This document shows positions 1-64,000 of a stretch of 64,000 nt of DNA, in pieces (the stretch's first letter is position 1; each line of letters begins with the position of its first letter). The translations under genes and the position numbers were made by a program. The notes under the pieces are model-generated. The model did no database searches. It saw only the letters and a program-made list of their open reading frames with translations, and had not been told where the DNA came from. The DNA is from Olsenella sp. An270. GTDB lineage: Bacteria; Actinomycetota; Coriobacteriia; Coriobacteriales; Atopobiaceae. Where the stretch lies: positions 62,001-126,000 of the forward strand of contig NZ_NFJF01000003.1 in assembly GCF_002159735.1 (NCBI RefSeq), written 5' to 3'.

Positions 1-1
1 T

Positions 2-385
2 CTTCTCGACGCGGTCTGCAAGGAGCGACCGCAGTCTGCGGAGGCATGCGAGGTCCTTCGCCGTTGCAACGGCGGGGGAGACCTGGGGCTTGTTGCCGTA
101 GGGTCTCTCAAGGATGCGTATTACGTGCTTCAGCGCCAATACAATGAGGTGCAGGCGAGAAGATCGGTGGAATGGTTGCGCGAACTGCTCGTGATCGCGC
201 CGATGGGCGCGGAGGAGTGCGAGCTCTCGCTCGGCTGCGGCGAACCGGATTTCGAGGACGGCCTCATCCGTGCCTGCGCCGAGCTCAACGACGTGGACGT
301 CATCCTCACGCGCGACGTGGACGCGTTCAAGCGCTCCAAAGTGCGCGCCATGACCTGCGCGGAGTACCTCGAGACCTTTGGCTAG
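2..385 (+). CDS. PIN-domain protein, C-terminal part (5' end outside window)
   Basis: The reading frame is open from the first bases of the window to a TAG at 383-385, so the N-terminus lies upstream. The frame begins with Leu-Leu-Asp, resembling the first acidic strand of PIN nucleases. Near the end come 'DFEDGLIRACA' and 'VILTRDVDAF', the usual acidic residues and T-R-N/D motif of VapC-like PIN domains. PIN proteins are Mg-dependent ribonucleases, often toxins, but no antitoxin is visible because the upstream DNA is missing. A YhcG pseudogene starts 8 bp downstream. The family call is good; a toxin role is inference. Confidence 0.75.
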   Translation, partial: LLDAVCKERPQSAEACEVLRRCNGGGDLGLVAVGSLKDAYYVLQRQYNEVQARRSVEWLRELLVIAPMGAEECELSLGCGEPDFEDGLIRACAELNDVDVILTRDVDAFKRSKVRAMTCAEYLETFG

Positions 386-393
386 GGGGCGCC

Positions 394-1401
394 ATGGATG
401 AGCTGCTGTGCAACGACGCAAGCTACATGGAGACGCTCGAGCGCGTCAAGCAAGAGATTTCCGGATCGAGGGCGCGTGCCGTGCTTGCGGTCAACAGTGA
501 AGTTGTCTGTATGTACTGAAGGATAGGTAAGCTCATCGACGAGCGCTCCGAGTGGGGCAATCGCTTCATCGACTCCCTGTCTGGCGACATCAGGCTTGCG
601 TATCCGGGAATCAAAGGCTTCTCGGTTCGCAACCTCAAGTACATGCTTCGGCTTGCACGCGAATACGATCTCGAATTTGTGCAACAGGTTGTTGCACAAA
701 TACCATGGGGCCACACGACGCACCTGTTCGACAGGGTGGGCGGCCGAGTTGAGCGCGACTGGTATATGAGGAAGGCGGCAGAGCACGGCTGGAGCCGCGC
801 GACGCTCATGCACCAGGTGTCTACCGGATTGTTCGAGCGCCAATCCGAGGTCCAGAAGGTGACTAACTTCGACCGCCTGCCCCCGCCGGCGGACAGCGAG
901 ATGGTGCGGCAGGCGCTTAAGGACCCCTACATCTTCGACTTCATAACCGCAGACGAGGGAGTCGAGGAGAAGACACTTGAGAATGAGATAGTCAGGAACA
1001 TCACGGGGCTGCTCCTCGAGCTTGGCACCGGCTTCGCGTTCATGGGCAGACAGTACCAGCTGGTCGTCTCTGGCAGGGATTTCTACATTGACCTGCTCTT
1101 CTACAACACGAGGCTGTCGCGCTACTTTGTCATTGAGCTCAAGGCGTGCGAGTTCCGGCCGGAGTATACGGGAAAGCTCGGGTTCTACGTCGCCGCCGTG
1201 GACGACCTGCTCCGCAACGAGCATGACGGATCCACTGTCGGTCTCCTGCTCTGCAAGACGAAGGACAACACAATCGCCGAGTACTCACTGCGCAGTACGT
1301 CGGCCCCCATTGGCGTGAGCGAATTCAGAACCGCGGACGAGCTCCCCGAGGAGATGCGCGGAATCCTTCCGACGCCGGAGGACATCGCAAGCCGCGTCTG
1401 A
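394..1401 (+). pseudogene. DUF1016/YhcG-type PD-(D/E)XK nuclease, interrupted by an in-frame TGA
   Basis: Reading from ATG 394 gives a typical DUF1016 N-terminal domain, then a TGA at 517-519, then the rest of the protein in the same frame to 1401. The stop replaces the Trp expected in the 'LYWRIGK' motif; the paralogue near 37.9 kb has TGG at this place. The C-terminal nuclease domain looks intact, with 'DFYIDLLFYN' and 'VIELKA' carrying the D...ExK residues. YhcG proteins often accompany type I restriction loci. A palindrome (675-701) sits at the junction of the two domains. An internal restart near 643 could make the nuclease part alone, but a null allele is more likely. Confidence 0.85.
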
Positions 1402-1474
1402 TGGGGCGACGTCTCACACTATTCGGACCTCTGAAAGAATGAAAGGCCGTTGAACGTTTCGTGAGGTTCGGCAA

Positions 1475-2899
1475 CTACGAACAGAACCGCTCAATGAACG
1501 CCAGGTAGTCGGCCTCGTTCTGGTCGGCGTAGGCGCGGGCGAAGTCCCACATGGCGTCCTCGAAGGCGTGGCCGTCGTCGAGGTAGGCGGCGATGGCAAC
1601 CTCGTCACCGGTGCGGGCGTGCGCGTGCGCGAGCGACCACGCGCAGAGCCGAGCGACGTTCTCGAGGCTCTCCGGGCCCACCGCGGCGAGATCGATCGAG
1701 CCCTTGCCGTTCCAGAGCTGGCGCACATAGTAGTCGCGGGTGCCGACGCTCGCCGTGGGCACGCTCGTCCAGCCCAGCAAAAAGTCGCTCGTGGACTGCG
1801 CGAGGCGCTGTCCCTCCACCACGCGCTCGCCATGGCTCGCAAAGCCGCTCGGTCGCCAGTAGCGCTCCACGACCGACTCCTCGGCCTCCTTGACCTGCAG
1901 GACCAGCGGGTCGTCCTCGTTGCGGCCCGTGAGCAGCGCGATCCAGGCGCGCCGTCCTACCGAGCCCACGCCCACCACCTTGCGCGCGGCGTCCTGCAGG
2001 CGATAGCGGCCGAGAAGAACGCGGCAGTCGCGAGGGAGGCTCTCGAAGTACGCGTCCAGAAGCTCGCGCAGCGCATGGGAGAGCTGCGCCGCGTCGTAGC
2101 CCTGAGCGGACGAGAGCTCCGCGAGTGGCACGAGCTCGGGCGGCCGTGTGTCAAAGCGGAGGCGCCCGTCGTCGTGCACGGTGAGGCGGTCAGCCGCGCG
2201 CACGCTGTCCTTCTCGCGCGCCTTCTCCACGACCTTACGGATGGTCCGGCCCGTCTTGCCGTCGAGCTCAAACTCGTCGAGCATGCGCTCGACGTCGAGG
2301 TGGGCGTGCCAGACGTCGAGCTCGCCCATCTCCGCGAAGCGCGCCATCGCGCGGCGGTACTGCCTGGCGCAGGCGCGCACGGCGTCGCGGCGGTCTGCCT
2401 TGGAGAAGCCGCGGTCACGCCCGCAGATCTCGATGCTCGCCACGAGGCGCATGACGTCCCACTCCCAGGGACCGGGCGCGGTCTCATCGAAGTCGTTGAC
2501 GTCAAAGACGAGGTGACGCGTGTGGCTCATGAAGATGCCGAAGTTGCCCACGTGCGCGTCGCCGATGCACTGCACCTCGAGGCCGGTGACGGGCATGGTG
2601 GCAAGGTCAGCGGCCATGATGACGGCGCTGCCGCGGTAGAACGTGAACGGCGAGACACCCATGCGCTCGTAGCGCAGCGGCACGAGGCTCGGGTCGCGCG
2701 TGGCGGACTGCTGCTCGATGAGGCCGATTGCGGAATCGCTGGATGTGCGGGGCTCCCATGCGCCGAGCGAGGCGATCGGACACGCCTCGCGCGCGGCGAG
2801 GCCGGCGGCGCGGCGCTCCTCCACGGTGGGTGCCGGCCGGTAGAGCACCGCCTGCGAGCTGGGCGCGGCGTTCTTCTCTATCTCCTCGAGCTCGTCCAT
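1475..2899 (-). CDS. DUF2252 family protein
   Basis: This protein of about 474 residues has the DUF2252 hallmarks 'CIGDAHVGNFG' and 'FDVNDFDET' in its first half. They resemble the catalytic HxD/DxD loops of aminoglycoside-phosphotransferase-like kinases, and family length is usually 400-480. No substrate is established for the family. The start at 2899 is preceded by a good AGGAAAGGA site; the frame runs a little further upstream without a better signal. It is transcribed away from the inverted-arm element at 2978-3103, which may carry its promoter. There is no signal peptide, so it is probably cytoplasmic. Confidence 0.85.
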   Translation of the reverse strand: MDELEEIEKNAAPSSQAVLYRPAPTVEERRAAGLAAREACPIASLGAWEPRTSSDSAIGLIEQQSATRDPSLVPLRYERMGVSPFTFYRGSAVIMAADLATMPVTGLEVQCIGDAHVGNFGIFMSHTRHLVFDVNDFDETAPGPWEWDVMRLVASIEICGRDRGFSKADRRDAVRACARQYRRAMARFAEMGELDVWHAHLDVERMLDEFELDGKTGRTIRKVVEKAREKDSVRAADRLTVHDDGRLRFDTRPPELVPLAELSSAQGYDAAQLSHALRELLDAYFESLPRDCRVLLGRYRLQDAARKVVGVGSVGRRAWIALLTGRNEDDPLVLQVKEAEESVVERYWRPSGFASHGERVVEGQRLAQSTSDFLLGWTSVPTASVGTRDYYVRQLWNGKGSIDLAAVGPESLENVARLCAWSLAHAHARTGDEVAIAAYLDDGHAFEDAMWDFARAYADQNEADYLAFIERFCS

Positions 2900-2977
2900 G
2901 CGAGTCCTTTCCTGTTGTGAAGGGCGGGTTCGATTGTCACACATTGAGTCGGCGACGGCTTGCTAGGGCGGTCGAAC

Positions 2978-3103
2978 AAAGGTTGGGTACTTTTTTGCGC
3001 ATGTCCCGAGTATTAGCCCCTATTCGATTCAGGTAACTGCTGGTAGATGCCTTGGGGAAAATGCACTATACTTTCGGTGGCCACGAAAAAGTACCCAACC
3101 TTT
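2978..3103 (+). repeat. Inverted-arm element, copy 1
   Basis: Perfect 18-bp inverted arms (2978-2995 and 3086-3103, left arm AAAGGTTGGGTACTTTTT) enclose 90 bp. The exact centre carries TAACTGCTGGTAGA (3034-3047) followed by TG. The copy at 4453-4574 has different outer arm bases but the same GGGTACTTTTT inner arm, the same 14-bp core and almost the same spacing. A TATACT box at 3067-3072 lies between core and right arm. The two copies bracket the MFS gene. Function is unknown; a miniature mobile element, a structured RNA or a regulator-binding site are all possible. Confidence 0.8.
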
Positions 3104-3133
3104 TCTGATTGCGATTCTGGAAGCGGATTACCC

Positions 3134-4381
3134 ATGCAAAAAACCTCTTGGAAGCTCAAGCTCGCGTGCGTGTGGGGCGGCGAGCTGGTCTCCGTGCTCA
3201 CGAGCTCCATCCTGCAGATGGGCTTCGTCTGGCACATCACGCTCACCACGAACTCTGCGAGCATGCTCTCGCTGGCGTCGCTCGCGGGGTTCCTGCCGCT
3301 GGCACTCTTCGGCACCTTCGCGGGGACCGTCGTGGACCGCTTGCCGCTCAGGGTCACGCTCGTGGGCGCCGACCTCTTCATCGCGGCGGTGAGCGCCGTC
3401 GTGGCGGTGGTCTCGCTCACGGGGACGCTGCCCGTGTGGGTGGTCATGGTGGCGCTCTTCGTGCGAGCTGTTGGCAGCGCCTTCCACACCCCGGCCTTCC
3501 AGGCGCTCACGCCGCTGGTGGCGCCGGCCGAGCACCTCACGCGCCTCGCCGGAGTGACGCAGGCCGTCCAGTCCGGCGGCTACATCCTCGGTACGGCAAT
3601 CGCGGCGGTGATCTACCCGCTCTGGGGGCTCACGGCCATGATCGCGCTCGACGTTGCGGGCGCGCTCTTTGCCACGGTCGCGGTGCTCGCGGCGCGGCTC
3701 GACGTGGGCGGCTCCGGAGCGCAGGCAGGCGAGAAGAACCTCGGCCTTGTCGCCCAGGCCCGCGCCCTTGCGGGCGAAACCGCAGACGGCTACCGCGTCC
3801 TGCGCGGCTACCGCGGCCTCTTCGCGCTGCTATGGTGCGGCTTCGTCTTCACGCTGGTCTTCTCGCCCATATCGGCGCTCTTCCCGCTCATGACGCTCGA
3901 CCACTTCGGCGGCACCACGGGTGACGCCGCCACGGCGGAGATCGTGTTCTCGGTGGGCATGATCGCGGGCTCCGCGCTGCTCGCCGCGTGGGGCGGCTTC
4001 AGGAACCGCGCGCTCACCGTCTGCTTTGCCACTGCGCTCTACGGCTTTGCGACGCTGGTCGCAGGCTGTGCGGGGCCCAACGCCGGCGGAATGCAGCTCT
4101 TCTTTGTGATGAGCTTCCTCATGGGCTTGAGCTCGCCGTTCTACTCCGGCCCGCAGACCGCTCTCATGCAGGAGAAGGTCCCGCCCGAGTACCTGGGTCG
4201 TGTCTTTGGCCTCTACGGCGCCATCATGTCCTGGGCGATGCCGCTGGGGCTGGCGTTCTCGTCGCTCTTCGCGGATGCCGTGGGCGCGTCGGCGTGGTTC
4301 GTGGGCGCCGGTGCTGCGATGGTCCTTCTCGCCTGTGTGACCTGGGCAATCCCCGCTATTCGCGGCATCGAGAAATCGTGA
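3134..4381 (+). CDS. MFS exporter, Mef/EntS-like
   Basis: This membrane protein of about 415 residues has 12 likely transmembrane segments and an N-terminus ('WKLKLACVWGGE', 'LTSSILQMGFVWH') very like the MefA macrolide exporters. The cytoplasmic loop motif 'GTVVDRLPLRV' between helices 2 and 3 is typical of MFS drug/proton antiporters. I chose ATG 3134, with GGAAG just upstream, because the longer frame would run into the repeat element. It stands alone between two related inverted-arm elements. Substrate is not decided by sequence; macrolides or siderophores are family possibilities. Confidence 0.85.
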   Translation: MQKTSWKLKLACVWGGELVSVLTSSILQMGFVWHITLTTNSASMLSLASLAGFLPLALFGTFAGTVVDRLPLRVTLVGADLFIAAVSAVVAVVSLTGTLPVWVVMVALFVRAVGSAFHTPAFQALTPLVAPAEHLTRLAGVTQAVQSGGYILGTAIAAVIYPLWGLTAMIALDVAGALFATVAVLAARLDVGGSGAQAGEKNLGLVAQARALAGETADGYRVLRGYRGLFALLWCGFVFTLVFSPISALFPLMTLDHFGGTTGDAATAEIVFSVGMIAGSALLAAWGGFRNRALTVCFATALYGFATLVAGCAGPNAGGMQLFFVMSFLMGLSSPFYSGPQTALMQEKVPPEYLGRVFGLYGAIMSWAMPLGLAFSSLFADAVGASAWFVGAGAAMVLLACVTWAIPAIRGIEKS

Positions 4382-4452
4382 CGAGGAAGACCGTTTTGCT
4401 GCCGGAACGAGCGTCGCGAAGAGCCGTTGTCGTCCCTAGTCGATGACGCCCA

Positions 4453-4574
4453 TTGTCTGGGTACTTTTTTCGCTGCGTCAAAGTAGCATCGATATTCCGT
4501 CTTCTATAACTGCTGGTAGACGGCTCATAAGAAAAATCTATACTCCGGCCGAGGGCAAAAAAGTACCCAGACAA
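4453..4574 (+). repeat. Inverted-arm element, copy 2
   Basis: Perfect 18-bp inverted arms (4453-4470 and 4557-4574, left arm TTGTCTGGGTACTTTTTT) enclose 86 bp. The centre holds TAACTGCTGGTAGA (4507-4520) followed by CG, at the same offset from the symmetry axis as in copy 1. A TATACT lies at 4539-4544, again between core and right arm. Intervening bases differ from copy 1, so arms, core and TATACT appear to be the parts under selection. It lies between the 3' ends of the MFS gene and the DUF1810 gene. Confidence 0.8.
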
Positions 4575-4643
4575 CGAATTGCCGCCGGCTCACTCGCGAT
4601 TGCTTGCGTCGGCATCGGTGCGTTTGCGGCTCTCAAAGGTGCC

Positions 4644-5090
4644 TCACTCAGGGTCACACCCCCAGGACTCGTTTACGATTCGCAGCGTGAGCTCGTCGCG
4701 GCTGCCGGCGTAGTACTTGTCCAGCACGGCACCGAAGACGGGGTCCACGTCCGCGAGCTCGAAGAGCGTCATCGACGAGCGGACCTTGAGCGCGTCGATG
4801 TCCCCCAGCACGGCCACGGGGTCGCTTCCCGGCAGGGCGAGAAGTGCGTGCGAGATCTCGAGCAGGCGCGCCCTGAGGAGGGGGTGGCTGACGTACGCGT
4901 CGAGCTCCGCACGGCTGGCGATGCCGTAGCGCTCCGCCATGGGGCTGCGCCCGAGCCCGCGTGCCTGCGGGAAGACAAACCAGATCCAGTGGCTCCGCTT
5001 GCGCCCCGAGCGAATCTCGGCGAGCGCCCGTTCGTAGACGTTGCCGTCCTGCGCTCGGACGAAGCGCTCTATGTCAAAGCTCTCGGTCAT
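4644..5090 (-). CDS. DUF1810 family protein
   Basis: The 148-residue protein matches DUF1810 along its length, with 'ERFVRAQD' at the start and the family motif 'SHWIWFVFPQ' near residue 35. It then has the alpha-helical pattern with 'AERYGI'. No biochemical role is known for the family. Start 5090 is chosen for the GGGGAGGAG site. It is divergent from the glycosylase gene tag, about 60 bp away, so the two may share a promoter region. Confidence 0.85.
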   Translation of the reverse strand: MTESFDIERFVRAQDGNVYERALAEIRSGRKRSHWIWFVFPQARGLGRSPMAERYGIASRAELDAYVSHPLLRARLLEISHALLALPGSDPVAVLGDIDALKVRSSMTLFELADVDPVFGAVLDKYYAGSRDELTLRIVNESWGCDPE

Positions 5091-5151
5091 GTGATGCTCC
5101 TCCCCTTTGTCAGATAATAGACCCGGCAAGCCGAGAAGAGCGGAGGACCGC

Positions 5152-5772
5152 ATGTCGTACTGCGACTGGGACACCACCGATGAGCTCTGCCTGCGCTACC
5201 ACGACGAGGAGTGGGGCGTGCCCCTGCACGACGACCGCGGACAGCTTGAGTTCCTCTCGCTCGAGGTCATGCAGTGCGGGCTCAACTGGACCATGATGCT
5301 GCACAAGCGCGAGGTGTTCCGCGGGTGCTTTGCGGGCTTCGACTATGACGCCGTGGCGGCGTTTGGCCCGGACGACGTAGAACGAATCCTGGAGACGCCG
5401 GGGATGATCCGCTCCCGTCGCAAGGTTGAGGCCATCATCGGCAACGCGCGCTGCTTCCAGCAGGTGCGCGAGGAGTTTGGCAGCTTTGACGCGTACCTGT
5501 GGGGCTTCTCCGACGGTAAGACGATCCTCTACAACAAGCACGCCGATGGGTGGATTCCCGTGAGCAACGGCCTCTCGGCGCGCGTGGCTGCCGACCTGCG
5601 AAAGCGCGGCTTCAAGTACCTGGGTCCCACGACGGCCTACTCGCACCTCCAGGCCTGCGGAATCATTAACGACCATGGTCGCGACTGCCCGCGCTACGCT
5701 GCGATAAACGCCCTGGGCCCCACGATCGAGAAGCGCCGCTACCTCGAGAAGGGCGTCCGCCACTACGAGTAA
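5152..5772 (+). CDS. tag: DNA-3-methyladenine glycosylase I
   Basis: This base-excision enzyme removes 3-methyladenine from alkylated DNA in the cytoplasm. The 206-residue product has the zinc-binding N-terminus 'YCDW', then 'YHDEEWG' and the 'GPTTAYSHLQACGIINDH' region followed by a Cys, which supplies the remaining His and Cys ligands. Length fits the family (about 190-210). Start ATG 5152 has GGAGGA before it; upstream in-frame codons overlap the divergent promoter region. The SWIM-finger gene follows 11 bp later and is probably co-transcribed. Confidence 0.95.
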   Translation: MSYCDWDTTDELCLRYHDEEWGVPLHDDRGQLEFLSLEVMQCGLNWTMMLHKREVFRGCFAGFDYDAVAAFGPDDVERILETPGMIRSRRKVEAIIGNARCFQQVREEFGSFDAYLWGFSDGKTILYNKHADGWIPVSNGLSARVAADLRKRGFKYLGPTTAYSHLQACGIINDHGRDCPRYAAINALGPTIEKRRYLEKGVRHYE

Positions 5773-5783
5773 GAGGAACGGGA

Positions 5784-6239
5784 ATGACCAAGCTTCCGTA
5801 TCTGGCGAGTGGCGCCTTACTGTGGAGGGGGTACGACTACTACACCGACCACAAGGTGCTCTCGTGGGAACCTACAGAGTCGGGCGAGCGCCCGCAGCAG
5901 TTCGACGGGGTCGTCTCAGGAAACGGTGATAAACCATACGAGGTGCACATCGATATAGCGCATCCGAAGAAGTCGACCTGTACCTGTCCCTTTGCGGAGG
6001 GTCGTCACGTCATCTGCAAGCATATGGTCGCACTCTACTTCTCCGTCTATCCCGCTGAGGTGGACGAGCTCCTGCATGCTGAGGAGCAGTGGGAGGCGGA
6101 GGAGGCCGCGCGCGAGGAGGCGCATCGAGCCGAGACCTGGCAGTACGTGAGGGGGCTCAAGAAGGTCGAGCTGCAGGAGGGGCTCTATCGAGCGCTACTC
6201 GAGATCGATGACCTTCGCAACAGGCGAGGCTGGTGGTAG
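5784..6239 (+). CDS. SWIM zinc-finger protein
   Basis: This is a 151-residue protein with one SWIM finger, CxCx(n)CxH, seen as 'CTCPFAEGRHVICKHMVAL' around residues 66-84. SWIM fingers bind DNA or proteins. A charged, Glu/Ala-rich probable coiled coil follows (residues 95-125). It probably forms a two-gene unit with tag, 11 bp upstream, which hints at a DNA-related role without proving it. Sequences downstream contain a LexA-type box that belongs to the next unit. Confidence 0.85.
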   Translation: MTKLPYLASGALLWRGYDYYTDHKVLSWEPTESGERPQQFDGVVSGNGDKPYEVHIDIAHPKKSTCTCPFAEGRHVICKHMVALYFSVYPAEVDELLHAEEQWEAEEAAREEAHRAETWQYVRGLKKVELQEGLYRALLEIDDLRNRRGWW

Positions 6240-6267
6240 AAATCCGTAAGAAACTCTGCGTTTCTAG

Positions 6268-6296
6268 CGAACAAATGTTCTAAACTGTGCTATACT
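6268..6296 (+). promoter_or_regulatory. LexA (SOS) box with -10 element
   Basis: CGAACAAATGTTCT (6268-6281) matches 13 of 14 positions of the Gram-positive/actinobacterial SOS consensus CGAACRNRYGTTYC. TATACT follows at 6291-6296, so bound LexA would cover the -35 region. The next gene on this strand, 200 bp away, is a broken YhcG, so the regulated product is unclear. Confidence 0.6.
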
Positions 6297-6494
6297 CTCA
6301 GCAAGGTACGAGGGCGACGAGAGCGGCACGGAGGCCCCCCAATGGTACGTGTCGGCGGGTGACTAGGGGTAATAGGGACTGGTCACACTTGAAGCTCTCG
6401 GGCGGTCACGCGCCCCCGTCTTCCGGCACCCGCAAAGTCCGGAGCTCACAGTCTGTGCAGGTTTATTTGCCGTGAGTGAAACGGGGGCTCAACT
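6297..6494 (+). other. Untranslated leader after the SOS-type promoter
   Basis: No convincing gene is visible in these 198 bases. A 62-codon open frame exists but has unusual composition (many Arg, Ser and Pro) and no ribosome-binding site. The segment could be the leader of the YhcG pseudogene, a small RNA, or the remains of a lost SOS gene. The sequence AGGGGTAATAGGG in it resembles AGGGGTAATGGGG downstream of the second SOS box near 58185. Confidence 0.35.
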
Positions 6495-7308
6495 ATGGCC
6501 AAGAACTCCATAAAGCAGTTTGACGAGAAGAACGACGAGCGAGTCTACGTGTCCGTTCGCGAGACGTTGGAGTCCGTGCGCGGCAAGGTGGAGCGTGCCG
6601 TCAACAGCGCCATGGTCGAGGCGTACTGGGAGATCGGGCGTCAGATCGTGGAGGCGACGGGCGAGCGCGCGGAGTACGGGAAGCATCTTCTTCAGTACTT
6701 GTCCGAGAGGCTGACGGCGGAGTATGGGAAGGGATTTACGGAGAGGAACTTGCGCCAGATGCGTTCTTTCTATCTGGCGTTTCCAATTCGGCACACATTG
6801 TGTGCCGAATTGAGCTGGTCAATTTATCGGCGTCTAACGCGTATACCTGACCGAGAGCAGCGTGAGTTTTACATGCGTGCAGCGGCTGAGGAACATTGGA
6901 CGGTCCGTCAGCTCGACCACCAGATCGCGACGTTCTATCGCGAGCGCCTGCTCTCCCCGCAGGGCGAGTTACTACGTTGACCTCGTCTTTTACAACATCA
7001 AGCTCAAGTGCTATGTGCTTATCGAGCTCAAGACTCGTCCGCTCAACGCCAAGGACGTGGGCCAGATGGACTTCTATGTCCGCCTGTTCAACGAGAAGCA
7101 CGCGGGCCCTGACAACAACCCGACCATCGGTCTCATCCTCTGCTCGAGCTCCGATCGGACGGTAGCGAAGTACTCCGCTCTTGCCGACGGCAAGGGGCTC
7201 TTCGCATCGAGCTACGTCACGTGCCTGCCTACCGAGGAGGAGCTGACCGACGCCCTCGAGCCCACGCGCCGCGCGATCGCGGAGGCCCGGGCGGAGCGAG
7301 AGGAATGA
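6495..7308 (+). pseudogene. DUF1016/YhcG-type nuclease, internal deletion with frameshift
   Basis: The N-terminal half ('AYWEIGRQIVEATGERAEYG', 'GFTERNLRQMR') is a good DUF1016 domain of the general YhcG subgroup. After 'LLSPQGE' (about 6960-6967) the frame changes and the sequence resumes at 'YYVDLVFYNIKLKCY', already inside the PD-(D/E)XK domain. Roughly 80 residues that normally join these parts are missing, and the downstream part lies in another frame. The C-terminus 'VLIELKTR' with the catalytic Lys is still recognisable to 7308. A perfect 14+1+14 palindrome (6784-6812) lies in the coding sequence. This is a dead gene unrelated to the other two YhcG copies at subgroup level. Confidence 0.85.
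6784..6812 (+). repeat. Perfect palindrome inside the YhcG pseudogene
   Basis: The left arm CAATTCGGCACACA (6784-6797) and its exact complement (6799-6812) are separated by one base. It is in frame in the remaining coding sequence and encodes Pro-Ile-Arg-His-Thr-Leu-Cys-Ala-Glu-Leu. Relatives sharing CAATTC(C)GGCAC occur at 7985-8019 and 30401-30461. Confidence 0.85.
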
Positions 7309-7363
7309 TTCATTCATTTGGATGCCAATGCTTCCTTCTGTCTTGAAACGGCCAAAGGAGATG

Positions 7364-7681
7364 ATGAATGCTATGGGTAAACTAGTGGGAAGGAGACTGA
7401 GGGGGCTGGTTCAGGTGATGTGGAGCTATGTGCAACTCGCCGACGAGACACAGATTGCCTACTCCGACCTTCGCGAGGATGGCACGCTCGAGGTTGCCGT
7501 AGAGAGGCCCGTTGACATGGGCTTCGATTCCGCGCGATGCCTGTTGCCGGCTCATAGGTGGTTTGATGTATCGGGTTTTTCGGGTGAAGAGATGGCAGAG
7601 CTCGACTCTTTTGTCCGGAACAATGCGCCGTTTATCTTTGAGCTGGCAGAGCGTCGTGCCTCAGGGCAGGCGATTGCCTAA
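7364..7681 (+). CDS. Small protein paired with DUF4160 (probable DUF2442-like partner)
   Basis: I recognise no firm domain. The product of about 105 residues contains a compact acidic segment with 'DGTLEVAVERP' and 'CLLPAHRWFDVSGFSGEEMAEL', resembling the short DUF2442-type proteins that accompany DUF4160. Its TAA overlaps the ATG of the DUF4160 gene by one base (TAATG), so translation is probably coupled. The start is uncertain: AAAGGAG at 7354-7360 precedes three in-frame ATGs (7361, 7364, 7373). DUF4160/DUF2442 pairs behave like toxin-antitoxin genes in context, which is inference here. Confidence 0.6.
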   Translation: MNAMGKLVGRRLRGLVQVMWSYVQLADETQIAYSDLREDGTLEVAVERPVDMGFDSARCLLPAHRWFDVSGFSGEEMAELDSFVRNNAPFIFELAERRASGQAIA

Positions 7682-7959
7682 TGCCGAAAATCCTGACGTT
7701 TGGGCAATACATCTTGTTCTTTTGGATTGCCGAGAACGGTGAGCCCGTTCATGTCCATGTTGCGGTCAGAAGGCCAAGCGAAGGTGCAACTAAGTTTTGG
7801 CTAACTGCGGCAGGAGGTTGCATTCTGGCGAGCAACGGGAGCGAAATTCCCGAAAAGGACCTTCGGGATATTGCAAAGCTGATAACGTTCAACCATGGCT
7901 ACATCTGCAATCGTTGGCGCGAGGTCTTCGGAGAAGCTGACGTCACGTTCTATAGGTAG
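7681..7959 (+). CDS. DUF4160 domain protein
   Basis: The 92-residue product has the DUF4160 pattern: an N-terminal 'ENGEPVHVHVAV' strand with HxH, a central 'AAGGCILASNGSEI', and a C-terminal helix with 'ITFNHGYICNRWREVFG'. The function of the family is unknown. It is translationally coupled to the preceding small gene. The pair lies between a dead YhcG gene and a degenerate palindrome, in DNA clearly less GC-rich than its surroundings, which suggests acquisition. Confidence 0.8.
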   Translation: MPKILTFGQYILFFWIAENGEPVHVHVAVRRPSEGATKFWLTAAGGCILASNGSEIPEKDLRDIAKLITFNHGYICNRWREVFGEADVTFYR

Positions 7960-7984
7960 GGCGATTGTGAACTCAGCGCGTTCA

Positions 7985-8019
7985 CAATTCAGATCCGGCA
8001 CACGTAGCGTGTCGAATTG
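7985..8019 (+). repeat. Degenerate palindrome related to the one at 6784
   Basis: CAATTC at 7985-7990 and GAATTG at 8014-8019 enclose CGGCACACG...CGTGTC. It looks like the 6784-6812 palindrome with a few bases inserted. It lies between the convergent ends of the DUF4160 gene and the tRNA-editing gene. Confidence 0.5.
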
Positions 8020-8027
8020 ACGGGGCG

Positions 8028-8516
8028 CTACAGGTCGACCACGCGGACGTCGTGGCCGCGCTCGCGCAGTAGCGCGATCAGGTCCGACGTGGCGAGAAGA
8101 ACGGTTGCGGTGTTGTCGCAGGGGTGAACGGTCAGGTGTCCAGCGTCGACGAGCGCCTGGTCGATCACGACCTCCACGCGTCGCTCGACGTCGTTGAGCG
8201 CGCCGAGCGGCGTGACGGCGCCCGGCACCAGGCCGAGCATCGATCGCAGGTCCTTCTCGCTCGCAAACGAGAGCCGCCGTGAGCCCAGGCGCTCCTGAAC
8301 CTCACGCAGCGAGACGTTCTTCTCGTCCGGAAGGCAGACGAGGTAGTACGCGCGGTGCTTGTCGTCCCGCAGGAAGAGGTTCTTGGCGCCGAGCTCGCGA
8401 TGGGGAATGCCCGCGGCTACGGCCTCCGCGACGGTGTAGACCGCCACGTGCTCGTAGAGCTCGTAGGCAATCTCCTCGCGGTCAAGCAGCACCAGCGTCT
8501 CGGCTTTTCCGTACAT
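8028..8516 (-). CDS. YbaK/ProX-type prolyl-tRNA deacylase
   Basis: This 162-residue free-standing editing domain is of the kind that hydrolyses mischarged tRNA-Pro in the cytoplasm. It shows 'YTVAEAVAAGIP', the lysine-bearing 'KNLFLRDDKHRAYYLV', and 'GAVTPLGALND' typical of the ProXp-ala/PrdX branch. Start ATG 8516 follows GGGAGGT closely; the upstream in-frame codons have no such site. It is divergent from the S10 peptidase gene, 54 bp away. Confidence 0.9.
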   Translation of the reverse strand: MYGKAETLVLLDREEIAYELYEHVAVYTVAEAVAAGIPHRELGAKNLFLRDDKHRAYYLVCLPDEKNVSLREVQERLGSRRLSFASEKDLRSMLGLVPGAVTPLGALNDVERRVEVVIDQALVDAGHLTVHPCDNTATVLLATSDLIALLRERGHDVRVVDL

Positions 8517-8570
8517 GCGGACCTCCCGCAGCGCTACCATGTGGCCAGGAACATGACGTCAGGAGACAGT

Positions 8571-10064
8571 ATGGCAGACGAGCAGAGCGTCCAGCAGCAG
8601 GCAACCCAGGCGACGGACGAGGTGATCACGGCCCCGGCCGAGAAGCGCCTGGACCTCCCGGAGGCCGCGAGCAAGGACTTCACGTGGGAGGCAGACGGCC
8701 AGCGCATCGACTACACCGCCACGGCTGCCCACCTCGACGTCCGCGCGGACACCGGCTCGCTGATCGGCAAGATGTTCAGCCTCTCCTACGTGGCCAAGCC
8801 CGAGGGCGAGAGCGCCGACCGCCCCGTGACCTTCTGCTACAACGGCGGCCCGGGCAGCTCGTCGGTCCCCGTGAACCTCGGCGGCATCGGCCCGCGCCGC
8901 GTGGCCACCGACGGCACCGCGCATCTCTCGCTGCCCGCGCGCGTGGAGGACAACCCCCACACGCTGCTGCGCCAGAGCGACCTCGTCTTCCTGGACGCGC
9001 TCGGCACCGGCTACTCCGCCATCGCCGAGGGTGTGGACCCCAAGACCGTCTGGGGCGTGGACGGCGACGCGGACGCCTTCGCCCGCGCCATCGTCGCGTG
9101 GCTCACGGCCAACCACCGCTGGGGCTCGCCGGTCTACCTCTTTGGCGAGTCGTACGGCACAATCCGCAACGCCGTCCTCATGCGCGTGCTGGGCGAGAAG
9201 AACGTGCCCGTGCGCGGCGTCGTCATGCTCTCCGCGATCTTTGACTGGGTGCAGACCCTGCCCGGCGAGGACCTGTACTACCTGGGCATGCTTCCCACCT
9301 TCGCCGCGACGGCCCGCTACTTCGGCCGCGCCGGCAAGGGCTTCGACGAGCTCCAGTGGTTCGAGGACGCGATGGACTTCACCGAGCGCGTCTACGCCCC
9401 GGCGCTGCTGCGCGGCGACCGCCTGCCCGCGCGCGAGAGGGCTTCCGTGGCGCGGCGCATCTCCAAGCTGATCGGCCTTCCCGCCGAGCAGATCGAGCGC
9501 TGCAACCTGCGCGTGGACCTCGACACCTTCCGTCGCAGCCTGCTCGCAGACGAGGGCCTGGTCACCGGCCGCCTGGACACGCGCTTCACCTCGGCCGCGC
9601 CGCTGCCGGTCCAGGGCTCCACGGCCTTCTTCGCTGCCGAGGACCCGGCCGACGACGCGGTGGAGAGCGTCTGGCACGCCGCCTTCCGCGCGCACCTCGA
9701 CGAGATCGGCTTTGCCGGCGCGCCCACCTACCTCGTGAGCAACTACGGCAAGGTGGGTGTGGCCTGGAACTGGACGCACGAGGAGCCCGGCACGGAGGAG
9801 CCCGCCACCGCGCCCAACGTCACCTACGACATCGCCGTGGCCATGAAGCGCAACCCCACGATGCGCCTGCTCATCCTCGGCGGCCGCTACGACGCGGCGA
9901 CCACCTACTGGAACGTGGTGCACGACATGTCCTGCCTGTTCCTGCCGCCCGCCCTCAAGGAGCGCGTGAGCTACCGGCTCTACGGCTGCGGCCACATGGC
10001 CTACGTCGACGTGCCCACGCTCGAGGCCATGGGAGCCGACCTCGCGGAGTTCTACGCGCTCTAG
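8571..10064 (+). CDS. Peptidase S10 (serine carboxypeptidase family)
   Basis: The 497-residue protein carries the S10 signatures: the oxyanion segment 'NGGPGSSS' near residue 93, the nucleophile motif 'FGESYGT' with Ser at about 194, Asp at about 441 in 'GGRYDAAT', and His at about 474 in 'GCGHMAYVD'. Bacterial members of this size usually lack a secretion signal, and none is seen, so action in the cytoplasm on peptides is likely. ATG 8571 is chosen because AGGAG sits 5 bases before it; the longer frame overlaps the divergent gene. It converges tail-to-tail with a metallo-beta-lactamase gene, with stops directly abutting. Confidence 0.92.
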   Translation: MADEQSVQQQATQATDEVITAPAEKRLDLPEAASKDFTWEADGQRIDYTATAAHLDVRADTGSLIGKMFSLSYVAKPEGESADRPVTFCYNGGPGSSSVPVNLGGIGPRRVATDGTAHLSLPARVEDNPHTLLRQSDLVFLDALGTGYSAIAEGVDPKTVWGVDGDADAFARAIVAWLTANHRWGSPVYLFGESYGTIRNAVLMRVLGEKNVPVRGVVMLSAIFDWVQTLPGEDLYYLGMLPTFAATARYFGRAGKGFDELQWFEDAMDFTERVYAPALLRGDRLPARERASVARRISKLIGLPAEQIERCNLRVDLDTFRRSLLADEGLVTGRLDTRFTSAAPLPVQGSTAFFAAEDPADDAVESVWHAAFRAHLDEIGFAGAPTYLVSNYGKVGVAWNWTHEEPGTEEPATAPNVTYDIAVAMKRNPTMRLLILGGRYDAATTYWNVVHDMSCLFLPPALKERVSYRLYGCGHMAYVDVPTLEAMGADLAEFYAL

Positions 10065-10727
10065 CTAGCGCTCGAGCTTCTTGACGACCTCGATCGCGGG
10101 GTCCACCGCAGCGGCGAAGGCGTCGAAGTTGGCGTAGGTGCCGACGATGCTGCCGTAGTGGGTGGGCACCGCGGCGCGCGGCCGCAGCGCGTTCACGAAG
10201 GCCGCGGCCTGGCGCGGGTCGCAGGTGTAGGTGCCGCCGATCGGCACGAGCGCCACGTCGCAGCTCACGGTCTCGTTGTCGGCGTTCTGGTCCGTGTCGC
10301 CCGAGACGTAGTAGCGCGTGGGCTCGCCGTCGAGCGTCACCACGTAGCCGAGCCAGCCGTTCTCGCGCGGGTGCATCGCCAGGCGCTCCGGCTCCACGTT
10401 GTACGCGCCCACCGCCTCCACGGAGAGCCCCGGCAGCTCGATCTTCTCGCCCGCGCCCATGAGGTGCGTCGCGGCCGCGTCCAGCCCCGCGACCTCGCGC
10501 CCCGTGCCCGCCGGCGCTACGAGCACGGTCTTCTCGCCCGCCACACGCGCGTAGTCCTCGGGCGAGAGGTGGTCGTAGTGGGCGTGCGTGATCAGCACGT
10601 AGTCCGCGTCGTGCGCGGCCTCGGCGTCGGTCAGCGCAAAGGGGTCGAAATAGGCGACCGTGCCGCCCACGCCAACGATCCGGATGGCGCTCTGGGTGAA
10701 CACGCGGACGTTCTCGAGGCTGCTCAT
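10065..10727 (-). CDS. UlaG-like metal-dependent hydrolase (metallo-beta-lactamase fold)
   Basis: This 220-residue protein has the metal-binding motif 'THAHYDH' near residue 47, a following 'SGDTD' and a late 'PTHYG' His. That pattern belongs to the UlaG/YycJ-like L-ascorbate-lactonase or general metal-dependent hydrolase group. The substrate cannot be told. It has no signal peptide. Start 10727 is supported by GGGGAG. It is divergent from the flavin reductase gene (56 bp), whose -10 TATAAT lies at 10742-10747. Confidence 0.88.
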   Translation of the reverse strand: MSSLENVRVFTQSAIRIVGVGGTVAYFDPFALTDAEAAHDADYVLITHAHYDHLSPEDYARVAGEKTVLVAPAGTGREVAGLDAAATHLMGAGEKIELPGLSVEAVGAYNVEPERLAMHPRENGWLGYVVTLDGEPTRYYVSGDTDQNADNETVSCDVALVPIGGTYTCDPRQAAAFVNALRPRAAVPTHYGSIVGTYANFDAFAAAVDPAIEVVKKLER

Positions 10728-10783
10728 GGCGGCTCCCCTCCTATAATCGGGTCAACCAGATTCTACGTTGAGCCGGAGGCAAT

Positions 10784-11312
10784 CATGCGCGAGAAGATCG
10801 ACGTCGCCGAGTACGCACCCACCATCCTGCGCGAGCTGCCGAGCGGCGTGCTGCTCACCGCGAGCGTGGACGGCCGCGCCAACCCCATGACCATCGGCTG
10901 GGGCACGTTGGGCATCGAGTGGGGCAGGGAGCTCTTCGTGGCGTACGTCCGCAGCAGCCGCTTCACGCACTGCCTCATCGAGGAGAGCGGCGAGTTCACG
11001 GTCAGCGTGCCCATGCGCACGGGCGAGAAGGACCACGATCAGCGTATCAACCAGATTCTGGCGGTCTGCGGCTCCAAGAGCGGCCGCGACATCGACAAGG
11101 TGGCCGAGCTCGGCCTCACGCTCGTGGACGGCGAGGAGGTGGCCGCGCCCGCCATCCAGGAGCTGCCGCTCACGCTGGAGTGCCGCGTGCTCCACAAGAG
11201 CGAGCAGGACGAGGCGCTCCTCCCGGACGACTTGCGCGAGCGCTACTACGCCGCCGACGCCCCGCACACCGCCTACTACGCCCAGATCGTCTCAGCCTAC
11301 CTCCTGAGCTAA
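10784..11312 (+). CDS. Flavin reductase-like FMN-binding protein
   Basis: The 175-residue protein has the split-barrel flavin reductase domain, with 'LPSGVLLTASVDGRANPMTIGWG' at residues 12-34 and 'SRFTHCLIEESGEFTVSVP' in the FMN-binding region. Such proteins bind FMN and transfer electrons from NAD(P)H; the partner is unknown. ATG 10784 follows GGAGG. A strong hairpin lies 6 bp after the stop. Confidence 0.88.
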
Positions 11313-11318
11313 CGAAAA

Positions 11319-11344
11319 GGGGCCGCCCCTCGTCGGGCGGCCCC
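11319..11344. terminator. Rho-independent terminator between convergent genes
   Basis: Ten-base arms GGGGCCGCCC (11319-11328) and GGGCGGCCCC (11335-11344) with a 6-base loop. An A4 run on the left gives a T4 run for transcripts coming from the right, so it fits best as terminator of the small gene at 11370-11666 and may also stop the flavin reductase transcript. Confidence 0.8.
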
Positions 11345-11369
11345 TCCTCGCGGGTTCTTGTCGGCCTTC

Positions 11370-11666
11370 CTACTTCTTGCCGAAGAGGCCGCCGAGGCTG
11401 TCGGCGATGCCGCCGAGGGGGCTGTTCTCGAGCAGGCCGCCGAGGTTGCCGGCGATGCCGCCCAGGTCGAGGCCGCCGAGGTCGAGGCTGCCGTCGGCGA
11501 TGCCGTTCTTCACGCCGTCGATAATCTGGGAGAGGTCGCCCTCGCCGAGCTCGAGACCGGTGATGCCCTCGATCGTGCCCTTGGGGTCGGAGATGAGCTC
11601 CCGGAGCTTCTCGGGGGCGTCCGCGAGGGCAGCGGAGACCTGCGCGATGATTGCCTGAACGTCCAT
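11370..11666 (-). CDS. Small Gly/Leu-rich protein
   Basis: I do not recognise a family. The 98-residue product has an acidic helical first half ('IIAQVSAALADAPEKLRELI') and a second half of loose repeats around 'LGGLLENSPLGGIADSLGGLFGKK', in which GG-hydrophobic units recur. There is no signal peptide or long membrane helix. ATG 11666 is preceded by AAAGGAAG and a terminator follows the stop, so it looks like a real single gene. The pattern resembles short amphipathic proteins of Actinobacteria; function unknown. Confidence 0.7.
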   Translation of the reverse strand: MDVQAIIAQVSAALADAPEKLRELISDPKGTIEGITGLELGEGDLSQIIDGVKNGIADGSLDLGGLDLGGIAGNLGGLLENSPLGGIADSLGGLFGKK

Positions 11667-11746
11667 GTGCTTCCTTTCGTCGTGCGCCGGTGCTCGGCGC
11701 GCTTGCCTCTCTAGGGTAGCGGGTCGCGGACCCGAGAAGGAGGGGT

Positions 11747-12799
11747 TCAAACAGCCGGAGAGGGCTGCGGGCCGCTGCCCATTCGTGCGCGCACGGCGGC
11801 GAGCAGCTCGGCGCAGCGTAGCGAGGTCGCGAGCGGCATGACGGGCGACTCCGTCTCGCCCGCGAGCAAAAGCCCCACAAAGTGCGCGACCTCGGCGTAG
11901 AGATCGTCCACGGGGTAGGGGACCTCCAGCTCTACGGGCTTCTCGCCCACGCGCTCAAGCCGGGCGCGCTGTGGCCGGTGCATTTCCTCGACGACGATGC
12001 GCCCCTCGGTTCCCACAAGGACGGCCTCGCGCGGGTTTCCCTGGTCGCAGGCGGTGACCAGGCGCGCGCTCACGTCGCCGGCGCGCAGCTCGGCGTCCGT
12101 GAACGTGTCCACGCCGCGCACCCAGCGCGCGCGGGCGCCGAGGACCTCGATCGGTTCCGTCAGGTAGTCGGTCAGCCAGGCGGCGCAGTATATTCCGGAG
12201 TCGAGCAGGTTGCCGCCGCCCACGGGGTCGGACATATAGTCCGCGCCGCTGGCCACGCGCTCACCCATGTCGCTGCAGAGCCCGGTCTCCACGCGCGTCA
12301 GCCGTCCGATCGCGCCGTTCTCCACGAGTTCGCGAACGCGCAGGTAAAGCGGCTCAAAGCGGGTCTTGGTGGCCTCCATGAGCAGCAGGTTCTCGGAGCG
12401 CGCCGCGCGGGCGAGAAGAACCGTCTCCTCGAGGCTCGCGCAGAGCGGCTTCTCGCAGAGCACGGCCTTGCCGGCGCGCAGGGCCGCGAGCGACCACTCG
12501 AGGTGCAGGGCGGGCGGCAGTGCCACGTAGACCGCGTCCACGTCCGGGCGGGCGAGAAGGGCGGCGTGCGCGGAGCCGGCCACGCTGCCGAGTCCCTCGT
12601 CGGAGAGGGTGCCGTCCTCGCCCACGCCGTACGCCGCCGCGGACGCGACGGCCTTTGCGGCGCTGCGGCAGCTGATTGCCACGATCTCGGAGCGCGGCTC
12701 GCGCGCGAGGCTGCGCGCGAAGCGCTGCGCGATCCTGCCCGCACCGACGATTCCCCAGCGCACGCTCTTCTCGGCGCATGCTCCACCAATGGGTGACAT
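11747..12799 (-). CDS. Gfo/Idh/MocA family oxidoreductase
   Basis: The 350-residue protein has an N-terminal Rossmann fold with 'WGIVGAGRIAQRFA' near residue 15, the family motif 'CEKPLCASLEE' near residue 115, and a C-terminal alpha/beta domain beginning around 'GRLTRVETG'. These enzymes oxidise or reduce sugars and related alcohols with NAD(P). Start 12799 has GGGAG upstream. It is divergent from the membrane-protein gene at 12880. No sugar-utilisation gene adjoins it, so the substrate is open. Confidence 0.9.
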   Translation of the reverse strand: MSPIGGACAEKSVRWGIVGAGRIAQRFARSLAREPRSEIVAISCRSAAKAVASAAAYGVGEDGTLSDEGLGSVAGSAHAALLARPDVDAVYVALPPALHLEWSLAALRAGKAVLCEKPLCASLEETVLLARAARSENLLLMEATKTRFEPLYLRVRELVENGAIGRLTRVETGLCSDMGERVASGADYMSDPVGGGNLLDSGIYCAAWLTDYLTEPIEVLGARARWVRGVDTFTDAELRAGDVSARLVTACDQGNPREAVLVGTEGRIVVEEMHRPQRARLERVGEKPVELEVPYPVDDLYAEVAHFVGLLLAGETESPVMPLATSLRCAELLAAVRARMGSGPQPSPAV

Positions 12800-12879
12800 T
12801 GGTCTCCCTTGCCTGACAACTGTGGTGTCTGGCTGCTAATATACCTGAGTTTTCGCTGATAAAACCTGAAGGGAACACC

Positions 12880-13878
12880 GTGAAGAACTCTGAGATCTAC
12901 CGCCGCACGCTGAAGTTCTCCGTCATGCGCCTCGTGCGGACCGTGCTGTGCCTCGTCCTGCTTGCCGCCCTGCCGCTCGTCGCGTTCGTTGCCACGGGCC
13001 TTGCCGGTCTGGACGAGACGGTGCAGCTTGCCGCGACGGGCGTTGCGTTCATTGTCGCGCTCGTCGTCTTCTACCTTGTCGCGCACTATGGCGGCTACCT
13101 GCTCACGGCTGGTCAGGTTGCCATGATCACCGAGGGCGTCGCCACCGGGCAGCTCCCCGCGGACACCTACGAGGCGGGCAAGCGCGCTGTGAGGAGCCGC
13201 TTTGCCACGGCGAGCGTCTACTACGGTCTGTGGAGCGTCACCAAGGCCATAACCAACGAGATCTCCTCCGGCATGAACGCAATCGCCCGCGGGATCGACG
13301 GTGACAACCAGAACGGCGCCGCCTCCGTCGTCGCTGGGATTATCTCGGCCGTCGTGGGCGTGGTGCTCGAGTACCTCAACTACTGCAGCCTGGGCTGGGT
13401 CTTCCTTCACGGTGAGCAGTCCGCGTTCAAGAGCACCTGCGACGGCGCCGTCGTCTACTTCCAGAACTGGAAGACCCTCATGAAGAACTCCGCCAAGGTA
13501 ATCGCGATCACCCTCGTCTCGCTTGCGCTCATTGGCGGCGCATTCTTTGGCGTTGCGTACCTCGTGCTCGGCTCCATCGAGCCGCTCACGGCCGTCCTCT
13601 CTCAGATTGACGCCACCGCCACGCTCGAGGACGGTACCGCCGTGCCCGCCGGCACCTCGCTGATCGTGCTGTGCGCCGTGATTGCCCTCGTGCTCTGGAG
13701 CGGTATCCACGGCGCCTTTGTTAAGCCCTACCTTCTCGTCTCCGTTATGCGCCGCTACATAGAGGCCGGTCGTGCGGACACGCCGAAGGTCGACGTCTAC
13801 GAGAAGCTCTCCGGCATGTCCAAGGGCTTCAAGAAGGCCCTCGACCGTGCCGGGGAGGAGGCTCCCTCGGCCGCGTAG
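12880..13878 (+). CDS. Integral membrane protein of unknown function
   Basis: This 332-residue protein has about five hydrophobic segments (near residues 20-40, 48-70, 150-170, 205-230 and 260-285) and a charged cytoplasmic-type C-terminus. No known family motif was recognised. It begins with GTG 12880 behind GAAGGGA. It stands alone between a divergent oxidoreductase and a convergent LysR gene, with a short palindrome overlapping the LysR stop codon just after its end. Confidence 0.75.
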   Translation: MKNSEIYRRTLKFSVMRLVRTVLCLVLLAALPLVAFVATGLAGLDETVQLAATGVAFIVALVVFYLVAHYGGYLLTAGQVAMITEGVATGQLPADTYEAGKRAVRSRFATASVYYGLWSVTKAITNEISSGMNAIARGIDGDNQNGAASVVAGIISAVVGVVLEYLNYCSLGWVFLHGEQSAFKSTCDGAVVYFQNWKTLMKNSAKVIAITLVSLALIGGAFFGVAYLVLGSIEPLTAVLSQIDATATLEDGTAVPAGTSLIVLCAVIALVLWSGIHGAFVKPYLLVSVMRRYIEAGRADTPKVDVYEKLSGMSKGFKKALDRAGEEAPSAA

Positions 13879-13890
13879 CCGCACGCGCAC

Positions 13891-13919
13891 GAGACAAAGG
13901 GGACAGGTTCGTTTGTCTC
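13891..13919. repeat. GGGAC-loop palindrome between convergent genes
   Basis: GAGACAAA (13891-13898) and TTTGTCTC (13912-13919) enclose GGGGACAGGTTCG. The right arm contains the stop codon of the LysR gene. The palindrome at 45032-45060 has different arms but a similar GGGAC-type loop when read on the other strand. It may act as a terminator or belong to a REP-like family. Confidence 0.6.
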
Positions 13920-14838
13920 AGTAGCCCTCGGAGCTCAGGAGCCGTTTCAGGAGCGAGAACTCGTTCCTGCAGAACTGGTCGAGTCGCTCGACCTCAGGTC
14001 GTCGCGGTCCCTCGGGCAGCACGAGGCACACCGGGACCGTGGGCGCGTCGGCCGGGTCCAGGTCATGCATCGTGGCGAAGGGCAGAATGCTGAGTGCCTT
14101 GAGGTAGACGCCCATTATGTAGCCGTCCCGGCTCTCGAGGAAGTCGACGACTCCCTCGTTGGTGTCAACGTTTACGAGCGGGGAGGCCAGCCCGGCTTTC
14201 CGGCAGGTGACGAGCACCGTCTCGTTGAAGCCGTCGATTCTGTCGTTCCAGAGCACGGGATAGGGCTCAAGGTCGGCAAAGGACAGCCGCCGCTTGCCGC
14301 GCAGCGGGTGCCGGCGACCCAGAAAGATGCCGGGTGCAACCGTCCCGATCTGGGCGCACGTGCACCCGGGGGCGTCCAGCCGACCAATCGTGAACAGGGC
14401 GTCGAGCGCGCCGGCTCGCAGGCTTGCGAGCGCGTCGTCCCCCACGCGGACGGAGAGGCTCGTCTCGACCCCGAGGGAGTGCGCCATGAGGTGCGCCACG
14501 ATGCCGCAAATGAACTCGTGCTTGGAGAAGGGCGGCGTGACAAGGGCCAGCCTGAGGTCCCCCCTGGTCGCGGGGCCGTCCTGCCACGAGGAGGCAATCT
14601 GCTCGATCGAAGTGACCCCCTCGGTCACCCTGCGCGCGGGCTCGAGCAGCGTCTCCCCCAGGGGCGTGAGACGCATGCCCCGCCCCTCGCGGACGAACAG
14701 CGCCCCGCCAAGCTCCTCCTCGAGCTCGTGCATGGACTTCGAGACGGCCTGGACCGTGACGCCTTCGGCTCGCGCGGTAGCGGAGAAGTTTCCCGTGCGC
14801 GCCGCCCGATAGAAGAACTGAAGCTGCCGAATGTTCAT
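13918..14838 (-). CDS. LysR-family transcriptional regulator
   Basis: The 306-residue protein has the LysR winged helix-turn-helix at residues 1-60 ('LQFFYRAARTGNFSATARAEGVTVQAVSKSMHELEEELG') followed by a periplasmic-binding-type effector domain. Length is typical. Only a weak ribosome-binding site (AAGGA, 12 bases away) precedes ATG 14838. LysR targets usually lie divergent to the regulator: the CmpB-type membrane protein at 15051 is divergent and about 210 bp away, so it is the first candidate target. Confidence 0.92.
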   Translation of the reverse strand: MNIRQLQFFYRAARTGNFSATARAEGVTVQAVSKSMHELEEELGGALFVREGRGMRLTPLGETLLEPARRVTEGVTSIEQIASSWQDGPATRGDLRLALVTPPFSKHEFICGIVAHLMAHSLGVETSLSVRVGDDALASLRAGALDALFTIGRLDAPGCTCAQIGTVAPGIFLGRRHPLRGKRRLSFADLEPYPVLWNDRIDGFNETVLVTCRKAGLASPLVNVDTNEGVVDFLESRDGYIMGVYLKALSILPFATMHDLDPADAPTVPVCLVLPEGPRRPEVERLDQFCRNEFSLLKRLLSSEGY

Positions 14839-15050
14839 GAGTGTGAGTGTCCTTGTGGGACGAGTGTGGGTTCAGGAGCAGTGTAGGACGGAACCGCGGG
14901 AGTGCCCCGTGGCGAGAAGGACGTGCGCTCGAAATATCAACCATCGCTTGACTATTCGGAAAATGCAAGCGCTGCGGCCTTAAGGTCTCCTTCAGTCAGG
15001 TATCGTCTACTCCGTATGCCTGTATGTGTGTCACCTTTCAAGGAGCTCGC

Positions 15051-16358
15051 ATGACCCCAGAGACACAAGCCGAACCCAAGAACGCCAAGCAGAAAATGCC
15101 GCTCGCCTACCGGCTCTACGGCCTGTTCTGCATTCTGCTCGGCGCGTACACGCTCTTTGCCGTGGTTATGTTTGCGGCACTCATGACCTGGGCGCTCCAG
15201 ACCGACCCGTCGATGATCATCGTTGGCACCGACCCCACGCTGCCCGTGGTCCTTCTCGTCATCTCGTACCTGATCACCTTCGCGGACGGCATCGCACTCA
15301 TCGTCTTTGGCCGCATGCTGCGCAAGGGCAGCCGGCGCAACGCCGTGCTCATCTCCCACGTGCTCATCGCGACGTCCGTGGTGCAGATCCTGTTCAAGCT
15401 GATGCTGCAGGGCGTCGACCTCTCGCTTATCCCCGACGCCATCCAGCTCTTCCTGCTGATCGCGGTCTCGGTCACCGTTGACCCGTCGCTCAAGCAGGAG
15501 CGTGCGCTCCAGCGCCGCGTGCGCGACATGGTGGAGCGCGAGGCCGCCGAGGAGGGCATGCTCGGCCGCGACTACGAGGGCAAGGGCTACATCGAGCTCA
15601 ACTTCTTCAACCTGTTCTGGGTCTTTGTGATCTGCTGCTTCCTCGGCCTCATAATCGAGACCGTCTACCACTTTGCCGTCGTGGTTCCCGGTGAGATCCA
15701 GGACCGCGCCGGCCTGCTCTTTGGCCCGTTCTCGCCCATCTACGGCTTTGGCGCCGTGCTCATGACCGTGGCGCTCAACCGTTTCTACAAGGCCAATCCG
15801 GTGATCATCTTCGTGGTCTCCGCCGTGATCGGCGGCCTGTTCGAGGCAGCGACCTCGCTCTTCATGGAGCTTGGCTTTGGCGCCGTGGCCTGGGACTACT
15901 CCGGCTCCACGATCTTCGGGCTCTTCCCCGATCCGATTGCGGTCATCTTTGCCGGCCGCACCTCCACGCTCTTCATGTGCATGTGGGGCGTGCTCGGCTT
16001 TGTGTGGATCAAGCTCTGCCTGCCGTGGATGCTCAAGCTCATCAACCTCATCCCGTGGAAGGTCCGCTACTCGTTCACCACGCTCTGCGCCGTCCTCATG
16101 CTCGTGAACGGCGTCATGACGCTCGAGGCGCTGGACTGCTGGTTCGAGCGCCTCTCGGGCATCCCGCAGACCACGCCCATCGAGCAGTTCTACGCCGAGC
16201 ACTACGACAACGACTACATGGCGCACCGCTTCGAGTCCATGACCATCACGCCGGACGACTCCGCCCGTGTGGACGGCGCCGGGCGCACCGACGCGGCCGA
16301 GGCCGACGAGTCCGTGATCGAGAAGGACGCCGACGAGACGTTCGAGGACGTCGCGTGA
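15051..16358 (+). CDS. Multi-spanning membrane protein with a CmpB-type 'putative ABC transporter' domain
   Basis: The 435-residue protein has an N-terminal block of four membrane helices and a C-terminal domain whose 'GLIIETVYHFAVVVPGEIQDR' and 'GLLFGPFSPIYGFGAV' match the ABC_trans_CmpB family. Despite the name, no transport has been shown for the family. A charged tail follows (residues 385-435). ATG 15051 has AGGAG before it. Two more membrane-associated genes follow on the same strand, so these three may form an operon. Confidence 0.85.
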   Translation: MTPETQAEPKNAKQKMPLAYRLYGLFCILLGAYTLFAVVMFAALMTWALQTDPSMIIVGTDPTLPVVLLVISYLITFADGIALIVFGRMLRKGSRRNAVLISHVLIATSVVQILFKLMLQGVDLSLIPDAIQLFLLIAVSVTVDPSLKQERALQRRVRDMVEREAAEEGMLGRDYEGKGYIELNFFNLFWVFVICCFLGLIIETVYHFAVVVPGEIQDRAGLLFGPFSPIYGFGAVLMTVALNRFYKANPVIIFVVSAVIGGLFEAATSLFMELGFGAVAWDYSGSTIFGLFPDPIAVIFAGRTSTLFMCMWGVLGFVWIKLCLPWMLKLINLIPWKVRYSFTTLCAVLMLVNGVMTLEALDCWFERLSGIPQTTPIEQFYAEHYDNDYMAHRFESMTITPDDSARVDGAGRTDAAEADESVIEKDADETFEDVA

Positions 16359-16419
16359 TATAGGCAAGCAAGAGGAGTCTGGTAAACGTTGGCGCCGCGT
16401 GCGCCCGGAGGGAGTTTCC

Positions 16420-16824
16420 ATGTCCGCAGAGTGCAAGATCGTCAAGGGCCTCAGCTGGCTCATCATGCTCATCGGCCTCGCCGCCGTTGCCATGGGCGTC
16501 GTCATGTTCATGAGCGCGGGCGACGTCGCCGCGCAGATGGAGGGTGGTCCGATCAGTGCCCAGACCGCCGCCGTCATCATGATCGTGGCCGGCGTCTTTG
16601 AGTTCGTGACCGGCGTGCTCGGCGCCCGCGGCGCGAACAATCCCGCCCACCTCGGCGGCTTTATTGTCTTTGCCAGCATCATCGCAATCGTGAACGTTGC
16701 CGAGATCGTCCTGATCGTCACGGGCGGCCAGGGCACGGTCTGGATGAACGCCATCTACGTCGCTGCCGCGCTCACCGCGGTGGTCAACGCCTCGCGTGCC
16801 AAGAAGGCCGCGCTGGACCGCTAA
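16420..16824 (+). CDS. Four-helix membrane protein
   Basis: The 134-residue product consists of four hydrophobic segments (about residues 10-32, 45-68, 75-98 and 105-125) with short loops, without a motif I recognise. GGAGGGAG precedes ATG 16420. Its stop overlaps the start of the lipase-like gene (TAATG), so the two are translationally coupled. It probably belongs to the same transcript as the CmpB-type gene 61 bp upstream. Function unknown. Confidence 0.75.
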   Translation: MSAECKIVKGLSWLIMLIGLAAVAMGVVMFMSAGDVAAQMEGGPISAQTAAVIMIVAGVFEFVTGVLGARGANNPAHLGGFIVFASIIAIVNVAEIVLIVTGGQGTVWMNAIYVAAALTAVVNASRAKKAALDR

Positions 16825-18179
16825 TGGCGGCTGAGGACAAGAACACGGGGGACGAGAAGGACTTCGCGCCGGAGGCCCGTCGCCGTCCGCGCTGGGGGCT
16901 GCGCGTCCTTCTCGGCCTGCTCGTCCTTCTCGTCGTGGCGGGCATCGCGCTGTTCGTGGCGGTGCAGCACCGGCTCGACCAGCGCAGCCGCGGCGAGGGC
17001 GTGGTCCAGGCCCCGAGCGAGTTCGCTGCGCTGGAGAACTCGACCGGCCGCACCGGTGCCTTCACCGCGAGCATCGACTTCACGAGCATGGCAACGGGCG
17101 CCGAGACCATCTCCACCGAGGTAGCCTGGGACGACGAGTGGTTCTTCCAGGACCCCACGGTCTACAACCACGAGCTCGCCACCACGTGCTCGGTGCTCTC
17201 GGCCGTGGCCAACTCGGAGTCCGCGTACTACCAGGCGGGCTCGAGCTCGCCGGCGTACATGGAGCAGGCGCTCGCCGAGCTGGGCTTCGAGGAGATTTCC
17301 ACGGCCTCCTACCAGTATCGCAGCGAGATCTTCGACGAGGTCGTGGACTTCATCACCGGCACGGACGACGTCGTCGCCTACTCGGTGGCCACCAAGCGCG
17401 TGACCAGCGCGGACGGGGCCGAGAAGACCCTCTTTTTGGTGTCGATCCGCGGCAGCTACGGCTCCGAGTGGCTGAGCGACCTCAACATGGGCAGCGCTGC
17501 GACCTACGACATGGAGGAGATCACGCACGAGGGCTTCTCTGAGGCCGCGCGCGAGATCGTGGACGAGCTCGCGGCGCGCATCACCGAGGAGGCGGGCCTC
17601 GACGGCACCGATGACATCTGCCTGCTCTTCACCGGGCATTCCCGCGGTGCGGCCACGGCCAACATCGCCGCGGCGTATGCCGACGAGATGAGCCAGGGCA
17701 TGCGCGTGCTCGCGCCGCTCTCGAGCATCTACTGCTACACCTTCGCCACGCCCACGGTTACGACCTTCGACACCGCGCACGACGCGCTCTACGACAACAT
17801 CTTCAACGTCATGAACCCGAGCGACCTGGTGCCGCGCCTGCCGCTCACGGCCTGGGGCTACGAACGCTACGGCAACGACCTGTGGCTGCCTGGCTACGGA
17901 GACGAGGGATTCGACGAGGCGCACGAGGCCATGTGCGAGGTCTTCGAGGCCAACACGGGCGTGGAGAGCCCCTACGTCCCCGAGGATCGCGAGCGCGTGG
18001 ACAAGCTCGTGGAGAACTTGGGACGCGAGATCCCCACGGCCGACGACCTCGCGACGCTCGGTGGAGGCGCCACCGTCGTGAAGGACCTTCTCGCCGACGT
18101 GAACCCCATGCAGGTCCTCTACGGCCACTATCCGAGTGTCTACATCGCCTGGATGCAGTCGCTGGACACCCTCGGCTAA
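16824..18179 (+). CDS. Membrane-anchored lipase (class 3)-like hydrolase
   Basis: The 451-residue protein has one N-terminal membrane anchor at about residues 25-47 and then a large extracellular domain. The domain shows the class 3 lipase pattern: 'FLVSIRGSYGSEW' for the oxyanion strand and 'LLFTGHSRGAATANI' with the GxSxG nucleophile Ser at about 273. A late Asp ('NPSDLVPRLP') and His ('YGHYPS') could complete the triad. It is likely an ectoenzyme on lipids or esters. Its TAA overlaps the TAG of the convergent ABC ATPase gene (CTAA, 18176-18179). Confidence 0.85.
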   Translation: MAAEDKNTGDEKDFAPEARRRPRWGLRVLLGLLVLLVVAGIALFVAVQHRLDQRSRGEGVVQAPSEFAALENSTGRTGAFTASIDFTSMATGAETISTEVAWDDEWFFQDPTVYNHELATTCSVLSAVANSESAYYQAGSSSPAYMEQALAELGFEEISTASYQYRSEIFDEVVDFITGTDDVVAYSVATKRVTSADGAEKTLFLVSIRGSYGSEWLSDLNMGSAATYDMEEITHEGFSEAAREIVDELAARITEEAGLDGTDDICLLFTGHSRGAATANIAAAYADEMSQGMRVLAPLSSIYCYTFATPTVTTFDTAHDALYDNIFNVMNPSDLVPRLPLTAWGYERYGNDLWLPGYGDEGFDEAHEAMCEVFEANTGVESPYVPEDRERVDKLVENLGREIPTADDLATLGGGATVVKDLLADVNPMQVLYGHYPSVYIAWMQSLDTLG

Positions 18180-19297
18180 CGCTGCGGCGCGTCGTCGCGC
18201 ACGGGGATTCCGGCCGTGCGCGCGGCGTCGAGCAGCTCGGCGTTGCGGGCGTTCATCGTGTGGAACTCGCGTATGCAGCAGATGACCTCGCGGCAGGTGA
18301 GGAGGAGCTCGCGGGCGCGGGCCACGGACTCGGCGCTCACGGGCTCGAAGTCGCGCTCGAAGACCGCCCGGCTCGCGAGGCTGCGCGCGAGCAGGCCGTC
18401 CGCGTCGTGCTCATGGAGCACGCCCGTGGCGAACGGGACGCACTCGCGCGCCAGACGCCGAAAGCAGGACGCGCCCGTCCCGCCGCCCGCGATGACGAAG
18501 ACCTCGGGATCGCCCTCGGGCCGAGCGAGCTCGACGCTGCCAAACGCCGGATCGTAGGCGCCCGGCGCCAGGTCGTAGAGCTCGGCGACGCGCTCGGCGG
18601 TGAAGACCTCGTCCGGCGTCCCCTGACACATGACGCATCCGTCCTTGATGCAGATCACGTGGTCGGCGGCCTTCTGTGCGAGGTCGACCTCGTGCAGCGA
18701 CGCCACCACGGCGATGCCGCGCTCGCGCGCCTCCCGGCGCAGGAGACGCAGCACGTCGAGCTGCGATCGGACGTCCAGGTACGACGTGGGCTCGTCGAGC
18801 AGCAGCACCCGCGGCTCCTGGCAGAGGGCGCGGGCGAGAAGGACGCGTTGCCGCTGCCCGTCGCTCACGTGCGCAAAGTCGCGCTCCGCGAGTGCGAGCA
18901 CGCCCGTGGCCCTCATGGCGGCGGTGACGGCCGCCTCGTCCTTCTCGCCCAGCACGCCGAGCCGACCGGTGAACGGGTGGCGTCCCGCCTCCACGACGTC
19001 GCGGCAGGTGAGGAGCTCGGTCTGGGGGCGTCCGGTGAGCATGACGGACATGGTGCGGGCGCGCTCGGTCGCCGGGACGTCGGGCAGGTCGCGACCGAGC
19101 AGCTCCACGGTTCCCCCGAGGGCGCGCAGCTGGCCTGCCACGGTGCGCAGGATCGTGGTCTTGCCGGAGCCGTTGGGGCCGATCAGCGCTACGACCTGGC
19201 CGGGGCGCACCGCGAGGCAGACGTCGCGCACGAGCGCGCGCCGACCGTGCCCCACGTCGAGCCCTCGCAGCTCCAGCAGGCTGTCCCTCTCGCTCAT
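18176..19297 (-). CDS. Iron-siderophore/cobalamin-type ABC importer ATPase with C-terminal extension
   Basis: This is the ATPase of a FecBCD-type importer. The first 255 residues are a standard FepC/BtuD domain with Walker A 'GPNGSGKTT' (about residue 38), the signature 'VSDGQRQRV' and Walker B 'VLLLDEPTSYLD'. About 115 further residues follow ('VFVIAGGGTGASCFRR' onward) that FepC itself lacks. The true start is ATG 19297, which overlaps the permease stop as ATGA. It is the last gene of the SBP-permease-ATPase operon read leftward. Confidence 0.9.
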   Translation of the reverse strand: MSERDSLLELRGLDVGHGRRALVRDVCLAVRPGQVVALIGPNGSGKTTILRTVAGQLRALGGTVELLGRDLPDVPATERARTMSVMLTGRPQTELLTCRDVVEAGRHPFTGRLGVLGEKDEAAVTAAMRATGVLALAERDFAHVSDGQRQRVLLARALCQEPRVLLLDEPTSYLDVRSQLDVLRLLRREARERGIAVVASLHEVDLAQKAADHVICIKDGCVMCQGTPDEVFTAERVAELYDLAPGAYDPAFGSVELARPEGDPEVFVIAGGGTGASCFRRLARECVPFATGVLHEHDADGLLARSLASRAVFERDFEPVSAESVARARELLLTCREVICCIREFHTMNARNAELLDAARTAGIPVRDDAPQR

Positions 19298-20328
19298 CGG
19301 GGCCTCCCGCGGAGCATGAGGGCGATCACGACCGGCGCGCCAAAGACGGCGGTGACGGCGCTCACGGAGAGCTCGACCGGTGAGAAGAGCGTGCGCGCGA
19401 CGAGGTCGCACCCGCAGCAGAACGCGGCGCCCGTGAGGAAGCACGCCGGCGTCACGAGGAGCGGCCGCGACGAGCCTGCGCCGCGCCGTGCGAGATGGGG
19501 GGCGGCGATGCCCACGAACGAGACGGGCCCGGCAAAGGCCGCCACGCACGCGGAGAGCAGGCTGGACACGAGCACGATGAGCATGCGCAGCGCGCCCACG
19601 TTCACGCCCACGCTCTGCGCGTAGGGCTCGCCCAGCTGGTAGGCCCCGAGCGGCTTGGAGAGCGCGAAGACCGCCGCGCCGGCGACGAGCACGACCACGG
19701 CGACGATCCCCACGTCGGCCCACGTGGCGCCCGAGAAGCTCCCGCGCGACCAGTTGTCCAGGTTCACGATGGACTGGTCGTCGGCAAAGGCGACGAGGAA
19801 GTTGGTGGCAGCCGAGCAGATGTAGCCCACCATCACGCCTGCCACGATGAGCGTGCCCTGCGAGCGCACGCGCCTCGAGATGAGCAGCACGAACCCCATC
19901 GTGGCGAGCGAGCCGGCGAGCGCCGCCGCGACGGACGCCGCCGGGCTCATGACCTGCCCCGCCCCCAGCACCACGACCATCACCACGGCCACCACGAGCT
20001 TGGCGCCCGACGAGACGCCCAGCACGAACGGGTCGGCGATGGGGTTGGCGAAGAAGGTCTGCAGCAGGAAGCCCGAGAGCGAGAGCGCCCCGCCCAGGAG
20101 CACCGCCTCGACGACGCGCGGCAGGCGGATCTGCCAGATGACCTGCGTTGCGGTAGAGGCGTCGCCGGGACCGGCAACGAGGGTGCCGAGCACCTCCGCG
20201 GGCGTGGTCTCCACGCTGCCCAGGCACAGGCTCGCCACGAAGAGGGCCGCCAGGCCGAGAAGGACCGCGAGGTCGAACGCGACCGCCCGACGCACCCGCG
20301 AGTCCTTGTCGCCGACCGCCCGCGCCAT
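19294..20328 (-). CDS. FecCD-type ABC importer permease
   Basis: This 344-residue permease has about ten membrane helices and the FecCD features 'RLPRVVEAVLLGGALSLSG', 'ANPIADPFVLGVSSGA' and 'GPVSFVGIAAPHLARR', the last being the loop that contacts the ATPase. I start at ATG 20328, one base after the stop of the binding-protein gene, with GGAGG upstream. It probably imports a ferric siderophore, haem or a cobalamin together with its neighbours. Confidence 0.92.
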   Translation of the reverse strand: MARAVGDKDSRVRRAVAFDLAVLLGLAALFVASLCLGSVETTPAEVLGTLVAGPGDASTATQVIWQIRLPRVVEAVLLGGALSLSGFLLQTFFANPIADPFVLGVSSGAKLVVAVVMVVVLGAGQVMSPAASVAAALAGSLATMGFVLLISRRVRSQGTLIVAGVMVGYICSAATNFLVAFADDQSIVNLDNWSRGSFSGATWADVGIVAVVVLVAGAAVFALSKPLGAYQLGEPYAQSVGVNVGALRMLIVLVSSLLSACVAAFAGPVSFVGIAAPHLARRGAGSSRPLLVTPACFLTGAAFCCGCDLVARTLFSPVELSVSAVTAVFGAPVVIALMLRGRPR

Positions 20329-20329
20329 G

Positions 20330-21463
20330 CTAGGCAAGCCTCCAGACGAAGGTCGTGGGCTCGTCCGTCCCGGCGAGCGCGACGCGCAGGTCGTAAATGA
20401 TGTCAGCCATGCTCGTCATCTGCTGGTAGAGGTTGGAGTCGCAGGTCCAGACGTTGCCCTCGCGCACGGCGCGGAAGTCGGCGAGCAGGGAGTTCTTCTC
20501 GACCAGCGCCTCGAGGCTGGTCACGCCCTCGTCGATCGTGCCGTTGTAGACGATGAGGTCGGTGTCGCGCGCCCCCTCGTAGAAGCGCTCCATCTCCACG
20601 GTGATCGTGGTGGGGGAGGAGTCTGTGGCCCCCTCCTCGGCAAAGCTCACGTACTCGCCGCCCGCCGCCTCGATCATCTGGCAGAAGTAGTCGCCGTCGC
20701 GGCGCGTCACAGCGGCGCCGTCCTCGTTGATGTAGAAGAAGGCTACGGTCCTGCCGAGCGGGCCCTCGGCCGCAGCCTCCTCCACGCGCTCCGCGACGTC
20801 GTCAAAGACCTCGGCGGCCTCGTCCTCGCGACCAAAGAACGCGCCCATGAGCTTGATCCACTCCAGGCGCCCGAGCATGTCCTCCTCGCGGCTGGACTGC
20901 TCCATGAGTACGGTTACGCCCAGCTCCTCGAGCTTGGCGCGGACCTCGGGCACGTGGTCGATGTTGGTGTTCTCGATCGCGAGCGGACAGCCGGTGGCGG
21001 CGATGAGCTCGTAGTCGGGCTCGCGGTAGAGGCCGCCGTAGGCAACGGTGCCGTCCTCCAGGCGCTCGGTGAAGGCCTCGACCGGGGAGTCCTCGGCACG
21101 CACGGAGGAGACGCCCACGGCGTCGAGCGCGCCGATCGCGTCCACGAGGCAGATCATGCCGGTGGAGACCAGGTAGACGTTCGAGAGCGGCTGCCGGATC
21201 ACGGCGACGTCGTCGGGGAGCCCTGCCGGGGGCTCGGCGCCCTCGGGGACGACGAGGAGGCGGTCGCCGCTCGCGAGGGTCGCGAGTCGGTAGCCGCCCT
21301 CGTAGGCGTCGAGCGTGAACTGCGTGGCATGGGAGAGGGCCACGGGGGTGGGCTTCCCGAGCGCGGCGAGGCCAGCGCCGTCGCCCTCGTCGGTGGAGCA
21401 GCCCGCCAGTGCCAGCGGCGCGAGGAGCCCGAGGGCCACGGCGGATCTGCGGGTGAGTGACAT
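20330..21463 (-). CDS. Substrate-binding lipoprotein of the iron/cobalamin-type importer
   Basis: The 377-residue product begins with a lipoprotein signal ('MSLTRRSAVALGLLAPLALAGCS', shown by its lipobox LALAGC), so it is anchored outside the membrane. The rest has the two-lobed FecB/BtuF fold with 'VAVIRQPLSNVYLVSTG' near the first lobe and 'TTITVEMERFYEGARDTDLIVYNG' in the second. ATG 21463 follows GGAGGG. It heads the three-gene import operon. Ligand identity is not visible; iron-siderophore is the usual guess. Confidence 0.9.
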   Translation of the reverse strand: MSLTRRSAVALGLLAPLALAGCSTDEGDGAGLAALGKPTPVALSHATQFTLDAYEGGYRLATLASGDRLLVVPEGAEPPAGLPDDVAVIRQPLSNVYLVSTGMICLVDAIGALDAVGVSSVRAEDSPVEAFTERLEDGTVAYGGLYREPDYELIAATGCPLAIENTNIDHVPEVRAKLEELGVTVLMEQSSREEDMLGRLEWIKLMGAFFGREDEAAEVFDDVAERVEEAAAEGPLGRTVAFFYINEDGAAVTRRDGDYFCQMIEAAGGEYVSFAEEGATDSSPTTITVEMERFYEGARDTDLIVYNGTIDEGVTSLEALVEKNSLLADFRAVREGNVWTCDSNLYQQMTSMADIIYDLRVALAGTDEPTTFVWRLA

Positions 21464-21510
21464 GGCCCTCCAGTCGGACGAACGTGCGTCCCACCATGAT
21501 ACGTCTCGGG

Positions 21511-21575
21511 CGACCATACACACCTATCCAAAAATGGGTCCCGAGGGGTGAAAAACAGGTAGGTGTGTATGGTCG
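21511..21575. repeat. 16-bp inverted repeat with 33-base loop
   Basis: CGACCATACACACCTA (21511-21526) pairs perfectly with 21560-21575. It lies between the end of the acyltransferase gene and the start of the binding-protein gene, both on the minus strand. It could be an operator of the iron importer (a Fur or other repressor site), a terminator, or a member of the palindrome families scattered in this window. Confidence 0.6.
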
Positions 21576-21592
21576 GCCAAAGTAGAGGCCGA

Positions 21593-23542
21593 CTACCGTC
21601 CGCAGAGCGCCTGGCGGATGAGCTGCGAGAACGCCGTCATGCCCGCCTCGGTGAGGTGCACCCCGTCATCAACCAGGTACTCGCTGTGCCCCTCGCTGGC
21701 CCCGCACCAGTCGATGATCCCCACGTTGTCGTTTTGGGCCGCGTAGCGCCGCAGGATCTCGTTGTTGAGGTCCTGCAGCGGGTAGGGGCTGCGGATGGTG
21801 ACGAAGTACACGGGCTTGCCGCCCACGGCGTCGATCAGCGCCTGAACCGTGGACTCGTCGCGGATAAGGCTGTTGCCGCCCAGCGCGAAGACGACGGCGT
21901 CCGGGTCGTACCCGCTTGCGACGTCAGCGGCGTAGACGTCCTGGCCCACGTAGAGCTGACGGCTCACCGCACCGTCGACGAGCGCCTCGGGCAGCGTCGC
22001 GCGCAGCGTGGGCGCCGCGCCCTCGGTCACGGAGTCGCCGATGATGAGCACGCGCGCGTCGCAGGTCCCGCTTGCCTCGTCGTAGGTCCACGACTCCCAG
22101 GGGAGGTTGGCGGGCATCTTCTCGGCGATGGGTCCCTCCTGCGCGGGCTCCTCCTCAGCCGGCTCCGGCTCCTGCTGGGGCGCCGCGAGCTCGGGTCGCA
22201 GCGCCACGGCCCTCGCATCGGCGAGGGCCTGCCAGTCGACGGGGGCGACCGCAAGCGCCCCGACCGCCCCCGCGCCGAGCACCGCGAGGCAGACGGGCAC
22301 GGCGACGGGCGCCGTCCCTCGCGCCCTGCGCCGCGATGCCCCCTTCCGGCCGAGGCGCGCGCACGGCGCTTCCACGAGCCGGTAGAAAATCTCGGCGACG
22401 ACCAGCGTCAGCGCGACCTGCAGCGCCTGCTCCCACCAGGCCGGCGACGTCGTGCGCGTGGCGGGGTTCATGAGGATGAGTATCGGGTAGTGGACCAGGT
22501 AGACCGAGAAGGACCTCGTGCCGAGCCAGCGCAGCGGCGCCGCGGAGAGCACGCGGCCGAGCGGGCACCCGACCACCTGGACGCAGGCGAGAAGGGCCGC
22601 GGTCGCGAGCGCCGCCGCGAGGTAGCCGCCGCGGTACATGAGCGGGTCCTCGCCGTTCGCCAGCACGAATGCGGCGCCGAGCGCGGCGAGGCAGACGAGC
22701 CCCGTGAGCGTGGCAGCGATGACCGCCCCCGTGCCCGGACGGCCCTCCCCGTCCCTCGCCTGAGGCAGCGCGAGGGCAACGACCGCGCCGGCCAGGAGCT
22801 CCGCCGCGCGGGCGTCGGTGCCGTAGTAGACGCGCGCCGTGTCCCCGGAGGGGTCGAAGAGCAGGGCCATCAGCGCGAACGAGACGACCATGAGGGCGCA
22901 GGAGGTCGCGAGCGCGCGACGCCGGCGGCGCGAGCCCGCGCTACGCCACACCACCATGAGCACGAGGGGCCACACCACGTAGAACTGCATGACCACGCCG
23001 AGATACCACAGGTGCGTGAGCGGAGAGGGGAGGCCCGCCGCCTGGAAGTACGACACCTGGCGGAAGACGTAGGACCAGTTGCCGAGGAAGAGCGCCGACG
23101 GCAGGGCGTCCGCCTGCACCTTGGGCAGCAGGCTCGGGCTCACGAGGTAGGTCGCGAGGGCCGTGAGCGCGATGGTCACGAGCACGGGCGGTAGCAGGCG
23201 TGCCCCGCGGCGCAGCAGGTAGCGGCCGTAGCCAAAGTCACCGCGCTCCAGCGCGCCTGTCACCGACCGCGTGGCGAGGAAGCCCGTGATGACGAGAAAC
23301 ACCGTGACGCCGAGAAATCCCCCCTGCAGGGCGGACGGCCGAAGGTGGTAGAGCACCACGCCCGCGATCGCGAGGGCGCGCAGGCCGTCGATGGTGCCGA
23401 TGCGGCGCGTGGGGGCCGCGGGCGCGGGTCCCTTCTCTGCCCCCTGGCGGGGCGTCGGTGGGGCCGCGACGGGCGCGAGGTGCGAGGCGTCCCTCGGGGT
23501 GGGCCTCCTGACGGTCCTGGGCGTGGGGGCGTGGTCGGTCAT
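21593..23542 (-). CDS. OatA-like O-acetyltransferase: acyltransferase-3 plus SGNH domain
   Basis: The 649-residue protein has a Pro/Arg-rich cytoplasmic head, an acyltransferase-3 domain of about ten helices starting at 'RIGTIDGLRALAIAGVVLYH' (near residue 47) and an extracellular SGNH esterase domain. In the latter, Ser lies in 'IIGDSVTEGA' (about residue 500) and Asp-His in 'DGVHLTEAG' (about residue 630). Such enzymes O-acetylate peptidoglycan or wall glycans and give lysozyme resistance. ATG 23542 has GGAAAGGAG. It is a single gene. Confidence 0.92.
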   Translation of the reverse strand: MTDHAPTPRTVRRPTPRDASHLAPVAAPPTPRQGAEKGPAPAAPTRRIGTIDGLRALAIAGVVLYHLRPSALQGGFLGVTVFLVITGFLATRSVTGALERGDFGYGRYLLRRGARLLPPVLVTIALTALATYLVSPSLLPKVQADALPSALFLGNWSYVFRQVSYFQAAGLPSPLTHLWYLGVVMQFYVVWPLVLMVVWRSAGSRRRRRALATSCALMVVSFALMALLFDPSGDTARVYYGTDARAAELLAGAVVALALPQARDGEGRPGTGAVIAATLTGLVCLAALGAAFVLANGEDPLMYRGGYLAAALATAALLACVQVVGCPLGRVLSAAPLRWLGTRSFSVYLVHYPILILMNPATRTTSPAWWEQALQVALTLVVAEIFYRLVEAPCARLGRKGASRRRARGTAPVAVPVCLAVLGAGAVGALAVAPVDWQALADARAVALRPELAAPQQEPEPAEEEPAQEGPIAEKMPANLPWESWTYDEASGTCDARVLIIGDSVTEGAAPTLRATLPEALVDGAVSRQLYVGQDVYAADVASGYDPDAVVFALGGNSLIRDESTVQALIDAVGGKPVYFVTIRSPYPLQDLNNEILRRYAAQNDNVGIIDWCGASEGHSEYLVDDGVHLTEAGMTAFSQLIRQALCGR

Positions 23543-23642
23543 GAGCTCTCCTTTCCGCCCGTCATTGTAGACGCTGGGAGACACGGCCGCCGCACGCTTC
23601 CCGTATGATGGTTGAAACCTCAACCACCAGCGAGGAGGCGTC

Positions 23643-24488
23643 ATGCGCATAGAGAAAATCGAGCTGCCCGCGTCCGGCTACGGGACCAAGGTTGCCACGC
23701 TCACCGCCTACGTCCAGGACAACCTGAAGGACCAGGCGCAGCGCCGCCGCCCGGCCGTCGTGGTCTGCCCCGGAGGCTGCTACGAGCTCTGCTCCGACCG
23801 CGAGTCGGAGCCGATCGCGCTCGCCCTCGTCGCGCGCGGCCTCCAGGCCTTCGTGCTCGACTACGCGGTGCTCGAGCCGGGTGCCACCGCGCCGCTGCTG
23901 CCCGCGCCGCAGGTCGACCTCGCCCATGCGGTCGCGACGGTCCGCGCGCACGCGGACGCGTGGCACGTGGACGAGGGGAGCGTCGGGCTTCTCGGCTGCT
24001 CGGCCGGGGCGCACCTCAGCGCCACGTACGTCGCGCTGATGCGCGACGAGGCGTTCCTCGCCCGTTCGGGCGTCGCCGCCGGGGAGGCGCGGGCGGACTG
24101 GCAGGTCCTCTGCTACCCAGCGATCGACCTCGACCTGGGCTGGCTGTCAGACCCGTCTGACGTCGACCGCCTCTGCCCCGAGGACTCGCCGCTGCGCCGT
24201 GCGCAGGACCTCGTGAGCGCGGCCACGCCGCCCACGTTCCTCTGGCACACCGCCCCGGACGCCACGGTCCCGGTGCGCAACTCCTACCTCTACGCGGGCG
24301 CGCTCGCCGAGCACGGCGTGGACCACGAGTGTCACGTCTTCCACGCCGGGCGTCACGGCCTCTCGCTGGCGACGCGCGAGAGCGAGCACTATCCCGGCGA
24401 CGTGGTCCCGCACGTGGCCCACTGGCTCGACCTCGCGGTCGAGTGGCTGAAGGATATGCGTCGCGATTGTACGCGGACATCTCATTAG
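23643..24488 (+). CDS. Alpha/beta hydrolase (BD-FAE/esterase-lipase type)
   Basis: This 281-residue cytoplasmic hydrolase has the oxyanion strand 'VVVCPGGCYELCSDRESEP' and the nucleophile elbow 'GLLGCSAGAH' with Ser at about 120. Asp ('HTAPDATVP') and His ('FHAGRHGLS') follow at the expected places. This set-up is typical of acetyl-xylan or carbohydrate esterases of the BD-FAE family. The start at 23643 has GAGGAGG close by. A role in removing acyl groups from sugars is inference. Confidence 0.88.
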   Translation: MRIEKIELPASGYGTKVATLTAYVQDNLKDQAQRRRPAVVVCPGGCYELCSDRESEPIALALVARGLQAFVLDYAVLEPGATAPLLPAPQVDLAHAVATVRAHADAWHVDEGSVGLLGCSAGAHLSATYVALMRDEAFLARSGVAAGEARADWQVLCYPAIDLDLGWLSDPSDVDRLCPEDSPLRRAQDLVSAATPPTFLWHTAPDATVPVRNSYLYAGALAEHGVDHECHVFHAGRHGLSLATRESEHYPGDVVPHVAHWLDLAVEWLKDMRRDCTRTSH

Positions 24489-24578
24489 GGCTCATCTGAG
24501 GACAAAACTACGCCTGCGCACAATCGGGAAAGTGGACGGCCCCCAATGCCCGAGTCGCCGGACAGTTAGGGGCCCGAC

Positions 24579-26021
24579 CTACAGCCTTGGCATGGGCTCC
24601 TTTGTGAGGTCGCGCCCCACGCGCTCGAGGCGCGTGACGTCGGTCTCGGCCTGCCCCTCGTGCCAGTCGGCGCGCTTGGCGTGGTCGGGGTCGGCGGGGT
24701 CGTTCCACAGGCGCTCCGCCACCGGCGCCCACGCCGCGGCGGCAGGCGCGGTCTTCTCGCGCAGCTCCTCCGGGGACTCCTGCTCCACGAGGTCCGTGCA
24801 GCGCGCGCCCGTCTGAGCCACCATGCGCGGCAGGTCGTCAGGGTTCTCCAACATGGGGCAGGGGCGCAGGTGGTTGGTGTTGAACGGCTGGCCCTCGTAG
24901 TACTTCATGAAGAGCGGGGAGCGCAGCGCGTCGAGCAGGCTGTCCTCGTGGATGTTGGCGTTGGCGTAGTGGATGAAGACGCACGGCTCCACGTCGCCCG
25001 CGGCGTTGATGTGCAGGTAGCGACGGCCGCCGGCGATGCAGCCGCCCACGTACTCGCCGTCGTTCTGGAAGTCCAGCGTGAAGAGCGGCTTCTCGCCACG
25101 CATCCGGCGAACAAAGCGGTACATGCGCTCGCGCTGCTCGGGCGTGGGCATGAGGTCGGCGCTCGCCGCGCGACCCACGGGCATGAAGTGGAAGTACCAA
25201 CAGAAGAGCGCGCCCTTCTCGATCATCCAGTCCATGTTCTCCTCGGTGGCGATGGCGTCGGCGTTGGCGCGCGTCCAGCAAGCAGAGATGCCGAAGGGCA
25301 GGCCGTGCTCGCGCAGGAGGACCATCGCCTGCTCGATCTTGGCGTAGGTGCCGTTGCCGCGGCGGGCGTCTGTGGTGTGCTCGTTGCCCTCTGCGCTGAT
25401 GGCGGGCACAAAGTTGGCCACGCGAATCATCTCCTGGCAGAAGGCCTCGTCGATGAGGGTGGCGTTGGTGAAGCAGAGGAAGGCGCAGTCGGGGTACTTC
25501 TCGCAGATGCGGATGAGGTCGTCCTTGCGCACGAGGGGCTCGCCGCCGGTGTAGATGTAGATGTGCACGCCCAGCTCGCGGCCTTGGTCGATGATCGAGC
25601 AGATGTCCTCGTAGGAGAGGTTGAGCGCGTGGCCGTACTCCGCCGCCCAGCAGCCGGTGCAGCGCAGGTTGCAGGCGCTCGTGGGATCCAGGAGGACCGC
25701 CCACGGGATGTTGCACTGGTACTTCTCGCGAGACTTCTCCTGAACGGGCCACGCAAGGATGTTGGCGTCCACCAGGAAGCACTTGATGAGGCGCCGCCGC
25801 ACCTCGGGGTTCAGGCGGAAGACGCGCAGCATGAGCTCGTACCAGTTGCTCTGGCTGTCGATGGCGTGGCGGAACGCCGCGCGCTGCGTCGGGAATACGT
25901 CCGCAGGGACGTACCGGTCGACCGTGTCCATGAGCTTGGGGATGCGGGCCTCGGGGTTCTCGTCAACGTAGTCGATGAGCTTGTAGAGCGCGGTGCGCTC
26001 CGCCGCCTGGGTCAGCGACAT
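24579..26021 (-). CDS. Radical SAM protein with SPASM-like C-terminal region
   Basis: The 480-residue protein has an N-terminal helical region of about 105 residues, then 'DPTSACNLRCTGCWA' with the CxxxCxxC cluster (about residues 115-123). 'YIYTGGEPL' and the rest of a radical SAM barrel follow. Later Cys residues in 'GGCIAGGRRYLHINAAGDVEPCVFIHY' suggest an auxiliary SPASM/twitch cluster. No peptide precursor is adjacent. It is divergent from a TetR gene. A 17-bp-spaced promoter (TTGTTG/TATAAA on the minus strand) and an inverted repeat in the gap suggest it is the TetR target. Confidence 0.9.
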   Translation of the reverse strand: MSLTQAAERTALYKLIDYVDENPEARIPKLMDTVDRYVPADVFPTQRAAFRHAIDSQSNWYELMLRVFRLNPEVRRRLIKCFLVDANILAWPVQEKSREKYQCNIPWAVLLDPTSACNLRCTGCWAAEYGHALNLSYEDICSIIDQGRELGVHIYIYTGGEPLVRKDDLIRICEKYPDCAFLCFTNATLIDEAFCQEMIRVANFVPAISAEGNEHTTDARRGNGTYAKIEQAMVLLREHGLPFGISACWTRANADAIATEENMDWMIEKGALFCWYFHFMPVGRAASADLMPTPEQRERMYRFVRRMRGEKPLFTLDFQNDGEYVGGCIAGGRRYLHINAAGDVEPCVFIHYANANIHEDSLLDALRSPLFMKYYEGQPFNTNHLRPCPMLENPDDLPRMVAQTGARCTDLVEQESPEELREKTAPAAAAWAPVAERLWNDPADPDHAKRADWHEGQAETDVTRLERVGRDLTKEPMPRL

Positions 26022-26055
26022 CTTTGATCCTTTCACTGGTTTGTAAGGGCTTTCT

Positions 26056-26085
26056 GTTTATACCCAGTTATGTGTAAACCAACAA
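26056..26085 (-). promoter_or_regulatory. Promoter and probable TetR operator of the radical SAM gene
   Basis: On the minus strand TTGTTG (26085-26080) and TATAAA (26062-26057) are 17 bp apart. GTTTATAC (26056-26063) and GTGTAAAC (26072-26079) form an inverted repeat with one mismatch over the -10 and spacer, a suitable repressor site for the divergent TetR gene. Confidence 0.6.
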
Positions 26086-26156
26086 ATGTGGAATAATAAG
26101 GATGTCTCTTCCGTGAAAGGGGAGAAGGCGATGCCTATTCCACAGAAAGGCGGGGT

Positions 26157-26810
26157 GTGAGGAATATGTCCCAGGGCGAGAAGAACCGGCGGTCCGAGAG
26201 GGACGGCGGGCGCGTTGACCGGCGCGTACGCCGCAGCCGCCGAGCCATCATCGAGGCCTTCGACCGGCTGATTATTGACAAGCCGATAGACCGGATCTCC
26301 GTGAGTCTGATCGCGCGCGAGGCCGACGTCGACCGCAAGACCTTCTACCAGCATTTTGGTTCTATCGACGGGTTGCTCGACGCAATCGCCGAGGACGTGG
26401 TCTCCGAGCTGCTAGACAAGGTCGAGCTTGTCACGCGGGCAAGCTCGGGCGGTCCCGCCGATCGCCCCCTACACGCCTTCTTCGCGGCCCTTACCGAGCA
26501 TCTGGGCAAGAACCTCCTGCTGCAGCAGCGCTACTGCGAGCATGTGCCCTCCGAGCTGCTCCTGGAGCATCTTGCCCGCCCGCTCGTACGCCAGTGCGTG
26601 GAGAGGGGGTTCGTGAGCGGGGGCATCCCGGACGACGAGCTGGAGATGCTGCTTGCCTTTGGGCTCGGCGGGCTCTTCTCGCTGTATCGCTGGTGGCTGC
26701 TCTCAGACCGAAGGCTGACGATTGCCGAGATGACGCAGCTGGCCTGCCAGCTTGTCGAGGGTGGCGTGCCGTCGTTTATGGAAGGGGGTGCGCGTCCCGG
26801 CAGCCTATGA
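26157..26810 (+). CDS. TetR/AcrR-family regulator
   Basis: The 217-residue protein has an N-terminal TetR helix-turn-helix ('AIIEAFDRLI...ISVSLIAREADVDRKTFYQHFGS', about residues 27-70) and a helical effector domain. I take GTG 26157 behind GAAAGG; ATG 26166 is the alternative. It is divergent from the radical SAM gene and likely represses it through the inverted repeat in the 135-bp gap. The ligand is unknown. Confidence 0.9.
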   Translation: MRNMSQGEKNRRSERDGGRVDRRVRRSRRAIIEAFDRLIIDKPIDRISVSLIAREADVDRKTFYQHFGSIDGLLDAIAEDVVSELLDKVELVTRASSGGPADRPLHAFFAALTEHLGKNLLLQQRYCEHVPSELLLEHLARPLVRQCVERGFVSGGIPDDELEMLLAFGLGGLFSLYRWWLLSDRRLTIAEMTQLACQLVEGGVPSFMEGGARPGSL

Positions 26811-26893
26811 CGGCCACGCGCACGCCCGTCGGCGTGAGGCCCACCTGCCTGAGATGTGTGGCGGATGGGCCTCGGGCGAGTCTGTTGCGCCAG

Positions 26894-27367
26894 CTACTTG
26901 ACCGTGAGCACCGGCACGTCAACGGAGCGCAGCACGCCAAAGCTCACGCTGCCGATCATGCCGCGCAGCGCGCCGAGGCCGCGGCGACCCATGACCACGA
27001 GGTCGATGTCATGGCTCCTCACGTAGTCGGCGATGCCCTCGACCGGCGAGGTCGCTATCACGGCGTCGGCCACGACCTGGCATTGGGCGTCGTCGCGGGT
27101 CTCGTCGATGAGCCGCTGCGCGTCGGTGCAGGCGTTCTCGGCGACGGACCTCATGATGCGCTCGTAGCTCTCGGGGTCCGGCATCGCGTAGGGCGTCTCG
27201 AGCGCGTTGGCCATCAGCGTGGGGTCGGGCAGGCTCGAGGAGGGGATGACGGTCATCACGTGCACCTTCGCCTCGGGATAGGGGCCCGCCAGGCCGAGCG
27301 CGATGTGCAGGGCGCTCTTCGCGTGCTCGGACTCGTCGTAGGGAACCAGGATGTTCTTGAAGTACAT
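26894..27367 (-). CDS. Universal stress protein (UspA family)
   Basis: This 157-residue single-domain Usp protein starts 'MYFKNILVPYDESEHA' and ends with the ATP-binding pattern 'GRRGLGALRGMIGSVSFGVL' (G-2x-G-9x-G-S). These nucleotide-binding cytoplasmic proteins are induced by stress. It is a single gene starting at ATG 27367. The divergent gap downstream of the next gene's start contains a GCGAGAAG copy at 27422. Confidence 0.92.
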   Translation of the reverse strand: MYFKNILVPYDESEHAKSALHIALGLAGPYPEAKVHVMTVIPSSSLPDPTLMANALETPYAMPDPESYERIMRSVAENACTDAQRLIDETRDDAQCQVVADAVIATSPVEGIADYVRSHDIDLVVMGRRGLGALRGMIGSVSFGVLRSVDVPVLTVK

Positions 27368-27499
27368 GGTTGCCTCCCTCGTCTCGAAGAAGCCGTCTAC
27401 CTGCGTTATACCCCTCGTTCGGCGAGAAGGGCGTGCGCTCGGTGAGCGTTGGCGAAAACTTGCCTAAAGGGGCGTCGCCCGGGAGAATCGGAGGTCGCC

Positions 27500-28339
27500 A
27501 TGCGCGTCACGGTACTGATGGAGAACGGCACGCCGTCGAGCCGCCTCGCTGCGCGGCACGGGCTCAGCCTGTGGTTGGAGCTCGGGGACGGTCGACGCGT
27601 CCTCTTTGACATGGGGCCCGACGACGCGTTTCTCGCCAACGCCCGCACGCTGGGCGTGGACGTGACGACGGCGGACCTGGCGGTGCTCAGCCACGGGCAC
27701 TACGACCACGGTGGCGGGCTGCCTGCGTTTCTCGCCGCCTGCGACGCCGCGGGGCGAGAAGTGCCCGTCTACGTGCGCGAGCACGCCTTCGAGCAGCACG
27801 TCTCGGGAACGCCGGAGCGTCACCACGCGATCGGGCTGGACCCCGCCCTGGCTGCGGACCCGCGCGTCCGCATGGTGGGCGAGCGTTACGACCTGGGCGG
27901 CGGGCTCACGCTCCTCTCGACCACGCGCCGCGGCCACCCCGTCGCGCGCTCCAACGCGCGCCTGCTCATGCGGGGCGTCGACGGCTCTCTCACACCGGAC
28001 TCCTTCGCGCACGAGCAGAGCCTCCTGGTGGAGGAGAGCGGCCGTTGCGTCCTGGTCTCCGGCTGCTCGCACGGCGGGATCCTCAACCTCATGGACGCGG
28101 CGGAGGAGGCCTGCGGCGCACCGCTCGACGCGGTGGTGGCCGGGTTTCACCTCATGGACCCCAGCGGTGGCACCGTGGAGGACGCGGGGCTCACGCGCGG
28201 GCTCGCCCGGAAGCTGGCGTCGCGCCGGGCGACCTACCTCACGTTCCACTGCACCGGCATCGACGCCTTCGCGGTCCTGCGCGACGAGCTCGGCGAGCGT
28301 GTGCGCTACCTGCACGTGGGCAGCCGCGCCGAGGTGTGA
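27500..28339 (+). CDS. Metallo-beta-lactamase-fold protein, dihydropterin-RFAP synthase-like
   Basis: The 279-residue protein shows 'GLSLWLELGDGRRVLFDMGP', the metal motif 'LSHGHYDHGGG' near residue 64, 'LVSGCSHGGILNLM' and a final 'TFHCTG'. This layout matches the group annotated as 7,8-dihydropterin-6-methyl-4-(beta-D-ribofuranosyl)-aminobenzene 5'-phosphate synthase, a label often given to proteins of unknown substrate. ATG 27500 is behind GGAGG. A small membrane protein and a NUDIX gene follow on the same strand. Confidence 0.88.
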   Translation: MRVTVLMENGTPSSRLAARHGLSLWLELGDGRRVLFDMGPDDAFLANARTLGVDVTTADLAVLSHGHYDHGGGLPAFLAACDAAGREVPVYVREHAFEQHVSGTPERHHAIGLDPALAADPRVRMVGERYDLGGGLTLLSTTRRGHPVARSNARLLMRGVDGSLTPDSFAHEQSLLVEESGRCVLVSGCSHGGILNLMDAAEEACGAPLDAVVAGFHLMDPSGGTVEDAGLTRGLARKLASRRATYLTFHCTGIDAFAVLRDELGERVRYLHVGSRAEV

Positions 28340-28383
28340 CGCGTCGACGGGGTACAATTGCCCCAGTCGTCCCGGGAGGTCCC

Positions 28384-28587
28384 ATGCAGATCATCAGTGC
28401 GCTCTTCGCGCTGCTCATCGTCGCGTTTGTCGTCTCGCTCGTCATCTCGTTTTTGGTGAACATCGTCGCCGGAGCGCTCTCCATGCTGCCCGCTATCTTC
28501 GTGATCGTGGCCATCTGGTTCTTCGTGCGCGGCGGCAAGATCCACGTCGAGTTCCCCGACCGTCGCGACCGCGACGACCGCTACTAG
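28384..28587 (+). CDS. Small membrane protein
   Basis: The 67-residue product has two hydrophobic helices (about residues 3-28 and 32-50) and a charged tail rich in Asp and Arg ('DRRDRDDRY'). GGGAGGT precedes ATG 28384 and the NUDIX gene starts 14 bp after its stop. No family recognised; function unknown. Confidence 0.65.
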   Translation: MQIISALFALLIVAFVVSLVISFLVNIVAGALSMLPAIFVIVAIWFFVRGGKIHVEFPDRRDRDDRY

Positions 28588-28601
28588 GGGGCGAGAGGGA
28601 C

Positions 28602-29105
28602 ATGGCGACGCCCGAGTTCATCCTTCGCCTGCGCGAGAAGATCGGCCACGACCTGCTGTGGCTCATCGGCGTGAGCGCCTACGTGGAGGACGGCGAGGGC
28701 CGCGTGCTCCTGGGCCGGCGCGCCGACACGGGGGAGTGGGCGCTCGTCTACGGCATCAACGAGCCGGGCGAGGAGCCGGCGGACACCGTTGCCCGCGAGG
28801 TCGCCGAGGAGACGGGCGTGGACGTGGTGCCCACGGACCTGGTGCGCGTGAGCGCCCAGCACTACGAGACCGTCTACGCCAACGGGGACCGGACGCAGTA
28901 CCTGGACCTCATGTTCGTCTGCCGGCTCGCCGAGGGCGGGCGCTCCGTGCCGAGCGTGGCTGACGACGAGAGCCTCGAGGTGGGCTGGTTCGCGCCCGAC
29001 GCGCTGCCGGAGCCGCTCGCGGCGTCGACGGTCGAGCGCCTCGCCGCGCTCGCCGCATGGCACGAGGCGGGCGCGAGCAGGGCGCTCTTCTCGTTTGGGG
29101 AGTAG
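28602..29105 (+). CDS. NUDIX hydrolase
   Basis: The 167-residue protein has the Nudix box GINEPGEEPADTVAREVAEE-TGV at about residues 50-72, fitting Gx5Ex7REUxEExGU. Such enzymes cleave nucleoside diphosphates linked to another group, often house-cleaning substrates such as oxidised nucleotides or NADH. The order is MBL-fold protein, small membrane protein, NUDIX, possibly one transcript. Confidence 0.92.
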   Translation: MATPEFILRLREKIGHDLLWLIGVSAYVEDGEGRVLLGRRADTGEWALVYGINEPGEEPADTVAREVAEETGVDVVPTDLVRVSAQHYETVYANGDRTQYLDLMFVCRLAEGGRSVPSVADDESLEVGWFAPDALPEPLAASTVERLAALAAWHEAGASRALFSFGE

Positions 29106-29119
29106 TCCGGGGCGCTACG

Positions 29120-29518
29120 CTACCAGCGGATCGTGTAGGGGTCCTTGGTGAACGAGCAGAACGTGGCGGTCACGTTCTCCAGCGCGAAGACCTCGCAGTT
29201 GCCGTCGTCCGCGGCATACATGGGCTGCAGCTCGGGGTACTCCGCGAGCACGGCCTCGCGAGCCTCCAGGCGGTCGTCGAGCACGGCGTCGGCCTCGACG
29301 CGCAGCCACGAGCCGTCGGCGCCCGTCGCGCAGATCGCCACGCGCGGGTGGGCGAGCATCTGGTCGGAGACGGCCTTGGCCTTGCCGGTCTGGATGTAGA
29401 GCCTGCCCTCGAACTTGGCGATGGTGCCAAAGGGGCGCACCTGCGGATCGCCCTTCTCGTCCACGGTCGCCAGGAAGTACGTGGGATTGGCCTTGAGGTA
29501 GGCGAGAACCTCGTCCAT
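29120..29518 (-). CDS. Pyridoxamine 5'-phosphate oxidase-like FMN-binding protein
   Basis: This 132-residue split-barrel protein has 'YFLATVDEKGDPQVRPFGTIAKFEGRLYIQTG' near the N-terminus, typical of the short PNPOx-like family that binds FMN, haem or F420. It is too short for the true pyridoxamine oxidase and the family is functionally diverse. It is convergent with the NUDIX gene (14 bp between stops). Start 29518 has AAAGGAGC. Confidence 0.88.
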   Translation of the reverse strand: MDEVLAYLKANPTYFLATVDEKGDPQVRPFGTIAKFEGRLYIQTGKAKAVSDQMLAHPRVAICATGADGSWLRVEADAVLDDRLEAREAVLAEYPELQPMYAADDGNCEVFALENVTATFCSFTKDPYTIRW

Positions 29519-29557
29519 GGGTGCTCCTTTCGCACGGGAACGGCTGTTGGCGCTACT

Positions 29558-30061
29558 TTACTCCGCTGCGGGAGCGGCGAGGCGCTGCTTGTAGTAGATC
29601 TTCACGGCGAGCAGGACGAGCGCGAGAAATACCAGCGTGGCCGCCACGGAGACCATGGACTCAAAGCCCACGAGCGCCCCGACGAAGACGGCCACCATGG
29701 CGAGCGCTGGTAGCAGCTGGACGTAGGCGCGCGCGACCTCGCGCTCGAGGTGGGCCTGGAGCTCGTCGTTCTCGCGGGCGAGGAAGCGTCGCAGCTCGGT
29801 CTCGTCTTGGAGGGCGCGGCGCAGGTTGAGGACCTGTCGTGCGGTGATGCCGGCGGCGACAGTAAACATGCCCACCATGAACCCCGAGAGAAAGCCTGAG
29901 GCGCGCACGTCTCCGCGCAGGGCGGGGAGCGCGTCGGTCGTGATGAGCGCGACCAGGGATACCCATGCGACGAACATGACGGCGAGCAGGATTCTCTCGC
30001 GACGCAGGCGGCGGCGGATGGTGGTGCGCAGCGCTTCGGCGGTGTTCTTCATGGTGATCAC
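29558..30061 (-). CDS. Membrane partner of a small Xre regulator
   Basis: The 167-residue protein has two hydrophobic helices early (about residues 22-45 and 52-75), a charged coiled-coil-like segment ('LRRALQDETELRRFLARENDELQAHLEREV', residues 82-110) and two more helices. The GTG start at 30061 overlaps the TGA of the Xre gene (GTGA). Two-gene units of a short Xre regulator plus a four-helix membrane protein are common in Gram-positives; the role of the membrane protein is not known. Confidence 0.8.
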   Translation of the reverse strand: MITMKNTAEALRTTIRRRLRRERILLAVMFVAWVSLVALITTDALPALRGDVRASGFLSGFMVGMFTVAAGITARQVLNLRRALQDETELRRFLARENDELQAHLEREVARAYVQLLPALAMVAVFVGALVGFESMVSVAATLVFLALVLLAVKIYYKQRLAAPAAE

Positions 30062-30267
30062 AGCTCCTCGTCTATCTCGGAAAAGTCAAAGACGTCCTCG
30101 ATCGTGAGGCCAAAGTGCCGGGCGATCTTGTAGGCGAGCGGCAGGGAGGCGGTGTATTTGCCCACCTCGATGGACGTGATGGTCTGCCGCGTGGTGCCCA
30201 CGGCGTCGGCGAGCTCGGCCTGGCTCATCTTGCGCGCGCGGCGCAGCTCCTTGATGCGCGTTCGCAT
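30058..30267 (-). CDS. Small Xre-family (YozG-like) transcriptional regulator
   Basis: The 69-residue protein is almost only a helix-turn-helix: 'KELRRARKMSQAELADAVGTTRQTITSIEVGKYTASLPLAYKIA', ending in an acidic tail. ATG 30267 follows GAGGAGG. Three direct repeats of GCTTTGCAA at 23-bp intervals overlap its promoter, so it very probably represses itself and the overlapping membrane gene. Confidence 0.92.
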   Translation of the reverse strand: MRTRIKELRRARKMSQAELADAVGTTRQTITSIEVGKYTASLPLAYKIARHFGLTIEDVFDFSEIDEEL

Positions 30268-30291
30268 GGGCCTCCTCTCGTGCCGGAGTTA

Positions 30292-30356
30292 TGCAAAGCT
30301 TGCTTTGCAATATAAGCATAGTACGCTTTGCAAGAAATGACAAGCAGGCTTTGCAA
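30292..30356 (-). promoter_or_regulatory. Xre autoregulatory operator with promoter
   Basis: GCTTTGCAA occurs at 30302-30310, 30325-30333 and 30348-30356, exactly 23 bp apart, and an inverted copy (TGCAAAGC) lies at 30292-30299. On the minus strand TTGTCA (30343-30338) and TATGCT (30320-30315) are 17 bp apart, so the repeats cover both promoter hexamers. Confidence 0.75.
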
Positions 30357-30400
30357 AGAGTCGGTAAGGTCACGCATGGGGCCGCTGGGCGAGAAGTACC

Positions 30401-30461
30401 TGGTGCCGGAATTGGGACGTATGCGTGTGCGCGGCACGCATACGTCCCAATTCCGGCACCA
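30401..30461. repeat. Perfect 27-bp hairpin
   Basis: The arms 30401-30427 and 30435-30461 are exact complements around a 7-base loop. Arm sequence contains GGTGCCGGAATTGGGACG. The inner part shares CAATTC(C)GGCAC with the palindromes at 6784 and 7985. It lies in the 304-bp gap between the TetR gene end and the Xre gene start. Confidence 0.85.
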
Positions 30462-30571
30462 TTCGCACGCATATGAGGCTATTTCGGCACTGCGGCACGC
30501 AGATGCCAGAAATCAGGCGCCAGGGGTTTTCTCGCACGGGGCCCAGGCCCCGGGTTCTTCTCGACAGCGTG
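30462..30571. other. Gap downstream of the TetR gene
   Basis: No gene is visible in this stretch. It holds a GC-rich hairpin (CGGGGCC/GGCCCCG, 30537-30552) that may end the TetR transcript, although no clear T-run follows, and a copy of the CTTCTCG motif at 30557. Confidence 0.4.
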
Positions 30572-31213
30572 CTACCGTGCGTAGTGCCCGAGGCACATCC
30601 CTATGAAGTCGCGCATCTCGGCGCGGAAGTCCGTCTCGGCGCGCTCGATCTCAAGGCGTCTCAGCGCCTCGGCGATGAGCGGGTTGCTCCAGCAGGAGCT
30701 GACGAGGCCCGTAGCGTGGTAGTAGACGGCCATGAGCAGCGGCTCCACGCGCCCGGGCGCGACGCCCGTGACCTGCGGCAGGCGCTCGCGCATCTCGTCC
30801 ACGTGCGCGTAGTAGCCGCGCTTGAAGTCCATGAGGCGCTCGACGGTGACGTTGGTCTCAACGATGGTAGTGAGCAGGTCGCCCAGACGGAAGTACTCCT
30901 GGTGGGCGGCAGCGACGTCTGCCCAGGCATCGGCGGCCTCGGCGGGGGCGAGCTCTGCGTCCTCGGGCAGGGCGGCGAGAAGGGCCTCGAAGTAGGCGTC
31001 GCACTCGTCGGCCGTGAGCAGGAGGAAGATCTCCTCCTTGGTGGTCACGTACTTGTAGAGGTTGGCGCGCGACCAGCCGAGCTCCTCGGCGATCGTGGTG
31101 AGCGTGATCTCGTGATAGGGGCGCACCGCGAACTGACGGCGGACGGCGCCCTTGATCTCGTCGAGACGCTGCTCCTTCTGCTCGGGGCTCCTCGCCCTGA
31201 TGAACTCGGCCAT
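30572..31213 (-). CDS. TetR-family regulator
   Basis: The 213-residue protein has the TetR DNA-binding domain 'ITLTTIAEELGWSRANLYKYVTTKEEIFLLL' at about residues 34-66 and a C-terminal helical domain of the TetR_C_24/YfbB-like type. ATG 31213 follows GGAGGAG. It is divergent from the Fe-alcohol dehydrogenase gene, and GTCACTT half-sites in the gap are the likely operators. A TATACT -10 serves the minus strand in the same gap. Confidence 0.9.
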   Translation of the reverse strand: MAEFIRARSPEQKEQRLDEIKGAVRRQFAVRPYHEITLTTIAEELGWSRANLYKYVTTKEEIFLLLTADECDAYFEALLAALPEDAELAPAEAADAWADVAAAHQEYFRLGDLLTTIVETNVTVERLMDFKRGYYAHVDEMRERLPQVTGVAPGRVEPLLMAVYYHATGLVSSCWSNPLIAEALRRLEIERAETDFRAEMRDFIGMCLGHYAR

Positions 31214-31276
31214 GACTCCTCCGTACGGTCGCTGCGCAAAGTATACCGCAGCCAAACCACAAATAAGCGAAATCGC

Positions 31277-31317
31277 GTCACTTATATCTTTACAAGTGAC
31301 GTGACGTCACTTATGAT
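31277..31317 (+). promoter_or_regulatory. Fe-alcohol dehydrogenase promoter with embedded TetR-type operator
   Basis: TTTACA (31289-31294) and TATGAT (31312-31317) are 17 bp apart. The spacer contains the 19-bp palindrome AAGTGACGTGACGTCACTT (31294-31312, one central mismatch), and another GTCACTT at 31277-31283 makes a second inverted pair. A repressor bound here would block RNA polymerase. Confidence 0.75.
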
Positions 31318-31346
31318 GAGGCCAACCTACGAGGAAGGGAGCGGAC

Positions 31347-32528
31347 ATGCTCGGCAACTTCACCTATCACAACCCCACCAAGCTCATCTTTGGCAAGGAC
31401 GCCATGGATGCCCTCGCGACGGAGCTCGCGGCCTATGGCCCCACGGTCCAGCTCGTCTACGGCGGCGGCTCCATCAAGAAGAACGGCATCTACGACCAGG
31501 TGGTCGCGGCGCTCGCGGCGGCGGGCAAGACCGTCGTCGAGGACGCGGGCGTCATGCCCAACCCCACGGTCGAGAAGCTCTACGAGGGCGTGGCCATCGC
31601 GCGCGAGAACCACGTCGATCTCATCCTCGCGGTGGGCGGCGGCTCCTGCATCGACTACGCCAAGGGCGTGGCCGTCTCGGCCAACCTGCCGGCGGACGTG
31701 GACCCCTGGCAGAAGTACTGGGTGGACTTTGACGAGCCGGCGGCCGACCTCGACGTCATCCCCGTGGGCTCGGTCCTCACGATGGTGGGCACGGGCTCGG
31801 AGATGAACTGCGGCTCGGTCATCACCAACCACGAGACCAAGATGAAGGTCGGTCACGTCTTTGCCGACGAGCGCGTGTTCCCGCGCTTTGCCGTGCTGAA
31901 CCCCGAGTTCACCTACTCGCTGCCCACGTACCAGATGGTCGCCGGCATCTTTGACATCATGAACCACATCACCGAGCAGTACTTCTCGGGCACCGACGAC
32001 AACACCTCCGACTATCTCTCCGAGGGCCTCATGCGGTCGCTCGTGACCGCCAGCCGCGCCGCCGTGGCCAACCCGGAGGACTACGAGGCCCGCTCCAACA
32101 TCATGTGGTGCGCCACCTGGGCGCTCAACACGCTCGTCTCGCGCGGCAAGTCCACGGACTGGGAGGTCCACATGCTCGGCCAGGCCGTGGGCGCCCACAC
32201 CGACGCCACGCACGGCATGACGCTCGCCGCCGTGGCGCTGCCGTACTATCGCCTGGTCATGCCCTATGGCATGGAGAAGTTCGCGCGGTTTGCGACCAAC
32301 GTGTGGGGCATCTCGCCCGAGGGACGCACGACCGAGGAGCTCGCTGCCGCCGGCCTCGACGCCATGGAGGCCTGGATGCACGAGATCGGCTGCGTCATGA
32401 GCATCTCCGAGCTCGGTGCCACCGAGGACATGATTGAACCCATCGCCGACTCCACCCTCGTCATGCAGGGTGGCTACCACGTGCTCTCCCGCGACGAGAT
32501 CGTGGCGGTGCTGCGAGCGAGCCTGTAG
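31347..32528 (+). CDS. Iron-containing alcohol dehydrogenase (butanol dehydrogenase/YqhD type)
   Basis: This 393-residue cytoplasmic NAD(P)H-dependent dehydrogenase reduces aldehydes to alcohols. It has 'GGGSIKKNGIYDQV', the nucleotide-binding 'ILAVGGGSCIDYAKG', and metal ligands in 'GIFDIMNHITEQYF' and 'DATHGMTLA'. These place it with the BdhA/YqhD branch that detoxifies aldehydes. AAGGGAG precedes ATG 31347. Expression is probably controlled by the divergent TetR protein. A strong hairpin starts at the last base of its stop codon. Confidence 0.93.
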   Translation: MLGNFTYHNPTKLIFGKDAMDALATELAAYGPTVQLVYGGGSIKKNGIYDQVVAALAAAGKTVVEDAGVMPNPTVEKLYEGVAIARENHVDLILAVGGGSCIDYAKGVAVSANLPADVDPWQKYWVDFDEPAADLDVIPVGSVLTMVGTGSEMNCGSVITNHETKMKVGHVFADERVFPRFAVLNPEFTYSLPTYQMVAGIFDIMNHITEQYFSGTDDNTSDYLSEGLMRSLVTASRAAVANPEDYEARSNIMWCATWALNTLVSRGKSTDWEVHMLGQAVGAHTDATHGMTLAAVALPYYRLVMPYGMEKFARFATNVWGISPEGRTTEELAAAGLDAMEAWMHEIGCVMSISELGATEDMIEPIADSTLVMQGGYHVLSRDEIVAVLRASL

Positions 32529-32554
32529 GCCAAAGGGGTTAGGCCCCTTTGGCC
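32528..32554 (+). terminator. Terminator hairpin after the Fe-alcohol dehydrogenase
   Basis: GGCCAAAGGGG (32528-32538) pairs perfectly with CCCCTTTGGCC (32544-32554) around TTAGG. There is no long T-run after it, so it may need Rho or act bidirectionally. Confidence 0.65.
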
Positions 32555-32693
32555 CCTTCGCCCGCTTGCACGGGCTCGCCGAAATAACATGCAGAATCCG
32601 ACTTTCTCCAAACTTTGTCCTGCAAATATATGAAGTGAAATTGGATTATGCGTGTTAATTGACTCAAGGGAAAGGATGGGAGCGGAGAAGAAC

Positions 32694-32954
32694 ATGCTGA
32701 CGAGAAGGAGCTTCCTAGCGGTTGCGGCAGGGGCAGCCAGCCTGTTTGCAGCCGGTTGCGCTGGCGAGAAGGGCGAGGTGCTCGAAGAGGCTGCCGCACC
32801 GGCGGGCAACGTGCTCGTGGCGTACTTCTCGGCGACGGGCAACACGGAGGCCGCGGCCACCGCGAGCGTCGAGCGCGCGGACGGGATCAATCCCGAGCTT
32901 ACGCAGGTCACGCCCGACGGCTGGGCAGACTACGCATCCGGTCTGGAGCTATAG
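32694..32954 (+). pseudogene. Truncated flavodoxin-type lipoprotein
   Basis: The 86-residue product starts with a Tat-like lipoprotein signal ('MLTRRSFLAVAAGAASLFAAGC'-type, lipobox FAAGC) and the first strand and phosphate loop of a flavodoxin ('NVLVAYFSATGNTEAAA'). After that the fold stops: only about 30 residues unlike flavodoxin remain. A complete domain needs at least 140 residues, so an internal deletion is likely. AGCGGAG lies before ATG 32694. The FMN reductase gene starts 9 bp later. A short but real protein is not excluded. Confidence 0.6.
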
Positions 32955-32963
32955 GAGAGGATC

Positions 32964-33503
32964 ATGAACATCGTCATTCTGCAGGGGAGCCCCAACCGCG
33001 ACGGCTCCACCGCCATCCTCTGCGAGGAGTTCGCGCGCGGCGCTCGCCAGGCGGGGCATGACGTTGAGCGCATCGACGTGGCGCAGGCGGACGTGCACCC
33101 CTGCACGGGCTGCGTGGCCTGCGGCTATGGTGCGCGTCCGTGCGTCCAGCGTGATGGCATGGCCGCGATCCTGGAGAAGGTCCTCGCGGCCGACGTGCTT
33201 GTCCTGGCGACGCCGCTCTACTACTACGGTATGTCCGCCCAGCTCAAGGCTGTGATCGACCGCTTCTGCTCCGAGAACCCCGCCATCACGGCGCGGCGGC
33301 TGCGCTCCGTCCTTCTCGCCGATGCGTGGAACGCGGACAGCTGGACCTTCGAAGCTCTGGAGGCGCACTACGACACGCTCGTCCGCTACCTCGACCTGCG
33401 CGACTGCGGGCGCGTGCTCGGCTACGGCTGCGGCACGCCGTCCATGACGCGTGCCACGGACGCCCCGCAGCGCGCCTTCGAGCTGGGGCGCTCGCTGCGG
33501 TAG
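32964..33503 (+). CDS. Flavodoxin-fold NAD(P)H-dependent oxidoreductase
   Basis: The 179-residue protein has the FMN phosphate loop 'LQGSPNRDGSTAIL', the Cys-containing 'CTGCVACGYGARPC' that resembles the iron-sulfur flavoprotein group, and 'ATPLYYYGMSAQLKAVIDR' around the flavin ring. It is a cytoplasmic FMN-dependent reductase; the electron acceptor is unknown. GAGAGGA precedes ATG 32964. Confidence 0.88.
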   Translation: MNIVILQGSPNRDGSTAILCEEFARGARQAGHDVERIDVAQADVHPCTGCVACGYGARPCVQRDGMAAILEKVLAADVLVLATPLYYYGMSAQLKAVIDRFCSENPAITARRLRSVLLADAWNADSWTFEALEAHYDTLVRYLDLRDCGRVLGYGCGTPSMTRATDAPQRAFELGRSLR

Positions 33504-33580
33504 CGTCCACGATCTCCCGCACGGCCGTGTCGTGTGCTACAACGGTGCTCGTTGGACGGCAGACGAGGGAGGCGCGACGT

Positions 33581-33769
33581 GTGGCTCTGCTGGCGGCGTG
33601 CGGTTCGGCGCTCTTTGCGGGCGCGACGGCGGTTCTCGCCAAGCTCGGCGTGCGCGAGACGGACTCCGACCTAGTGACGGCGCTGGTGCTGCGCGAGCGG
33701 CTGGGCCGCCGCGATCTGGGCGGCCTTGCGCTCCTGGTGGCGGGCACGCTCGCAATCGCCGCCGCGTGA
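33581..33769 (+). pseudogene. EamA/DMT transporter remnant
   Basis: GTG 33581, behind GGGAGG, begins 'ALLAACGSALFAGATAVLAKLGV', the first helix of an EamA-type drug/metabolite transporter. After about 36 residues it jumps to 'LVLRERLGRRDLGGLALLVAGTLAIAAA', the last helix of the same family, and stops. The eight or so helices between are gone, so this is an in-frame internal deletion. It sits next to another truncated gene, the flavodoxin lipoprotein at 32694. Confidence 0.75.
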
Positions 33770-33807
33770 GGGAGAGGCGAAGGCGAGAAGAACCTCGTGG
33801 GTCGTCC

Positions 33808-34356
33808 CTACGCCCAGCCGCGTGTCCGGAGCTCGGCGACCAGCGGCTCGAGGTGACTGCGCTCGCAGCCATCGTAGCCCTCGCGCATTTGGGCGAGGGC
33901 TGTGGCCGAGCGCTGGTCCCCCTTGCGCACCTCGCTCTCGAGCATCTTGAAGTAGACGCGCATCATGACCTTGTCAACCGCGCCGAGCCGTTCGAAGTGA
34001 AAGCCGCCCTGGCAGTAGCACCACGGCAGGTCCGGGTAGGCCCCTGCGGGGAAGGAGCGACGGAACGCCTCCTCGTGCTCGCCTGCGGGCCAGAGCTCGC
34101 AGGGCATGGGCGTGGCGCCCACGGCAACCACGGCATAGTGCTTCTCACCGTGAGCCGCCATATAGGTCTGGAACCGTTTTGCCCCCTTGAGTGATGCCGC
34201 GTGGAACCAGCTGCAGAGGATCACGAGGTCCGCGTCTGCGGCGGTGGCCTCGATTCTTTCAAGCGGGACTGCCTGGCATCCGAGTTCCTCCGCGAGCCAG
34301 TCGGCGTATCTCTTGGCAGAGCCCGTCTGTGAGCAGAAGGCAACGACCGCGCTCAT
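33808..34356 (-). CDS. Flavodoxin-domain protein
   Basis: The 182-residue protein has a flavodoxin-like phosphate loop 'FCSQTGSAKRYADWLAEELG' at the N-terminus, 'LVILCSWFHAASLKGAKRF' and a later 'WCYCQGGFHFERLG', typical of the Flavodoxin_5/protoporphyrinogen-oxidase-like group. It is probably an FMN electron carrier in the cytoplasm. AAAGGGG precedes ATG 34356. It lies next to another flavodoxin-type gene on the same strand. Confidence 0.82.
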   Translation of the reverse strand: MSAVVAFCSQTGSAKRYADWLAEELGCQAVPLERIEATAADADLVILCSWFHAASLKGAKRFQTYMAAHGEKHYAVVAVGATPMPCELWPAGEHEEAFRRSFPAGAYPDLPWCYCQGGFHFERLGAVDKVMMRVYFKMLESEVRKGDQRSATALAQMREGYDGCERSHLEPLVAELRTRGWA

Positions 34357-34484
34357 GGCGACCCCTTTCGGCGGCTGGCGAATTCCACGTTCTTCTCGCC
34401 AGTCTACGGAGTCGACGTCAGCTCTTGGTAAGCCGCTGGCGAGATGCAGTGCTTGGAGGGCTCTGGCCGCCGGCGCGGCAGTCC

Positions 34485-35120
34485 CTACCGTATGAAGTTC
34501 GTCTGCTGGCCGGCTTCCTGCGCGGGCAGCGGCACGCCCGCCGCGCGGCCCGCCTCCAGGCACTTGAGCATCCAGGCCATGTTGCGGCCGAGCTGGCGCA
34601 TGGTCCAGAGGCCCTCGGCGTCTGCTTCGGTCTCCTCGGCCACGTTGCCGTGCACGTTGTTCCAGTAGCGCGAGCTCACGACCGGCATCTGTGCGATGGT
34701 GAAGAACTTGTTGATGTCGTCGAAGGCCGAGGTGGTGCCGCCGCGCCGCGCGCTCGCGACTGCCGCCGCCGGCTTGTACGCGAGCACGTTGGGCGCCCCC
34801 GCGCGACCGTTGCTGTAGAAGAGGCGGTCCATGAAGCCCAGAAGCGACGCCGCGGCGTGCGCGTAGTGCACCGGCGCGCCAAAGATAAAGCCGTCGGCCT
34901 TTGCGGCCTTGGGGCGGAACTCGTTCACCACGTCATCGAACGCGCAGCGGCCGAGCTTGGCGCAGCCTCCGCAGGCCACGCAGCCACCCACGGGCCGAGC
35001 ACCGATCCAGAAGATCTCCGCCTCGATGCCCTCGGTCTCCAGCGTGCGCGCCACCTCCTCGAGTGCGCGGTTGGTGCTCCCCGCCTTGTGCGGGCTTCCG
35101 TTCACGAGCATGACCTTCAT
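34485..35120 (-). CDS. Flavodoxin family NAD(P)H-dependent oxidoreductase
   Basis: The 211-residue protein has 'LVNGSPHKAGSTNRALEE' for FMN phosphate, 'CVACGGCAKLGRC' (Cys-rich, like iron-sulfur flavoproteins) and 'FGAPVHYAHAAASLLGFMDRL'. It is related to the protein at 32964 but not a recent copy. Start 35120 has GGAGAAG. It is divergent from the restriction locus that begins at 35296. Confidence 0.88.
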   Translation of the reverse strand: MKVMLVNGSPHKAGSTNRALEEVARTLETEGIEAEIFWIGARPVGGCVACGGCAKLGRCAFDDVVNEFRPKAAKADGFIFGAPVHYAHAAASLLGFMDRLFYSNGRAGAPNVLAYKPAAAVASARRGGTTSAFDDINKFFTIAQMPVVSSRYWNNVHGNVAEETEADAEGLWTMRQLGRNMAWMLKCLEAGRAAGVPLPAQEAGQQTNFIR

Positions 35121-35295
35121 GGGCTTCTCCTATCGTGTTGCGCTGGGAGTGCAATTTACCTCAATAATGCGCCGAAATTGAGCGTTGTCTGAGAGGGTTT
35201 TCATTGGTCCCGTTGTCACACCCCGATGGGAGTCCTCGTCTGTTGCGGTAAGGTGGGAGGGGCAGGGCCGTTCGATAGTTTGAGAGGCGGGATAG

Positions 35296-36789
35296 ATGAT
35301 CACCGGGGCCACAAAAGCCAAGGTAGACGATATTTGGCAGAAGATGTGGGAGGGTGGCATCACCAATCCGCTTGAAGTCATCACGCAGCTCACTTATCTG
35401 ATGTTCATTCGCTCGCTCGACGCGCGGGAGTTTGACGCCGAGCGCATGGAGATACTCACGGGCGAACCCCAGAAGCACGTCTTCCCCCAGACTCCCGAGG
35501 GCAAGCGCATGCGCTGGAATGTCTTCAAGGACTTCGAGGCAGAGGCCATGCACAGCGTGATCGCCAATGAGGTCTTCCCGTTCATCAAGACGCTGAATGA
35601 CGGCACGCCGTTTGCCCAGTGCATGAAGGATGCAACATTCGGCATCCAAAACCCCAAGACGCTGCAGCGCGCGGTCTCCGGCATCGAAGAGCTCATGAGA
35701 GATTTCGACGATCATATTGGTGACCTCGGCGATCTATACGAGTACATGCTGAGCAAGCTCTCTACTGCCGGCGCTAACGGACAGTTCCGCACGCCTCAGC
35801 ACATTCGTGAGATGATGGTGGAGCTGGTGAAGCCGAAGCCCAGCGAGCTCATCTGTGACCCGGCATGCGGAACGGCGGGCTTCCTCATCTCGGCTGCCGA
35901 GTACATTCGGTCGCACTTTGGCGACGCTATGACCGAGGACGATTGGTCGGTGTTCAGCGGCGAGAAGGACGGGCGTAGGCAGTTCAGTGGCTTCGAGACC
36001 GACCAGACCATGCTGCGCATCAGTACCATGAACATGCTGCTTCACTCCGTCGAGCTGCCCGACATCCATTACATGGACTCAGTGAGCAAGAACAACACCA
36101 TTCACGGCAAGTTTGATCTCATCCTGGCCAATCCTCCGTTCACCGGCAACGTTGACGCGGAGGATATTGCCCCTGAGCTCAAGGCAATCTGCAACACCAA
36201 GCAAACCGAGCTGCTGTTTGTTGCCCTGTTCCTGCGAATGCTCAAGCGAGGCGGTCGTTGCGCGTGCATCGTTCCCAACGGAGTACTCTTTCGCAGCAAC
36301 TCAAAGGCATACGGACAGCTTCGCCGTGAACTGGTGGAGAACCAAAAGCTCAATGCCGTCATTCACATGCCGAGTGGCGTGTTCAAGCCATATTCTGGCG
36401 TGAGCACGGCGGTGCTGGTGTTCACCAAGACCGACGCCGGCGGCACGGACAACGTGTGGATGTACAACATGAAGAGCGACGGCTATACGCTTGACGACAA
36501 GCGCGATCGTGACGAGAAGCACGATGACGTACCTGACGTAATCGCCCGCTTTTCCAACCTTGAGGGCGAGAAGGACCGAGCACGCACCGAGAAGAGCTTC
36601 TTGGTGCCCAAGCAGGAGATCGTAGACAACGACTACGACTTTAGCTTCAACAAGTACACCGAGATCGTGTACGAGAAGAAGGAGTACCCTCCCACCAGCG
36701 AGATTCTGGCGGAGCTAGAGGACCTGAACCGACAGATGGCCGAGGGCTTGGAGGAGCTCAAGAGGATGCTCGGCGGTGATTCAGAATGA
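35296..36789 (+). CDS. hsdM: Type I restriction-modification DNA methyltransferase subunit (HsdM)
   Basis: HsdM methylates adenine within the target set by HsdS. The 497-residue protein has the N-terminal helical HsdM domain, the SAM motif 'CDPACGTAGFL' (about residue 188) and the catalytic 'LANPPF' (about residue 278). Length is typical. Its stop overlaps the hsdS start (ATGA). From here to 44.0 kb the DNA is visibly less GC-rich than its surroundings and nearly free of the GCGAGAAG motif, suggesting acquisition. Confidence 0.95.
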   Translation: MITGATKAKVDDIWQKMWEGGITNPLEVITQLTYLMFIRSLDAREFDAERMEILTGEPQKHVFPQTPEGKRMRWNVFKDFEAEAMHSVIANEVFPFIKTLNDGTPFAQCMKDATFGIQNPKTLQRAVSGIEELMRDFDDHIGDLGDLYEYMLSKLSTAGANGQFRTPQHIREMMVELVKPKPSELICDPACGTAGFLISAAEYIRSHFGDAMTEDDWSVFSGEKDGRRQFSGFETDQTMLRISTMNMLLHSVELPDIHYMDSVSKNNTIHGKFDLILANPPFTGNVDAEDIAPELKAICNTKQTELLFVALFLRMLKRGGRCACIVPNGVLFRSNSKAYGQLRRELVENQKLNAVIHMPSGVFKPYSGVSTAVLVFTKTDAGGTDNVWMYNMKSDGYTLDDKRDRDEKHDDVPDVIARFSNLEGEKDRARTEKSFLVPKQEIVDNDYDFSFNKYTEIVYEKKEYPPTSEILAELEDLNRQMAEGLEELKRMLGGDSE

Positions 36790-37901
36790 CCGCAAGCAGC
36801 AAACCCCCCTTTGCGGGGGAGCGGGTTCCTTTCTCGAAGGCTTTTGCCGAAGTGTCAAAAGGGGTCTCAAGGATAAAGCAGAGGGACTACCTCCCTGCTG
36901 GCGATTACCCGGTCGTTGACCAGGGGCAGGAGTTGTTTGCGGGGTATTCCAATAGAGATGACGGCCTCTTCTCCGATATCCCGGTGATTGTGTTCGGGGA
37001 TCACACAAGGCACGTTAAGTACGTCGATCGGCCGTTCTTTGTCGGTGCTGACGGGGTGAAGATACTCAAGCCGCGTCTGTCTAATAACGTTCGCTACTGG
37101 TATCACGCGCTGAGGAACACACATCTGGAAAACCTCGGGTACAGCAGGCACTTTAAGCTTCTCAAGCAAGCGACGTTTTGTGTTCCTGATGAGGAGGCTC
37201 AGCGAATGGTTTGCGACGAGCTTGATGGGATCTTTGAGCTCATCAAGCTCGCTCGCCGCCAGCTCTCCCTCCTGGACGAACTGGTCAAATCCCGCTTTGT
37301 CGAGATGTTTGAATCGACGGAATGGCCTACGTTTCCTGCGGGTTCTGTGCTTTTAAAAATGAGAAACGGAGTCTCACCTTCGAAAGAAGGGCTGTGTCAC
37401 GCAAGGGTTCTCACGCTTTCCGCCATTACCCAAGGATCCTTCGACGCGGAGTCTTGGAAAGAGGGCGCTTACCCCTCTGACCCTCCGTGTGAGAAGCGAG
37501 TCTCTGCCGGAGAGTTCTATATCTGCCGAGGAAATGGAAACAGAGACTTGGTAGGCGCGGGGGAGTATTCAGATACCGATTTGCCAGATCTCGTTTTCCC
37601 AGACACGATGATTGCTGCCCGTATCAATTTCGACTTGATTAGCGCTGCTTACCTTCGATATGCGTGGGGTCGTCCCGCAATACGCAGGCAGATAGAGTCT
37701 CGGGCAAGAACAACCAATGGCACGTTCAAGATTAATCAGCGCATGCTCTCTGAGGTGTTGCTACCGCTTCCGCCCCTCTCCCTCCAGAAGGAGTTCGCCG
37801 CCTTCGCCGCCGAGGTCGCCAAATCGCAAGTTGCAGTGCGGCAACAGATCGAGAAGCTCCGGACTCTTTATGACAGCCTTGCGCAAGACTACTTTGGCTA
37901 G
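36786..37901 (+). CDS. hsdS: Type I restriction specificity subunit (HsdS), expressed copy
   Basis: The 371-residue protein has two target-recognition domains. The central conserved helix is at about residues 150-180 ('LARRQLSLLDELVKSRFVEMF') and the C-terminal one at about 330-371 ('LSLQKEFAAFAAEVAKSQ'). Its fourth codon onward, 36798-36821, is a 24-bp block found exactly at 39374-39397 before the second hsdS. ATG 36786 overlaps the hsdM stop. It decides the DNA sequence recognised, and could change by recombination with the cassette downstream. Confidence 0.93.
   Translation: MTASSKPPFAGERVPFSKAFAEVSKGVSRIKQRDYLPAGDYPVVDQGQELFAGYSNRDDGLFSDIPVIVFGDHTRHVKYVDRPFFVGADGVKILKPRLSNNVRYWYHALRNTHLENLGYSRHFKLLKQATFCVPDEEAQRMVCDELDGIFELIKLARRQLSLLDELVKSRFVEMFESTEWPTFPAGSVLLKMRNGVSPSKEGLCHARVLTLSAITQGSFDAESWKEGAYPSDPPCEKRVSAGEFYICRGNGNRDLVGAGEYSDTDLPDLVFPDTMIAARINFDLISAAYLRYAWGRPAIRRQIESRARTTNGTFKINQRMLSEVLLPLPPLSLQKEFAAFAAEVAKSQVAVRQQIEKLRTLYDSLAQDYFG
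36798..36821 (+). repeat. 24-bp direct repeat at the start of hsdS (expressed copy)
   Basis: The block begins AGCAAACCCCCCTTTGCGGG and is identical over 24 bases to 39374-39397, in the same reading frame and orientation. It contains CCCCC(N5)GGGGG, a small inverted repeat of the kind found at recombinase sites. It is a candidate crossover site for the tyrosine recombinase encoded between the copies. Confidence 0.8.
37773..37829 (+). repeat. 57-bp block shared by the 3' ends of both hsdS copies (first copy)
   Basis: Fifty-seven bases are identical to 40409-40465; they encode 'PLSLQKEFAAFAAEVAKSQ'. Sequences diverge immediately on both sides. A further 29-bp identical stretch (CTGGTCAAATCCCGCTTTGT...) lies in the central helix region near 37280 and 39918. 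Confidence 0.85.
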
Positions 37902-37909
37902 GTGTCACC

Positions 37910-38343
37910 ATGGATGAGCCGCCGTGCAACGGTGCCGGCTGCATGGAGACGCTCGGGCGAGTCAAGCGAGAGATTTCCGGGTCGAGTCGCGCGCCGTGCT
38001 TGCGGTCAACAGTGAGGTCATCTGCTTGTACTGGAGGATCGGCAAGCTCATCGACGAGCGCTCCGAGTGGGGCAAGCGCTTCATCGACTCGCTGCCTGGC
38101 GACATCAGGCTTGCGTATCCGGGCATCAGGGGCTTCTCGGTTCGCAACCTCAAGTTCATGCTGCGGCTTGCGAGCGAGTCGACCTCGAATTTGTGCAGCA
38201 GGTTGTTGCACAAATTCGCCGAACGCCCGCTGCGCAGTACGTCGGCCCCCATTGGCGTGAGCGAGTACAGAACCGCGGACGAGCTCCCCGAGGAGATGCG
38301 CGGGATCCTTCCGACGCCGGAGGACATCGCAAGCCGCATCTGA
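37910..38343 (+). pseudogene. DUF1016/YhcG-type nuclease, deletion remnant between hsdS and the recombinase
   Basis: This is a close relative of the gene at 394-1401, from 'ATGGATGAGC' to the final Ile-Stop. It carries an early frameshift (near 37985) and a deletion of about 600 bp. 'LVASE.. LEFVQQ' is joined directly to 'LRSTSAPIGVSEYRTADELPEEMRGILP', removing most of the nuclease domain. The palindrome with TTGTGCA...TGCACAA sits exactly at the deletion join (38188-38216). Homology to the other copy also covers the last codons of the upstream gene and about 45 bp downstream. Confidence 0.85.
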
Positions 38344-38393
38344 TGGAGCGACCCTCGCGCTATTCTGGCCTCCCGACAGAATGGAGGCCAGAG

Positions 38394-39374
38394 ATGATGT
38401 CCACGAGTGATGCGATTCGTCAGGTTGAGAGAATGATGGTGACGGCGCTGGACGGCACTCAGATGCGTCGCCTGCATGATGCTCTTGTCGAGTGCTTTGT
38501 CGAGCAGACCGTCGAGCGTCACAAGAGAATCGGCAATGCCGAGCTCCTTGAGGCGTTTCTCGACGCCAAGCGCCTTGAGGGCTGTTCCGGGCGATCTCTC
38601 AAGTACTACCGCAGCACGCTCGTAAGGTTTCTGGGGTCACTCGACGGGTCTCTCGCGCTGGTCACGACCGAGCAGATTCGCTCGTATCTGGGTGGATATG
38701 GTCAGGAAAACAACGCCGGCAACGTGACGATCGATAATGTGAGGCGCATCATTTCGAGCTTCTTCTCGTGGCTCGAGACGGAGGACTACATCTACAAGAG
38801 CCCGGCTCGCCGCATCAAGAAGATTCGCACGGTCAAGACTGTGAAGGAGACTTACTCGGACGAGATGATCGAGCTCATGCGGGATGGCTGCACAACCAAG
38901 CGCGATCTTGCCATCGTTGACCTGCTGTCCTCGACGGGGATTCGCGTTGGGGAGTTGGTGAACCTAGAGCGCGAGGACATAGACTTTGAGGCGCGGGAGT
39001 GCGTTGTGCTGGGGAAAGGCGGGAAAGAGCGGCGGGTCTACTTCGATGCTCGTACAAAGCTCCATTTGCTTGAGTACCTGGAGGAGCGCTCGGATGACAA
39101 CCCGGCGCTGTTTGTCTCGCTGTGCAACCCTCGCAAGAGGCTACAGATTAGCGGGGTTGAGATACGGCTACGCGAGCTGGGACGACGTCTAGGAGTGTGC
39201 CGAGTTCACCCGCACAAGTTCAGAAGGACGCTCGCTACGCGTGCTATCGACAAGGGCATGCCCATAGAGCAGGTGCAGGTGCTGCTTGGGCATCAGAAAA
39301 TCGATACGACTCTCAAGTATGCGATGGTTGATCAGCGCAACGTTCGACACTCGCATCGGAAGTACATCGCGTAA
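38394..39374 (+). CDS. Tyrosine recombinase (XerC/D-like), probable hsdS switch recombinase
   Basis: The 326-residue protein has a SAM-like core-binding domain (about residues 45-140) and a catalytic domain. Its Arg is in 'STGIRVGEL' (about 183), 'HPHKFRRT' gives the H-x-x-R (about 272-275), His is in 'LLGHQKIDTT' and the nucleophile Tyr in 'TLKYAMVD' (about 308). ATG 38394 follows GGAGG by 6 bases. Recombinases of this type beside hsdS genes invert or exchange specificity cassettes. Its TAA ends on the first base of the 24-bp repeat preceding the second hsdS. Confidence 0.92.
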   Translation: MMSTSDAIRQVERMMVTALDGTQMRRLHDALVECFVEQTVERHKRIGNAELLEAFLDAKRLEGCSGRSLKYYRSTLVRFLGSLDGSLALVTTEQIRSYLGGYGQENNAGNVTIDNVRRIISSFFSWLETEDYIYKSPARRIKKIRTVKTVKETYSDEMIELMRDGCTTKRDLAIVDLLSSTGIRVGELVNLEREDIDFEARECVVLGKGGKERRVYFDARTKLHLLEYLEERSDDNPALFVSLCNPRKRLQISGVEIRLRELGRRLGVCRVHPHKFRRTLATRAIDKGMPIEQVQVLLGHQKIDTTLKYAMVDQRNVRHSHRKYIA

Positions 39375-39397
39375 GCAAACCCCCCTTTGCGGGGGAG
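39374..39397 (+). repeat. 24-bp direct repeat before the second hsdS
   Basis: Identical copy of 36798-36821, starting on the last A of the recombinase stop codon. The frame continues into the second hsdS in the same phase as in the first, so an exchange at this block would yield an intact in-frame gene. Confidence 0.8.
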
Positions 39398-40567
39398 GTG
39401 CGCCGCGTCCGGCTGGGAGAGCTGATCTCAAAAGCTAAGGTTGAGAGATGCGGAGACAGGGATTTCCCCGTACTCTCGATGACGATGCACGACGGAATTG
39501 TGAGGCAGACTGACCGATTCAAGAAAGCCATCGCATCCAAAGATGTCAGCCTGTACAAAGTCGTGCGCCCCAATCAGCTCGTGGTGGGTTTTCCGATAGA
39601 CGAGGGCGTGATTTATGTTCAGGGCTACGATTGCCCGGGCATTATGAGTCCTGCGTATAACGTATGGGATATAGATTCTGACAGAATCGTTCCTGCATAC
39701 CTCGAGTTAGCTTTGCATTCTCCGAGAAGCATGGCGTACTATGCCGAGAGAATGCGGGGAACCACCGCACGACGACGTAGCATTACTTCCGAGAATCTGA
39801 CTGCGATGCAGGTTCCCCTGCCGAGCTTGGACGAGCAGCTGAACGTCATCTCTACTCTGGGGAGCGTTGAGAAGCTTGCATCGGATTGCTCCCGCACACT
39901 CTCCCTCCTCGACGACCTGGTCAAATCCCGCTTTGTCGAGATGTTCGGGGATCCGTGTGATCCTTTGACGAGGTATCCGAAGGCAAAGATTGGCGAGCTT
40001 GCCAGAGTGAGCTCAGGAGCTACTCCGAGTCGCAAGCATCCGGAATATTACGAAGGAACAATTCCGTGGGTGAAGACTGGCGAAGTTGCTTCGGGGAATA
40101 TCATTGAGACGGAGGAGCATATTACAGAGGAGGCTCTTCAGGAGACTTCCTGTCGTATTTTGGGCGTTGGCACCGTCCTTGTCGCAATGTATGGACAGGG
40201 CGACACGCGAGGTAGGGCCGCCTTGCTCACAATTGAGGCGGCAACAAATCAAGCCTGTGCTGCTCTGGAATTTGGCAATCAAATTGATTCGCAATTTGCT
40301 TTGGCGTACTTGCAGCACAGCTATCAGGATTTGCGGGAGCTTAGTTATGGCGGCAATCAAAAGAATCTGAGCCTGCGCGTATTGAAGGAGTATCCCATGA
40401 TGGTTCCACCCCTCTCCCTCCAGAAGGAGTTCGCCGCCTTCGCCGCCGAGGTCGCCAAATCGCAATTTGTTGGCAGAGCAGTGAGAGACGTCCTTTATTG
40501 CTACGTTCGGGAGACGAGTTCGACAGCTGAGAGGGAAGATCTCCGTGCTTCTCTTCAAACAGACTAA
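39374..40567 (+). CDS. Second hsdS, probably a silent specificity cassette lacking a start codon
   Basis: The frame is open from the 24-bp repeat (codons SKPPFAGE, as in the expressed copy) through two different target-recognition domains to 40567. No ATG or ribosome-binding site precedes it; the nearest in-frame start is an internal GTG at 39398 with no site of its own. It shares the central helix and the 57-bp 3' block with the expressed gene, then ends in an unrelated tail after 'AKSQ'. It is best read as a store of alternative specificity domains that can be moved next to the promoter and ATG of the first copy. Confidence 0.75.
   Translation, partial: SKPPFAGEVRRVRLGELISKAKVERCGDRDFPVLSMTMHDGIVRQTDRFKKAIASKDVSLYKVVRPNQLVVGFPIDEGVIYVQGYDCPGIMSPAYNVWDIDSDRIVPAYLELALHSPRSMAYYAERMRGTTARRRSITSENLTAMQVPLPSLDEQLNVISTLGSVEKLASDCSRTLSLLDDLVKSRFVEMFGDPCDPLTRYPKAKIGELARVSSGATPSRKHPEYYEGTIPWVKTGEVASGNIIETEEHITEEALQETSCRILGVGTVLVAMYGQGDTRGRAALLTIEAATNQACAALEFGNQIDSQFALAYLQHSYQDLRELSYGGNQKNLSLRVLKEYPMMVPPLSLQKEFAAFAAEVAKSQFVGRAVRDVLYCYVRETSSTAEREDLRASLQTD
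40409..40465 (+). repeat. 57-bp block shared by the 3' ends of both hsdS copies (second copy)
   Basis: Identical to 37773-37829. Downstream of it the second hsdS has a tail unlike the first, which suggests that the first copy's native end lies in the upstream gene and that this block marks a recombination boundary. Confidence 0.85.
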
Positions 40568-40630
40568 AGTAGAGGAAAGGACGCCAGCACTCTCCGTCTC
40601 ACACATCCGTTCCGCATCCAGAGGAGGGCC

Positions 40631-43600
40631 ATGAACTTCGACTTTCTCAAGACGCGCGCGGAGTATGCCATGTTTGCTCCGGCATGCGCCGAGGCCGAGA
40701 GAACGCTCTCCACTAGCCCCGCGATGTGTGCCGTTGGTTGTCGCAAGGCGTTTGAGCTGGCAGTGAAATGGGTGTATGCGGCTGATTCCTCCCTGACCAT
40801 GCCCTATAAGGACAACCTGTCCTCGCTTATCCACGAGGCGTCGTTCCAACGTGTCGTTGATCGAGTTACGTGGAGGACGCTGCCGTTTATCGTCAAGCTG
40901 GGCAACAAGTCGGTTCACACAGACCGTAGGGTCTCCCCACAGGACGCTCTCCTTGCGCTCAAGGCTCTGTTTGGATTCGTTCAGTGGATTGACTACTGCT
41001 ACGGTGGAGACGCTTATGAGGAGCGCGTCTTCGACGAGCACAAGGTTCCGCTCGTCAAGCTAGCGCTGGATGTTCAGGCAATCAAACAGCGAGAGGCTCT
41101 TCTCGCTCAGAAAGAAGATGTCATCCGGCGCCAAGAAGAGGAGATCAAGCAGCTGCGTTCGCAGTTTGCTGCAGCTAAGGCTCAGGCCATTGTCGAAGAC
41201 GACTTCAATCCCGATACCATTTCGGAACGCGAGACACGCAGGCGCTACATCGACCTTGACATCGAGTATGCGGGCTGGGATCTTGAGCGCAACGTGGAGA
41301 CGGAGGTCGAGGTCCAGGGAATGCCCAACTCCCGGGGCGTTGGGTACATCGATTACGTCCTTAACGGAGCGGACGGAAAGCCGCTTGCCATCGTTGAGGC
41401 AAAGCGCACCATGCATGACACCAAGAAAGGCCTCCAGCAAGCTCGTCTTTACGCACAGTGTCTTGAGATGCGCTACGGTTACGCTCCTTTCATCTTTCTG
41501 AGCAATGGGTTCGAGACGTACTTTTGCGACGACATCTCCGGATCCGAAAGGCCTTGCTCCGGGGTCTTCTCGCCCGAGGACCTCCAGCGGCTCACGAACC
41601 GTCGTGGAATTGCTCTGCCGCTTTCGTCCATGCGGGTTAACCAGGACATTGCTGGCAGGTATTACCAGATTGAGGCAATTCGTGCGATATGCGCAAACAT
41701 GGAGGAGGGCCACCGCCGAAACCTGCTCGTCATGGCAACGGGGACAGGTAAGACCAGGACGGCTGCGGGACTGGTAGATGTGCTCACTCGCGCGAACTGG
41801 GCGTCAAACGTCCTCTTTTTGGCTGATCGAGTGGCCTTGGTCAGCCAGGCGAAAGCGGCTTTTCAGGAGTATCTGCCCAATCTGAGCCTTTGCAATCTGT
41901 GCAGCACCAAAGACCGAATGGAGAACAGCTCTGCCCGAATGGTCTTCTCTACATATCCGAGCATCCTCAATGCCATCGACACCGTGAAGATGGGCGACGG
42001 TCGTCGCATCTTCACCCCGGCCCACTTCGACCTCATCATCGTTGACGAGGCTCATAGGTCCATCTTCAAGAAATACCGCGCCATCTTCGACTACTTTGAC
42101 GCTCAGGTGCTGGGGCTCACCGCCACGCCCAAAGACGAGGTCGACCGCAACACGTACGACTTCTTTGAGGTGGAGCGCGGTGTGCCGACCTATGTGTACG
42201 AGTACGACACCGCAGTGAAACAGGATCACTATCTGGTCCCGTACTACAACATCGAAGTGGCGACCAAGTTCCTCGACGAGGGAATCTCCTATGACGATCT
42301 CACGGAAGAGGATCGGGAACGTCTCGACGACGACTGGGAGGAAGCCTACGGCGAGGACGTCGCAGCTCCGGAGTTTATGCCATCTTCTGCGCTCAACAGC
42401 TGGGTTTTTAACGAGAAGACCGTTGATACGGTGCTCCAGGACCTTATGGAGAACGGTGCAAAGGTGGCTGGCGGAGAGCGCTTGGGAAAGACGATCATCT
42501 TCGCCAAAAACAAGAAGCATGCTCAGTTTGTAGTGGACAGGTTCAACGCCCTCTATCCCAAGAGGGGAGGGTTTGCCCGACGTGTTGTTCATGGTGATGA
42601 CTACTCCGATACCATCATCGAGGACTTTAAGTTCAAAGAGATGCCGGTCATTGCCGTCTCCGTTGACAAGATGGATACGGGGATTGACGTTCCGCAGGTG
42701 CTCAATCTCGTGTTCTTTAAGCAGGTGCACTCAAAGACAAAGTTCTGGCAGATGATTGGCCGTGGCACACGGCTGTGCCCCGACCTTATGGTTACGGACT
42801 GCTTGGACGGGGAGTACTTGGGCAAGCGACGCTTCTTCATCTTTGACTACTGTGGAAACTTCGAGTTCTTCCGTCAGGGGAAGGACGTTGCGGAAGGCAA
42901 GAATCCCGAGTCGCTTTCGGAGCGGGTGTTCAAGAGAAAGGTCGCAATCGTTGAGGCTCTCCAGAACCCTGCGTTCTCGTCGGGCGACTACCAGACATGG
43001 CGAGGCGAGCTGATCGGAGAGATTGTCCGGGCCGTGGGCGAGCTCCGCGCGGAACCTCTCAAAGTGGCGGTGAAGCTCCATCTTCACGCGATTGAGAGGT
43101 TCTCGAGCGAATCTGCCTTCTTGAGTCTGAACAAAGGGGACGTGGGTGAGCTGGAGCGAGAGGTTGCCCCTCTGATTGTGCTTGACGAATCGGACCAGTA
43201 TGCCCTTCGCTTTGACGCGCTGATGTATGGGTACATGGTCGCGGTTCTTCTCGGCGAGTCTGTTGATGCGTATCGTCGCAGGGTGGTTGACCTTGCCTTC
43301 CGTCTGCAGCACAAGATGACCATTCCACAGGTTAAGGAGAGGAAGCGGACCATTGCCCTTGTGGTCGAAGAGGATTATCTCGAACACGCCGACGCTCTGA
43401 TGCTCGAGGGGGTTAGAACAGAACTGCGCTCACTCATCAAGTTCTTGATTGACGGAAGCGAGCTTCCCGCTCTTGTGACGAGCCTGACCGATCCTGTCAT
43501 CTCAAGGCGCGAGGGCGAAGAGATTAGTCCCGGGGAGGACTTCGCTGACTACCGGCTCAAGGTCAATCGATACGTTATCGACCATGGGGATATGACCGTC

Positions 43601-44005
43601 ATACATAAGCTGCGAAATAACATACCAATGACGGAGCTTGAGTATCGGGAGCTTGAGCGTGTGTTTATGGAAGAGCTCGGCTCCGAGGCTGACTATCGCA
43701 GGACGTACGGCGAGACGCCTCTTGGATTGCTCGTGAGAAGGATCGCAAAGCTTGATCACGACGCTGCCATGGAAGCGTTTGCGGAGTTTATCAATGACGA
43801 GTCCCTGAGCCAGCAGCAGATGGCCTTCGTGCATCGCGTGGTGGACTACGTTGAGCAGAACGGCTACATGGACCCGTCCGCCTTGATGAAGACGCCATTT
43901 GACAGGCCTGTTTCATTCTTCCGGCTGTTTGACGATGGCCGACAAAAACGGCTGGTTCAGATTATCAACCAAGTGAGGGAGAACGCCTTGACGCCGGTGG
44001 CGTAG
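40631..44005 (+). CDS. hsdR: Type I restriction endonuclease subunit (HsdR)
   Basis: The 1124-residue motor and nuclease subunit starts with a DUF4145 domain (residues 1-130) and a coiled coil ('REALLAQKEDVIRRQEEEIKQLRSQ', about 155-180). The nuclease domain follows, with 'GYIDYVL' and 'IVEAKR' (about 255). Next come SF2 helicase motifs: Walker A 'ATGTGKT' (about 368), 'DEAH' (about 470), 'LTATP' and 'IGRGTRLCPD'. The C-terminal part binds the methylase complex. ATG 40631 follows GGAGG. It completes the hsdMSR set and appears intact. Confidence 0.95.
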   Translation: MNFDFLKTRAEYAMFAPACAEAERTLSTSPAMCAVGCRKAFELAVKWVYAADSSLTMPYKDNLSSLIHEASFQRVVDRVTWRTLPFIVKLGNKSVHTDRRVSPQDALLALKALFGFVQWIDYCYGGDAYEERVFDEHKVPLVKLALDVQAIKQREALLAQKEDVIRRQEEEIKQLRSQFAAAKAQAIVEDDFNPDTISERETRRRYIDLDIEYAGWDLERNVETEVEVQGMPNSRGVGYIDYVLNGADGKPLAIVEAKRTMHDTKKGLQQARLYAQCLEMRYGYAPFIFLSNGFETYFCDDISGSERPCSGVFSPEDLQRLTNRRGIALPLSSMRVNQDIAGRYYQIEAIRAICANMEEGHRRNLLVMATGTGKTRTAAGLVDVLTRANWASNVLFLADRVALVSQAKAAFQEYLPNLSLCNLCSTKDRMENSSARMVFSTYPSILNAIDTVKMGDGRRIFTPAHFDLIIVDEAHRSIFKKYRAIFDYFDAQVLGLTATPKDEVDRNTYDFFEVERGVPTYVYEYDTAVKQDHYLVPYYNIEVATKFLDEGISYDDLTEEDRERLDDDWEEAYGEDVAAPEFMPSSALNSWVFNEKTVDTVLQDLMENGAKVAGGERLGKTIIFAKNKKHAQFVVDRFNALYPKRGGFARRVVHGDDYSDTIIEDFKFKEMPVIAVSVDKMDTGIDVPQVLNLVFFKQVHSKTKFWQMIGRGTRLCPDLMVTDCLDGEYLGKRRFFIFDYCGNFEFFRQGKDVAEGKNPESLSERVFKRKVAIVEALQNPAFSSGDYQTWRGELIGEIVRAVGELRAEPLKVAVKLHLHAIERFSSESAFLSLNKGDVGELEREVAPLIVLDESDQYALRFDALMYGYMVAVLLGESVDAYRRRVVDLAFRLQHKMTIPQVKERKRTIALVVEEDYLEHADALMLEGVRTELRSLIKFLIDGSELPALVTSLTDPVISRREGEEISPGEDFADYRLKVNRYVIDHGDMTVIHKLRNNIPMTELEYRELERVFMEELGSEADYRRTYGETPLGLLVRRIAKLDHDAAMEAFAEFINDESLSQQQMAFVHRVVDYVEQNGYMDPSALMKTPFDRPVSFFRLFDDGRQKRLVQIINQVRENALTPVA

Positions 44006-44071
44006 CAAGTCATACGTTTTGCCGTCAGCTATTCTGGATAACTCTGTTGGTGGGTGTTTTCTGGCTGAAGT

Positions 44072-44956
44072 CTACTCGGGGCGGACGAGCTCCAGGAACC
44101 GACGCGCGGCGTCGCCGAGGGGGACGTTGCGCTTCCAGGCGAGGTCAATGACCGAGACGAGCGGCGGGAAGAGCAGGCGAAACTCCAGTCCCGTGCCCGG
44201 GCCCACGGTCGTGAGTCCGTCGAAGGAGATCATGCGGCCCACGCCCTCGCGAACGAGCAGGGCGCCGTTGTAGGAGAGGTTATAGGTCGCCGCGATGTCG
44301 GCCTCGCCAGCGCGCTCGCCAAACCACGTGGCGAGAAGCCAAGTGAGCTTGTCGCCCTTGGCGTGGCGCTCTGGCACGACGAGCGGCTCGCCGAGAAGGT
44401 CGGCGGGGCTCACGGCCTCGCGCGTGACCAGCGGGTCGTCGTCGCGCATGAGCACGCCCCAGGCGTCGGTGGGGGAGAGGCGCAGGTGTGCGTAGCGGTC
44501 CACGTCGGGGTAGCTCATAAGCACGGAGAAGTCGTCGACGCCGTGCTCCAGGCGCTCGGTAAGGTCCGGCGCGTTGCCGCTGTGCAGGTGGAAGCGCACA
44601 CCGGGGTACTTCTCGCGAAAGGCGCGCACGTGGCGAGCAATCACACGCAGGCCCTCGGACTCGCCGGCGCCGATGAAGACGTCGCCCTCTACGATGTCCT
44701 CTCCGTGAGTGAGGTCAGAGGTGGTCTGGTCCGCGAGGCCGACGATCTCCTGCGCACGGCGTCGCAGGTAGAGACCCTGCTCGGTGGGCGTGACACTGCG
44801 GCTGTGGCGTTCGAGGAGTGGGGTGCCGAGCTCGCGCTCCAGCGCCGCGATCTGCCGGGAGAGCGCGGGCTGCGTCACGTGCAACGCCTCGGCGGCGCGC
44901 GACATCGTGCCGTGCTCGCAGACGGCGAGGAAGTAGCGCAGCGTGCGGAGTTCCAT
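44072..44956 (-). CDS. LysR-family transcriptional regulator
   Basis: The 294-residue protein has the LysR winged helix ('LRYFLAVCEHGTMSRAAEALHVTQPALSRQIAALERELG', residues 4-42) and an effector domain. ATG 44956 is used; GTG 44962 is two codons upstream. The divergent cyclophilin-like/aldo-keto reductase/CMD-cupin genes are the evident target, with a palindromic site in the gap at 44977-44992. Confidence 0.93.
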   Translation of the reverse strand: MELRTLRYFLAVCEHGTMSRAAEALHVTQPALSRQIAALERELGTPLLERHSRSVTPTEQGLYLRRRAQEIVGLADQTTSDLTHGEDIVEGDVFIGAGESEGLRVIARHVRAFREKYPGVRFHLHSGNAPDLTERLEHGVDDFSVLMSYPDVDRYAHLRLSPTDAWGVLMRDDDPLVTREAVSPADLLGEPLVVPERHAKGDKLTWLLATWFGERAGEADIAATYNLSYNGALLVREGVGRMISFDGLTTVGPGTGLEFRLLFPPLVSVIDLAWKRNVPLGDAARRFLELVRPE

Positions 44957-44976
44957 GAGCACCTCATTATATTTAG

Positions 44977-44992
44977 TAATACCACAGTATTA
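44977..44992. promoter_or_regulatory. Probable LysR operator
   Basis: TAATACCACAGTATTA is a perfect 6+4+6 palindrome containing the LysR T-N11-A pattern, within a longer AT-rich symmetric stretch, 21 bp before the LysR start. Confidence 0.65.
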
Positions 44993-45031
44993 ATTATAAG
45001 CAATTGTGCCTCATTCAGCTTCGTCCGAGAA

Positions 45032-45060
45032 TGTGGAAAAGAGACAGTCCCTTTTCCACA
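45032..45060. repeat. GGGAC-loop palindrome before the cyclophilin-like gene
   Basis: TGTGGAAAAG (45032-45041) and its complement (45051-45060) enclose AGACAGTCC. Read on the minus strand the loop is GGACTGTCT, preceded by AAAAGG, resembling the loop of the palindrome at 13891-13919. It lies in the 5' leader and could affect expression. Confidence 0.6.
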
Positions 45061-45072
45061 GGGGAGGCGAAC

Positions 45073-45441
45073 GTGAGGGTTGAGCTGCGGATAGGCGAGG
45101 TCGTGCTGCCGGTGGAGCTGAACGGGTCCACAGCCGCCCAGACCTTTGCCGCCCACCTGCCGCAGACGCTCCGCATGAGCGTCTCGAGCGTGGGGTGCTG
45201 CGGGCAGCCGGGCTTCTCGCTGCCGTGCGACGCGACCGACGTCCACCCTGGCTGGTCCGACGGCGACCTCAACTACAAGCCCGAGGGCGACTGGCTCGCG
45301 CTCTTCTTTGACGACGAGCGCAACTCCGCACGCTACGGCGGCCAGGTCACGTTGGGCCACGCGGTGGGTCCGCTCGACGCGTTGCGTGAGCTCGAGGGGT
45401 TCCACGACGCATTCATTGCCATCTCGGAACAGGGGAGGTAG
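45073..45441 (+). CDS. Cyclophilin-like-fold protein
   Basis: The 122-residue product resembles the small cyclophilin-like domain (Cyclophil_like2) often found beside flavodoxins and aldo-keto reductases, with 'ELNGSTAAQTFAAHLPQTL' early and 'GDLNYKPEGDWLALFFDDERNS' in the middle. Whether it isomerises proline is not known. GTG 45073 follows GGGGAGG. The aldo-keto reductase gene starts 3 bp after its stop, indicating an operon. Confidence 0.8.
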   Translation: MRVELRIGEVVLPVELNGSTAAQTFAAHLPQTLRMSVSSVGCCGQPGFSLPCDATDVHPGWSDGDLNYKPEGDWLALFFDDERNSARYGGQVTLGHAVGPLDALRELEGFHDAFIAISEQGR

Positions 45442-45444
45442 ACC

Positions 45445-46464
45445 ATGCAGTACACGACGCTCGGACACTCTGGAATCACCATCCCGCGCCTCTGCCTCGG
45501 CGGCATGAGCTTTGGCGCGCCCTCGGCGGACTTCCACCAGTGGACGATTGGCCCGGACGAGACGCGCGCGGTGATCAAGCGAGCGCTCGAACTAGGCGTG
45601 AACTTCATCGACACGGCTAACTGCTACGCGCACGGCACGAGCGAGGAGTATATCGGCGCCGCCCTGCGCGAGCTGGGCGTGCCGCGCGACCAGGTGGTTC
45701 TCGCCAGCAAGGTCTTCTTCAACGAGGGCGGCCTCTCTCGCGAGGCGATCAACCGCGAGATCGACGGCACGCTCCGGCGCCTCCAGACCGACTACCTGGA
45801 CCTCTACATCATCCACCGCTTCGACTACGAGACGCCCGTCGAGGAGACCATGGAGGCGCTCGACGCCCTCGTGCGCGCGGGCAAGGTGCGCGCCCTCGGC
45901 GCGAGCGCGATGTACGCCTACCAGCTGCACAACATGCAGAACGTAGCCGCCCAGAACGGGTGGACGCCCTTCTCGTCCATGCAGTGCCACTACAACCTGC
46001 TCTACCGCGAGGACGAGCGCGAGATGATTCCCGTGTGCCGCCAGTTTGGCATGGCGCTCACGCCGTACAGCCCGCTCGCGTCCGGGCACCTGTGCCGACC
46101 GACCTGGGATTCCGCGTCCAAGCGCTCGACGACCGACGCCACGATGCGCAACAAGTACGATGCGGACCGCGAGCGCGACATGCCCATCGTCGCGCGCGTG
46201 TCCGAGCTGGCCGAGAAGCACGACGTGCCCATGTCGCGCATCGCGCTCGCCTGGCACTGGGCACGTGGCGTGGAGGCGCCCATCGTGGGCTGCTCCAAGC
46301 CCGAGCGCGTGGACGACGCGGCGGCCGCGCTCGACGTGGCGCTCACGTCCGAGGAGATCGCCTACCTCGAGGAGCCTTACGTGGCGCATGAGCTTGTGGG
46401 CCCGGCGGCTCGTCCCGGCGAGAAGCCCCTTGCGGGCACCACGAACCCAAACGCGAAGAACTAA
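45445..46464 (+). CDS. Aldo/keto reductase
   Basis: The 339-residue TIM-barrel NADPH-dependent reductase shows '[21 protein letters not shown]' with the catalytic Asp and Tyr, the Lys in 'VVLASKVFF', the His in 'YIIHRFD' and 'IVGCSKPERVDDA' at the cofactor site. It belongs to the YajO-like/AKR11-13 type group. It is very similar to the reductase at 56679. It is in the LysR-controlled cluster and acts on an unidentified carbonyl compound. Confidence 0.93.
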   Translation: MQYTTLGHSGITIPRLCLGGMSFGAPSADFHQWTIGPDETRAVIKRALELGVNFIDTANCYAHGTSEEYIGAALRELGVPRDQVVLASKVFFNEGGLSREAINREIDGTLRRLQTDYLDLYIIHRFDYETPVEETMEALDALVRAGKVRALGASAMYAYQLHNMQNVAAQNGWTPFSSMQCHYNLLYREDEREMIPVCRQFGMALTPYSPLASGHLCRPTWDSASKRSTTDATMRNKYDADRERDMPIVARVSELAEKHDVPMSRIALAWHWARGVEAPIVGCSKPERVDDAAAALDVALTSEEIAYLEEPYVAHELVGPAARPGEKPLAGTTNPNAKN

Positions 46465-46509
46465 CCAAAACGGGCGCCCGCCTGGGCACTCAGAGGAAAG
46501 GAGAACAAC

Positions 46510-47259
46510 ATGGCAGTGAAGCAGACGGCGGGTCGGGACCAGCTGGGAGAGCTCGCCCCCAAGTTCGCGCAGCTCAACGACGACGTGCTCTTTGGCGAGG
46601 TGTGGAGCCGCGAGGAAGCGCTCAGCCTCAAGATGCGCTCGATCGTGACCGTGGTGACGCTCGTGGCCAAGGGCATGGTGGACAGCTCGTTCGAGTACCA
46701 CATGGCCACGGCGCGCAAAAACGGCGTCACGCGTGAGGAGATGGCGGAGATCCTCACCCACGAGGCGTTCTACGCGGGCTGGCCCAACGCGTGGGCGGCC
46801 TTCCGCGTGGCCCTCAAGGTCTACGGGGACGAGGCAGACGCTGGCGAGGGGACGTCCTTCTCGCCCATGTTCGGCCTGGGCGCACCCAACGACGCATATG
46901 CCCAGTACTTCATTGGCAACTCGTACCTCAACCCGCTGACCAGCGCCGCGGAGTGCGGCGTCGGCCTCGCCAACGTCACCTTTGAGCCGGGCTGCCGCAA
47001 CAACTGGCACGTTCACCACGCCGACAAGGGCGGCGGACAGATCCTCGTCTGCACCGACGGTCGCGGCTGGTACCAGGAGTGGGGCAAGGACCCGCAGGAG
47101 CTCACGCCGGGCACTGTCGTGGTGATCCCTGAGGGCGTGAAGCATTGGCACGGTGCCGCGCGCGACAGCTGGTTCTCCCACATCGCCTTCGAGGCGCCGG
47201 GCGAGAACTGCACGAACGAGTGGCTCGAGCCCGTCGCGGACGAGGACTACCCCGCGTAG
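46510..47259 (+). CDS. Carboxymuconolactone decarboxylase-like/cupin fusion protein
   Basis: The 249-residue protein joins an N-terminal CMD/AhpD-fold domain (residues 25-105, 'HMATARKNGVTREEMAEILTHEAFYAGWP') to a C-terminal cupin (about 145-235). The cupin has its metal-binding motif 'NNWHVHHADKGGGQILV' and a second His in 'PEGVKHWHGA'. The redox Cys pair of AhpD is absent. GAAAGGAG precedes ATG 46510. It is the last gene of the reductase cluster. Such fusions are common but poorly characterised. Confidence 0.9.
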   Translation: MAVKQTAGRDQLGELAPKFAQLNDDVLFGEVWSREEALSLKMRSIVTVVTLVAKGMVDSSFEYHMATARKNGVTREEMAEILTHEAFYAGWPNAWAAFRVALKVYGDEADAGEGTSFSPMFGLGAPNDAYAQYFIGNSYLNPLTSAAECGVGLANVTFEPGCRNNWHVHHADKGGGQILVCTDGRGWYQEWGKDPQELTPGTVVVIPEGVKHWHGAARDSWFSHIAFEAPGENCTNEWLEPVADEDYPA

Positions 47260-47349
47260 ACTGCCTCCGAAGGATGCCGAGAAGGACCGCGTCGTCCGCA
47301 GGCCCGCGCGCTAGAATGCTGTCGTTTTGCCGGGCGGCACGGGGGCGCA

Positions 47350-48389
47350 ATGCAACATCGGACGCGTGCGGGCGCGGGTCGTATCGCGCTCTTCGACAAC
47401 ATCAAGGGACTGCTCATCATCCTCGTGGTGGTGGGCCATGTGGCGCATCCCGTCCACAACGACAATGAGGCCATAAGCTGCCTCTTCGACGTCATCTACC
47501 TCTTCCACATGCCGCTGTTCGTCTTTGTCTCGGGCCTCTTTGCCAAACACGCGAAAAACGAACGGGGGGGGTTAACCCAAACCGCATCCTCTCGTTTGCC
47601 CTTCTCGCCGCGCTCTACCAGCTTGCGCTCATGCTGATCAACGGGGCCAGCCTCACCCTGGGGCGCTTCCTGCAGTTCACGTCCGCCCCGTGGTACCTGC
47701 TCGCGATGGCGTACTGGTACGCGGCGGCACCTCTGCTCGCGCGGCTCGGCTGGAAGCGGGGCATGGCGCTTGCCCTGGTGCTCTCGTACGCGAGCGGCTT
47801 TGTCGACCTCTCTGACGGCCTGCTGGCGATCAGCCGCTCGCTCGCGTTCCTGCCGTGGTTCGCCGCCGGTCTCTACTGCCCCGTCGAGCGCGTCGTCGTC
47901 CTCAAGGAGAGTCGCTCGCGCGCCGTCCGTGCGGCCCTCGCCGCCGCCGTGGCCCTCGCCGCGGCCATCGCCCTCGCACGCGTGCTGGACGAACACGCCT
48001 ACGACTGGTTCTTCCAGATGGTCTACGGCGACAACCCCTACCGCGCGCTGCCGCTCGACCTCCTCGGCAAGGCGGTGGCGACCGCGATCGCGCTCGTCTT
48101 CTCCGCCGCGGTCCTGCGGCTCGTCCCGTCGCGCCGCAGCCGGCTCACCGTGCTCGGAGAGCGCACGCTGGGCATCTACGTGGGGCACCGGCTCGTCCGC
48201 GCGTGGCTCACGTTCCGGACGCCCCTCTACGAGCAGCCCGTCCTTCTCGACCCGCTCTGGGGCACCCTCATCGTCCTGGGCCTCTCTGCCGTCATCGTCG
48301 CGGCGTGCAGCGTGCCCGCCCTGACGGCCGGGCTCAACCGGATCCTGCGTCGCCGCTGGCTGCCCGAGGGCGGCGCGGGCCGCGGCTAG
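47350..48389 (+). pseudogene. Membrane acyltransferase-3 protein, out of frame at a G8 tract (possibly phase-variable)
   Basis: The first frame gives 'RIALFDNIKGLLIILVVVGHVAHPVHN' and two helices of an acyltransferase-3 domain, then runs into a G8 tract at 47564-47571 and ends in nonsense at 47637. The rest of the protein, 'VNPNRILSFALLAALYQLALMLINGASLTLGRF' onward with further helices, is open in another frame to 48389. One extra G (or two fewer) would join them into a protein of about 346 residues. Slipped-strand switching of a surface-acylating enzyme is likely; a sequencing error in the tract is the alternative. Confidence 0.8.
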
Positions 48390-48658
48390 GCCAGAAGGCC
48401 GGCGTGCTCCGGGTGCTTCTCGAACCACTTCACGGCGTAGGAGCACGTGGGGCGCACGTAGTAGCCGCTCGCGGCGATGCTCGCCACGGCACGGCCCATG
48501 AGCTGGCCCGCGACGCCCTGCCCGCGCAGACTCTCGTCCACGAAGGTGCGGTTGATCTCAACGACGCCGGGCTCCACCACGGGGAAGGTCACCTCGGCCA
48601 GCACGTTCCAGCTGTCGTCCAGGTACTGAATGCGGTCGCGCTCCATCACAAGGTCCAT
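48386..48658 (-). CDS. Small GNAT acetyltransferase-like protein (YjdJ/NATD1 type)
   Basis: The 90-residue product is a compact GNAT domain with 'INRTFVDESLRGQGVAGQLMGRAV' carrying the acetyl-CoA R-x-x-G-x-A/G loop. The family is short by nature. Substrate unknown. Its TAG shares CTAG (48386-48389) with the stop of the convergent acyltransferase gene. Confidence 0.9.
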   Translation of the reverse strand: MDLVMERDRIQYLDDSWNVLAEVTFPVVEPGVVEINRTFVDESLRGQGVAGQLMGRAVASIAASGYYVRPTCSYAVKWFEKHPEHAGLLA

Positions 48659-48760
48659 GACGTCTCCTTATGCCAGTGGTCCAACACGGCTATTGTCTCA
48701 CACCACAACGGGTAGAACCTCCAACGAGGGCGCATTGGCGTCGGCGGGCGGAGGCATACC

Positions 48761-49690
48761 ATGGCACGGGCTTGGCACATCGCAAACGGGCATCTCGCGA
48801 CGGGCGAGAAGGACGGCGGGCACGTCGCCACCCTCCTGCGCCTGGAGGAGGCGCAGGCGCGCCCGCTCTCCCACACGCAGCGCGAGGTCCTCGAGCAGCT
48901 CGAGCACGCCGCGATGCCCTTTCTGGAGCGCACGTCCACCGGGGCGGCGGGACTTGTGGTCACGCCGAGCGGACGGAGGCGCTTCGGCTTCATCCTCACC
49001 CCCGCCGAGCTGGTGCTCATTGACGACGGGGACGTCTGTGCCACAGCGCTCGGCCGCGCCGTGGAGGATAGGACACACGTCGAGGGGCCTGCCGGCGCCC
49101 TCTGCGCGCTTCTCCGCGAGCTGCTGCGCGATCACCCGGTGCGTCTCTCTCGCATGCGCGAGGACTTCGAGCTGATGGAGCAGCAGGTCCTGGAGGGCCG
49201 CGAGCGCCCGGATAGGCGCAAGATGATGGAGGACTCGCGCCGCATGCTCGGGCTCGACACGTTCTACCAGGGCATGTCCGACCTCGCCTCGGAGCTTGCC
49301 GAGGACGACTCCGGCCTCGTGGCGCCGGCGGACCGCGCGCGGCTCCGCTCGCTCGGGCGCCTGCTGGGCCGGCTTGCCACGCGCCTGGAGTCGCTGCAGG
49401 ACTACAGCCTGCAGGTGCACAGTCTCTACCAGGAGTCCATCGACGTGCGGCAGAACAACGTCATGCAGTGGCTCACGGTGGTGACCACGATCGTGATGCC
49501 GCTCACCTTTGTCACCGGGTGGTACGGCATGAACTTCCCGCACATGGCGCTCTTTGACGTGCCGTGGGGCTACGTCGCGGTGATCGCGGTGTGCGTGGTG
49601 ATCGTGGCCGTCGAGGTGGCGTTCTTCTGGCACCATGGCTGGCTGAGCTTTGGCGAGCGGCGCCACGGGGGCGGCGAGCGGCGAGGTTGA
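48761..49690 (+). CDS. CorA-like divalent cation transporter
   Basis: The 309-residue protein has a large cytoplasmic domain (about 240 residues, with long helices near 120-230) followed by two membrane helices at the C-terminus. The sequence 'GWYGMNF' ends the first helix, which is the GMN signature of CorA channels (about residue 255). It probably mediates Mg or other divalent metal flux. GGCGGAGG precedes ATG 48761. Single gene. Confidence 0.9.
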   Translation: MARAWHIANGHLATGEKDGGHVATLLRLEEAQARPLSHTQREVLEQLEHAAMPFLERTSTGAAGLVVTPSGRRRFGFILTPAELVLIDDGDVCATALGRAVEDRTHVEGPAGALCALLRELLRDHPVRLSRMREDFELMEQQVLEGRERPDRRKMMEDSRRMLGLDTFYQGMSDLASELAEDDSGLVAPADRARLRSLGRLLGRLATRLESLQDYSLQVHSLYQESIDVRQNNVMQWLTVVTTIVMPLTFVTGWYGMNFPHMALFDVPWGYVAVIAVCVVIVAVEVAFFWHHGWLSFGERRHGGGERRG

Positions 49691-49747
49691 TAAGCGCCCA
49701 CAGGAGGGGTATAACAGCGCGCATCAGGTTCGTCTGAGGAGGCTCGC

Positions 49748-50440
49748 ATGGCTGGCTTGGACTACACGACGCGCGACAAGGCCCTGTGGGGCGCGCTGGC
49801 CGCCCTGTGCCTGGCAAGCGCGGCTGCCTACGTCCTCTGGGCGCTCCCCGCGATGCCGGAGACGGTGCCCACGCACTGGGGCGTGGACGGCACGGCTGAC
49901 GGCTGGGACAGCAAGGGTTCCACGATTCTCATGGGCGCTCTCATGCCGCTTTTGATCCTGGCGCTGCTCTTCGCGGTCCCTCACCTCGACCCGCGCGGCG
50001 CGAGCTTCAACCGCTTCAAGGGCGTCTACCAGGGATTCTCGGCTGCTTTCACGGTGTTCATGGTCGTCGTGGCGTGGATCACACCGCTCTCGGCGCTCGG
50101 CGTCCTCCCGACGACGGGCGGCTCAGTCGTCAACATCATCGTCTTTGGCTTCCTGGGCCTCCTGTTCGTGGGCCTCGGCGTGGTGATGCCGCGCATCGAG
50201 CCCAACTACACCTTCGGCGTGCGCCTGCCCTGGACGCTCGCGGACCCGGAGAACTGGCGTCGCACGCATCGCTTCGCGGGCCCGGTCTTCGTGGTCATGG
50301 GCGTGGTCACGGTCGTCTCGGCCCTTCTCGCCTCTGCGGCGCCCGAGCTCACGCTGGTCGTGCTGCTCGCGGCCCTTCTCGGCGGCGTGGCGCTCGTCGC
50401 GCTCTACAGCTTCCTGCTCTGGAAGGGCGTCGTCCGCTAG
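49748..50440 (+). CDS. SdpI/DUF1648 family membrane protein
   Basis: The 230-residue protein has about six membrane helices and a DUF1648 segment ('ALPAMPETVPTHWGVDGTADGW') near residue 35. It also has the SdpI C-terminal part with 'NYTFGVRLPWTLADPENWRRTHRFAGPVFVVMG'. SdpI of Bacillus is the immunity protein against the SdpC peptide, but most homologues have no known partner, and none is next to this one. GAGGAGG leads to ATG 49748. Confidence 0.88.
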   Translation: MAGLDYTTRDKALWGALAALCLASAAAYVLWALPAMPETVPTHWGVDGTADGWDSKGSTILMGALMPLLILALLFAVPHLDPRGASFNRFKGVYQGFSAAFTVFMVVVAWITPLSALGVLPTTGGSVVNIIVFGFLGLLFVGLGVVMPRIEPNYTFGVRLPWTLADPENWRRTHRFAGPVFVVMGVVTVVSALLASAAPELTLVVLLAALLGGVALVALYSFLLWKGVVR

Positions 50441-50444
50441 GCGC

Positions 50445-51947
50445 TCACACCTCCCGCACGCGCCCGTCACGAACCTCCCAGGTTCGACCCGTGCAGGCAT
50501 CGAGAAACCGCCGGTCGTGGCTCACCAGCACGAGCGCGCCGGGGTAGGCGGCGAGCGCGCGCTCGAGTGCCTCGGTCGAGTGCAGGTCCAGGTGGTTGGT
50601 GGGCTCGTCCATGACGATGAGCGCGGGGTGGCGCAGGATGCCCTCCGCCAGCATGAGCTTGCGCAGCTCGCCGGGGCTCGTGCGGCCGCCCTCGAGGATG
50701 CGGTCCGGGTCGGAGTTGAGCTGCGCCACCGTGGAGAGCACGCGCCCGCGGTCGGCCGAGCTCAGCGCGGCCACGCGCCCCACCATGGCCTCGCGCGCCT
50801 CCGCCGGTAGCTCCTGCGGGATGTCCAGCACCTCCACGCCCTGTCCCGCGTCCTCCGCCTGGGCGAGAAGAACCCGCAGGTGTGCGAGGAGCGTGGACTT
50901 GCCGGCGCCGTTGGGCCCGATGACGCCCACGTGGTCGCGACTCCCCACCCAGAGCTCGGGGACCTGGAGCGCGCCCTCCGGGCCGCAGGGGATGGTTGCG
51001 GCGGGGACGTGCAGCACGGTGCGGCGGCGCGAGGGCTCGGCGTCGACCCAGAGGTCGCCGTCGTAGCGCTTGGCCACGCGCGCGGCTGCCAGGCGCTCCC
51101 GCGCGGCGGCCACCCGAGCGTCCATCTGCGAGGAGAGGCGTCCCGCCTGCCCGTCCTTGCCGGTGTAGACCGCGAGGTCGATCTTGCCGCGCGCGTCGCG
51201 GTCGCGCGGGTCCAGTCCGCGCTTGCTGCGCCGCGCGTCGGCGCGCGCCGCCTCGTGGGCCCGCGCGTCCTTCTCGGCGGAGAGGCGGGCCAGCTCGCGC
51301 TTGGCGCTCGCCCGCTCCGCCACGGCCGTCGCGCGCTCGAGCTCGGCCTGGCCGTGCGCCGCGCTGTAGCCGCCCGGCCGCACGACGATGCCCCCGGGCT
51401 CGAAGGACGCGCAGCGCTCGGCGAGAAGGTCCACGAGGTCGCGGTCGTGGCTCACGAGGATCCCGATGCCGCGGAAGCGCCCGAGCGCCGCACCCAGCTG
51501 CGCGCGGGCGTCCGCGTCCAGGTGGTTGGTCGGCTCGTCGGCCACGAGCACGTCTGGGCGGCCCCAGAGGGCAACCGCCACCTGCAGCTTCTTGCGCTCG
51601 CCAAAGGAGAGCTCGTCAAAGCGCCAGGGCATGTCGTCCTCTATGCGGAAGGCCTCGCGCAGCTCGCGGGCCTCGCGGCCGTAGTCCAGCGCAAAGTCGG
51701 CGAGCCCCTCGGGCGGCTCGTCGGCGTCCTGGGCCACGTAGGCGCAGACCAGCCCGCGCGTGACGGAGCCCGCGTCCGGCTCAATGAGGCCGCAGGCGAT
51801 CTTGGCCAGCGTGGTCTTGCCGCAGCCGTTGTCGCCCAGAAGCGCGGTCCAGCCGGCGGGGAAGGTGATGGTGACGTTGTTGGGCACGGCCTCGCGGGCC
51901 GCGGGATAGGCGTAGCGCACGCCGGAGAGCACAAGCTGCATAGACAT
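50445..51947 (-). CDS. ABC-F family ATPase
   Basis: The 500-residue protein has two nucleotide-binding domains without membrane segments: Walker A 'LGDNGCGKTT' and 'IGPNGAGKST', signatures 'LSFGERKK' and 'TSPGELRK', and Walker B ending 'DEPTNHLD' in both. The linker between them ('ERASAKRELARLSAEKDARAHE') is a charged helix. ABC-F proteins act on the ribosome; several protect it from antibiotics. Start 51947 is weakly supported. A small hairpin (51956-51988) next to the start could serve leader-based control. It is divergent from a Tet(M)-like gene. Confidence 0.9.
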   Translation of the reverse strand: MSMQLVLSGVRYAYPAAREAVPNNVTITFPAGWTALLGDNGCGKTTLAKIACGLIEPDAGSVTRGLVCAYVAQDADEPPEGLADFALDYGREARELREAFRIEDDMPWRFDELSFGERKKLQVAVALWGRPDVLVADEPTNHLDADARAQLGAALGRFRGIGILVSHDRDLVDLLAERCASFEPGGIVVRPGGYSAAHGQAELERATAVAERASAKRELARLSAEKDARAHEAARADARRSKRGLDPRDRDARGKIDLAVYTGKDGQAGRLSSQMDARVAAARERLAAARVAKRYDGDLWVDAEPSRRRTVLHVPAATIPCGPEGALQVPELWVGSRDHVGVIGPNGAGKSTLLAHLRVLLAQAEDAGQGVEVLDIPQELPAEAREAMVGRVAALSSADRGRVLSTVAQLNSDPDRILEGGRTSPGELRKLMLAEGILRHPALIVMDEPTNHLDLHSTEALERALAAYPGALVLVSHDRRFLDACTGRTWEVRDGRVREV

Positions 51948-52118
51948 CTCTTCTCTGGCGAGGTGCCGGGTGGGCGTTCTTCTCGCCATCAGGGGTTTCT
52001 TGGCCGAGGATGTCTAGCGGATGCGCACGGCTCCGGGTCCTTTCGACGGGGCTACGACGCCGCCAGTATACCCTATGATGAGACGGGTTCATTGGTTGTA
52101 GCCAGAGGGGGAGGTCGC

Positions 52119-54125
52119 GTGAGACAGGCTGTCGTGGGGCTCCTGGCGCATGTCGATGCGGGCAAGACGACGCTCGCGGAGGCCATGCTCGCGGCGGCCG
52201 GGGCCATCCGCAACCCCGGGCGCGTGGACAGCGGCACCACCCACCTGGACACCGACGCCATGGAGCGCGACCGCGGCATCACGATCTTCTCGTCGAGCGC
52301 GTCGCTCGACTGGGCGGGCGCCCACCTCATGCTCGTCGACGCGCCCGGCCACGTTGACTTCTCCGCGGAGGCCGAGCGAACGCTCGCGGCCCTCGACTAC
52401 GCCATTCTGGTGGTGGGCGCAAACGACGGCGTGCAGGGCCATACCGAGACCCTGTGGGATCTGCTCGCGCGTCACGAGGTGCCCACCTTCGTCTTTGTGA
52501 ACAAGTGCGACCTGGAAAACCCGGGGCGAGAAGAACTTCTCGCCGAGCTCGCCTCACGGCTCTCACCGGGCTGCGTGGACGTGTCCGCCCTGCTCGCGGG
52601 CGACGCGGGCGCGCTGGAGGACACGGCCGCGACGGACGAGGCCGCCCTCGAGGAGTACCTGGAGACCGGCTCGCTCTCGTCGGGCACGCTGCAGCGCCTG
52701 GTGGCCGAGCGCGCCCTCTTCCCGGTCTTCTTTGGGGCGGCGCTGCGGGGCGACGGCGTGCGCGAGCTGCTTGACGGCATGTGCGACCTTCTCGCCGAGC
52801 GCTCCTGGTCGGACGAGCTCGCGGCGCGCGTCTTTCGCGTGAGCCGCGGCGCGCGCGGCGAGCGGCTTGCCTGGGTGAAGGTCACGGGTGGCACGCTGCG
52901 CGCGAAAGACCAGCTCACAGGTGTTGACCGTCGCGGCGAGCCCTGGGTCGAGAAGATCAACGAGGTGCGCCTCTACCAGGGTGAGAGCTTCGAGACCGTG
53001 GCGGAGGTCGGCGCCGGCCGCATCTGCGCCGTCACCGGGCTCAGCCACGTGGTGCCGGGAAGCGCTCTGGGCGCGGAGCCGGAGGGCGCGCGCCCGGTGC
53101 TCGCGCCCGTCCTGTCCTACCAGGTGGTTCCCGAGCCGGGCGCGGACGTCTCCGCCCTGGTGCGGGCGCTTCGCGAGCTCGCGGACGAGGACCCGATGCT
53201 CGGCGTCACATGGCAGGAGCAGCTGCAGGAGGCGCACGTCCAGCTCATGGGCGAGGTCCAGCAGGACGTGATCGCGGAGCTCCTGCGCGAGCGCTACGGC
53301 TTTGCGGTGACCTTTGGCCCGGGTGGCATCCTCTACAAGGAGACCGTGACCGCACCCGCCGAGGGCGTGGGCCACTTCGAGCCGCTGCGCCACTACGCCG
53401 AGGCGCGCCTGCTCGTGGAGCCGCTGCCGCGCGGCGCCGGCGTGGAGTTTGGCACGCGGTCCTCCACGGACGACCTCGACCTCAACTGGCAGCGCCTCAT
53501 CCTCACCAACGCGATGGAGCGCGACCACCTGGGCGTGCTCACGGGCGCGCCGCTCACGGACGTGCGCATCACGCTGCTCGCGGGCCGCGCGCATGCCAAA
53601 CACACCGAGGGCGGCGACTTCCGCCAGGCGACCTACCGCGCCGTTCGCCAGGCGCTCATGGGCGCGCGCGAGCGCGGCGAGTGCCAGCTCCTGGAGCCGT
53701 GGTACCGCTTCCGCCTGACGGTGCCGGCCGACCGCGTGGGCCGCGCGCTCACCGACCTCACGCGCATGGCGGCGGAGTTCGACGCGCCGGCGACGTCCGG
53801 CGACGCGGCAACCGTCACGGGCGAGGTCCCCGCCTCCGAGGTGGGGGAGTACGCGCTCGAGGTCGCGCGCTATACGGGCGGGCGTGGGCGCATGTCGCTC
53901 GAACTCGCAGGCTACCGTGCCTGCCACAACGCCGACGAGGTCATCGCCGCCGCGGCCTACGACCCCGAGGCCGACCTCCCCAACACCCCCGACTCCGTCT
54001 TCTGCAGCCACGGAGCCGGCCACACCGTCAAGTGGCATGACGTCCCCGCGCACGCCCACACCACCGCGGACCCCGCGCGCCTGCGCCCGTACCGCCCCGC
54101 CGACGCCGCGTTCTTCTCGCGCTAG
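52119..54125 (+). CDS. Tet(M)/EF-G-like ribosomal protection-type GTPase
   Basis: This 668-residue translational GTPase has G1 'AHVDAGKTT', G2 'RDRGITIFS', G3 'DAPGHVDF' and G4 'NKCD' in the first 145 residues, followed by EF-G domains II-V. It is close to Tet(M)/Tet(O) in length (about 640) and N-terminal layout, but too diverged for a tetracycline-resistance name. GTG 52119 follows GGGGGAGG. The promoter region with TATGAT (52074-52079) is shared with the divergent ABC-F gene. Its stop shares CTAG with the VanZ gene. Confidence 0.88.
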   Translation: MRQAVVGLLAHVDAGKTTLAEAMLAAAGAIRNPGRVDSGTTHLDTDAMERDRGITIFSSSASLDWAGAHLMLVDAPGHVDFSAEAERTLAALDYAILVVGANDGVQGHTETLWDLLARHEVPTFVFVNKCDLENPGREELLAELASRLSPGCVDVSALLAGDAGALEDTAATDEAALEEYLETGSLSSGTLQRLVAERALFPVFFGAALRGDGVRELLDGMCDLLAERSWSDELAARVFRVSRGARGERLAWVKVTGGTLRAKDQLTGVDRRGEPWVEKINEVRLYQGESFETVAEVGAGRICAVTGLSHVVPGSALGAEPEGARPVLAPVLSYQVVPEPGADVSALVRALRELADEDPMLGVTWQEQLQEAHVQLMGEVQQDVIAELLRERYGFAVTFGPGGILYKETVTAPAEGVGHFEPLRHYAEARLLVEPLPRGAGVEFGTRSSTDDLDLNWQRLILTNAMERDHLGVLTGAPLTDVRITLLAGRAHAKHTEGGDFRQATYRAVRQALMGARERGECQLLEPWYRFRLTVPADRVGRALTDLTRMAAEFDAPATSGDAATVTGEVPASEVGEYALEVARYTGGRGRMSLELAGYRACHNADEVIAAAAYDPEADLPNTPDSVFCSHGAGHTVKWHDVPAHAHTTADPARLRPYRPADAAFFSR

Positions 54126-55120
54126 ATGAGGTCGTAGGGCATCTTTCTCGCGAAGAGGTAGAACAGCACGAGCAGGGGCCACAGCAGCGGGAGGAAGAGG
54201 TACGCCCCGCCGAGAACCGCCAGGCGCATCAGGTAGAACGCCGTGCGCCGGCCGCCGGTCCGCGGCTTCGTCTCGCAGCTCATGCGCACGAACGCGCCGC
54301 CGGGGGTGGAGCCGTCGTGCCGCGCGGGCCACGCGAGCTCCACGAGGACGAACGCCAGGCACTCCGCCCAGAGCGCCCACGGCTCGTCGACCCAGCGCTC
54401 CCCGCCGGGCACGTTGTGCAGCACGAGGATGACGATGCCCGCGACCACGGTGGAGACGAGCGTCACGAGCAGCGTGTCCAGCCAGAACGCGACGCAGCGA
54501 CGGACGAAGCCGGGCGTGTGCGTGACCTCGCCCTCCTCGGCGAGCGCGCCGGGCGGCAGCACCCGGGCGAGCGCGGCGGCGCATGCCCAGCCGAGCGCCG
54601 CGCCCGAGGTGTTGTAGATGAGGTCGTCGACGTCGGCCGTGCGGTAGGAGTACGGGTAGATGCCAAAGAGCCCCGTCCCCTGCGCCGCCTCGACGCAGAA
54701 CGAGACGAGCAGCCCCGCGACCACGGAGCGCCAGAACCCCCAGCGCAGGAGGCGTCCCGCGATGAAGCCGAGCGGCATGAAGAGCACCACGTTGAACGCG
54801 ATCTGCGGCAGCGTGCTCACGCCCTCGCGGGCGAAGTCGCCCACGAACGCCAGCGGGTCGAGCTGCCAGGGGACGCCCCTCGTGATGCCGAGGCCAGAGT
54901 CGCCGCTCGGCAGCGGGTACAGCGTGAAGCAGCCGAGGCCCAGCACGTAGAGCACGGCGAGGTAGGTCGAGACGGCCGACCCAAAGCGTAGGCGCCCGTC
55001 GCGGTGGTAGAGCCAGGCGAGGATCGGCAGCGTGAGCGCAAATGACGCCATCGGCCAGAGCACGAGCGCCAGGATGAAGTTCTCGGTGTAGCCAGCGAGG
55101 AAGTGCCTGATGAGGTTCAT
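54122..55120 (-). CDS. VanZ-RDD fusion membrane protein
   Basis: The 332-residue protein has an N-terminal VanZ domain of five helices ('GCFTLYPLPSG', 'IAFNVVLFMPLGFIAG', 'DVDDLIYNTSGAALGW') and a C-terminal RDD domain of three helices ('GFVRRCVAFWLDTLLVTLVS'). VanZ homologues can give low-level glycopeptide tolerance; RDD domains are linked to ion transport. The role of the fusion is not established. ATG 55120 has only a weak site. Confidence 0.88.
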   Translation of the reverse strand: MNLIRHFLAGYTENFILALVLWPMASFALTLPILAWLYHRDGRLRFGSAVSTYLAVLYVLGLGCFTLYPLPSGDSGLGITRGVPWQLDPLAFVGDFAREGVSTLPQIAFNVVLFMPLGFIAGRLLRWGFWRSVVAGLLVSFCVEAAQGTGLFGIYPYSYRTADVDDLIYNTSGAALGWACAAALARVLPPGALAEEGEVTHTPGFVRRCVAFWLDTLLVTLVSTVVAGIVILVLHNVPGGERWVDEPWALWAECLAFVLVELAWPARHDGSTPGGAFVRMSCETKPRTGGRRTAFYLMRLAVLGGAYLFLPLLWPLLVLFYLFARKMPYDLI

Positions 55121-55249
55121 GTCGTCCGTTCTTCTCGTCTCCGGTGCCGGGCACATTGTGAGGGAATCCCGGCCGCTCCGCCATCGACGTTCCTCGCGGT
55201 TGAGTGACGTTTTCGCAAGGTGAGGGTGGCGCGGGCGACGGACGGGCGC

Positions 55250-55273
55250 TATCATGTGCTGGAAACGTTTCCA
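55250..55273 (+). promoter_or_regulatory. LacI/CRE-type operator before the MFS gene
   Basis: TGGAAACGTTTCCA (55260-55273) is a perfect 14-bp palindrome of the LacI/CcpA type, just after a possible -10 TATCAT (55250-55255). A repressor bound there would sit at the transcription start of the MFS gene at 55305. Confidence 0.6.
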
Positions 55274-55304
55274 CCCACGCTCCCGGAACGGAGGCAGCTG
55301 CGGC

Positions 55305-56501
55305 ATGGCAGTCGTTCTTCTCGTCGTCATCTACGTCGCCTTCGTGGGCCTGGGCATCCCGGATTCGCTCTTTGGCGCCGCGTGGCCCGCCATGCACGTC
55401 GACCTCGGCATCCCCGTCTCGTGGGGCAGCGTCGTCACGATGGTCACGTGCTGCGGCACCATCGTCTCGAGTCTCTCCTCCGCCGCGCTCATCGGCCGCT
55501 TTGGCACCGGGCGCGTGACCGCCGTCTCCACGGCGCTCACCGCGGCGGCGCTGCTCGGCTTTGCCGTGGCGCCGAGCTTTCCGTGGATCTGCCTGCTCGC
55601 CGTGCCGCTGGGACTGGGCGCCGGTGCCATCGACACGGCGCTCAACAACTACGTGGCCCTGCACTATCACGCGACGCACATGAACTTCCTGCACTGCGCC
55701 TACGGCGTTGGCATCACGGTGAGCCCGTTCATCATGTCGCTTGCGCTCTCGGGCGGCACCTGGCGCGACGGCTATCTCGGCGCGGCGGTCATCCAGGCGG
55801 CGATCGTCGTTGCGACTGTCGCGATCCTGCCGCTCTGGTCTCGCGTGGGTCACGAGTCACCGGCGGACGAGAAGGACGACGACCCCGCGCCCCGCGCCGC
55901 GAGCCCGCTCGCTCTCGTCCGGCGCCGCGACATCCGCCTGGCCTGCCTCGTCTTCATGGCGTCGGTGGCCATCGAGGGCATCTGCAACACCTGGTGCGCG
56001 AGCTACCTCGTGAGCGCGCGAGGCATGGCGGCCGGCGCCGCCGCCGGCATGGTGACGGTCTACTACGTGGGCGTGACGGCGGGCCGCTTCCTCTCCGGCG
56101 TGCTGGCCAACCGCCTCACGAGCAAGCAGCTCGTGGGTCTGGGACAGGCGATCACCTTTGCCGCCGTGCTGGTCCTTCTCGCCCCGCTGCCGCTCTCCGC
56201 GGCGCCGGTGGGCCTCTTCCTCGTGGGCTTTGGCAACAGCCCGCTCTACCCCAACATGCTGCACCTCACGCCGCACCTCTTTGGCCGCGACCTCTCGCAG
56301 GCCGTGATCGGCGTGCAGATGGCTGCCTCGTACGTGGGCTCGCTCACGCTGCCGCCGCTCTTTGGCCTGGTGGCCGAGCGCGTGGGCTTCTGGCTCTTCC
56401 CGGTGGCGCTCTTCGCGCTCTCCGTGGTGGTGCTCGCGGCGTTTCTTAGCCTCATGGTGCTCAAGGGCTGGCGTCCGCGCCGCGCGCGTCCGTCTGCGTA
56501 G
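55305..56501 (+). CDS. MFS transporter, YbjJ/FucP-like group
   Basis: The 398-residue protein has 12 likely helices, with 'VGLGIPDSLFGAAWPAM' in helix 1, 'LGLGAGAIDTALNNYVA' in helix 4 and 'GFGNSPLYPNMLHLTPHLFG' in helix 10. These match the group of MFS proteins related to sugar uptake (FucP, GlcP, YbjJ). The LacI-type palindrome just upstream supports a sugar or nucleoside substrate. ATG 55305 lies 10 bases after CGGAGG. Single gene. Confidence 0.85.
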   Translation: MAVVLLVVIYVAFVGLGIPDSLFGAAWPAMHVDLGIPVSWGSVVTMVTCCGTIVSSLSSAALIGRFGTGRVTAVSTALTAAALLGFAVAPSFPWICLLAVPLGLGAGAIDTALNNYVALHYHATHMNFLHCAYGVGITVSPFIMSLALSGGTWRDGYLGAAVIQAAIVVATVAILPLWSRVGHESPADEKDDDPAPRAASPLALVRRRDIRLACLVFMASVAIEGICNTWCASYLVSARGMAAGAAAGMVTVYYVGVTAGRFLSGVLANRLTSKQLVGLGQAITFAAVLVLLAPLPLSAAPVGLFLVGFGNSPLYPNMLHLTPHLFGRDLSQAVIGVQMAASYVGSLTLPPLFGLVAERVGFWLFPVALFALSVVVLAAFLSLMVLKGWRPRRARPSA

Positions 56502-56505
56502 CTCC

Positions 56506-56613
56506 TTGCGGTTGGTAACGCTTTTGCCACCCAAAACGTTACCAACCGCAATGTGGGGCAGACGAGCTTGCGGTTGGTAACAGAATTGCCGCTCAAAACG
56601 TTACCAACCGCAA
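56506..56613. repeat. Two tandem hairpins with nearly identical stems
   Basis: TTGCGGTTGGTAAC opens both stems (56506-56520 and 56569-56582) and GTTACCAACCGCAA closes them (56537-56551 and 56600-56613). The loops also match in part (TTGCC(A/G)C(C/T)CAAAAC). They separate the MFS gene from the aldo-keto reductase gene. Confidence 0.8.
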
Positions 56614-56678
56614 TCCAGCCTCCCGTCGCGCTATGCTCTTCCCAGAGCGAGAACGACAGGCGAGAAGGACGGTGCGGC

Positions 56679-57680
56679 ATGGCGGACATGCGCTACGTGA
56701 AGCTGGGCGGCTCGGGGCTCGAGGTCTCGCGCCTCTGCCTGGGAGGCATGAGCTTCGGCGTTCCCACGAAGCCCCGGCCGTGGACCGTGGGCTATGACGA
56801 GACGCGCGCCGTGATCGCCGCGGCGACGGACGCCGGCATCAACTTCATCGACACCGCCAACTGCTACGCGGACGGCACGAGCGAGGAATACATCGGCCGC
56901 GCCCTGCGCGAGCTGGGCGTTCCGCGCGACCGGGTGGTGCTGGCGAGCAAGGTCTTCTACAACGACGGAGGCCTCTCCCGCACGGCCATCATGCGCGAGA
57001 TCGATGGCACGCTCGCCCGTCTGGGCACCGACTACCTGGACCTCTACGTCATCCACCGCTTTGACGCGGCGGCGCCCGTCGAGGAGACGCTCGAGGCGCT
57101 CGACGAGCTCGTCCGCGGGGGCAAGGTCCGCGCGCTCGGTGCGAGCGCGATGTACGCGTACCAGCTCCACAACATGCAGGTCGTGGCGGCCGCGAACGGC
57201 TGGACGCCCTTCTCGACCATGCAGAGCCAGTACAACCTGCTCTATCGCGAGGACGAGCACGAGATGATCCCCGTCTGCCGGCAGTTTGGCATGGCGCTCA
57301 CGCCATACAGCTCGCTCGCCGCCGGGCGCCTCACGCGGCCCACGTGGGACGCGCCCACGCGCCGCAGCGAGACGGACGTCATCTCGCAGAAGAAGTTCGA
57401 CCCCATGCGCGAGCAGGACATGGAGATCGTGGCGCGCGTGGCGGAGCTTGCCGAGAAGCGCGACGTGCCGATGGCGGCGATCGCGATCGCCTGGCTGTGG
57501 GCGCGCGGCGTGGAGTCGCCGATCGTGGGGTGCTCGCGAGCGGAGCTGGTGGGGGAGGCGTGCCGTGCGCTCGAGGTGGAGCTCACGGATGAGGAGCGCG
57601 CCTATCTCGAGGAGCCGTACGTGCCGCACCCGCTCGTCGGCGTGCGCCCGCACGAGCTCGCCGAGCTGCTGCCGCGGTAG
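56679..57680 (+). CDS. Aldo/keto reductase (paralogue of 45445-46464)
   Basis: The 333-residue TIM-barrel reductase repeats long blocks of the protein at 45445, for example '[15 protein letters not shown]' and '[10 protein letters not shown]'. It has the catalytic Asp/Tyr ('[11 protein letters not shown]'), Lys ('LASKVFYND') and His ('YVIHRFD'). Here the neighbour is a PH-like membrane protein instead of cupin and cyclophilin-like genes. AAGGA before ATG 56679 is a copy of the GCGAGAAGGAC motif. Confidence 0.92.
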
Positions 57681-57690
57681 GGAGGTCGCG

Positions 57691-58137
57691 ATGGGTGTGC
57701 GCAGGGAGACGCCGGATCTGGTCTTTCGCGGGCGCGTCGCCGTGTGGTACCGGGCTGTCTGCGGCGCGGTCGCCGTGGTTCCGGCGATTCTCGCGCTCCA
57801 GACCACGCTGCCCGTCTTCGTGCCCATCCTGGCGCTCGTCCTCGGGGCGATCTTCCTGTTCCCGCTCGTCGTGCGCAACCGCGTGGAGCTCTACGGTGAC
57901 CGTCTGGAGATCTTCTTCGGCTGGAGCCACGTGGTCATCCCGTATGCGCACGTGCGCGGCGCGGAGCCCCTCACGGGAGGCTTCGACCAGTTCACGGGTC
58001 ACGTGTGCGCCGCCGAGCTCGACGCCCTCTTCATCGAGGCACCCGAGGACGGCGACGCCGCCGTCAGCGTGACCGACAACGACGCCCTCGCCGCCGAGCT
58101 CCGTCGTCGCGCAGGGCTGGATGCGTCAACCAAGTAG
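57691..58137 (+). CDS. Membrane protein with bacterial PH-like domain
   Basis: The 148-residue product has two helices (about residues 20-62), then 'VELYGDRLEIFFGWSHVVIPYAHVRGAEPL', typical of short bacterial PH domains (bPH_6-type). Its frame runs far upstream through the reductase gene, but GGGAGG before ATG 57691 fixes the start 10 bp after the reductase stop, so the two are probably co-transcribed. Function unknown. Confidence 0.75.
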   Translation: MGVRRETPDLVFRGRVAVWYRAVCGAVAVVPAILALQTTLPVFVPILALVLGAIFLFPLVVRNRVELYGDRLEIFFGWSHVVIPYAHVRGAEPLTGGFDQFTGHVCAAELDALFIEAPEDGDAAVSVTDNDALAAELRRRAGLDASTK

Positions 58138-58147
58138 AACAATTCGC

Positions 58148-58176
58148 TTGAAATAAGAACACATGTTCTATATACT
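58148..58176 (+). promoter_or_regulatory. Promoter with LexA (SOS) box before higBA
   Basis: TTGAAA (58148-58153) and TATACT (58171-58176) are 17 bp apart, and GAACACATGTTC (58157-58168) lies in the spacer. It fits the core GAACRNRYGTTC of Gram-positive LexA sites. Confidence 0.7.
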
Positions 58177-58262
58177 GACGAAACAGGGGTAATGGGGCAT
58201 CGCTCTTCTCGACATTGCTTCTGTAGTAGAGTAGTATTCTGAGATACGGAAGTAGTGGTCAG

Positions 58263-58544
58263 ATGGACTTCAAAGATCGTGACCTGGCTGCGTTCTGGGA
58301 AGACTTCGCGTGTCCACCGCGCAGGGTGCCCCCGGGAGTTCGCAAGATGCTCTACCGCAGACTCCAGATGCTTGATGCGGCACACAGCCTGCTCGACCTG
58401 CGAACTCCTCCGGGGAACCATCTCGAGAAGCTCTCGGGGTCACGTGCGGGGTGCTACAGCATCCGCGTGAACGACCAGTGGCGCCTCTGCTTCCGGTGGT
58501 CGGACGGCGAGGCAAGAGAGGTCGAGTTCTGTGACTACCACTAA
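58263..58544 (+). CDS. higB: HigB-type mRNA interferase toxin
   Basis: The 93-residue RelE-superfamily protein has 'RRLQMLDAAHSLLDLRTPPGNHLEKLSGSRAGCYSIRVNDQWRLCFRW', the HigB/RelE core with late Arg residues used for ribosome-dependent mRNA cleavage. The gene order toxin-before-antitoxin is the HigBA order. higA begins inside its last codons (58531). The upstream SOS box suggests induction by DNA damage. Confidence 0.92.
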   Translation: MDFKDRDLAAFWEDFACPPRRVPPGVRKMLYRRLQMLDAAHSLLDLRTPPGNHLEKLSGSRAGCYSIRVNDQWRLCFRWSDGEAREVEFCDYH

Positions 58545-58824
58545 TCCCTACATCTCTACTCCCGGGGAGATTCTGCTCGAGGAGTTCCTGCGGCCTCTGG
58601 GCATCTCGCAGTACCGGCTGGCCAAGGCCATCGGCAAGCCGCAGTCCGCCGTCTCGGACGTCGTGAACGGCCGCCGTGCGATCACGCCCGAGATGGCCTG
58701 GTTGCTGTCCCGTGCGCTGGGGACGACGCCCGAGTTCTGGCTCAACCTGGAGGCCACCTATCGGCTCAAGACGATCGACGAAGGCGCGATGCCTCAGGTG
58801 ACGCCGCTCGTCAACATCGCGTAG
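58531..58824 (+). CDS. higA: HigA-type antitoxin, Xre-like
   Basis: The 97-residue protein has 'PGEILLEEFLRPLGISQYRLAKAIGKPQSAVSDVVNGRRAITPEMAWLLSRALGT', a HigA helix-turn-helix. The GTG start at 58531 overlaps the toxin gene by 14 bases, which favours coupled translation. HigA neutralises HigB and usually represses the promoter. Confidence 0.93.
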   Translation: MTTTNPYISTPGEILLEEFLRPLGISQYRLAKAIGKPQSAVSDVVNGRRAITPEMAWLLSRALGTTPEFWLNLEATYRLKTIDEGAMPQVTPLVNIA

Positions 58825-58837
58825 AGAAAGGACCAAC

Positions 58838-59782
58838 ATGGCGATCAACCGCGTGGCGATTCTGGGCAGGGGAGCGGTGGGCCTACTCTACGGCACCATC
58901 GCCGAGAAGAACCTCGGGCCGGGCGCGGTCGAGTTCGTGATGGACGACGTGCGCTACGCCCGTCACGCCGGCGAGATGCCGACCGTGAACGGCGAGCCCT
59001 GCCGCGTGCCCACGATCCCTGCGAGCGAGGCCACGCCCGTCGACCTGGTGATCCTGGCGATCAAGGCACCGGGCCTGCCCGTGGCGCTCGACACGATGGA
59101 GCGCCTCGTGGGGCCGCGCACGGCCGTCGCGTCCCTGATCAACGGCGTCACGAGCGAGGAGCGAGTGGCCGAGCGCTTTGGCTGGGAGCGCACCGTGCTC
59201 TCCGTGGCGCAGGGCATGGACGCGGTGTTTCTCGGCACGGACATGACCTACACCCACCCCGGTGAGGTTCGCCTGGGCCCGGCGCCGGGCACGGCTCCCG
59301 GCGTGGTCGACGCCGTCGCCGACCTCTACGAGCGCGCCGGCATCCCGCACGTGGTGGAGGCGGACATCCGTCGCCGCATGTGGGTGAAGCTGATGCTCAA
59401 CGTGGGCATCAACCAGACCTGCATGGTCTACGGCGGCACCTACGGCTCCGCGAGTGAGCCGGGAAGCGAGCAGAACCGCTGCTTCGTGGCCGCCATGCGC
59501 GAGGCCCTGGCCGTGGCGCGCGCCGAGGGTGTGGACGTCACCGAGGCCGACCTCGCGCAGATGGCTCGGCTCATCGCCTCGCTCGACCCCGCCGGCATGC
59601 CCTCGATGGCGCAGGACCGCCTGAACCAGAAGCCCACCGAGGTCGAGGAGTTTGCCGGCACCATCTGTCGCCTCGCCGGGCGCCACGGTCTTCTCGTCCC
59701 CACCAACCAGTGGCTCTACCAGCGGATTCGCGAGCTCGAGAACGGTTTCGCGGCAAAGGGGACCCACAGAGAAATTGTGTAG
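58838..59782 (+). CDS. Ketopantoate reductase-like dehydrogenase (ApbA/PanE family)
   Basis: The 314-residue protein has a Rossmann fold beginning 'VAILGRGAVGLLYG' and 'ILAIKAPGL', then a C-terminal helical domain with 'RRRMWVKLMLNVGINQTCMVYGGTYG', containing the Lys and Asn expected in PanE. PanE reduces 2-dehydropantoate in pantothenate synthesis, but the family has many paralogues with other substrates, and no pantothenate gene is nearby. It follows higA by 13 bp. Confidence 0.85.
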   Translation: MAINRVAILGRGAVGLLYGTIAEKNLGPGAVEFVMDDVRYARHAGEMPTVNGEPCRVPTIPASEATPVDLVILAIKAPGLPVALDTMERLVGPRTAVASLINGVTSEERVAERFGWERTVLSVAQGMDAVFLGTDMTYTHPGEVRLGPAPGTAPGVVDAVADLYERAGIPHVVEADIRRRMWVKLMLNVGINQTCMVYGGTYGSASEPGSEQNRCFVAAMREALAVARAEGVDVTEADLAQMARLIASLDPAGMPSMAQDRLNQKPTEVEEFAGTICRLAGRHGLLVPTNQWLYQRIRELENGFAAKGTHREIV

Positions 59783-59921
59783 TTCTCAGCTTTGTGGCCG
59801 TTCATGCCGCAAAGTGTTAAAGGAACCGAAATAACGCTCAGCTACAGTACAGGGGCAGCCTCGCCCAGCGTGCGGGGCCCCGTGTACGTTTTTGCGCACG
59901 TTTTCCTAAGGAGGAGTTGCC

Positions 59922-60731
59922 ATGTCCGCTTCTGTCTCTCGTCGCACGTTCCTCGGCATCGCCGGCGGTGCCGCCTCCGTCCTCGGCCTCGCCGCCTGCG
60001 GCGGCAACAACGCCGCCTCCGACGACGCCAACGCCGCCTCCGGTGACGCCGACGGCAAGACCTACCTCGTCGCCACCGACACCACCTTCGCGCCGTTCGA
60101 GTTCACCAACGACCAGAACGAGTTCGTGGGCATCGACGTGGACCTTCTCGCCGCTATCGCCGCCGACCAGGGCTTCAAGTACGAGCTCAACTCCCTGGGC
60201 TTTGACGCTGCCGTGGCCGCGCTCGAGTCCAACCAGGCCGACGCCGTGATTGCTGGCATGTCCATCACGCCCGAGCGCGAGGAGGACTACGACTTCACGG
60301 ACTCCTACTATCAGTCCTCGGTCTGCGCGGCGGTCAAGGCCGGCAGCGACGTCAAGGGCCTCGAGGACCTGAAGGGCCAGAAGGTCGCCGGCAAGACCGG
60401 CACCCAGAGCCTCTCCTGGGCCGAGTCCATCAAGGACGAGTACGGCTTCGAGATCACCTACTTCGACACGTCCGACATGATGTACCAGGATGTCCAGACC
60501 GGCAACTCCGCCGCCTGCTTCGAGGACACCCCCGTCATGGAGTACGGCGTGGCGCAGGGCAATGGCCTGGAGATTGTTGCCAAGGAGGAGGACGAGTTCG
60601 CGAGCCCCTACGGCCTGGCCGTCATGAAGGGCAAGAACCCCGAGCTCGTGGAGATGTTCAACGCCGGCCTCGCCAACATCAAGGAGAGCGGCGAGTACGA
60701 CGAGATTCTCGCCAAGTACCTGGAGGCCTAG
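59922..60731 (+). CDS. Amino-acid ABC transporter substrate-binding lipoprotein (GlnH-like)
   Basis: The 269-residue product has an RR-containing signal with a lipobox ('SRRTFLGIAGG', then LAACGG), so it may go through Tat or Sec. A class 3 solute-binding domain follows: 'TDTTFAPFEFTNDQNEFVGIDVDLL', 'MSITPEREEDYDFTDSYYQS' and 'GKTGTQS'. It captures a polar amino acid, probably glutamine. AAGGAGGAG precedes ATG 59922. A hairpin after the stop separates it from the permease. Confidence 0.93.
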   Translation: MSASVSRRTFLGIAGGAASVLGLAACGGNNAASDDANAASGDADGKTYLVATDTTFAPFEFTNDQNEFVGIDVDLLAAIAADQGFKYELNSLGFDAAVAALESNQADAVIAGMSITPEREEDYDFTDSYYQSSVCAAVKAGSDVKGLEDLKGQKVAGKTGTQSLSWAESIKDEYGFEITYFDTSDMMYQDVQTGNSAACFEDTPVMEYGVAQGNGLEIVAKEEDEFASPYGLAVMKGKNPELVEMFNAGLANIKESGEYDEILAKYLEA

Positions 60732-60756
60732 CGCCTTTTCGAGCAACGAGCAAGCT

Positions 60757-60790
60757 GGGGCTGCGTGACGCCGGGGTGTCGCGCAGCCCC
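60757..60790 (+). terminator. Hairpin between binding-protein and permease genes
   Basis: GGGGCTGCG (60757-60765) and CGCAGCCCC (60782-60790) form a stem with a 16-base loop. Without a T-run, it may stabilise the upstream mRNA or partly terminate, so that more binding protein than permease is made. Confidence 0.6.
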
Positions 60791-60812
60791 CTGACGGTAA
60801 GTAAGGGACCCC

Positions 60813-61486
60813 ATGAACGCAAATCTCATCGACGTGCTGATTGAGGCGTGGCCGCTTCTGTGGACCGGCCTGCAGATGACGGTCTACGTGACCGTCGTGG
60901 CGCTGGTCGTGGCCATCCCGCTCGGCATCGTCACGTGCCTCATGAACCTGTCCAAGTTCCGCGTGCTGCGCGGCATTGCCAAGTTCTACATCTGGATCAT
61001 CCGCGGCACGCCGATGCTCGTGCAGGGCTTCTACCTCTACCTTGCCGTCCCCCAGCTCGTGCAGGCGACGATCGCCCCGGACTTCCGCCTGGACATCGTG
61101 ACGGCAAGCGTCATCACGCTGATCCTCAACGCCGGCGCCTACTCCGCAGAGATCTTCCGTGGCGCCATCCAGTCGGTCCCCAAGGGCCAGACGGAGGCCT
61201 CGCGTAGCCTGGGCGTGAGCCACGGGAAGACCATGCTCAAGATCGTCCTGCCCCAGGCCGTGCGCATCTGCCTGCCCTCGCTGGTCAACCAGTGCATCAT
61301 CACGCTCAAGGACTCCACGATCATGTACGCCCTCGGCCTGCCGGAGATCATGAACCAGGCCAAGGTCTACGTGGGTCGCACCATGACGTCGTTTGCCACC
61401 TACACCTGGGTGGCCGTCATCTTCCTCGTCATCACCAGCGTGCTGATGATCATCTCGTCCGTCCTCGAGAAAAGGATGCGCAAGTA

Positions 61487-61487
<1 letters not shown>
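60813..61487 (+). CDS. Amino-acid ABC transporter permease (GlnP-like)
   Basis: The 224-residue permease has about five helices and the His/Glu/Gln/Arg-opine permease motif '[12 protein letters not shown]'. It also has the EAA loop '[33 protein letters not shown]' that docks to the ATPase. Its TAA overlaps the start of the ATPase gene (TAATG). Confidence 0.94.
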
Positions 61488-62239
<752 letters not shown>

Positions 62240-62257
62240 GCCCGGGCGGCGCGTCTC

Positions 62258-62893
62258 ATGCTGGGAATCGTCGGCTACGGGGGCTTCGTTGCGTCCGCGG
62301 CGGCCCTCTGCCTCACGCCGGGCATCGACACCGTCTACATCCTCACGCGCACCGTCTCCGGCGGCCGGCGCGAGGGGCTGGCCAGTGCGTTTGGCATCAA
62401 CGTGGGACTGGTGGTGCACACGATCCTCGTGGCGGCCGGGCTGTCCCTCGTGCTCGCCGCCTCTCCCGTGGCCTTCAACGTGATCAAGGTGGCGGGCGCC
62501 GCGTACCTCGCGGTGATGGGCGTGCGCAGCATCCTCTCCGGCGGCTCGTCCTTCTCGGTGGGCGAGAGGGTCGGCGAGCCCGCAGCCGGCTCCAACCTGC
62601 GCGTCTTTGCCCAGGGCGTGCTGACCAACGTCCTCAACCCCAAGATCATCCTGTTCTTCCTGGCGCTGCTGCCGCAGTTCGTGGCCACGCCCAACTCCTT
62701 CGGGCCGGTGCCGTTTCTTGCGCTCGGCCTCACCTACGTGGCGCTCTCCACGCTCTGGACCGTGGTGATCGTGCTCGTGGCGGCGCCCTTCTCGCGCCTG
62801 CTGACCCGCAGCCCGCGCGCCGGACGCGTGACCGCCGTGGTCTCCGGTCTGGTCTACATCGCCCTCGGCGCCACGATCTTCCTCACGGCGTAG
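62258..62893 (+). CDS. LysE/RhtB-family exporter
   Basis: The 211-residue membrane protein has about six helices, with 'LTPGIDTVYILTRTVSGGRREGLASAFGINVG' (LysE signature) and 'GVLTNVLNPKIILFFLALLPQFV'. The family exports amino acids and similar metabolites. No ribosome-binding site is visible before ATG 62258, 18 bp after the ATPase gene, so it may be co-translated with the importer operon. Confidence 0.9.
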   Translation: MLGIVGYGGFVASAAALCLTPGIDTVYILTRTVSGGRREGLASAFGINVGLVVHTILVAAGLSLVLAASPVAFNVIKVAGAAYLAVMGVRSILSGGSSFSVGERVGEPAAGSNLRVFAQGVLTNVLNPKIILFFLALLPQFVATPNSFGPVPFLALGLTYVALSTLWTVVIVLVAAPFSRLLTRSPRAGRVTAVVSGLVYIALGATIFLTA

Positions 62894-62925
62894 CGGACCT
62901 TCTCGCCCGGGCGCCCTGTATTCCT

Positions 62926-63070
62926 GAGGTTATGCGTCATTCGCTAGGTTATGCGGCGTCGACTTGGTTGTGTATGCAATTGAATTCTATATATTAGTAG
63001 GTAGACGTCTTGTCGAGAAGATCGGGACACCGTAGCGGCGCGCATAACCTTCGCGATGTCGCATAACCTC
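62926..63070 (+). repeat. Inverted-arm element, copy 3 (double arms)
   Basis: GAGGTTATGCG (62926-62936) pairs with 63060-63070, and AGGTTATGCG (62946-62955) with 63041-63050. Both pairs share the same symmetry axis, 62998. GGTAGACG begins at 63000, two bases right of the axis; in copies 1 and 2 the same GGTAGAYG begins 1.5 bases right of the axis. Arms differ entirely from those copies. A GAGAAG motif lies to the right of the core. Confidence 0.7.
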
Positions 63071-63164
63071 GAGCACGCCCGATTCAGGCGGCCGTGTCAA
63101 AGGGTTTTGACTCGCCGCGGGTGCCCGACGCGGGTACGATTCTTGCAGGGAGAGGAGGCGTGCC

Positions 63165-63803
63165 ATGGCAGCGGAGCTCCAGAGCGCACGGCAGGTCGTG
63201 GGCGAGCGCGTCCGCGAGCGGCGCGAGGCGGCGGGCCTCACGCAGGCGGAGCTCGCACAGCGCGTCTACGTGAGCCGCCAGACGGTCAACAACTGGGAGA
63301 CCGGCAAGACCCTCATCGACGTGCAGAGCCTCGCGCTCGTGGCGGACGAGCTGGGGACCAGCGCCTCCGAGCTGCTCGGCGAGCACGGCACCAGCGCGGT
63401 GCGCGCCGAGGCCGAGTCTCGCCACGAGCTCGTCAGGCTGCTCTTTAGGGCGGCCCTCACGTACGCGGTCTTCTTCGTTTCCACGATGGCCTACATCTAC
63501 GCGACCCGGCTCCTGGACGCGAGCACCGCGACCGGCAGGGGGTTGCTGTACCTGGCGTCGTTCCTCCGGCTTCTGGCCTGCTTCTGGAACGGCGCCTGCG
63601 ACGCGCGCGTCACTCGGTTCATGCGCGAGCACGACCTTGCGGACGCCACCAGGCTCTGGGCCTTCCTCGAGGGGCGCGACCCCGCGGACGCCCTGCCGGA
63701 CGACTTCCTCTACCGGACGTTTCTGCCCATGTGGCGCTTCTGGGTGAGCCTTGCCGCCGTCGTGCTGCTCCTGCTGCTGTGCCTGCCCGCGCTGGTCGCC
63801 TAG
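63165..63803 (+). CDS. Xre-family regulator with membrane domain
   Basis: The 212-residue protein has an N-terminal helix-turn-helix (about residues 12-66, 'GLTQAELAQRVYVSRQTVNNWETGKTLIDVQSL') and a C-terminal part with three hydrophobic helices (about 88-108, 120-140, 188-210). Membrane-bound Xre proteins of this layout are common in Gram-positives; targets are unknown. GGAGAGGAGG precedes ATG 63165. Its TAG shares CTAG with the convergent antiporter gene. Confidence 0.88.
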   Translation: MAAELQSARQVVGERVRERREAAGLTQAELAQRVYVSRQTVNNWETGKTLIDVQSLALVADELGTSASELLGEHGTSAVRAEAESRHELVRLLFRAALTYAVFFVSTMAYIYATRLLDASTATGRGLLYLASFLRLLACFWNGACDARVTRFMREHDLADATRLWAFLEGRDPADALPDDFLYRTFLPMWRFWVSLAAVVLLLLLCLPALVA

Positions 63804-64000
63804 CGCATCACCGACGTGGCGATGTAGGCTGCGTAGAGCACCACGAAGACGACACCGTTGGCGCGGCTCATCTCGTGGCGGCGCCCGATGAAGGCAAAGC
63901 CCACGAGCACGGCCGAGAAGAGCGCGAGCAGCGCGAGGTCCACGTTGTACGCGGGGTCGTAGGGGATGCTGGCAAAGAGCGCCGGCCCGCCCATGACGAG
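63800..64000 (-). CDS. Ca/Na antiporter (YrbG/CaCA type), C-terminal end
   Basis: The open frame runs off the window edge. The visible 66 residues hold the last two helices of a K-dependent Na/Ca antiporter-like protein ('FASIPYDPAYNVDLALLALFSAVLVGFAFIGRR', ending 'YAAYIATSVMR'). The rest, including the two alpha repeats, is outside the window. Confidence 0.7.
   Translation of the reverse strand, partial: LVMGGPALFASIPYDPAYNVDLALLALFSAVLVGFAFIGRRHEMSRANGVVFVVLYAAYIATSVMR

Follow-up and report, generated by a model that had tools for sequence, protein, structure and literature searches.

Two hsdS copies in a type I restriction-modification locus of Olsenella sp. An270 share three exact blocks of sequence, and excision of DNA as a circle with reinsertion at another site is very probably the best explanation of this locus. 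Within the stretch of 64,000 nucleotides analysed here (the window) the copies lie in direct orientation, and sequence comparison supports an excision route at the three blocks. The anatomy of the locus, short dyads within the blocks and matching spacers were read directly in the sequence, as were footprints of past exchange in related loci.

Organization of the locus

The joint presence of hsdM, hsdS and hsdR, recognized by Pfam and NCBIfam models, identifies a type I restriction-modification system (Table 1), with hsdR scoring below the cut-off of the NCBIfam EcoAI model. The hsdM stop codon overlaps the start of hsdS1, in which start, s1, N module, s2, C module, s3 and normal tail follow one another. 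hsdS1 scores 20.1 bits against Pfam Methylase_S, under the 22-bit cut-off, and its NCBIfam match to the type I specificity subunit (9.4e-08) is far under the cut-off of that model. hsdS2 reaches 74.6 bits with Methylase_S, well over the cut-off, and the solved structures matched by the HsdS2 sequence are Type I S subunits.

An earlier note on this DNA had described hsdS2 as a gene without ATG that begins with a 24-bp block also found at codons 5-12 of hsdS1. Indeed, the repeat is exact, and its second copy, the one that holds s1 copy 2, shares its first base with the end of the recombinase stop codon. The hsdS2 frame is open from 39332, and its first ATG, GTG or TTG is the GTG at 39398, directly 3' of the block. 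The normal C-terminal tail is absent from hsdS2 too, which gives this copy the look of a donor cassette delimited by s1 and s3. The missing tail, the dyad in each block and the DUF1016_N fragment do not figure in the earlier note. In some other loci, slots comparable to that of the fragment are occupied by accessory genes; 3 of 10 accessory frames have Pfam matches below cut-off only (the DUF3990 partner in L149, the Phd-like frame of L179 and one frame of L140).

Table 1 Features of the hsd locus (positions in the window)
Feature	Position	Strand	Remarks
hsdM (N6 DNA methylase)	35296..36789	+	Pfam N6_Mtase 4.9e-61, HsdM_N
hsdS1, start-bearing copy, presumed expressed	36786..37901	+	Pfam Methylase_S below cut-off
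s1 copy 1, candidate site CAAACCCCCCTTTG	36800..36813	+	inside 24-bp block 36798-36821
s2 copy 1, candidate site CAAATCCCGCTTTG	37286..37299	+	inside 29-bp block 37281-37309
s3 copy 1, candidate site CAAATCGCAAGTTG	37820..37833	+	one arm mismatch (GTTG)
Normal C-terminal tail of hsdS1, ending ...QQIEKLRTLYDSLAQDYFG	37834..37901	+	
DUF1016_N (YhcG-type) fragment, hsdS1-recombinase gap	37924..38343	+	Pfam DUF1016_N 2.8e-13, part of domain
XerA-like tyrosine recombinase gene, intact	38394..39374	+	NF040815 230.4 bits (cut-off 220); Phage_integrase 5e-31
hsdS2, putative donor cassette, no ATG start, no normal tail	39374..40567	+	Pfam Methylase_S 1.4e-20
s1 copy 2, candidate site CAAACCCCCCTTTG	39376..39389	+	inside 24-bp block 39374-39397
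s2 copy 2, candidate site CAAATCCCGCTTTG	39922..39935	+	inside 29-bp block 39917-39945
s3 copy 2, candidate site CAAATCGCAATTTG	40456..40469	+	
Aberrant tail of hsdS2, unlike normal HsdS tail	40470..40567	+	
hsdR (EcoAI/EcoEI-like restriction subunit)	40631..44005	+	Pfam ResIII, EcoEI_R_C, HSDR_N

Shared blocks and candidate recombination sites

The central 29-bp block and the 57-bp block near the 3' end (37773-37829 and 40409-40465), both reported before, were confirmed as exact direct repeats and are nested in longer matches (54 bp at 91% and 66 bp at 97% identity). No inverted repeat of at least 16 bp was found between the hsdS copies. Every block contains one candidate recombination site, the dyad CAAA-N6-TTTG, positioned behind the start codon (s1, within codons 5-10 and ahead of the first domain), centrally (s2) and near the gene end (s3). 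The N6 spacer varies among s1, s2 and s3 and is identical between hsdS1 and hsdS2 at each site; the 57-bp block ends at the last s3 spacer base in both copies. With its six-base centre the dyad resembles dif.

Seven exact matches to CAAA-N6-TTTG occur in the 64-kb window, five of them inside the blocks. The 24-mer has exactly two occurrences in the 2.01-Mb genome (≤3 mismatches; none for the reversed-pattern control), and its 15-bp core (≤2 mismatches) two in the window vs. 0.20 expected. With ≤2 mismatches the 24-mer was present in 2 of 140 family genomes, that of An270 itself and G093, and an exact search of the genome_contigs set gave no match.

The tyrosine recombinase

The earlier note had also placed a tyrosine recombinase between the copies, where an intact gene is in fact present. 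Its NF040815 score over the cut-off and its conserved residues make the product a XerA-type member. R184, K208, H274, R277, H300 and Y309 are candidate catalytic residues, invariant in 16 of 16 aligned sequences, and we take their catalytic role to be that of the family. XerC-like, XerA and XerD proteins are the matches among solved structures. While the window recombinase shares sequence family (NF040815) and conserved residues with XerA, XerC and XerD, it differs from them in its setting, a restriction locus whose coding sequence contains three variants of the site. At E ≤ 1e-30 it was found in none of 30 other genomes of the genus.

Proposed exchange of recognition modules

The recombinase is predicted to bind at the dyad and to cut at N6, acting on the short CAAA-N6-TTTG sequences inside the three shared blocks. 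Same-site recombination between the two copies would excise a DNA circle, the presumed intermediate in An270, and its reinsertion at a different site would keep both copies and swap one or both recognition modules. Since the six-base centre differs among s1, s2 and s3, like would pair with like only and the domains would keep their place. Start codon and normal tail would always remain with the expressed position, so that the donor would need neither. We consider it probable that the locus is a three-address exchanger, in which a common arm CAAA...TTTG and three private six-base codes keep the register while two recognition domains are freely swapped with a headless, tailless donor. As the sites lie inside conserved HsdS motifs, protein motif and recombination site would constrain each other.

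Enumeration of excision and reinsertion yielded four arrangements, each reachable from the others in one cycle, and two without s1. Excision plus reinsertion would thus give four expressed specificities with nothing lost, and the four proteins are expected to direct methylation to different sites. The earlier expectation that recombination at the three blocks would create several specificities is thereby put at four, and spacer matching, identity edges and module ends at dyads in related loci (see below) speak for recombination at the blocks through excision.

Sites, spacers and tails in related loci

Related loci from genome_contigs were the best 80 of 562 confirmed relatives. Same-record duplicates (L105, L107, L108, L110, L150, L170, L182) were removed before counts, and L058 was also removed from the shared-module comparison and the recombinase tree. 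Sites were compared in 44 loci with a full-length direct hsdS pair flanking the recombinase on both sides; L090 is outside this set because its donor precedes hsdM. All three blocks were detected in 32 of the 44 loci; the 12 incomplete ones count against the proposed exchange. The pattern.AAA-N6-.TT. was present in 85 of 136 shared exact repeats vs. 695 of 6800 length-matched random windows. Its lack in 51 of the 136 repeats, some of which end within the dyad, again counts against it.

For spacers and codons the sites were located by protein motif, not by codon, giving 28 s1, 77 s2 and 83 s3 cells of 88 possible each; s1 counts are few because the protein pattern caught only 28 of 88. Same-site spacers were identical in 87 of 88 comparisons (s1 10/10, s2 36/37, s3 41/41) and cross-site spacers in 0 of 131. 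The Lys codon was AAA in 182 of 188 cases at sites vs. 1469 of 2451 in the remainder of these genes, and in loci of >50% GC in 63 of 64 vs. 215 of 534; cells without Lys or Phe codons are omitted, leaving 188 Lys and 138 Phe cells of the 188 found. A first version of the codon test (Lys AAA 67/67, Phe TTT 60/60 at sites) was biased, its sites having been picked by dyad, and was replaced by the protein-motif version. A control with central KSRF motifs in recombinase-free hsdS genes failed: 14 of 15 matches had AAA...TTT, and nearly all of these 14 either had a linked recombinase or lay close to a contig end; the only clean unlinked match was L206 (AGG/TTC). Codon usage elsewhere in the same genes took its place.

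Identity between copies was about 30% immediately left of s1 and about 43% over the ten bases that follow s3 on the right, vs. 100% across N6 of both sites. The s1 profile combines 10 loci from the site table (dyad per copy, ≤1 mismatch) with 13 from dyad-holding shared repeats, and both sources bias s1 towards high identity. For s2 and s3, the profiles were built on protein-motif cells. A normal tail, defined by a pattern composed after the tails had been read, ends 43 of 44 first copies vs. 3 of 44 second copies. Exceptions are L115, with a normal tail in the downstream copy only, and L052 and L056, with one in both copies.

Module exchange and layouts

Shared or duplicated segments of at least 250 bp and at least 93% identity have 38 ends in total, of which 35 lie no more than 35 bp from a dyad centre vs. 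4.0 expected; these are 19 chosen segments, and both members of most pairs were counted, so that the ends are non-independent. The set excludes long flank matches as well as the pairs L121/L122, L160/L181 and L040/L164/L174; in L027 a run of N separates the two copies. The N module expressed in L090 equals the silent module of L092 (99.4% over the 514 bp between s1 and s2), while the recombinase region is 90.6% identical. The C modules of L094 and L090 are identical from s2 to s3, and in L041 the recombinase unit is duplicated in tandem, the duplication starting at s2. One conservative cycle does not produce duplicated modules; they need an intermolecular step, which counts against the proposed exchange.

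Among four Lactococcus plasmids whose flanks are nearly identical, three arrangements occur, with breaks at TAAA-N6-TTTA dyads; the adjoining recombinase is 58% identical to that of the window. The strain-level rearrangements that were found all lie in loci with inverted copies, unlike the direct layout, and this too counts against the proposal. Comparison of Ligilactobacillus plasmids (L215-L218) gave no informative rearrangement, and no rearranged form of the exact window locus was seen.

The earlier note contrasted the direct layout with the inverted cassette of most known switching systems and saw it as demanding deletion, circle formation or gene conversion. The excision route is supported, but the layout is not rare among loci with this type of recombinase: 82 of 115 loci with at least two nearby hsdS frames are all-direct, in a sample ranked by similarity to the window enzyme from which loci with fewer than two hsdS frames were dropped. 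It may be the commonest form in the family of this recombinase. On the recombinase tree (115 rows, midpoint root for drawing only, three long branches; L052, which has an inverted part too, scored as inverted) direct and inverted layouts cluster, with 9 changes vs. 28.8 in shuffles; orientation therefore switched several times.

Alternative explanations

RecA-type homologous recombination or gene conversion at the 24-, 29- and 57-bp blocks, with the recombinase as a bystander, is unlikely, though it fares best among the alternatives. Blocks of 24-29 bp are a short substrate for RecA. Identity stops at the N6 edges of s1 and s3, the spacers are site-specific, the copies have a recombinase of a single family next to them, and the ends of exchanges lie at dyads in other lineages too. 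On the other side, duplicated modules (L094, L090 and others) look like conversion, and excision at the long pneumococcal repeats occurs independently of the recombinase (PMC6265443). Left of s3, identity also continues past the minimal 14-bp site, over 57 bp here and over 74 bp in L024, so that homologous recombination may play a part.

A one-way switch, in which excision at s1, s2 or s3 with loss of the circle leaves a single fixed new specificity, appears still less probable. Deletion is the simplest outcome for direct repeats, and the shortened pneumococcal locus was more abundant after removal of the toxin gene (PMC6265443), but by enumeration all deletion products end in the aberrant tail T2. 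Moreover, two-copy loci are common, 41 of 44 second copies have no normal tail, as expected of a donor-only role, and the L090/L092 module is expressed in one species and silent in another.

Expression of both hsdS genes, with the second starting at GTG 39398 or coupled to the recombinase, is quite improbable: the G-rich 24-bp block abuts this GTG with zero spacing, the frame upstream holds no ATG, GTG or TTG, and a normal tail is missing from the second copy, against which stand the in-frame GTG directly behind the block and L095, where each hsdS copy has its own ATG behind s1. Static paralogues whose blocks merely encode conserved HsdS motifs (KPxF, KSRF, KSQ), as the blocks indeed do, are scarcely credible, given that synonymous positions are identical as well, AAA and TTT at sites far exceed the genes' own usage, spacers vary between loci and match within a locus, and different loci have modules in common that end at sites.

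Comparison with known systems

Exchange of hsdS sequences via excision of a circle and reinsertion was shown experimentally for pneumococcal tvr/SpnIV (PMC6265443; also PMC4263131). The route that we favour, excision and reinsertion, is itself thus already published; the window locus differs by the extra s1 and by having no TvrAT. In both loci the recognition-domain sequences between hsdM and hsdR share one strand, a tyrosine recombinase lies between the hsdS copies, and the direct-repeat types have a common core, CAAA...TTTG in s1-s3 and known by description in the pneumococcal case. The hsdM-proximal domain of tvr lacks a 5' repeat and showed no movement, whereas the window locus has the extra site s1 right behind the start codon, so that its first domain could move too. 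Furthermore, the donor here is without start and tail, and TvrAT (Phd-Doc) genes are lacking, the gap between hsdS1 and the recombinase holding only the DUF1016_N fragment according to Pfam.

The inverting pneumococcal ivr/cod system (SpnIII, recombinase PsrA) and its relatives surveyed in REBASE (PMC7394358, PMC7096588) resemble the window locus in having silent hsdS sequence, a locus-encoded tyrosine recombinase and short core-like sites in longer repeats; their copies are inverted and exchange by inversion, whereas those of the window are direct. The REBASE survey looked for inverted repeats (PMC7394358), and direct loci would therefore fall outside it.

Significance

Surveys restricted to inverted repeats would miss the direct layout. 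If excision and reinsertion operate as proposed, the likely recombination site would be named to the base, such loci could be found by rule, and the prediction that six spacer bases decide which pieces exchange would be directly testable. Methylation switching by excision-reintegration would then extend from pneumococcus to many gut and rumen bacteria.

Organization of the window locus

The + strand of the window (G000:C8:62001-126000, from a genome of 2.01 Mb in 14 contigs) carries hsdM, hsdS1, a DUF1016_N fragment, the gene of a XerA-like tyrosine recombinase, hsdS2 and hsdR. The ATG start codon of hsdS1 overlaps the stop of hsdM. The earlier note had described three exact blocks common to both hsdS copies and a second copy without ATG, and both observations were confirmed: the hsdS2 frame opens within the recombinase gene, the hsdS2 block starts at the third base of that gene's stop codon, and the first ATG, GTG or TTG in this frame is a GTG at 39398, immediately 3′ of the block. 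A 14-bp dyad, CAAA-N6-TTTG, is present in each of the three blocks (candidate sites s1, s2 and s3), which contain five of the seven exact matches to it in the window. The recombinase scored 230.4 bits against NF040815 (XerA-like, cut-off 220), and all 16 aligned sequences share its candidate catalytic residues. No nuclease domain was detected in the DUF1016_N fragment's own reading frame.

The slot between hsdS and recombinase is occupied by toxin-antitoxin-like or defence accessory genes in some other direct loci. These recall pneumococcal tvrAT, a toxin-antitoxin-like pair initially proposed as a stabiliser of the locus (PMC4263131) and later found to limit expression of the recombinase (PMC6265443).

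Features of the window locus and of mapped loci from relatives (L numbers)
Feature	Location	Sequence	Remark
hsdS1	window 36786-37901		copy with start
DUF1016_N (YhcG-type) fragment	window 37924-38343		between hsdS1 and recombinase
Recombinase	window 38394-39374
hsdS2	window 39374-40567		start-less copy
s1	behind start codon	CAAACCCCCCTTTG	dyad CAAA-N6-TTTG
s2	central	CAAATCCCGCTTTG	dyad CAAA-N6-TTTG
s3	near 3′ end	CAAATCGCAATTTG	dyad CAAA-N6-TTTG; copy 1 reads ...GTTG
DUF3990 + partner gene	L149, L129, slot		tested by Pfam
DUF3990-pair look-alikes	L152, L153, L162, L171, slot		by eye
HepT-like + nucleotidyltransferase	L111, slot
TIR	L139, slot
NERD	L167, slot
Full-length DUF1016/YhcG protein	L179, slot
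Phd/YefM-like frame	L179, between recombinase and donor		below cut-off
Tandem duplication	L041:3418-6781
Recombinase, silent hsdS, hsdM, hsdS, hsdR	L090:6382-11328
Short s1 frames	L095:4011-4070, 9602-9661
Normal tail on downstream hsdS alone	L115:8690-13123

Conservation of the dyad

The comparison of sites covered 44 loci that have a full direct pair, after removal of same-record duplicates. They come from genomes of Coriobacteriales, records of Bacillota, one Bacteroidota MAG and some IMG/VR contigs. Of the 136 exact repeats of at least 13 bp shared between copies, 85 contain the pattern.AAA-N6-.TT.; among random windows matched in length, 695 of 6800 do. Classed by position, shared repeats of the s1 type were found in 34 loci, of the s2 type in all 44 and of the s3 type in 39, with all three in 32. 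For comparison of spacers and codons the sites were located by protein motif. The N6 spacers differ from locus to locus; within a locus they are identical in 87 of 88 same-site comparisons and in none of 131 cross-site comparisons. Lysine is encoded by AAA in 182/188 site codons versus 1469/2451 elsewhere in the same genes (63/64 versus 215/534 in loci above 50% GC), and phenylalanine by TTT in 137/138 versus 966/1376. Therefore the DNA itself is conserved, not the protein alone.

To the left of s1 the two copies are on average about 30% identical, and across the N6 of s1 they are 100% identical (23 loci, chosen via dyads found in each copy or via shared repeats that hold a dyad, which favours high identity at s1). 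At s3 the mean identity is 100% through N6 and 43% in the ten bases past the dyad (39 loci). The predicted exchange point thus falls at the dyad centre, subject to this selection of s1 loci.

Footprints of exchange

L090 and L092 (the latter assigned to Gordonibacter sp. An230) have a common N module (s1 to s2; 99.4% over 514 bp), which, judged by position, is expressed in one locus and silent in the other; their recombinase regions are 90.6% identical. L094 and L090 each carry the same C module (s2 to s3) in both copies; the identical stretch starts 6 or 15 bases before s2 and ends 0 or 6 bases after s3. Similar module duplications were found in L158, L169, L042 and L059. In L041 a 1673-bp tandem duplication of part of hsdS and the recombinase starts inside the s2 dyad. 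It may have arisen by insertion of a circle next to a resident copy, which would be expected to leave such a duplication; in this metagenome record it may also be an assembly error. Of the 38 ends of 19 shared or duplicated segments, 35 are no more than 35 bp away from a dyad centre, compared with an expectation of 4.0. In 12 Coriobacteriales loci, all module matches above 40% identity and 80 residues are N-N or C-C.

The strain-level rearrangements seen come from loci with inverted copies, among them L136/L137. In the Lactococcus plasmids pJM2A, pJM1A and pUCCL627F the flanks are near-identical, and the breaks between their three arrangements lie at TAAATCATCATTTA/TAAATGATGATTTA; pUC073A equals pJM2A across the whole compared stretch. 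Their recombinase is 58% identical to that of the window.

Distribution in relatives

At E ≤ 1e-30, 15 of the family's 140 genomes have a relative of the recombinase; the 30 other genomes of the genus have none. Relatives were also found in 36 of 396 genomes of the class (E ≤ 1e-80) and at 30 loci in IMG/VR. The genome collection has at least 562 stretches with a relative, and the best 80 were kept. The closest recombinases (90% identical; G211, Enorma massiliensis, which is in the same order, and G198) belong to another family and show the same layout as the window. Among 144 mapped loci, duplicates counted, 40 are direct with two full hsdS, 45 multi-direct, 31 mixed and 4 inverted; 24 have a single hsdS or lie at a contig edge. 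Once duplicates were removed and at least two hsdS frames required, 115 loci remained, 82 of them all-direct, in a sample ranked by likeness to the window enzyme and thus no census.

L020, a 3.5-kb contig from the same genus (G093), has the same hsdM-hsdS start and s1 with one block mismatch; its hsdM is split across two frames, and its hsdS runs off the end of the contig. The archaeal plasmid pNP174 of Methanosphaera sp. ISO3-F5 (L224) encodes a recombinase with 49% identity, and the incomplete PLSDB gene table lists no hsdS within 7 kb of it.

Relation to known switching systems

The pneumococcal tvr/SpnIV locus was shown to undergo excision and reintegration, which involves direct repeats, circles and a tyrosine recombinase (PMC6265443, PMC4263131). 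No movement of the hsdM-adjacent domain was seen there, and the authors suggest the absence of a 5′ repeat as the reason. PsrA-driven inversions at longer repeats depend on IR1-like sequences inside those repeats (PMC7096588). A REBASE survey looked for inverted repeats, and its main text does not contain 'direct repeat' (PMC7394358); neither this term nor 'tvr' occurs in the text of a 2025 restriction-modification review (PMC12707154). None of the listed titles and abstract beginnings from the open-licence literature, preprints excluded, describes the three-site direct form, which may have been described elsewhere.

Judged by its anatomy, the window locus is a real recombinase-linked, direct-orientation hsdS exchanger, predicted to work like tvr. 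Unlike tvr, it has a site ahead of the first domain and lacks TvrAT; hence it would be a variant of the tvr kind.

Donor cassette and predicted arrangements

A normal HsdS tail is present on the upstream copy in 43 of 44 loci and on the downstream copy in 3. From its missing start and missing normal tail, hsdS2 of the window is a putative cassette bounded by s1 and s3. Enumerating the outcomes of excision at one site with reinsertion at a different one gave four arrangements, and a single cycle leads from each to any of the others; without s1 there are only two. The start and normal tail stay at the expressed position in every arrangement, and the aberrant tail is retained in each simple deletion product.

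L115 is the sole locus of the 44 with the normal tail on the downstream hsdS alone. In L095 the short s1 frame of each copy ends in a stop immediately followed by ATG, which gives the silent copy a start of its own. The predicted excisable segment of L090 would hold hsdM, not the recombinase.

In L021, L023, L094, L095 and L097 the segment predicted to be excisable at s1 contains hsdR, located between hsdS1 and the recombinase. Excision at s1 would therefore remove the restriction subunit, and its loss could leave methylation without restriction.
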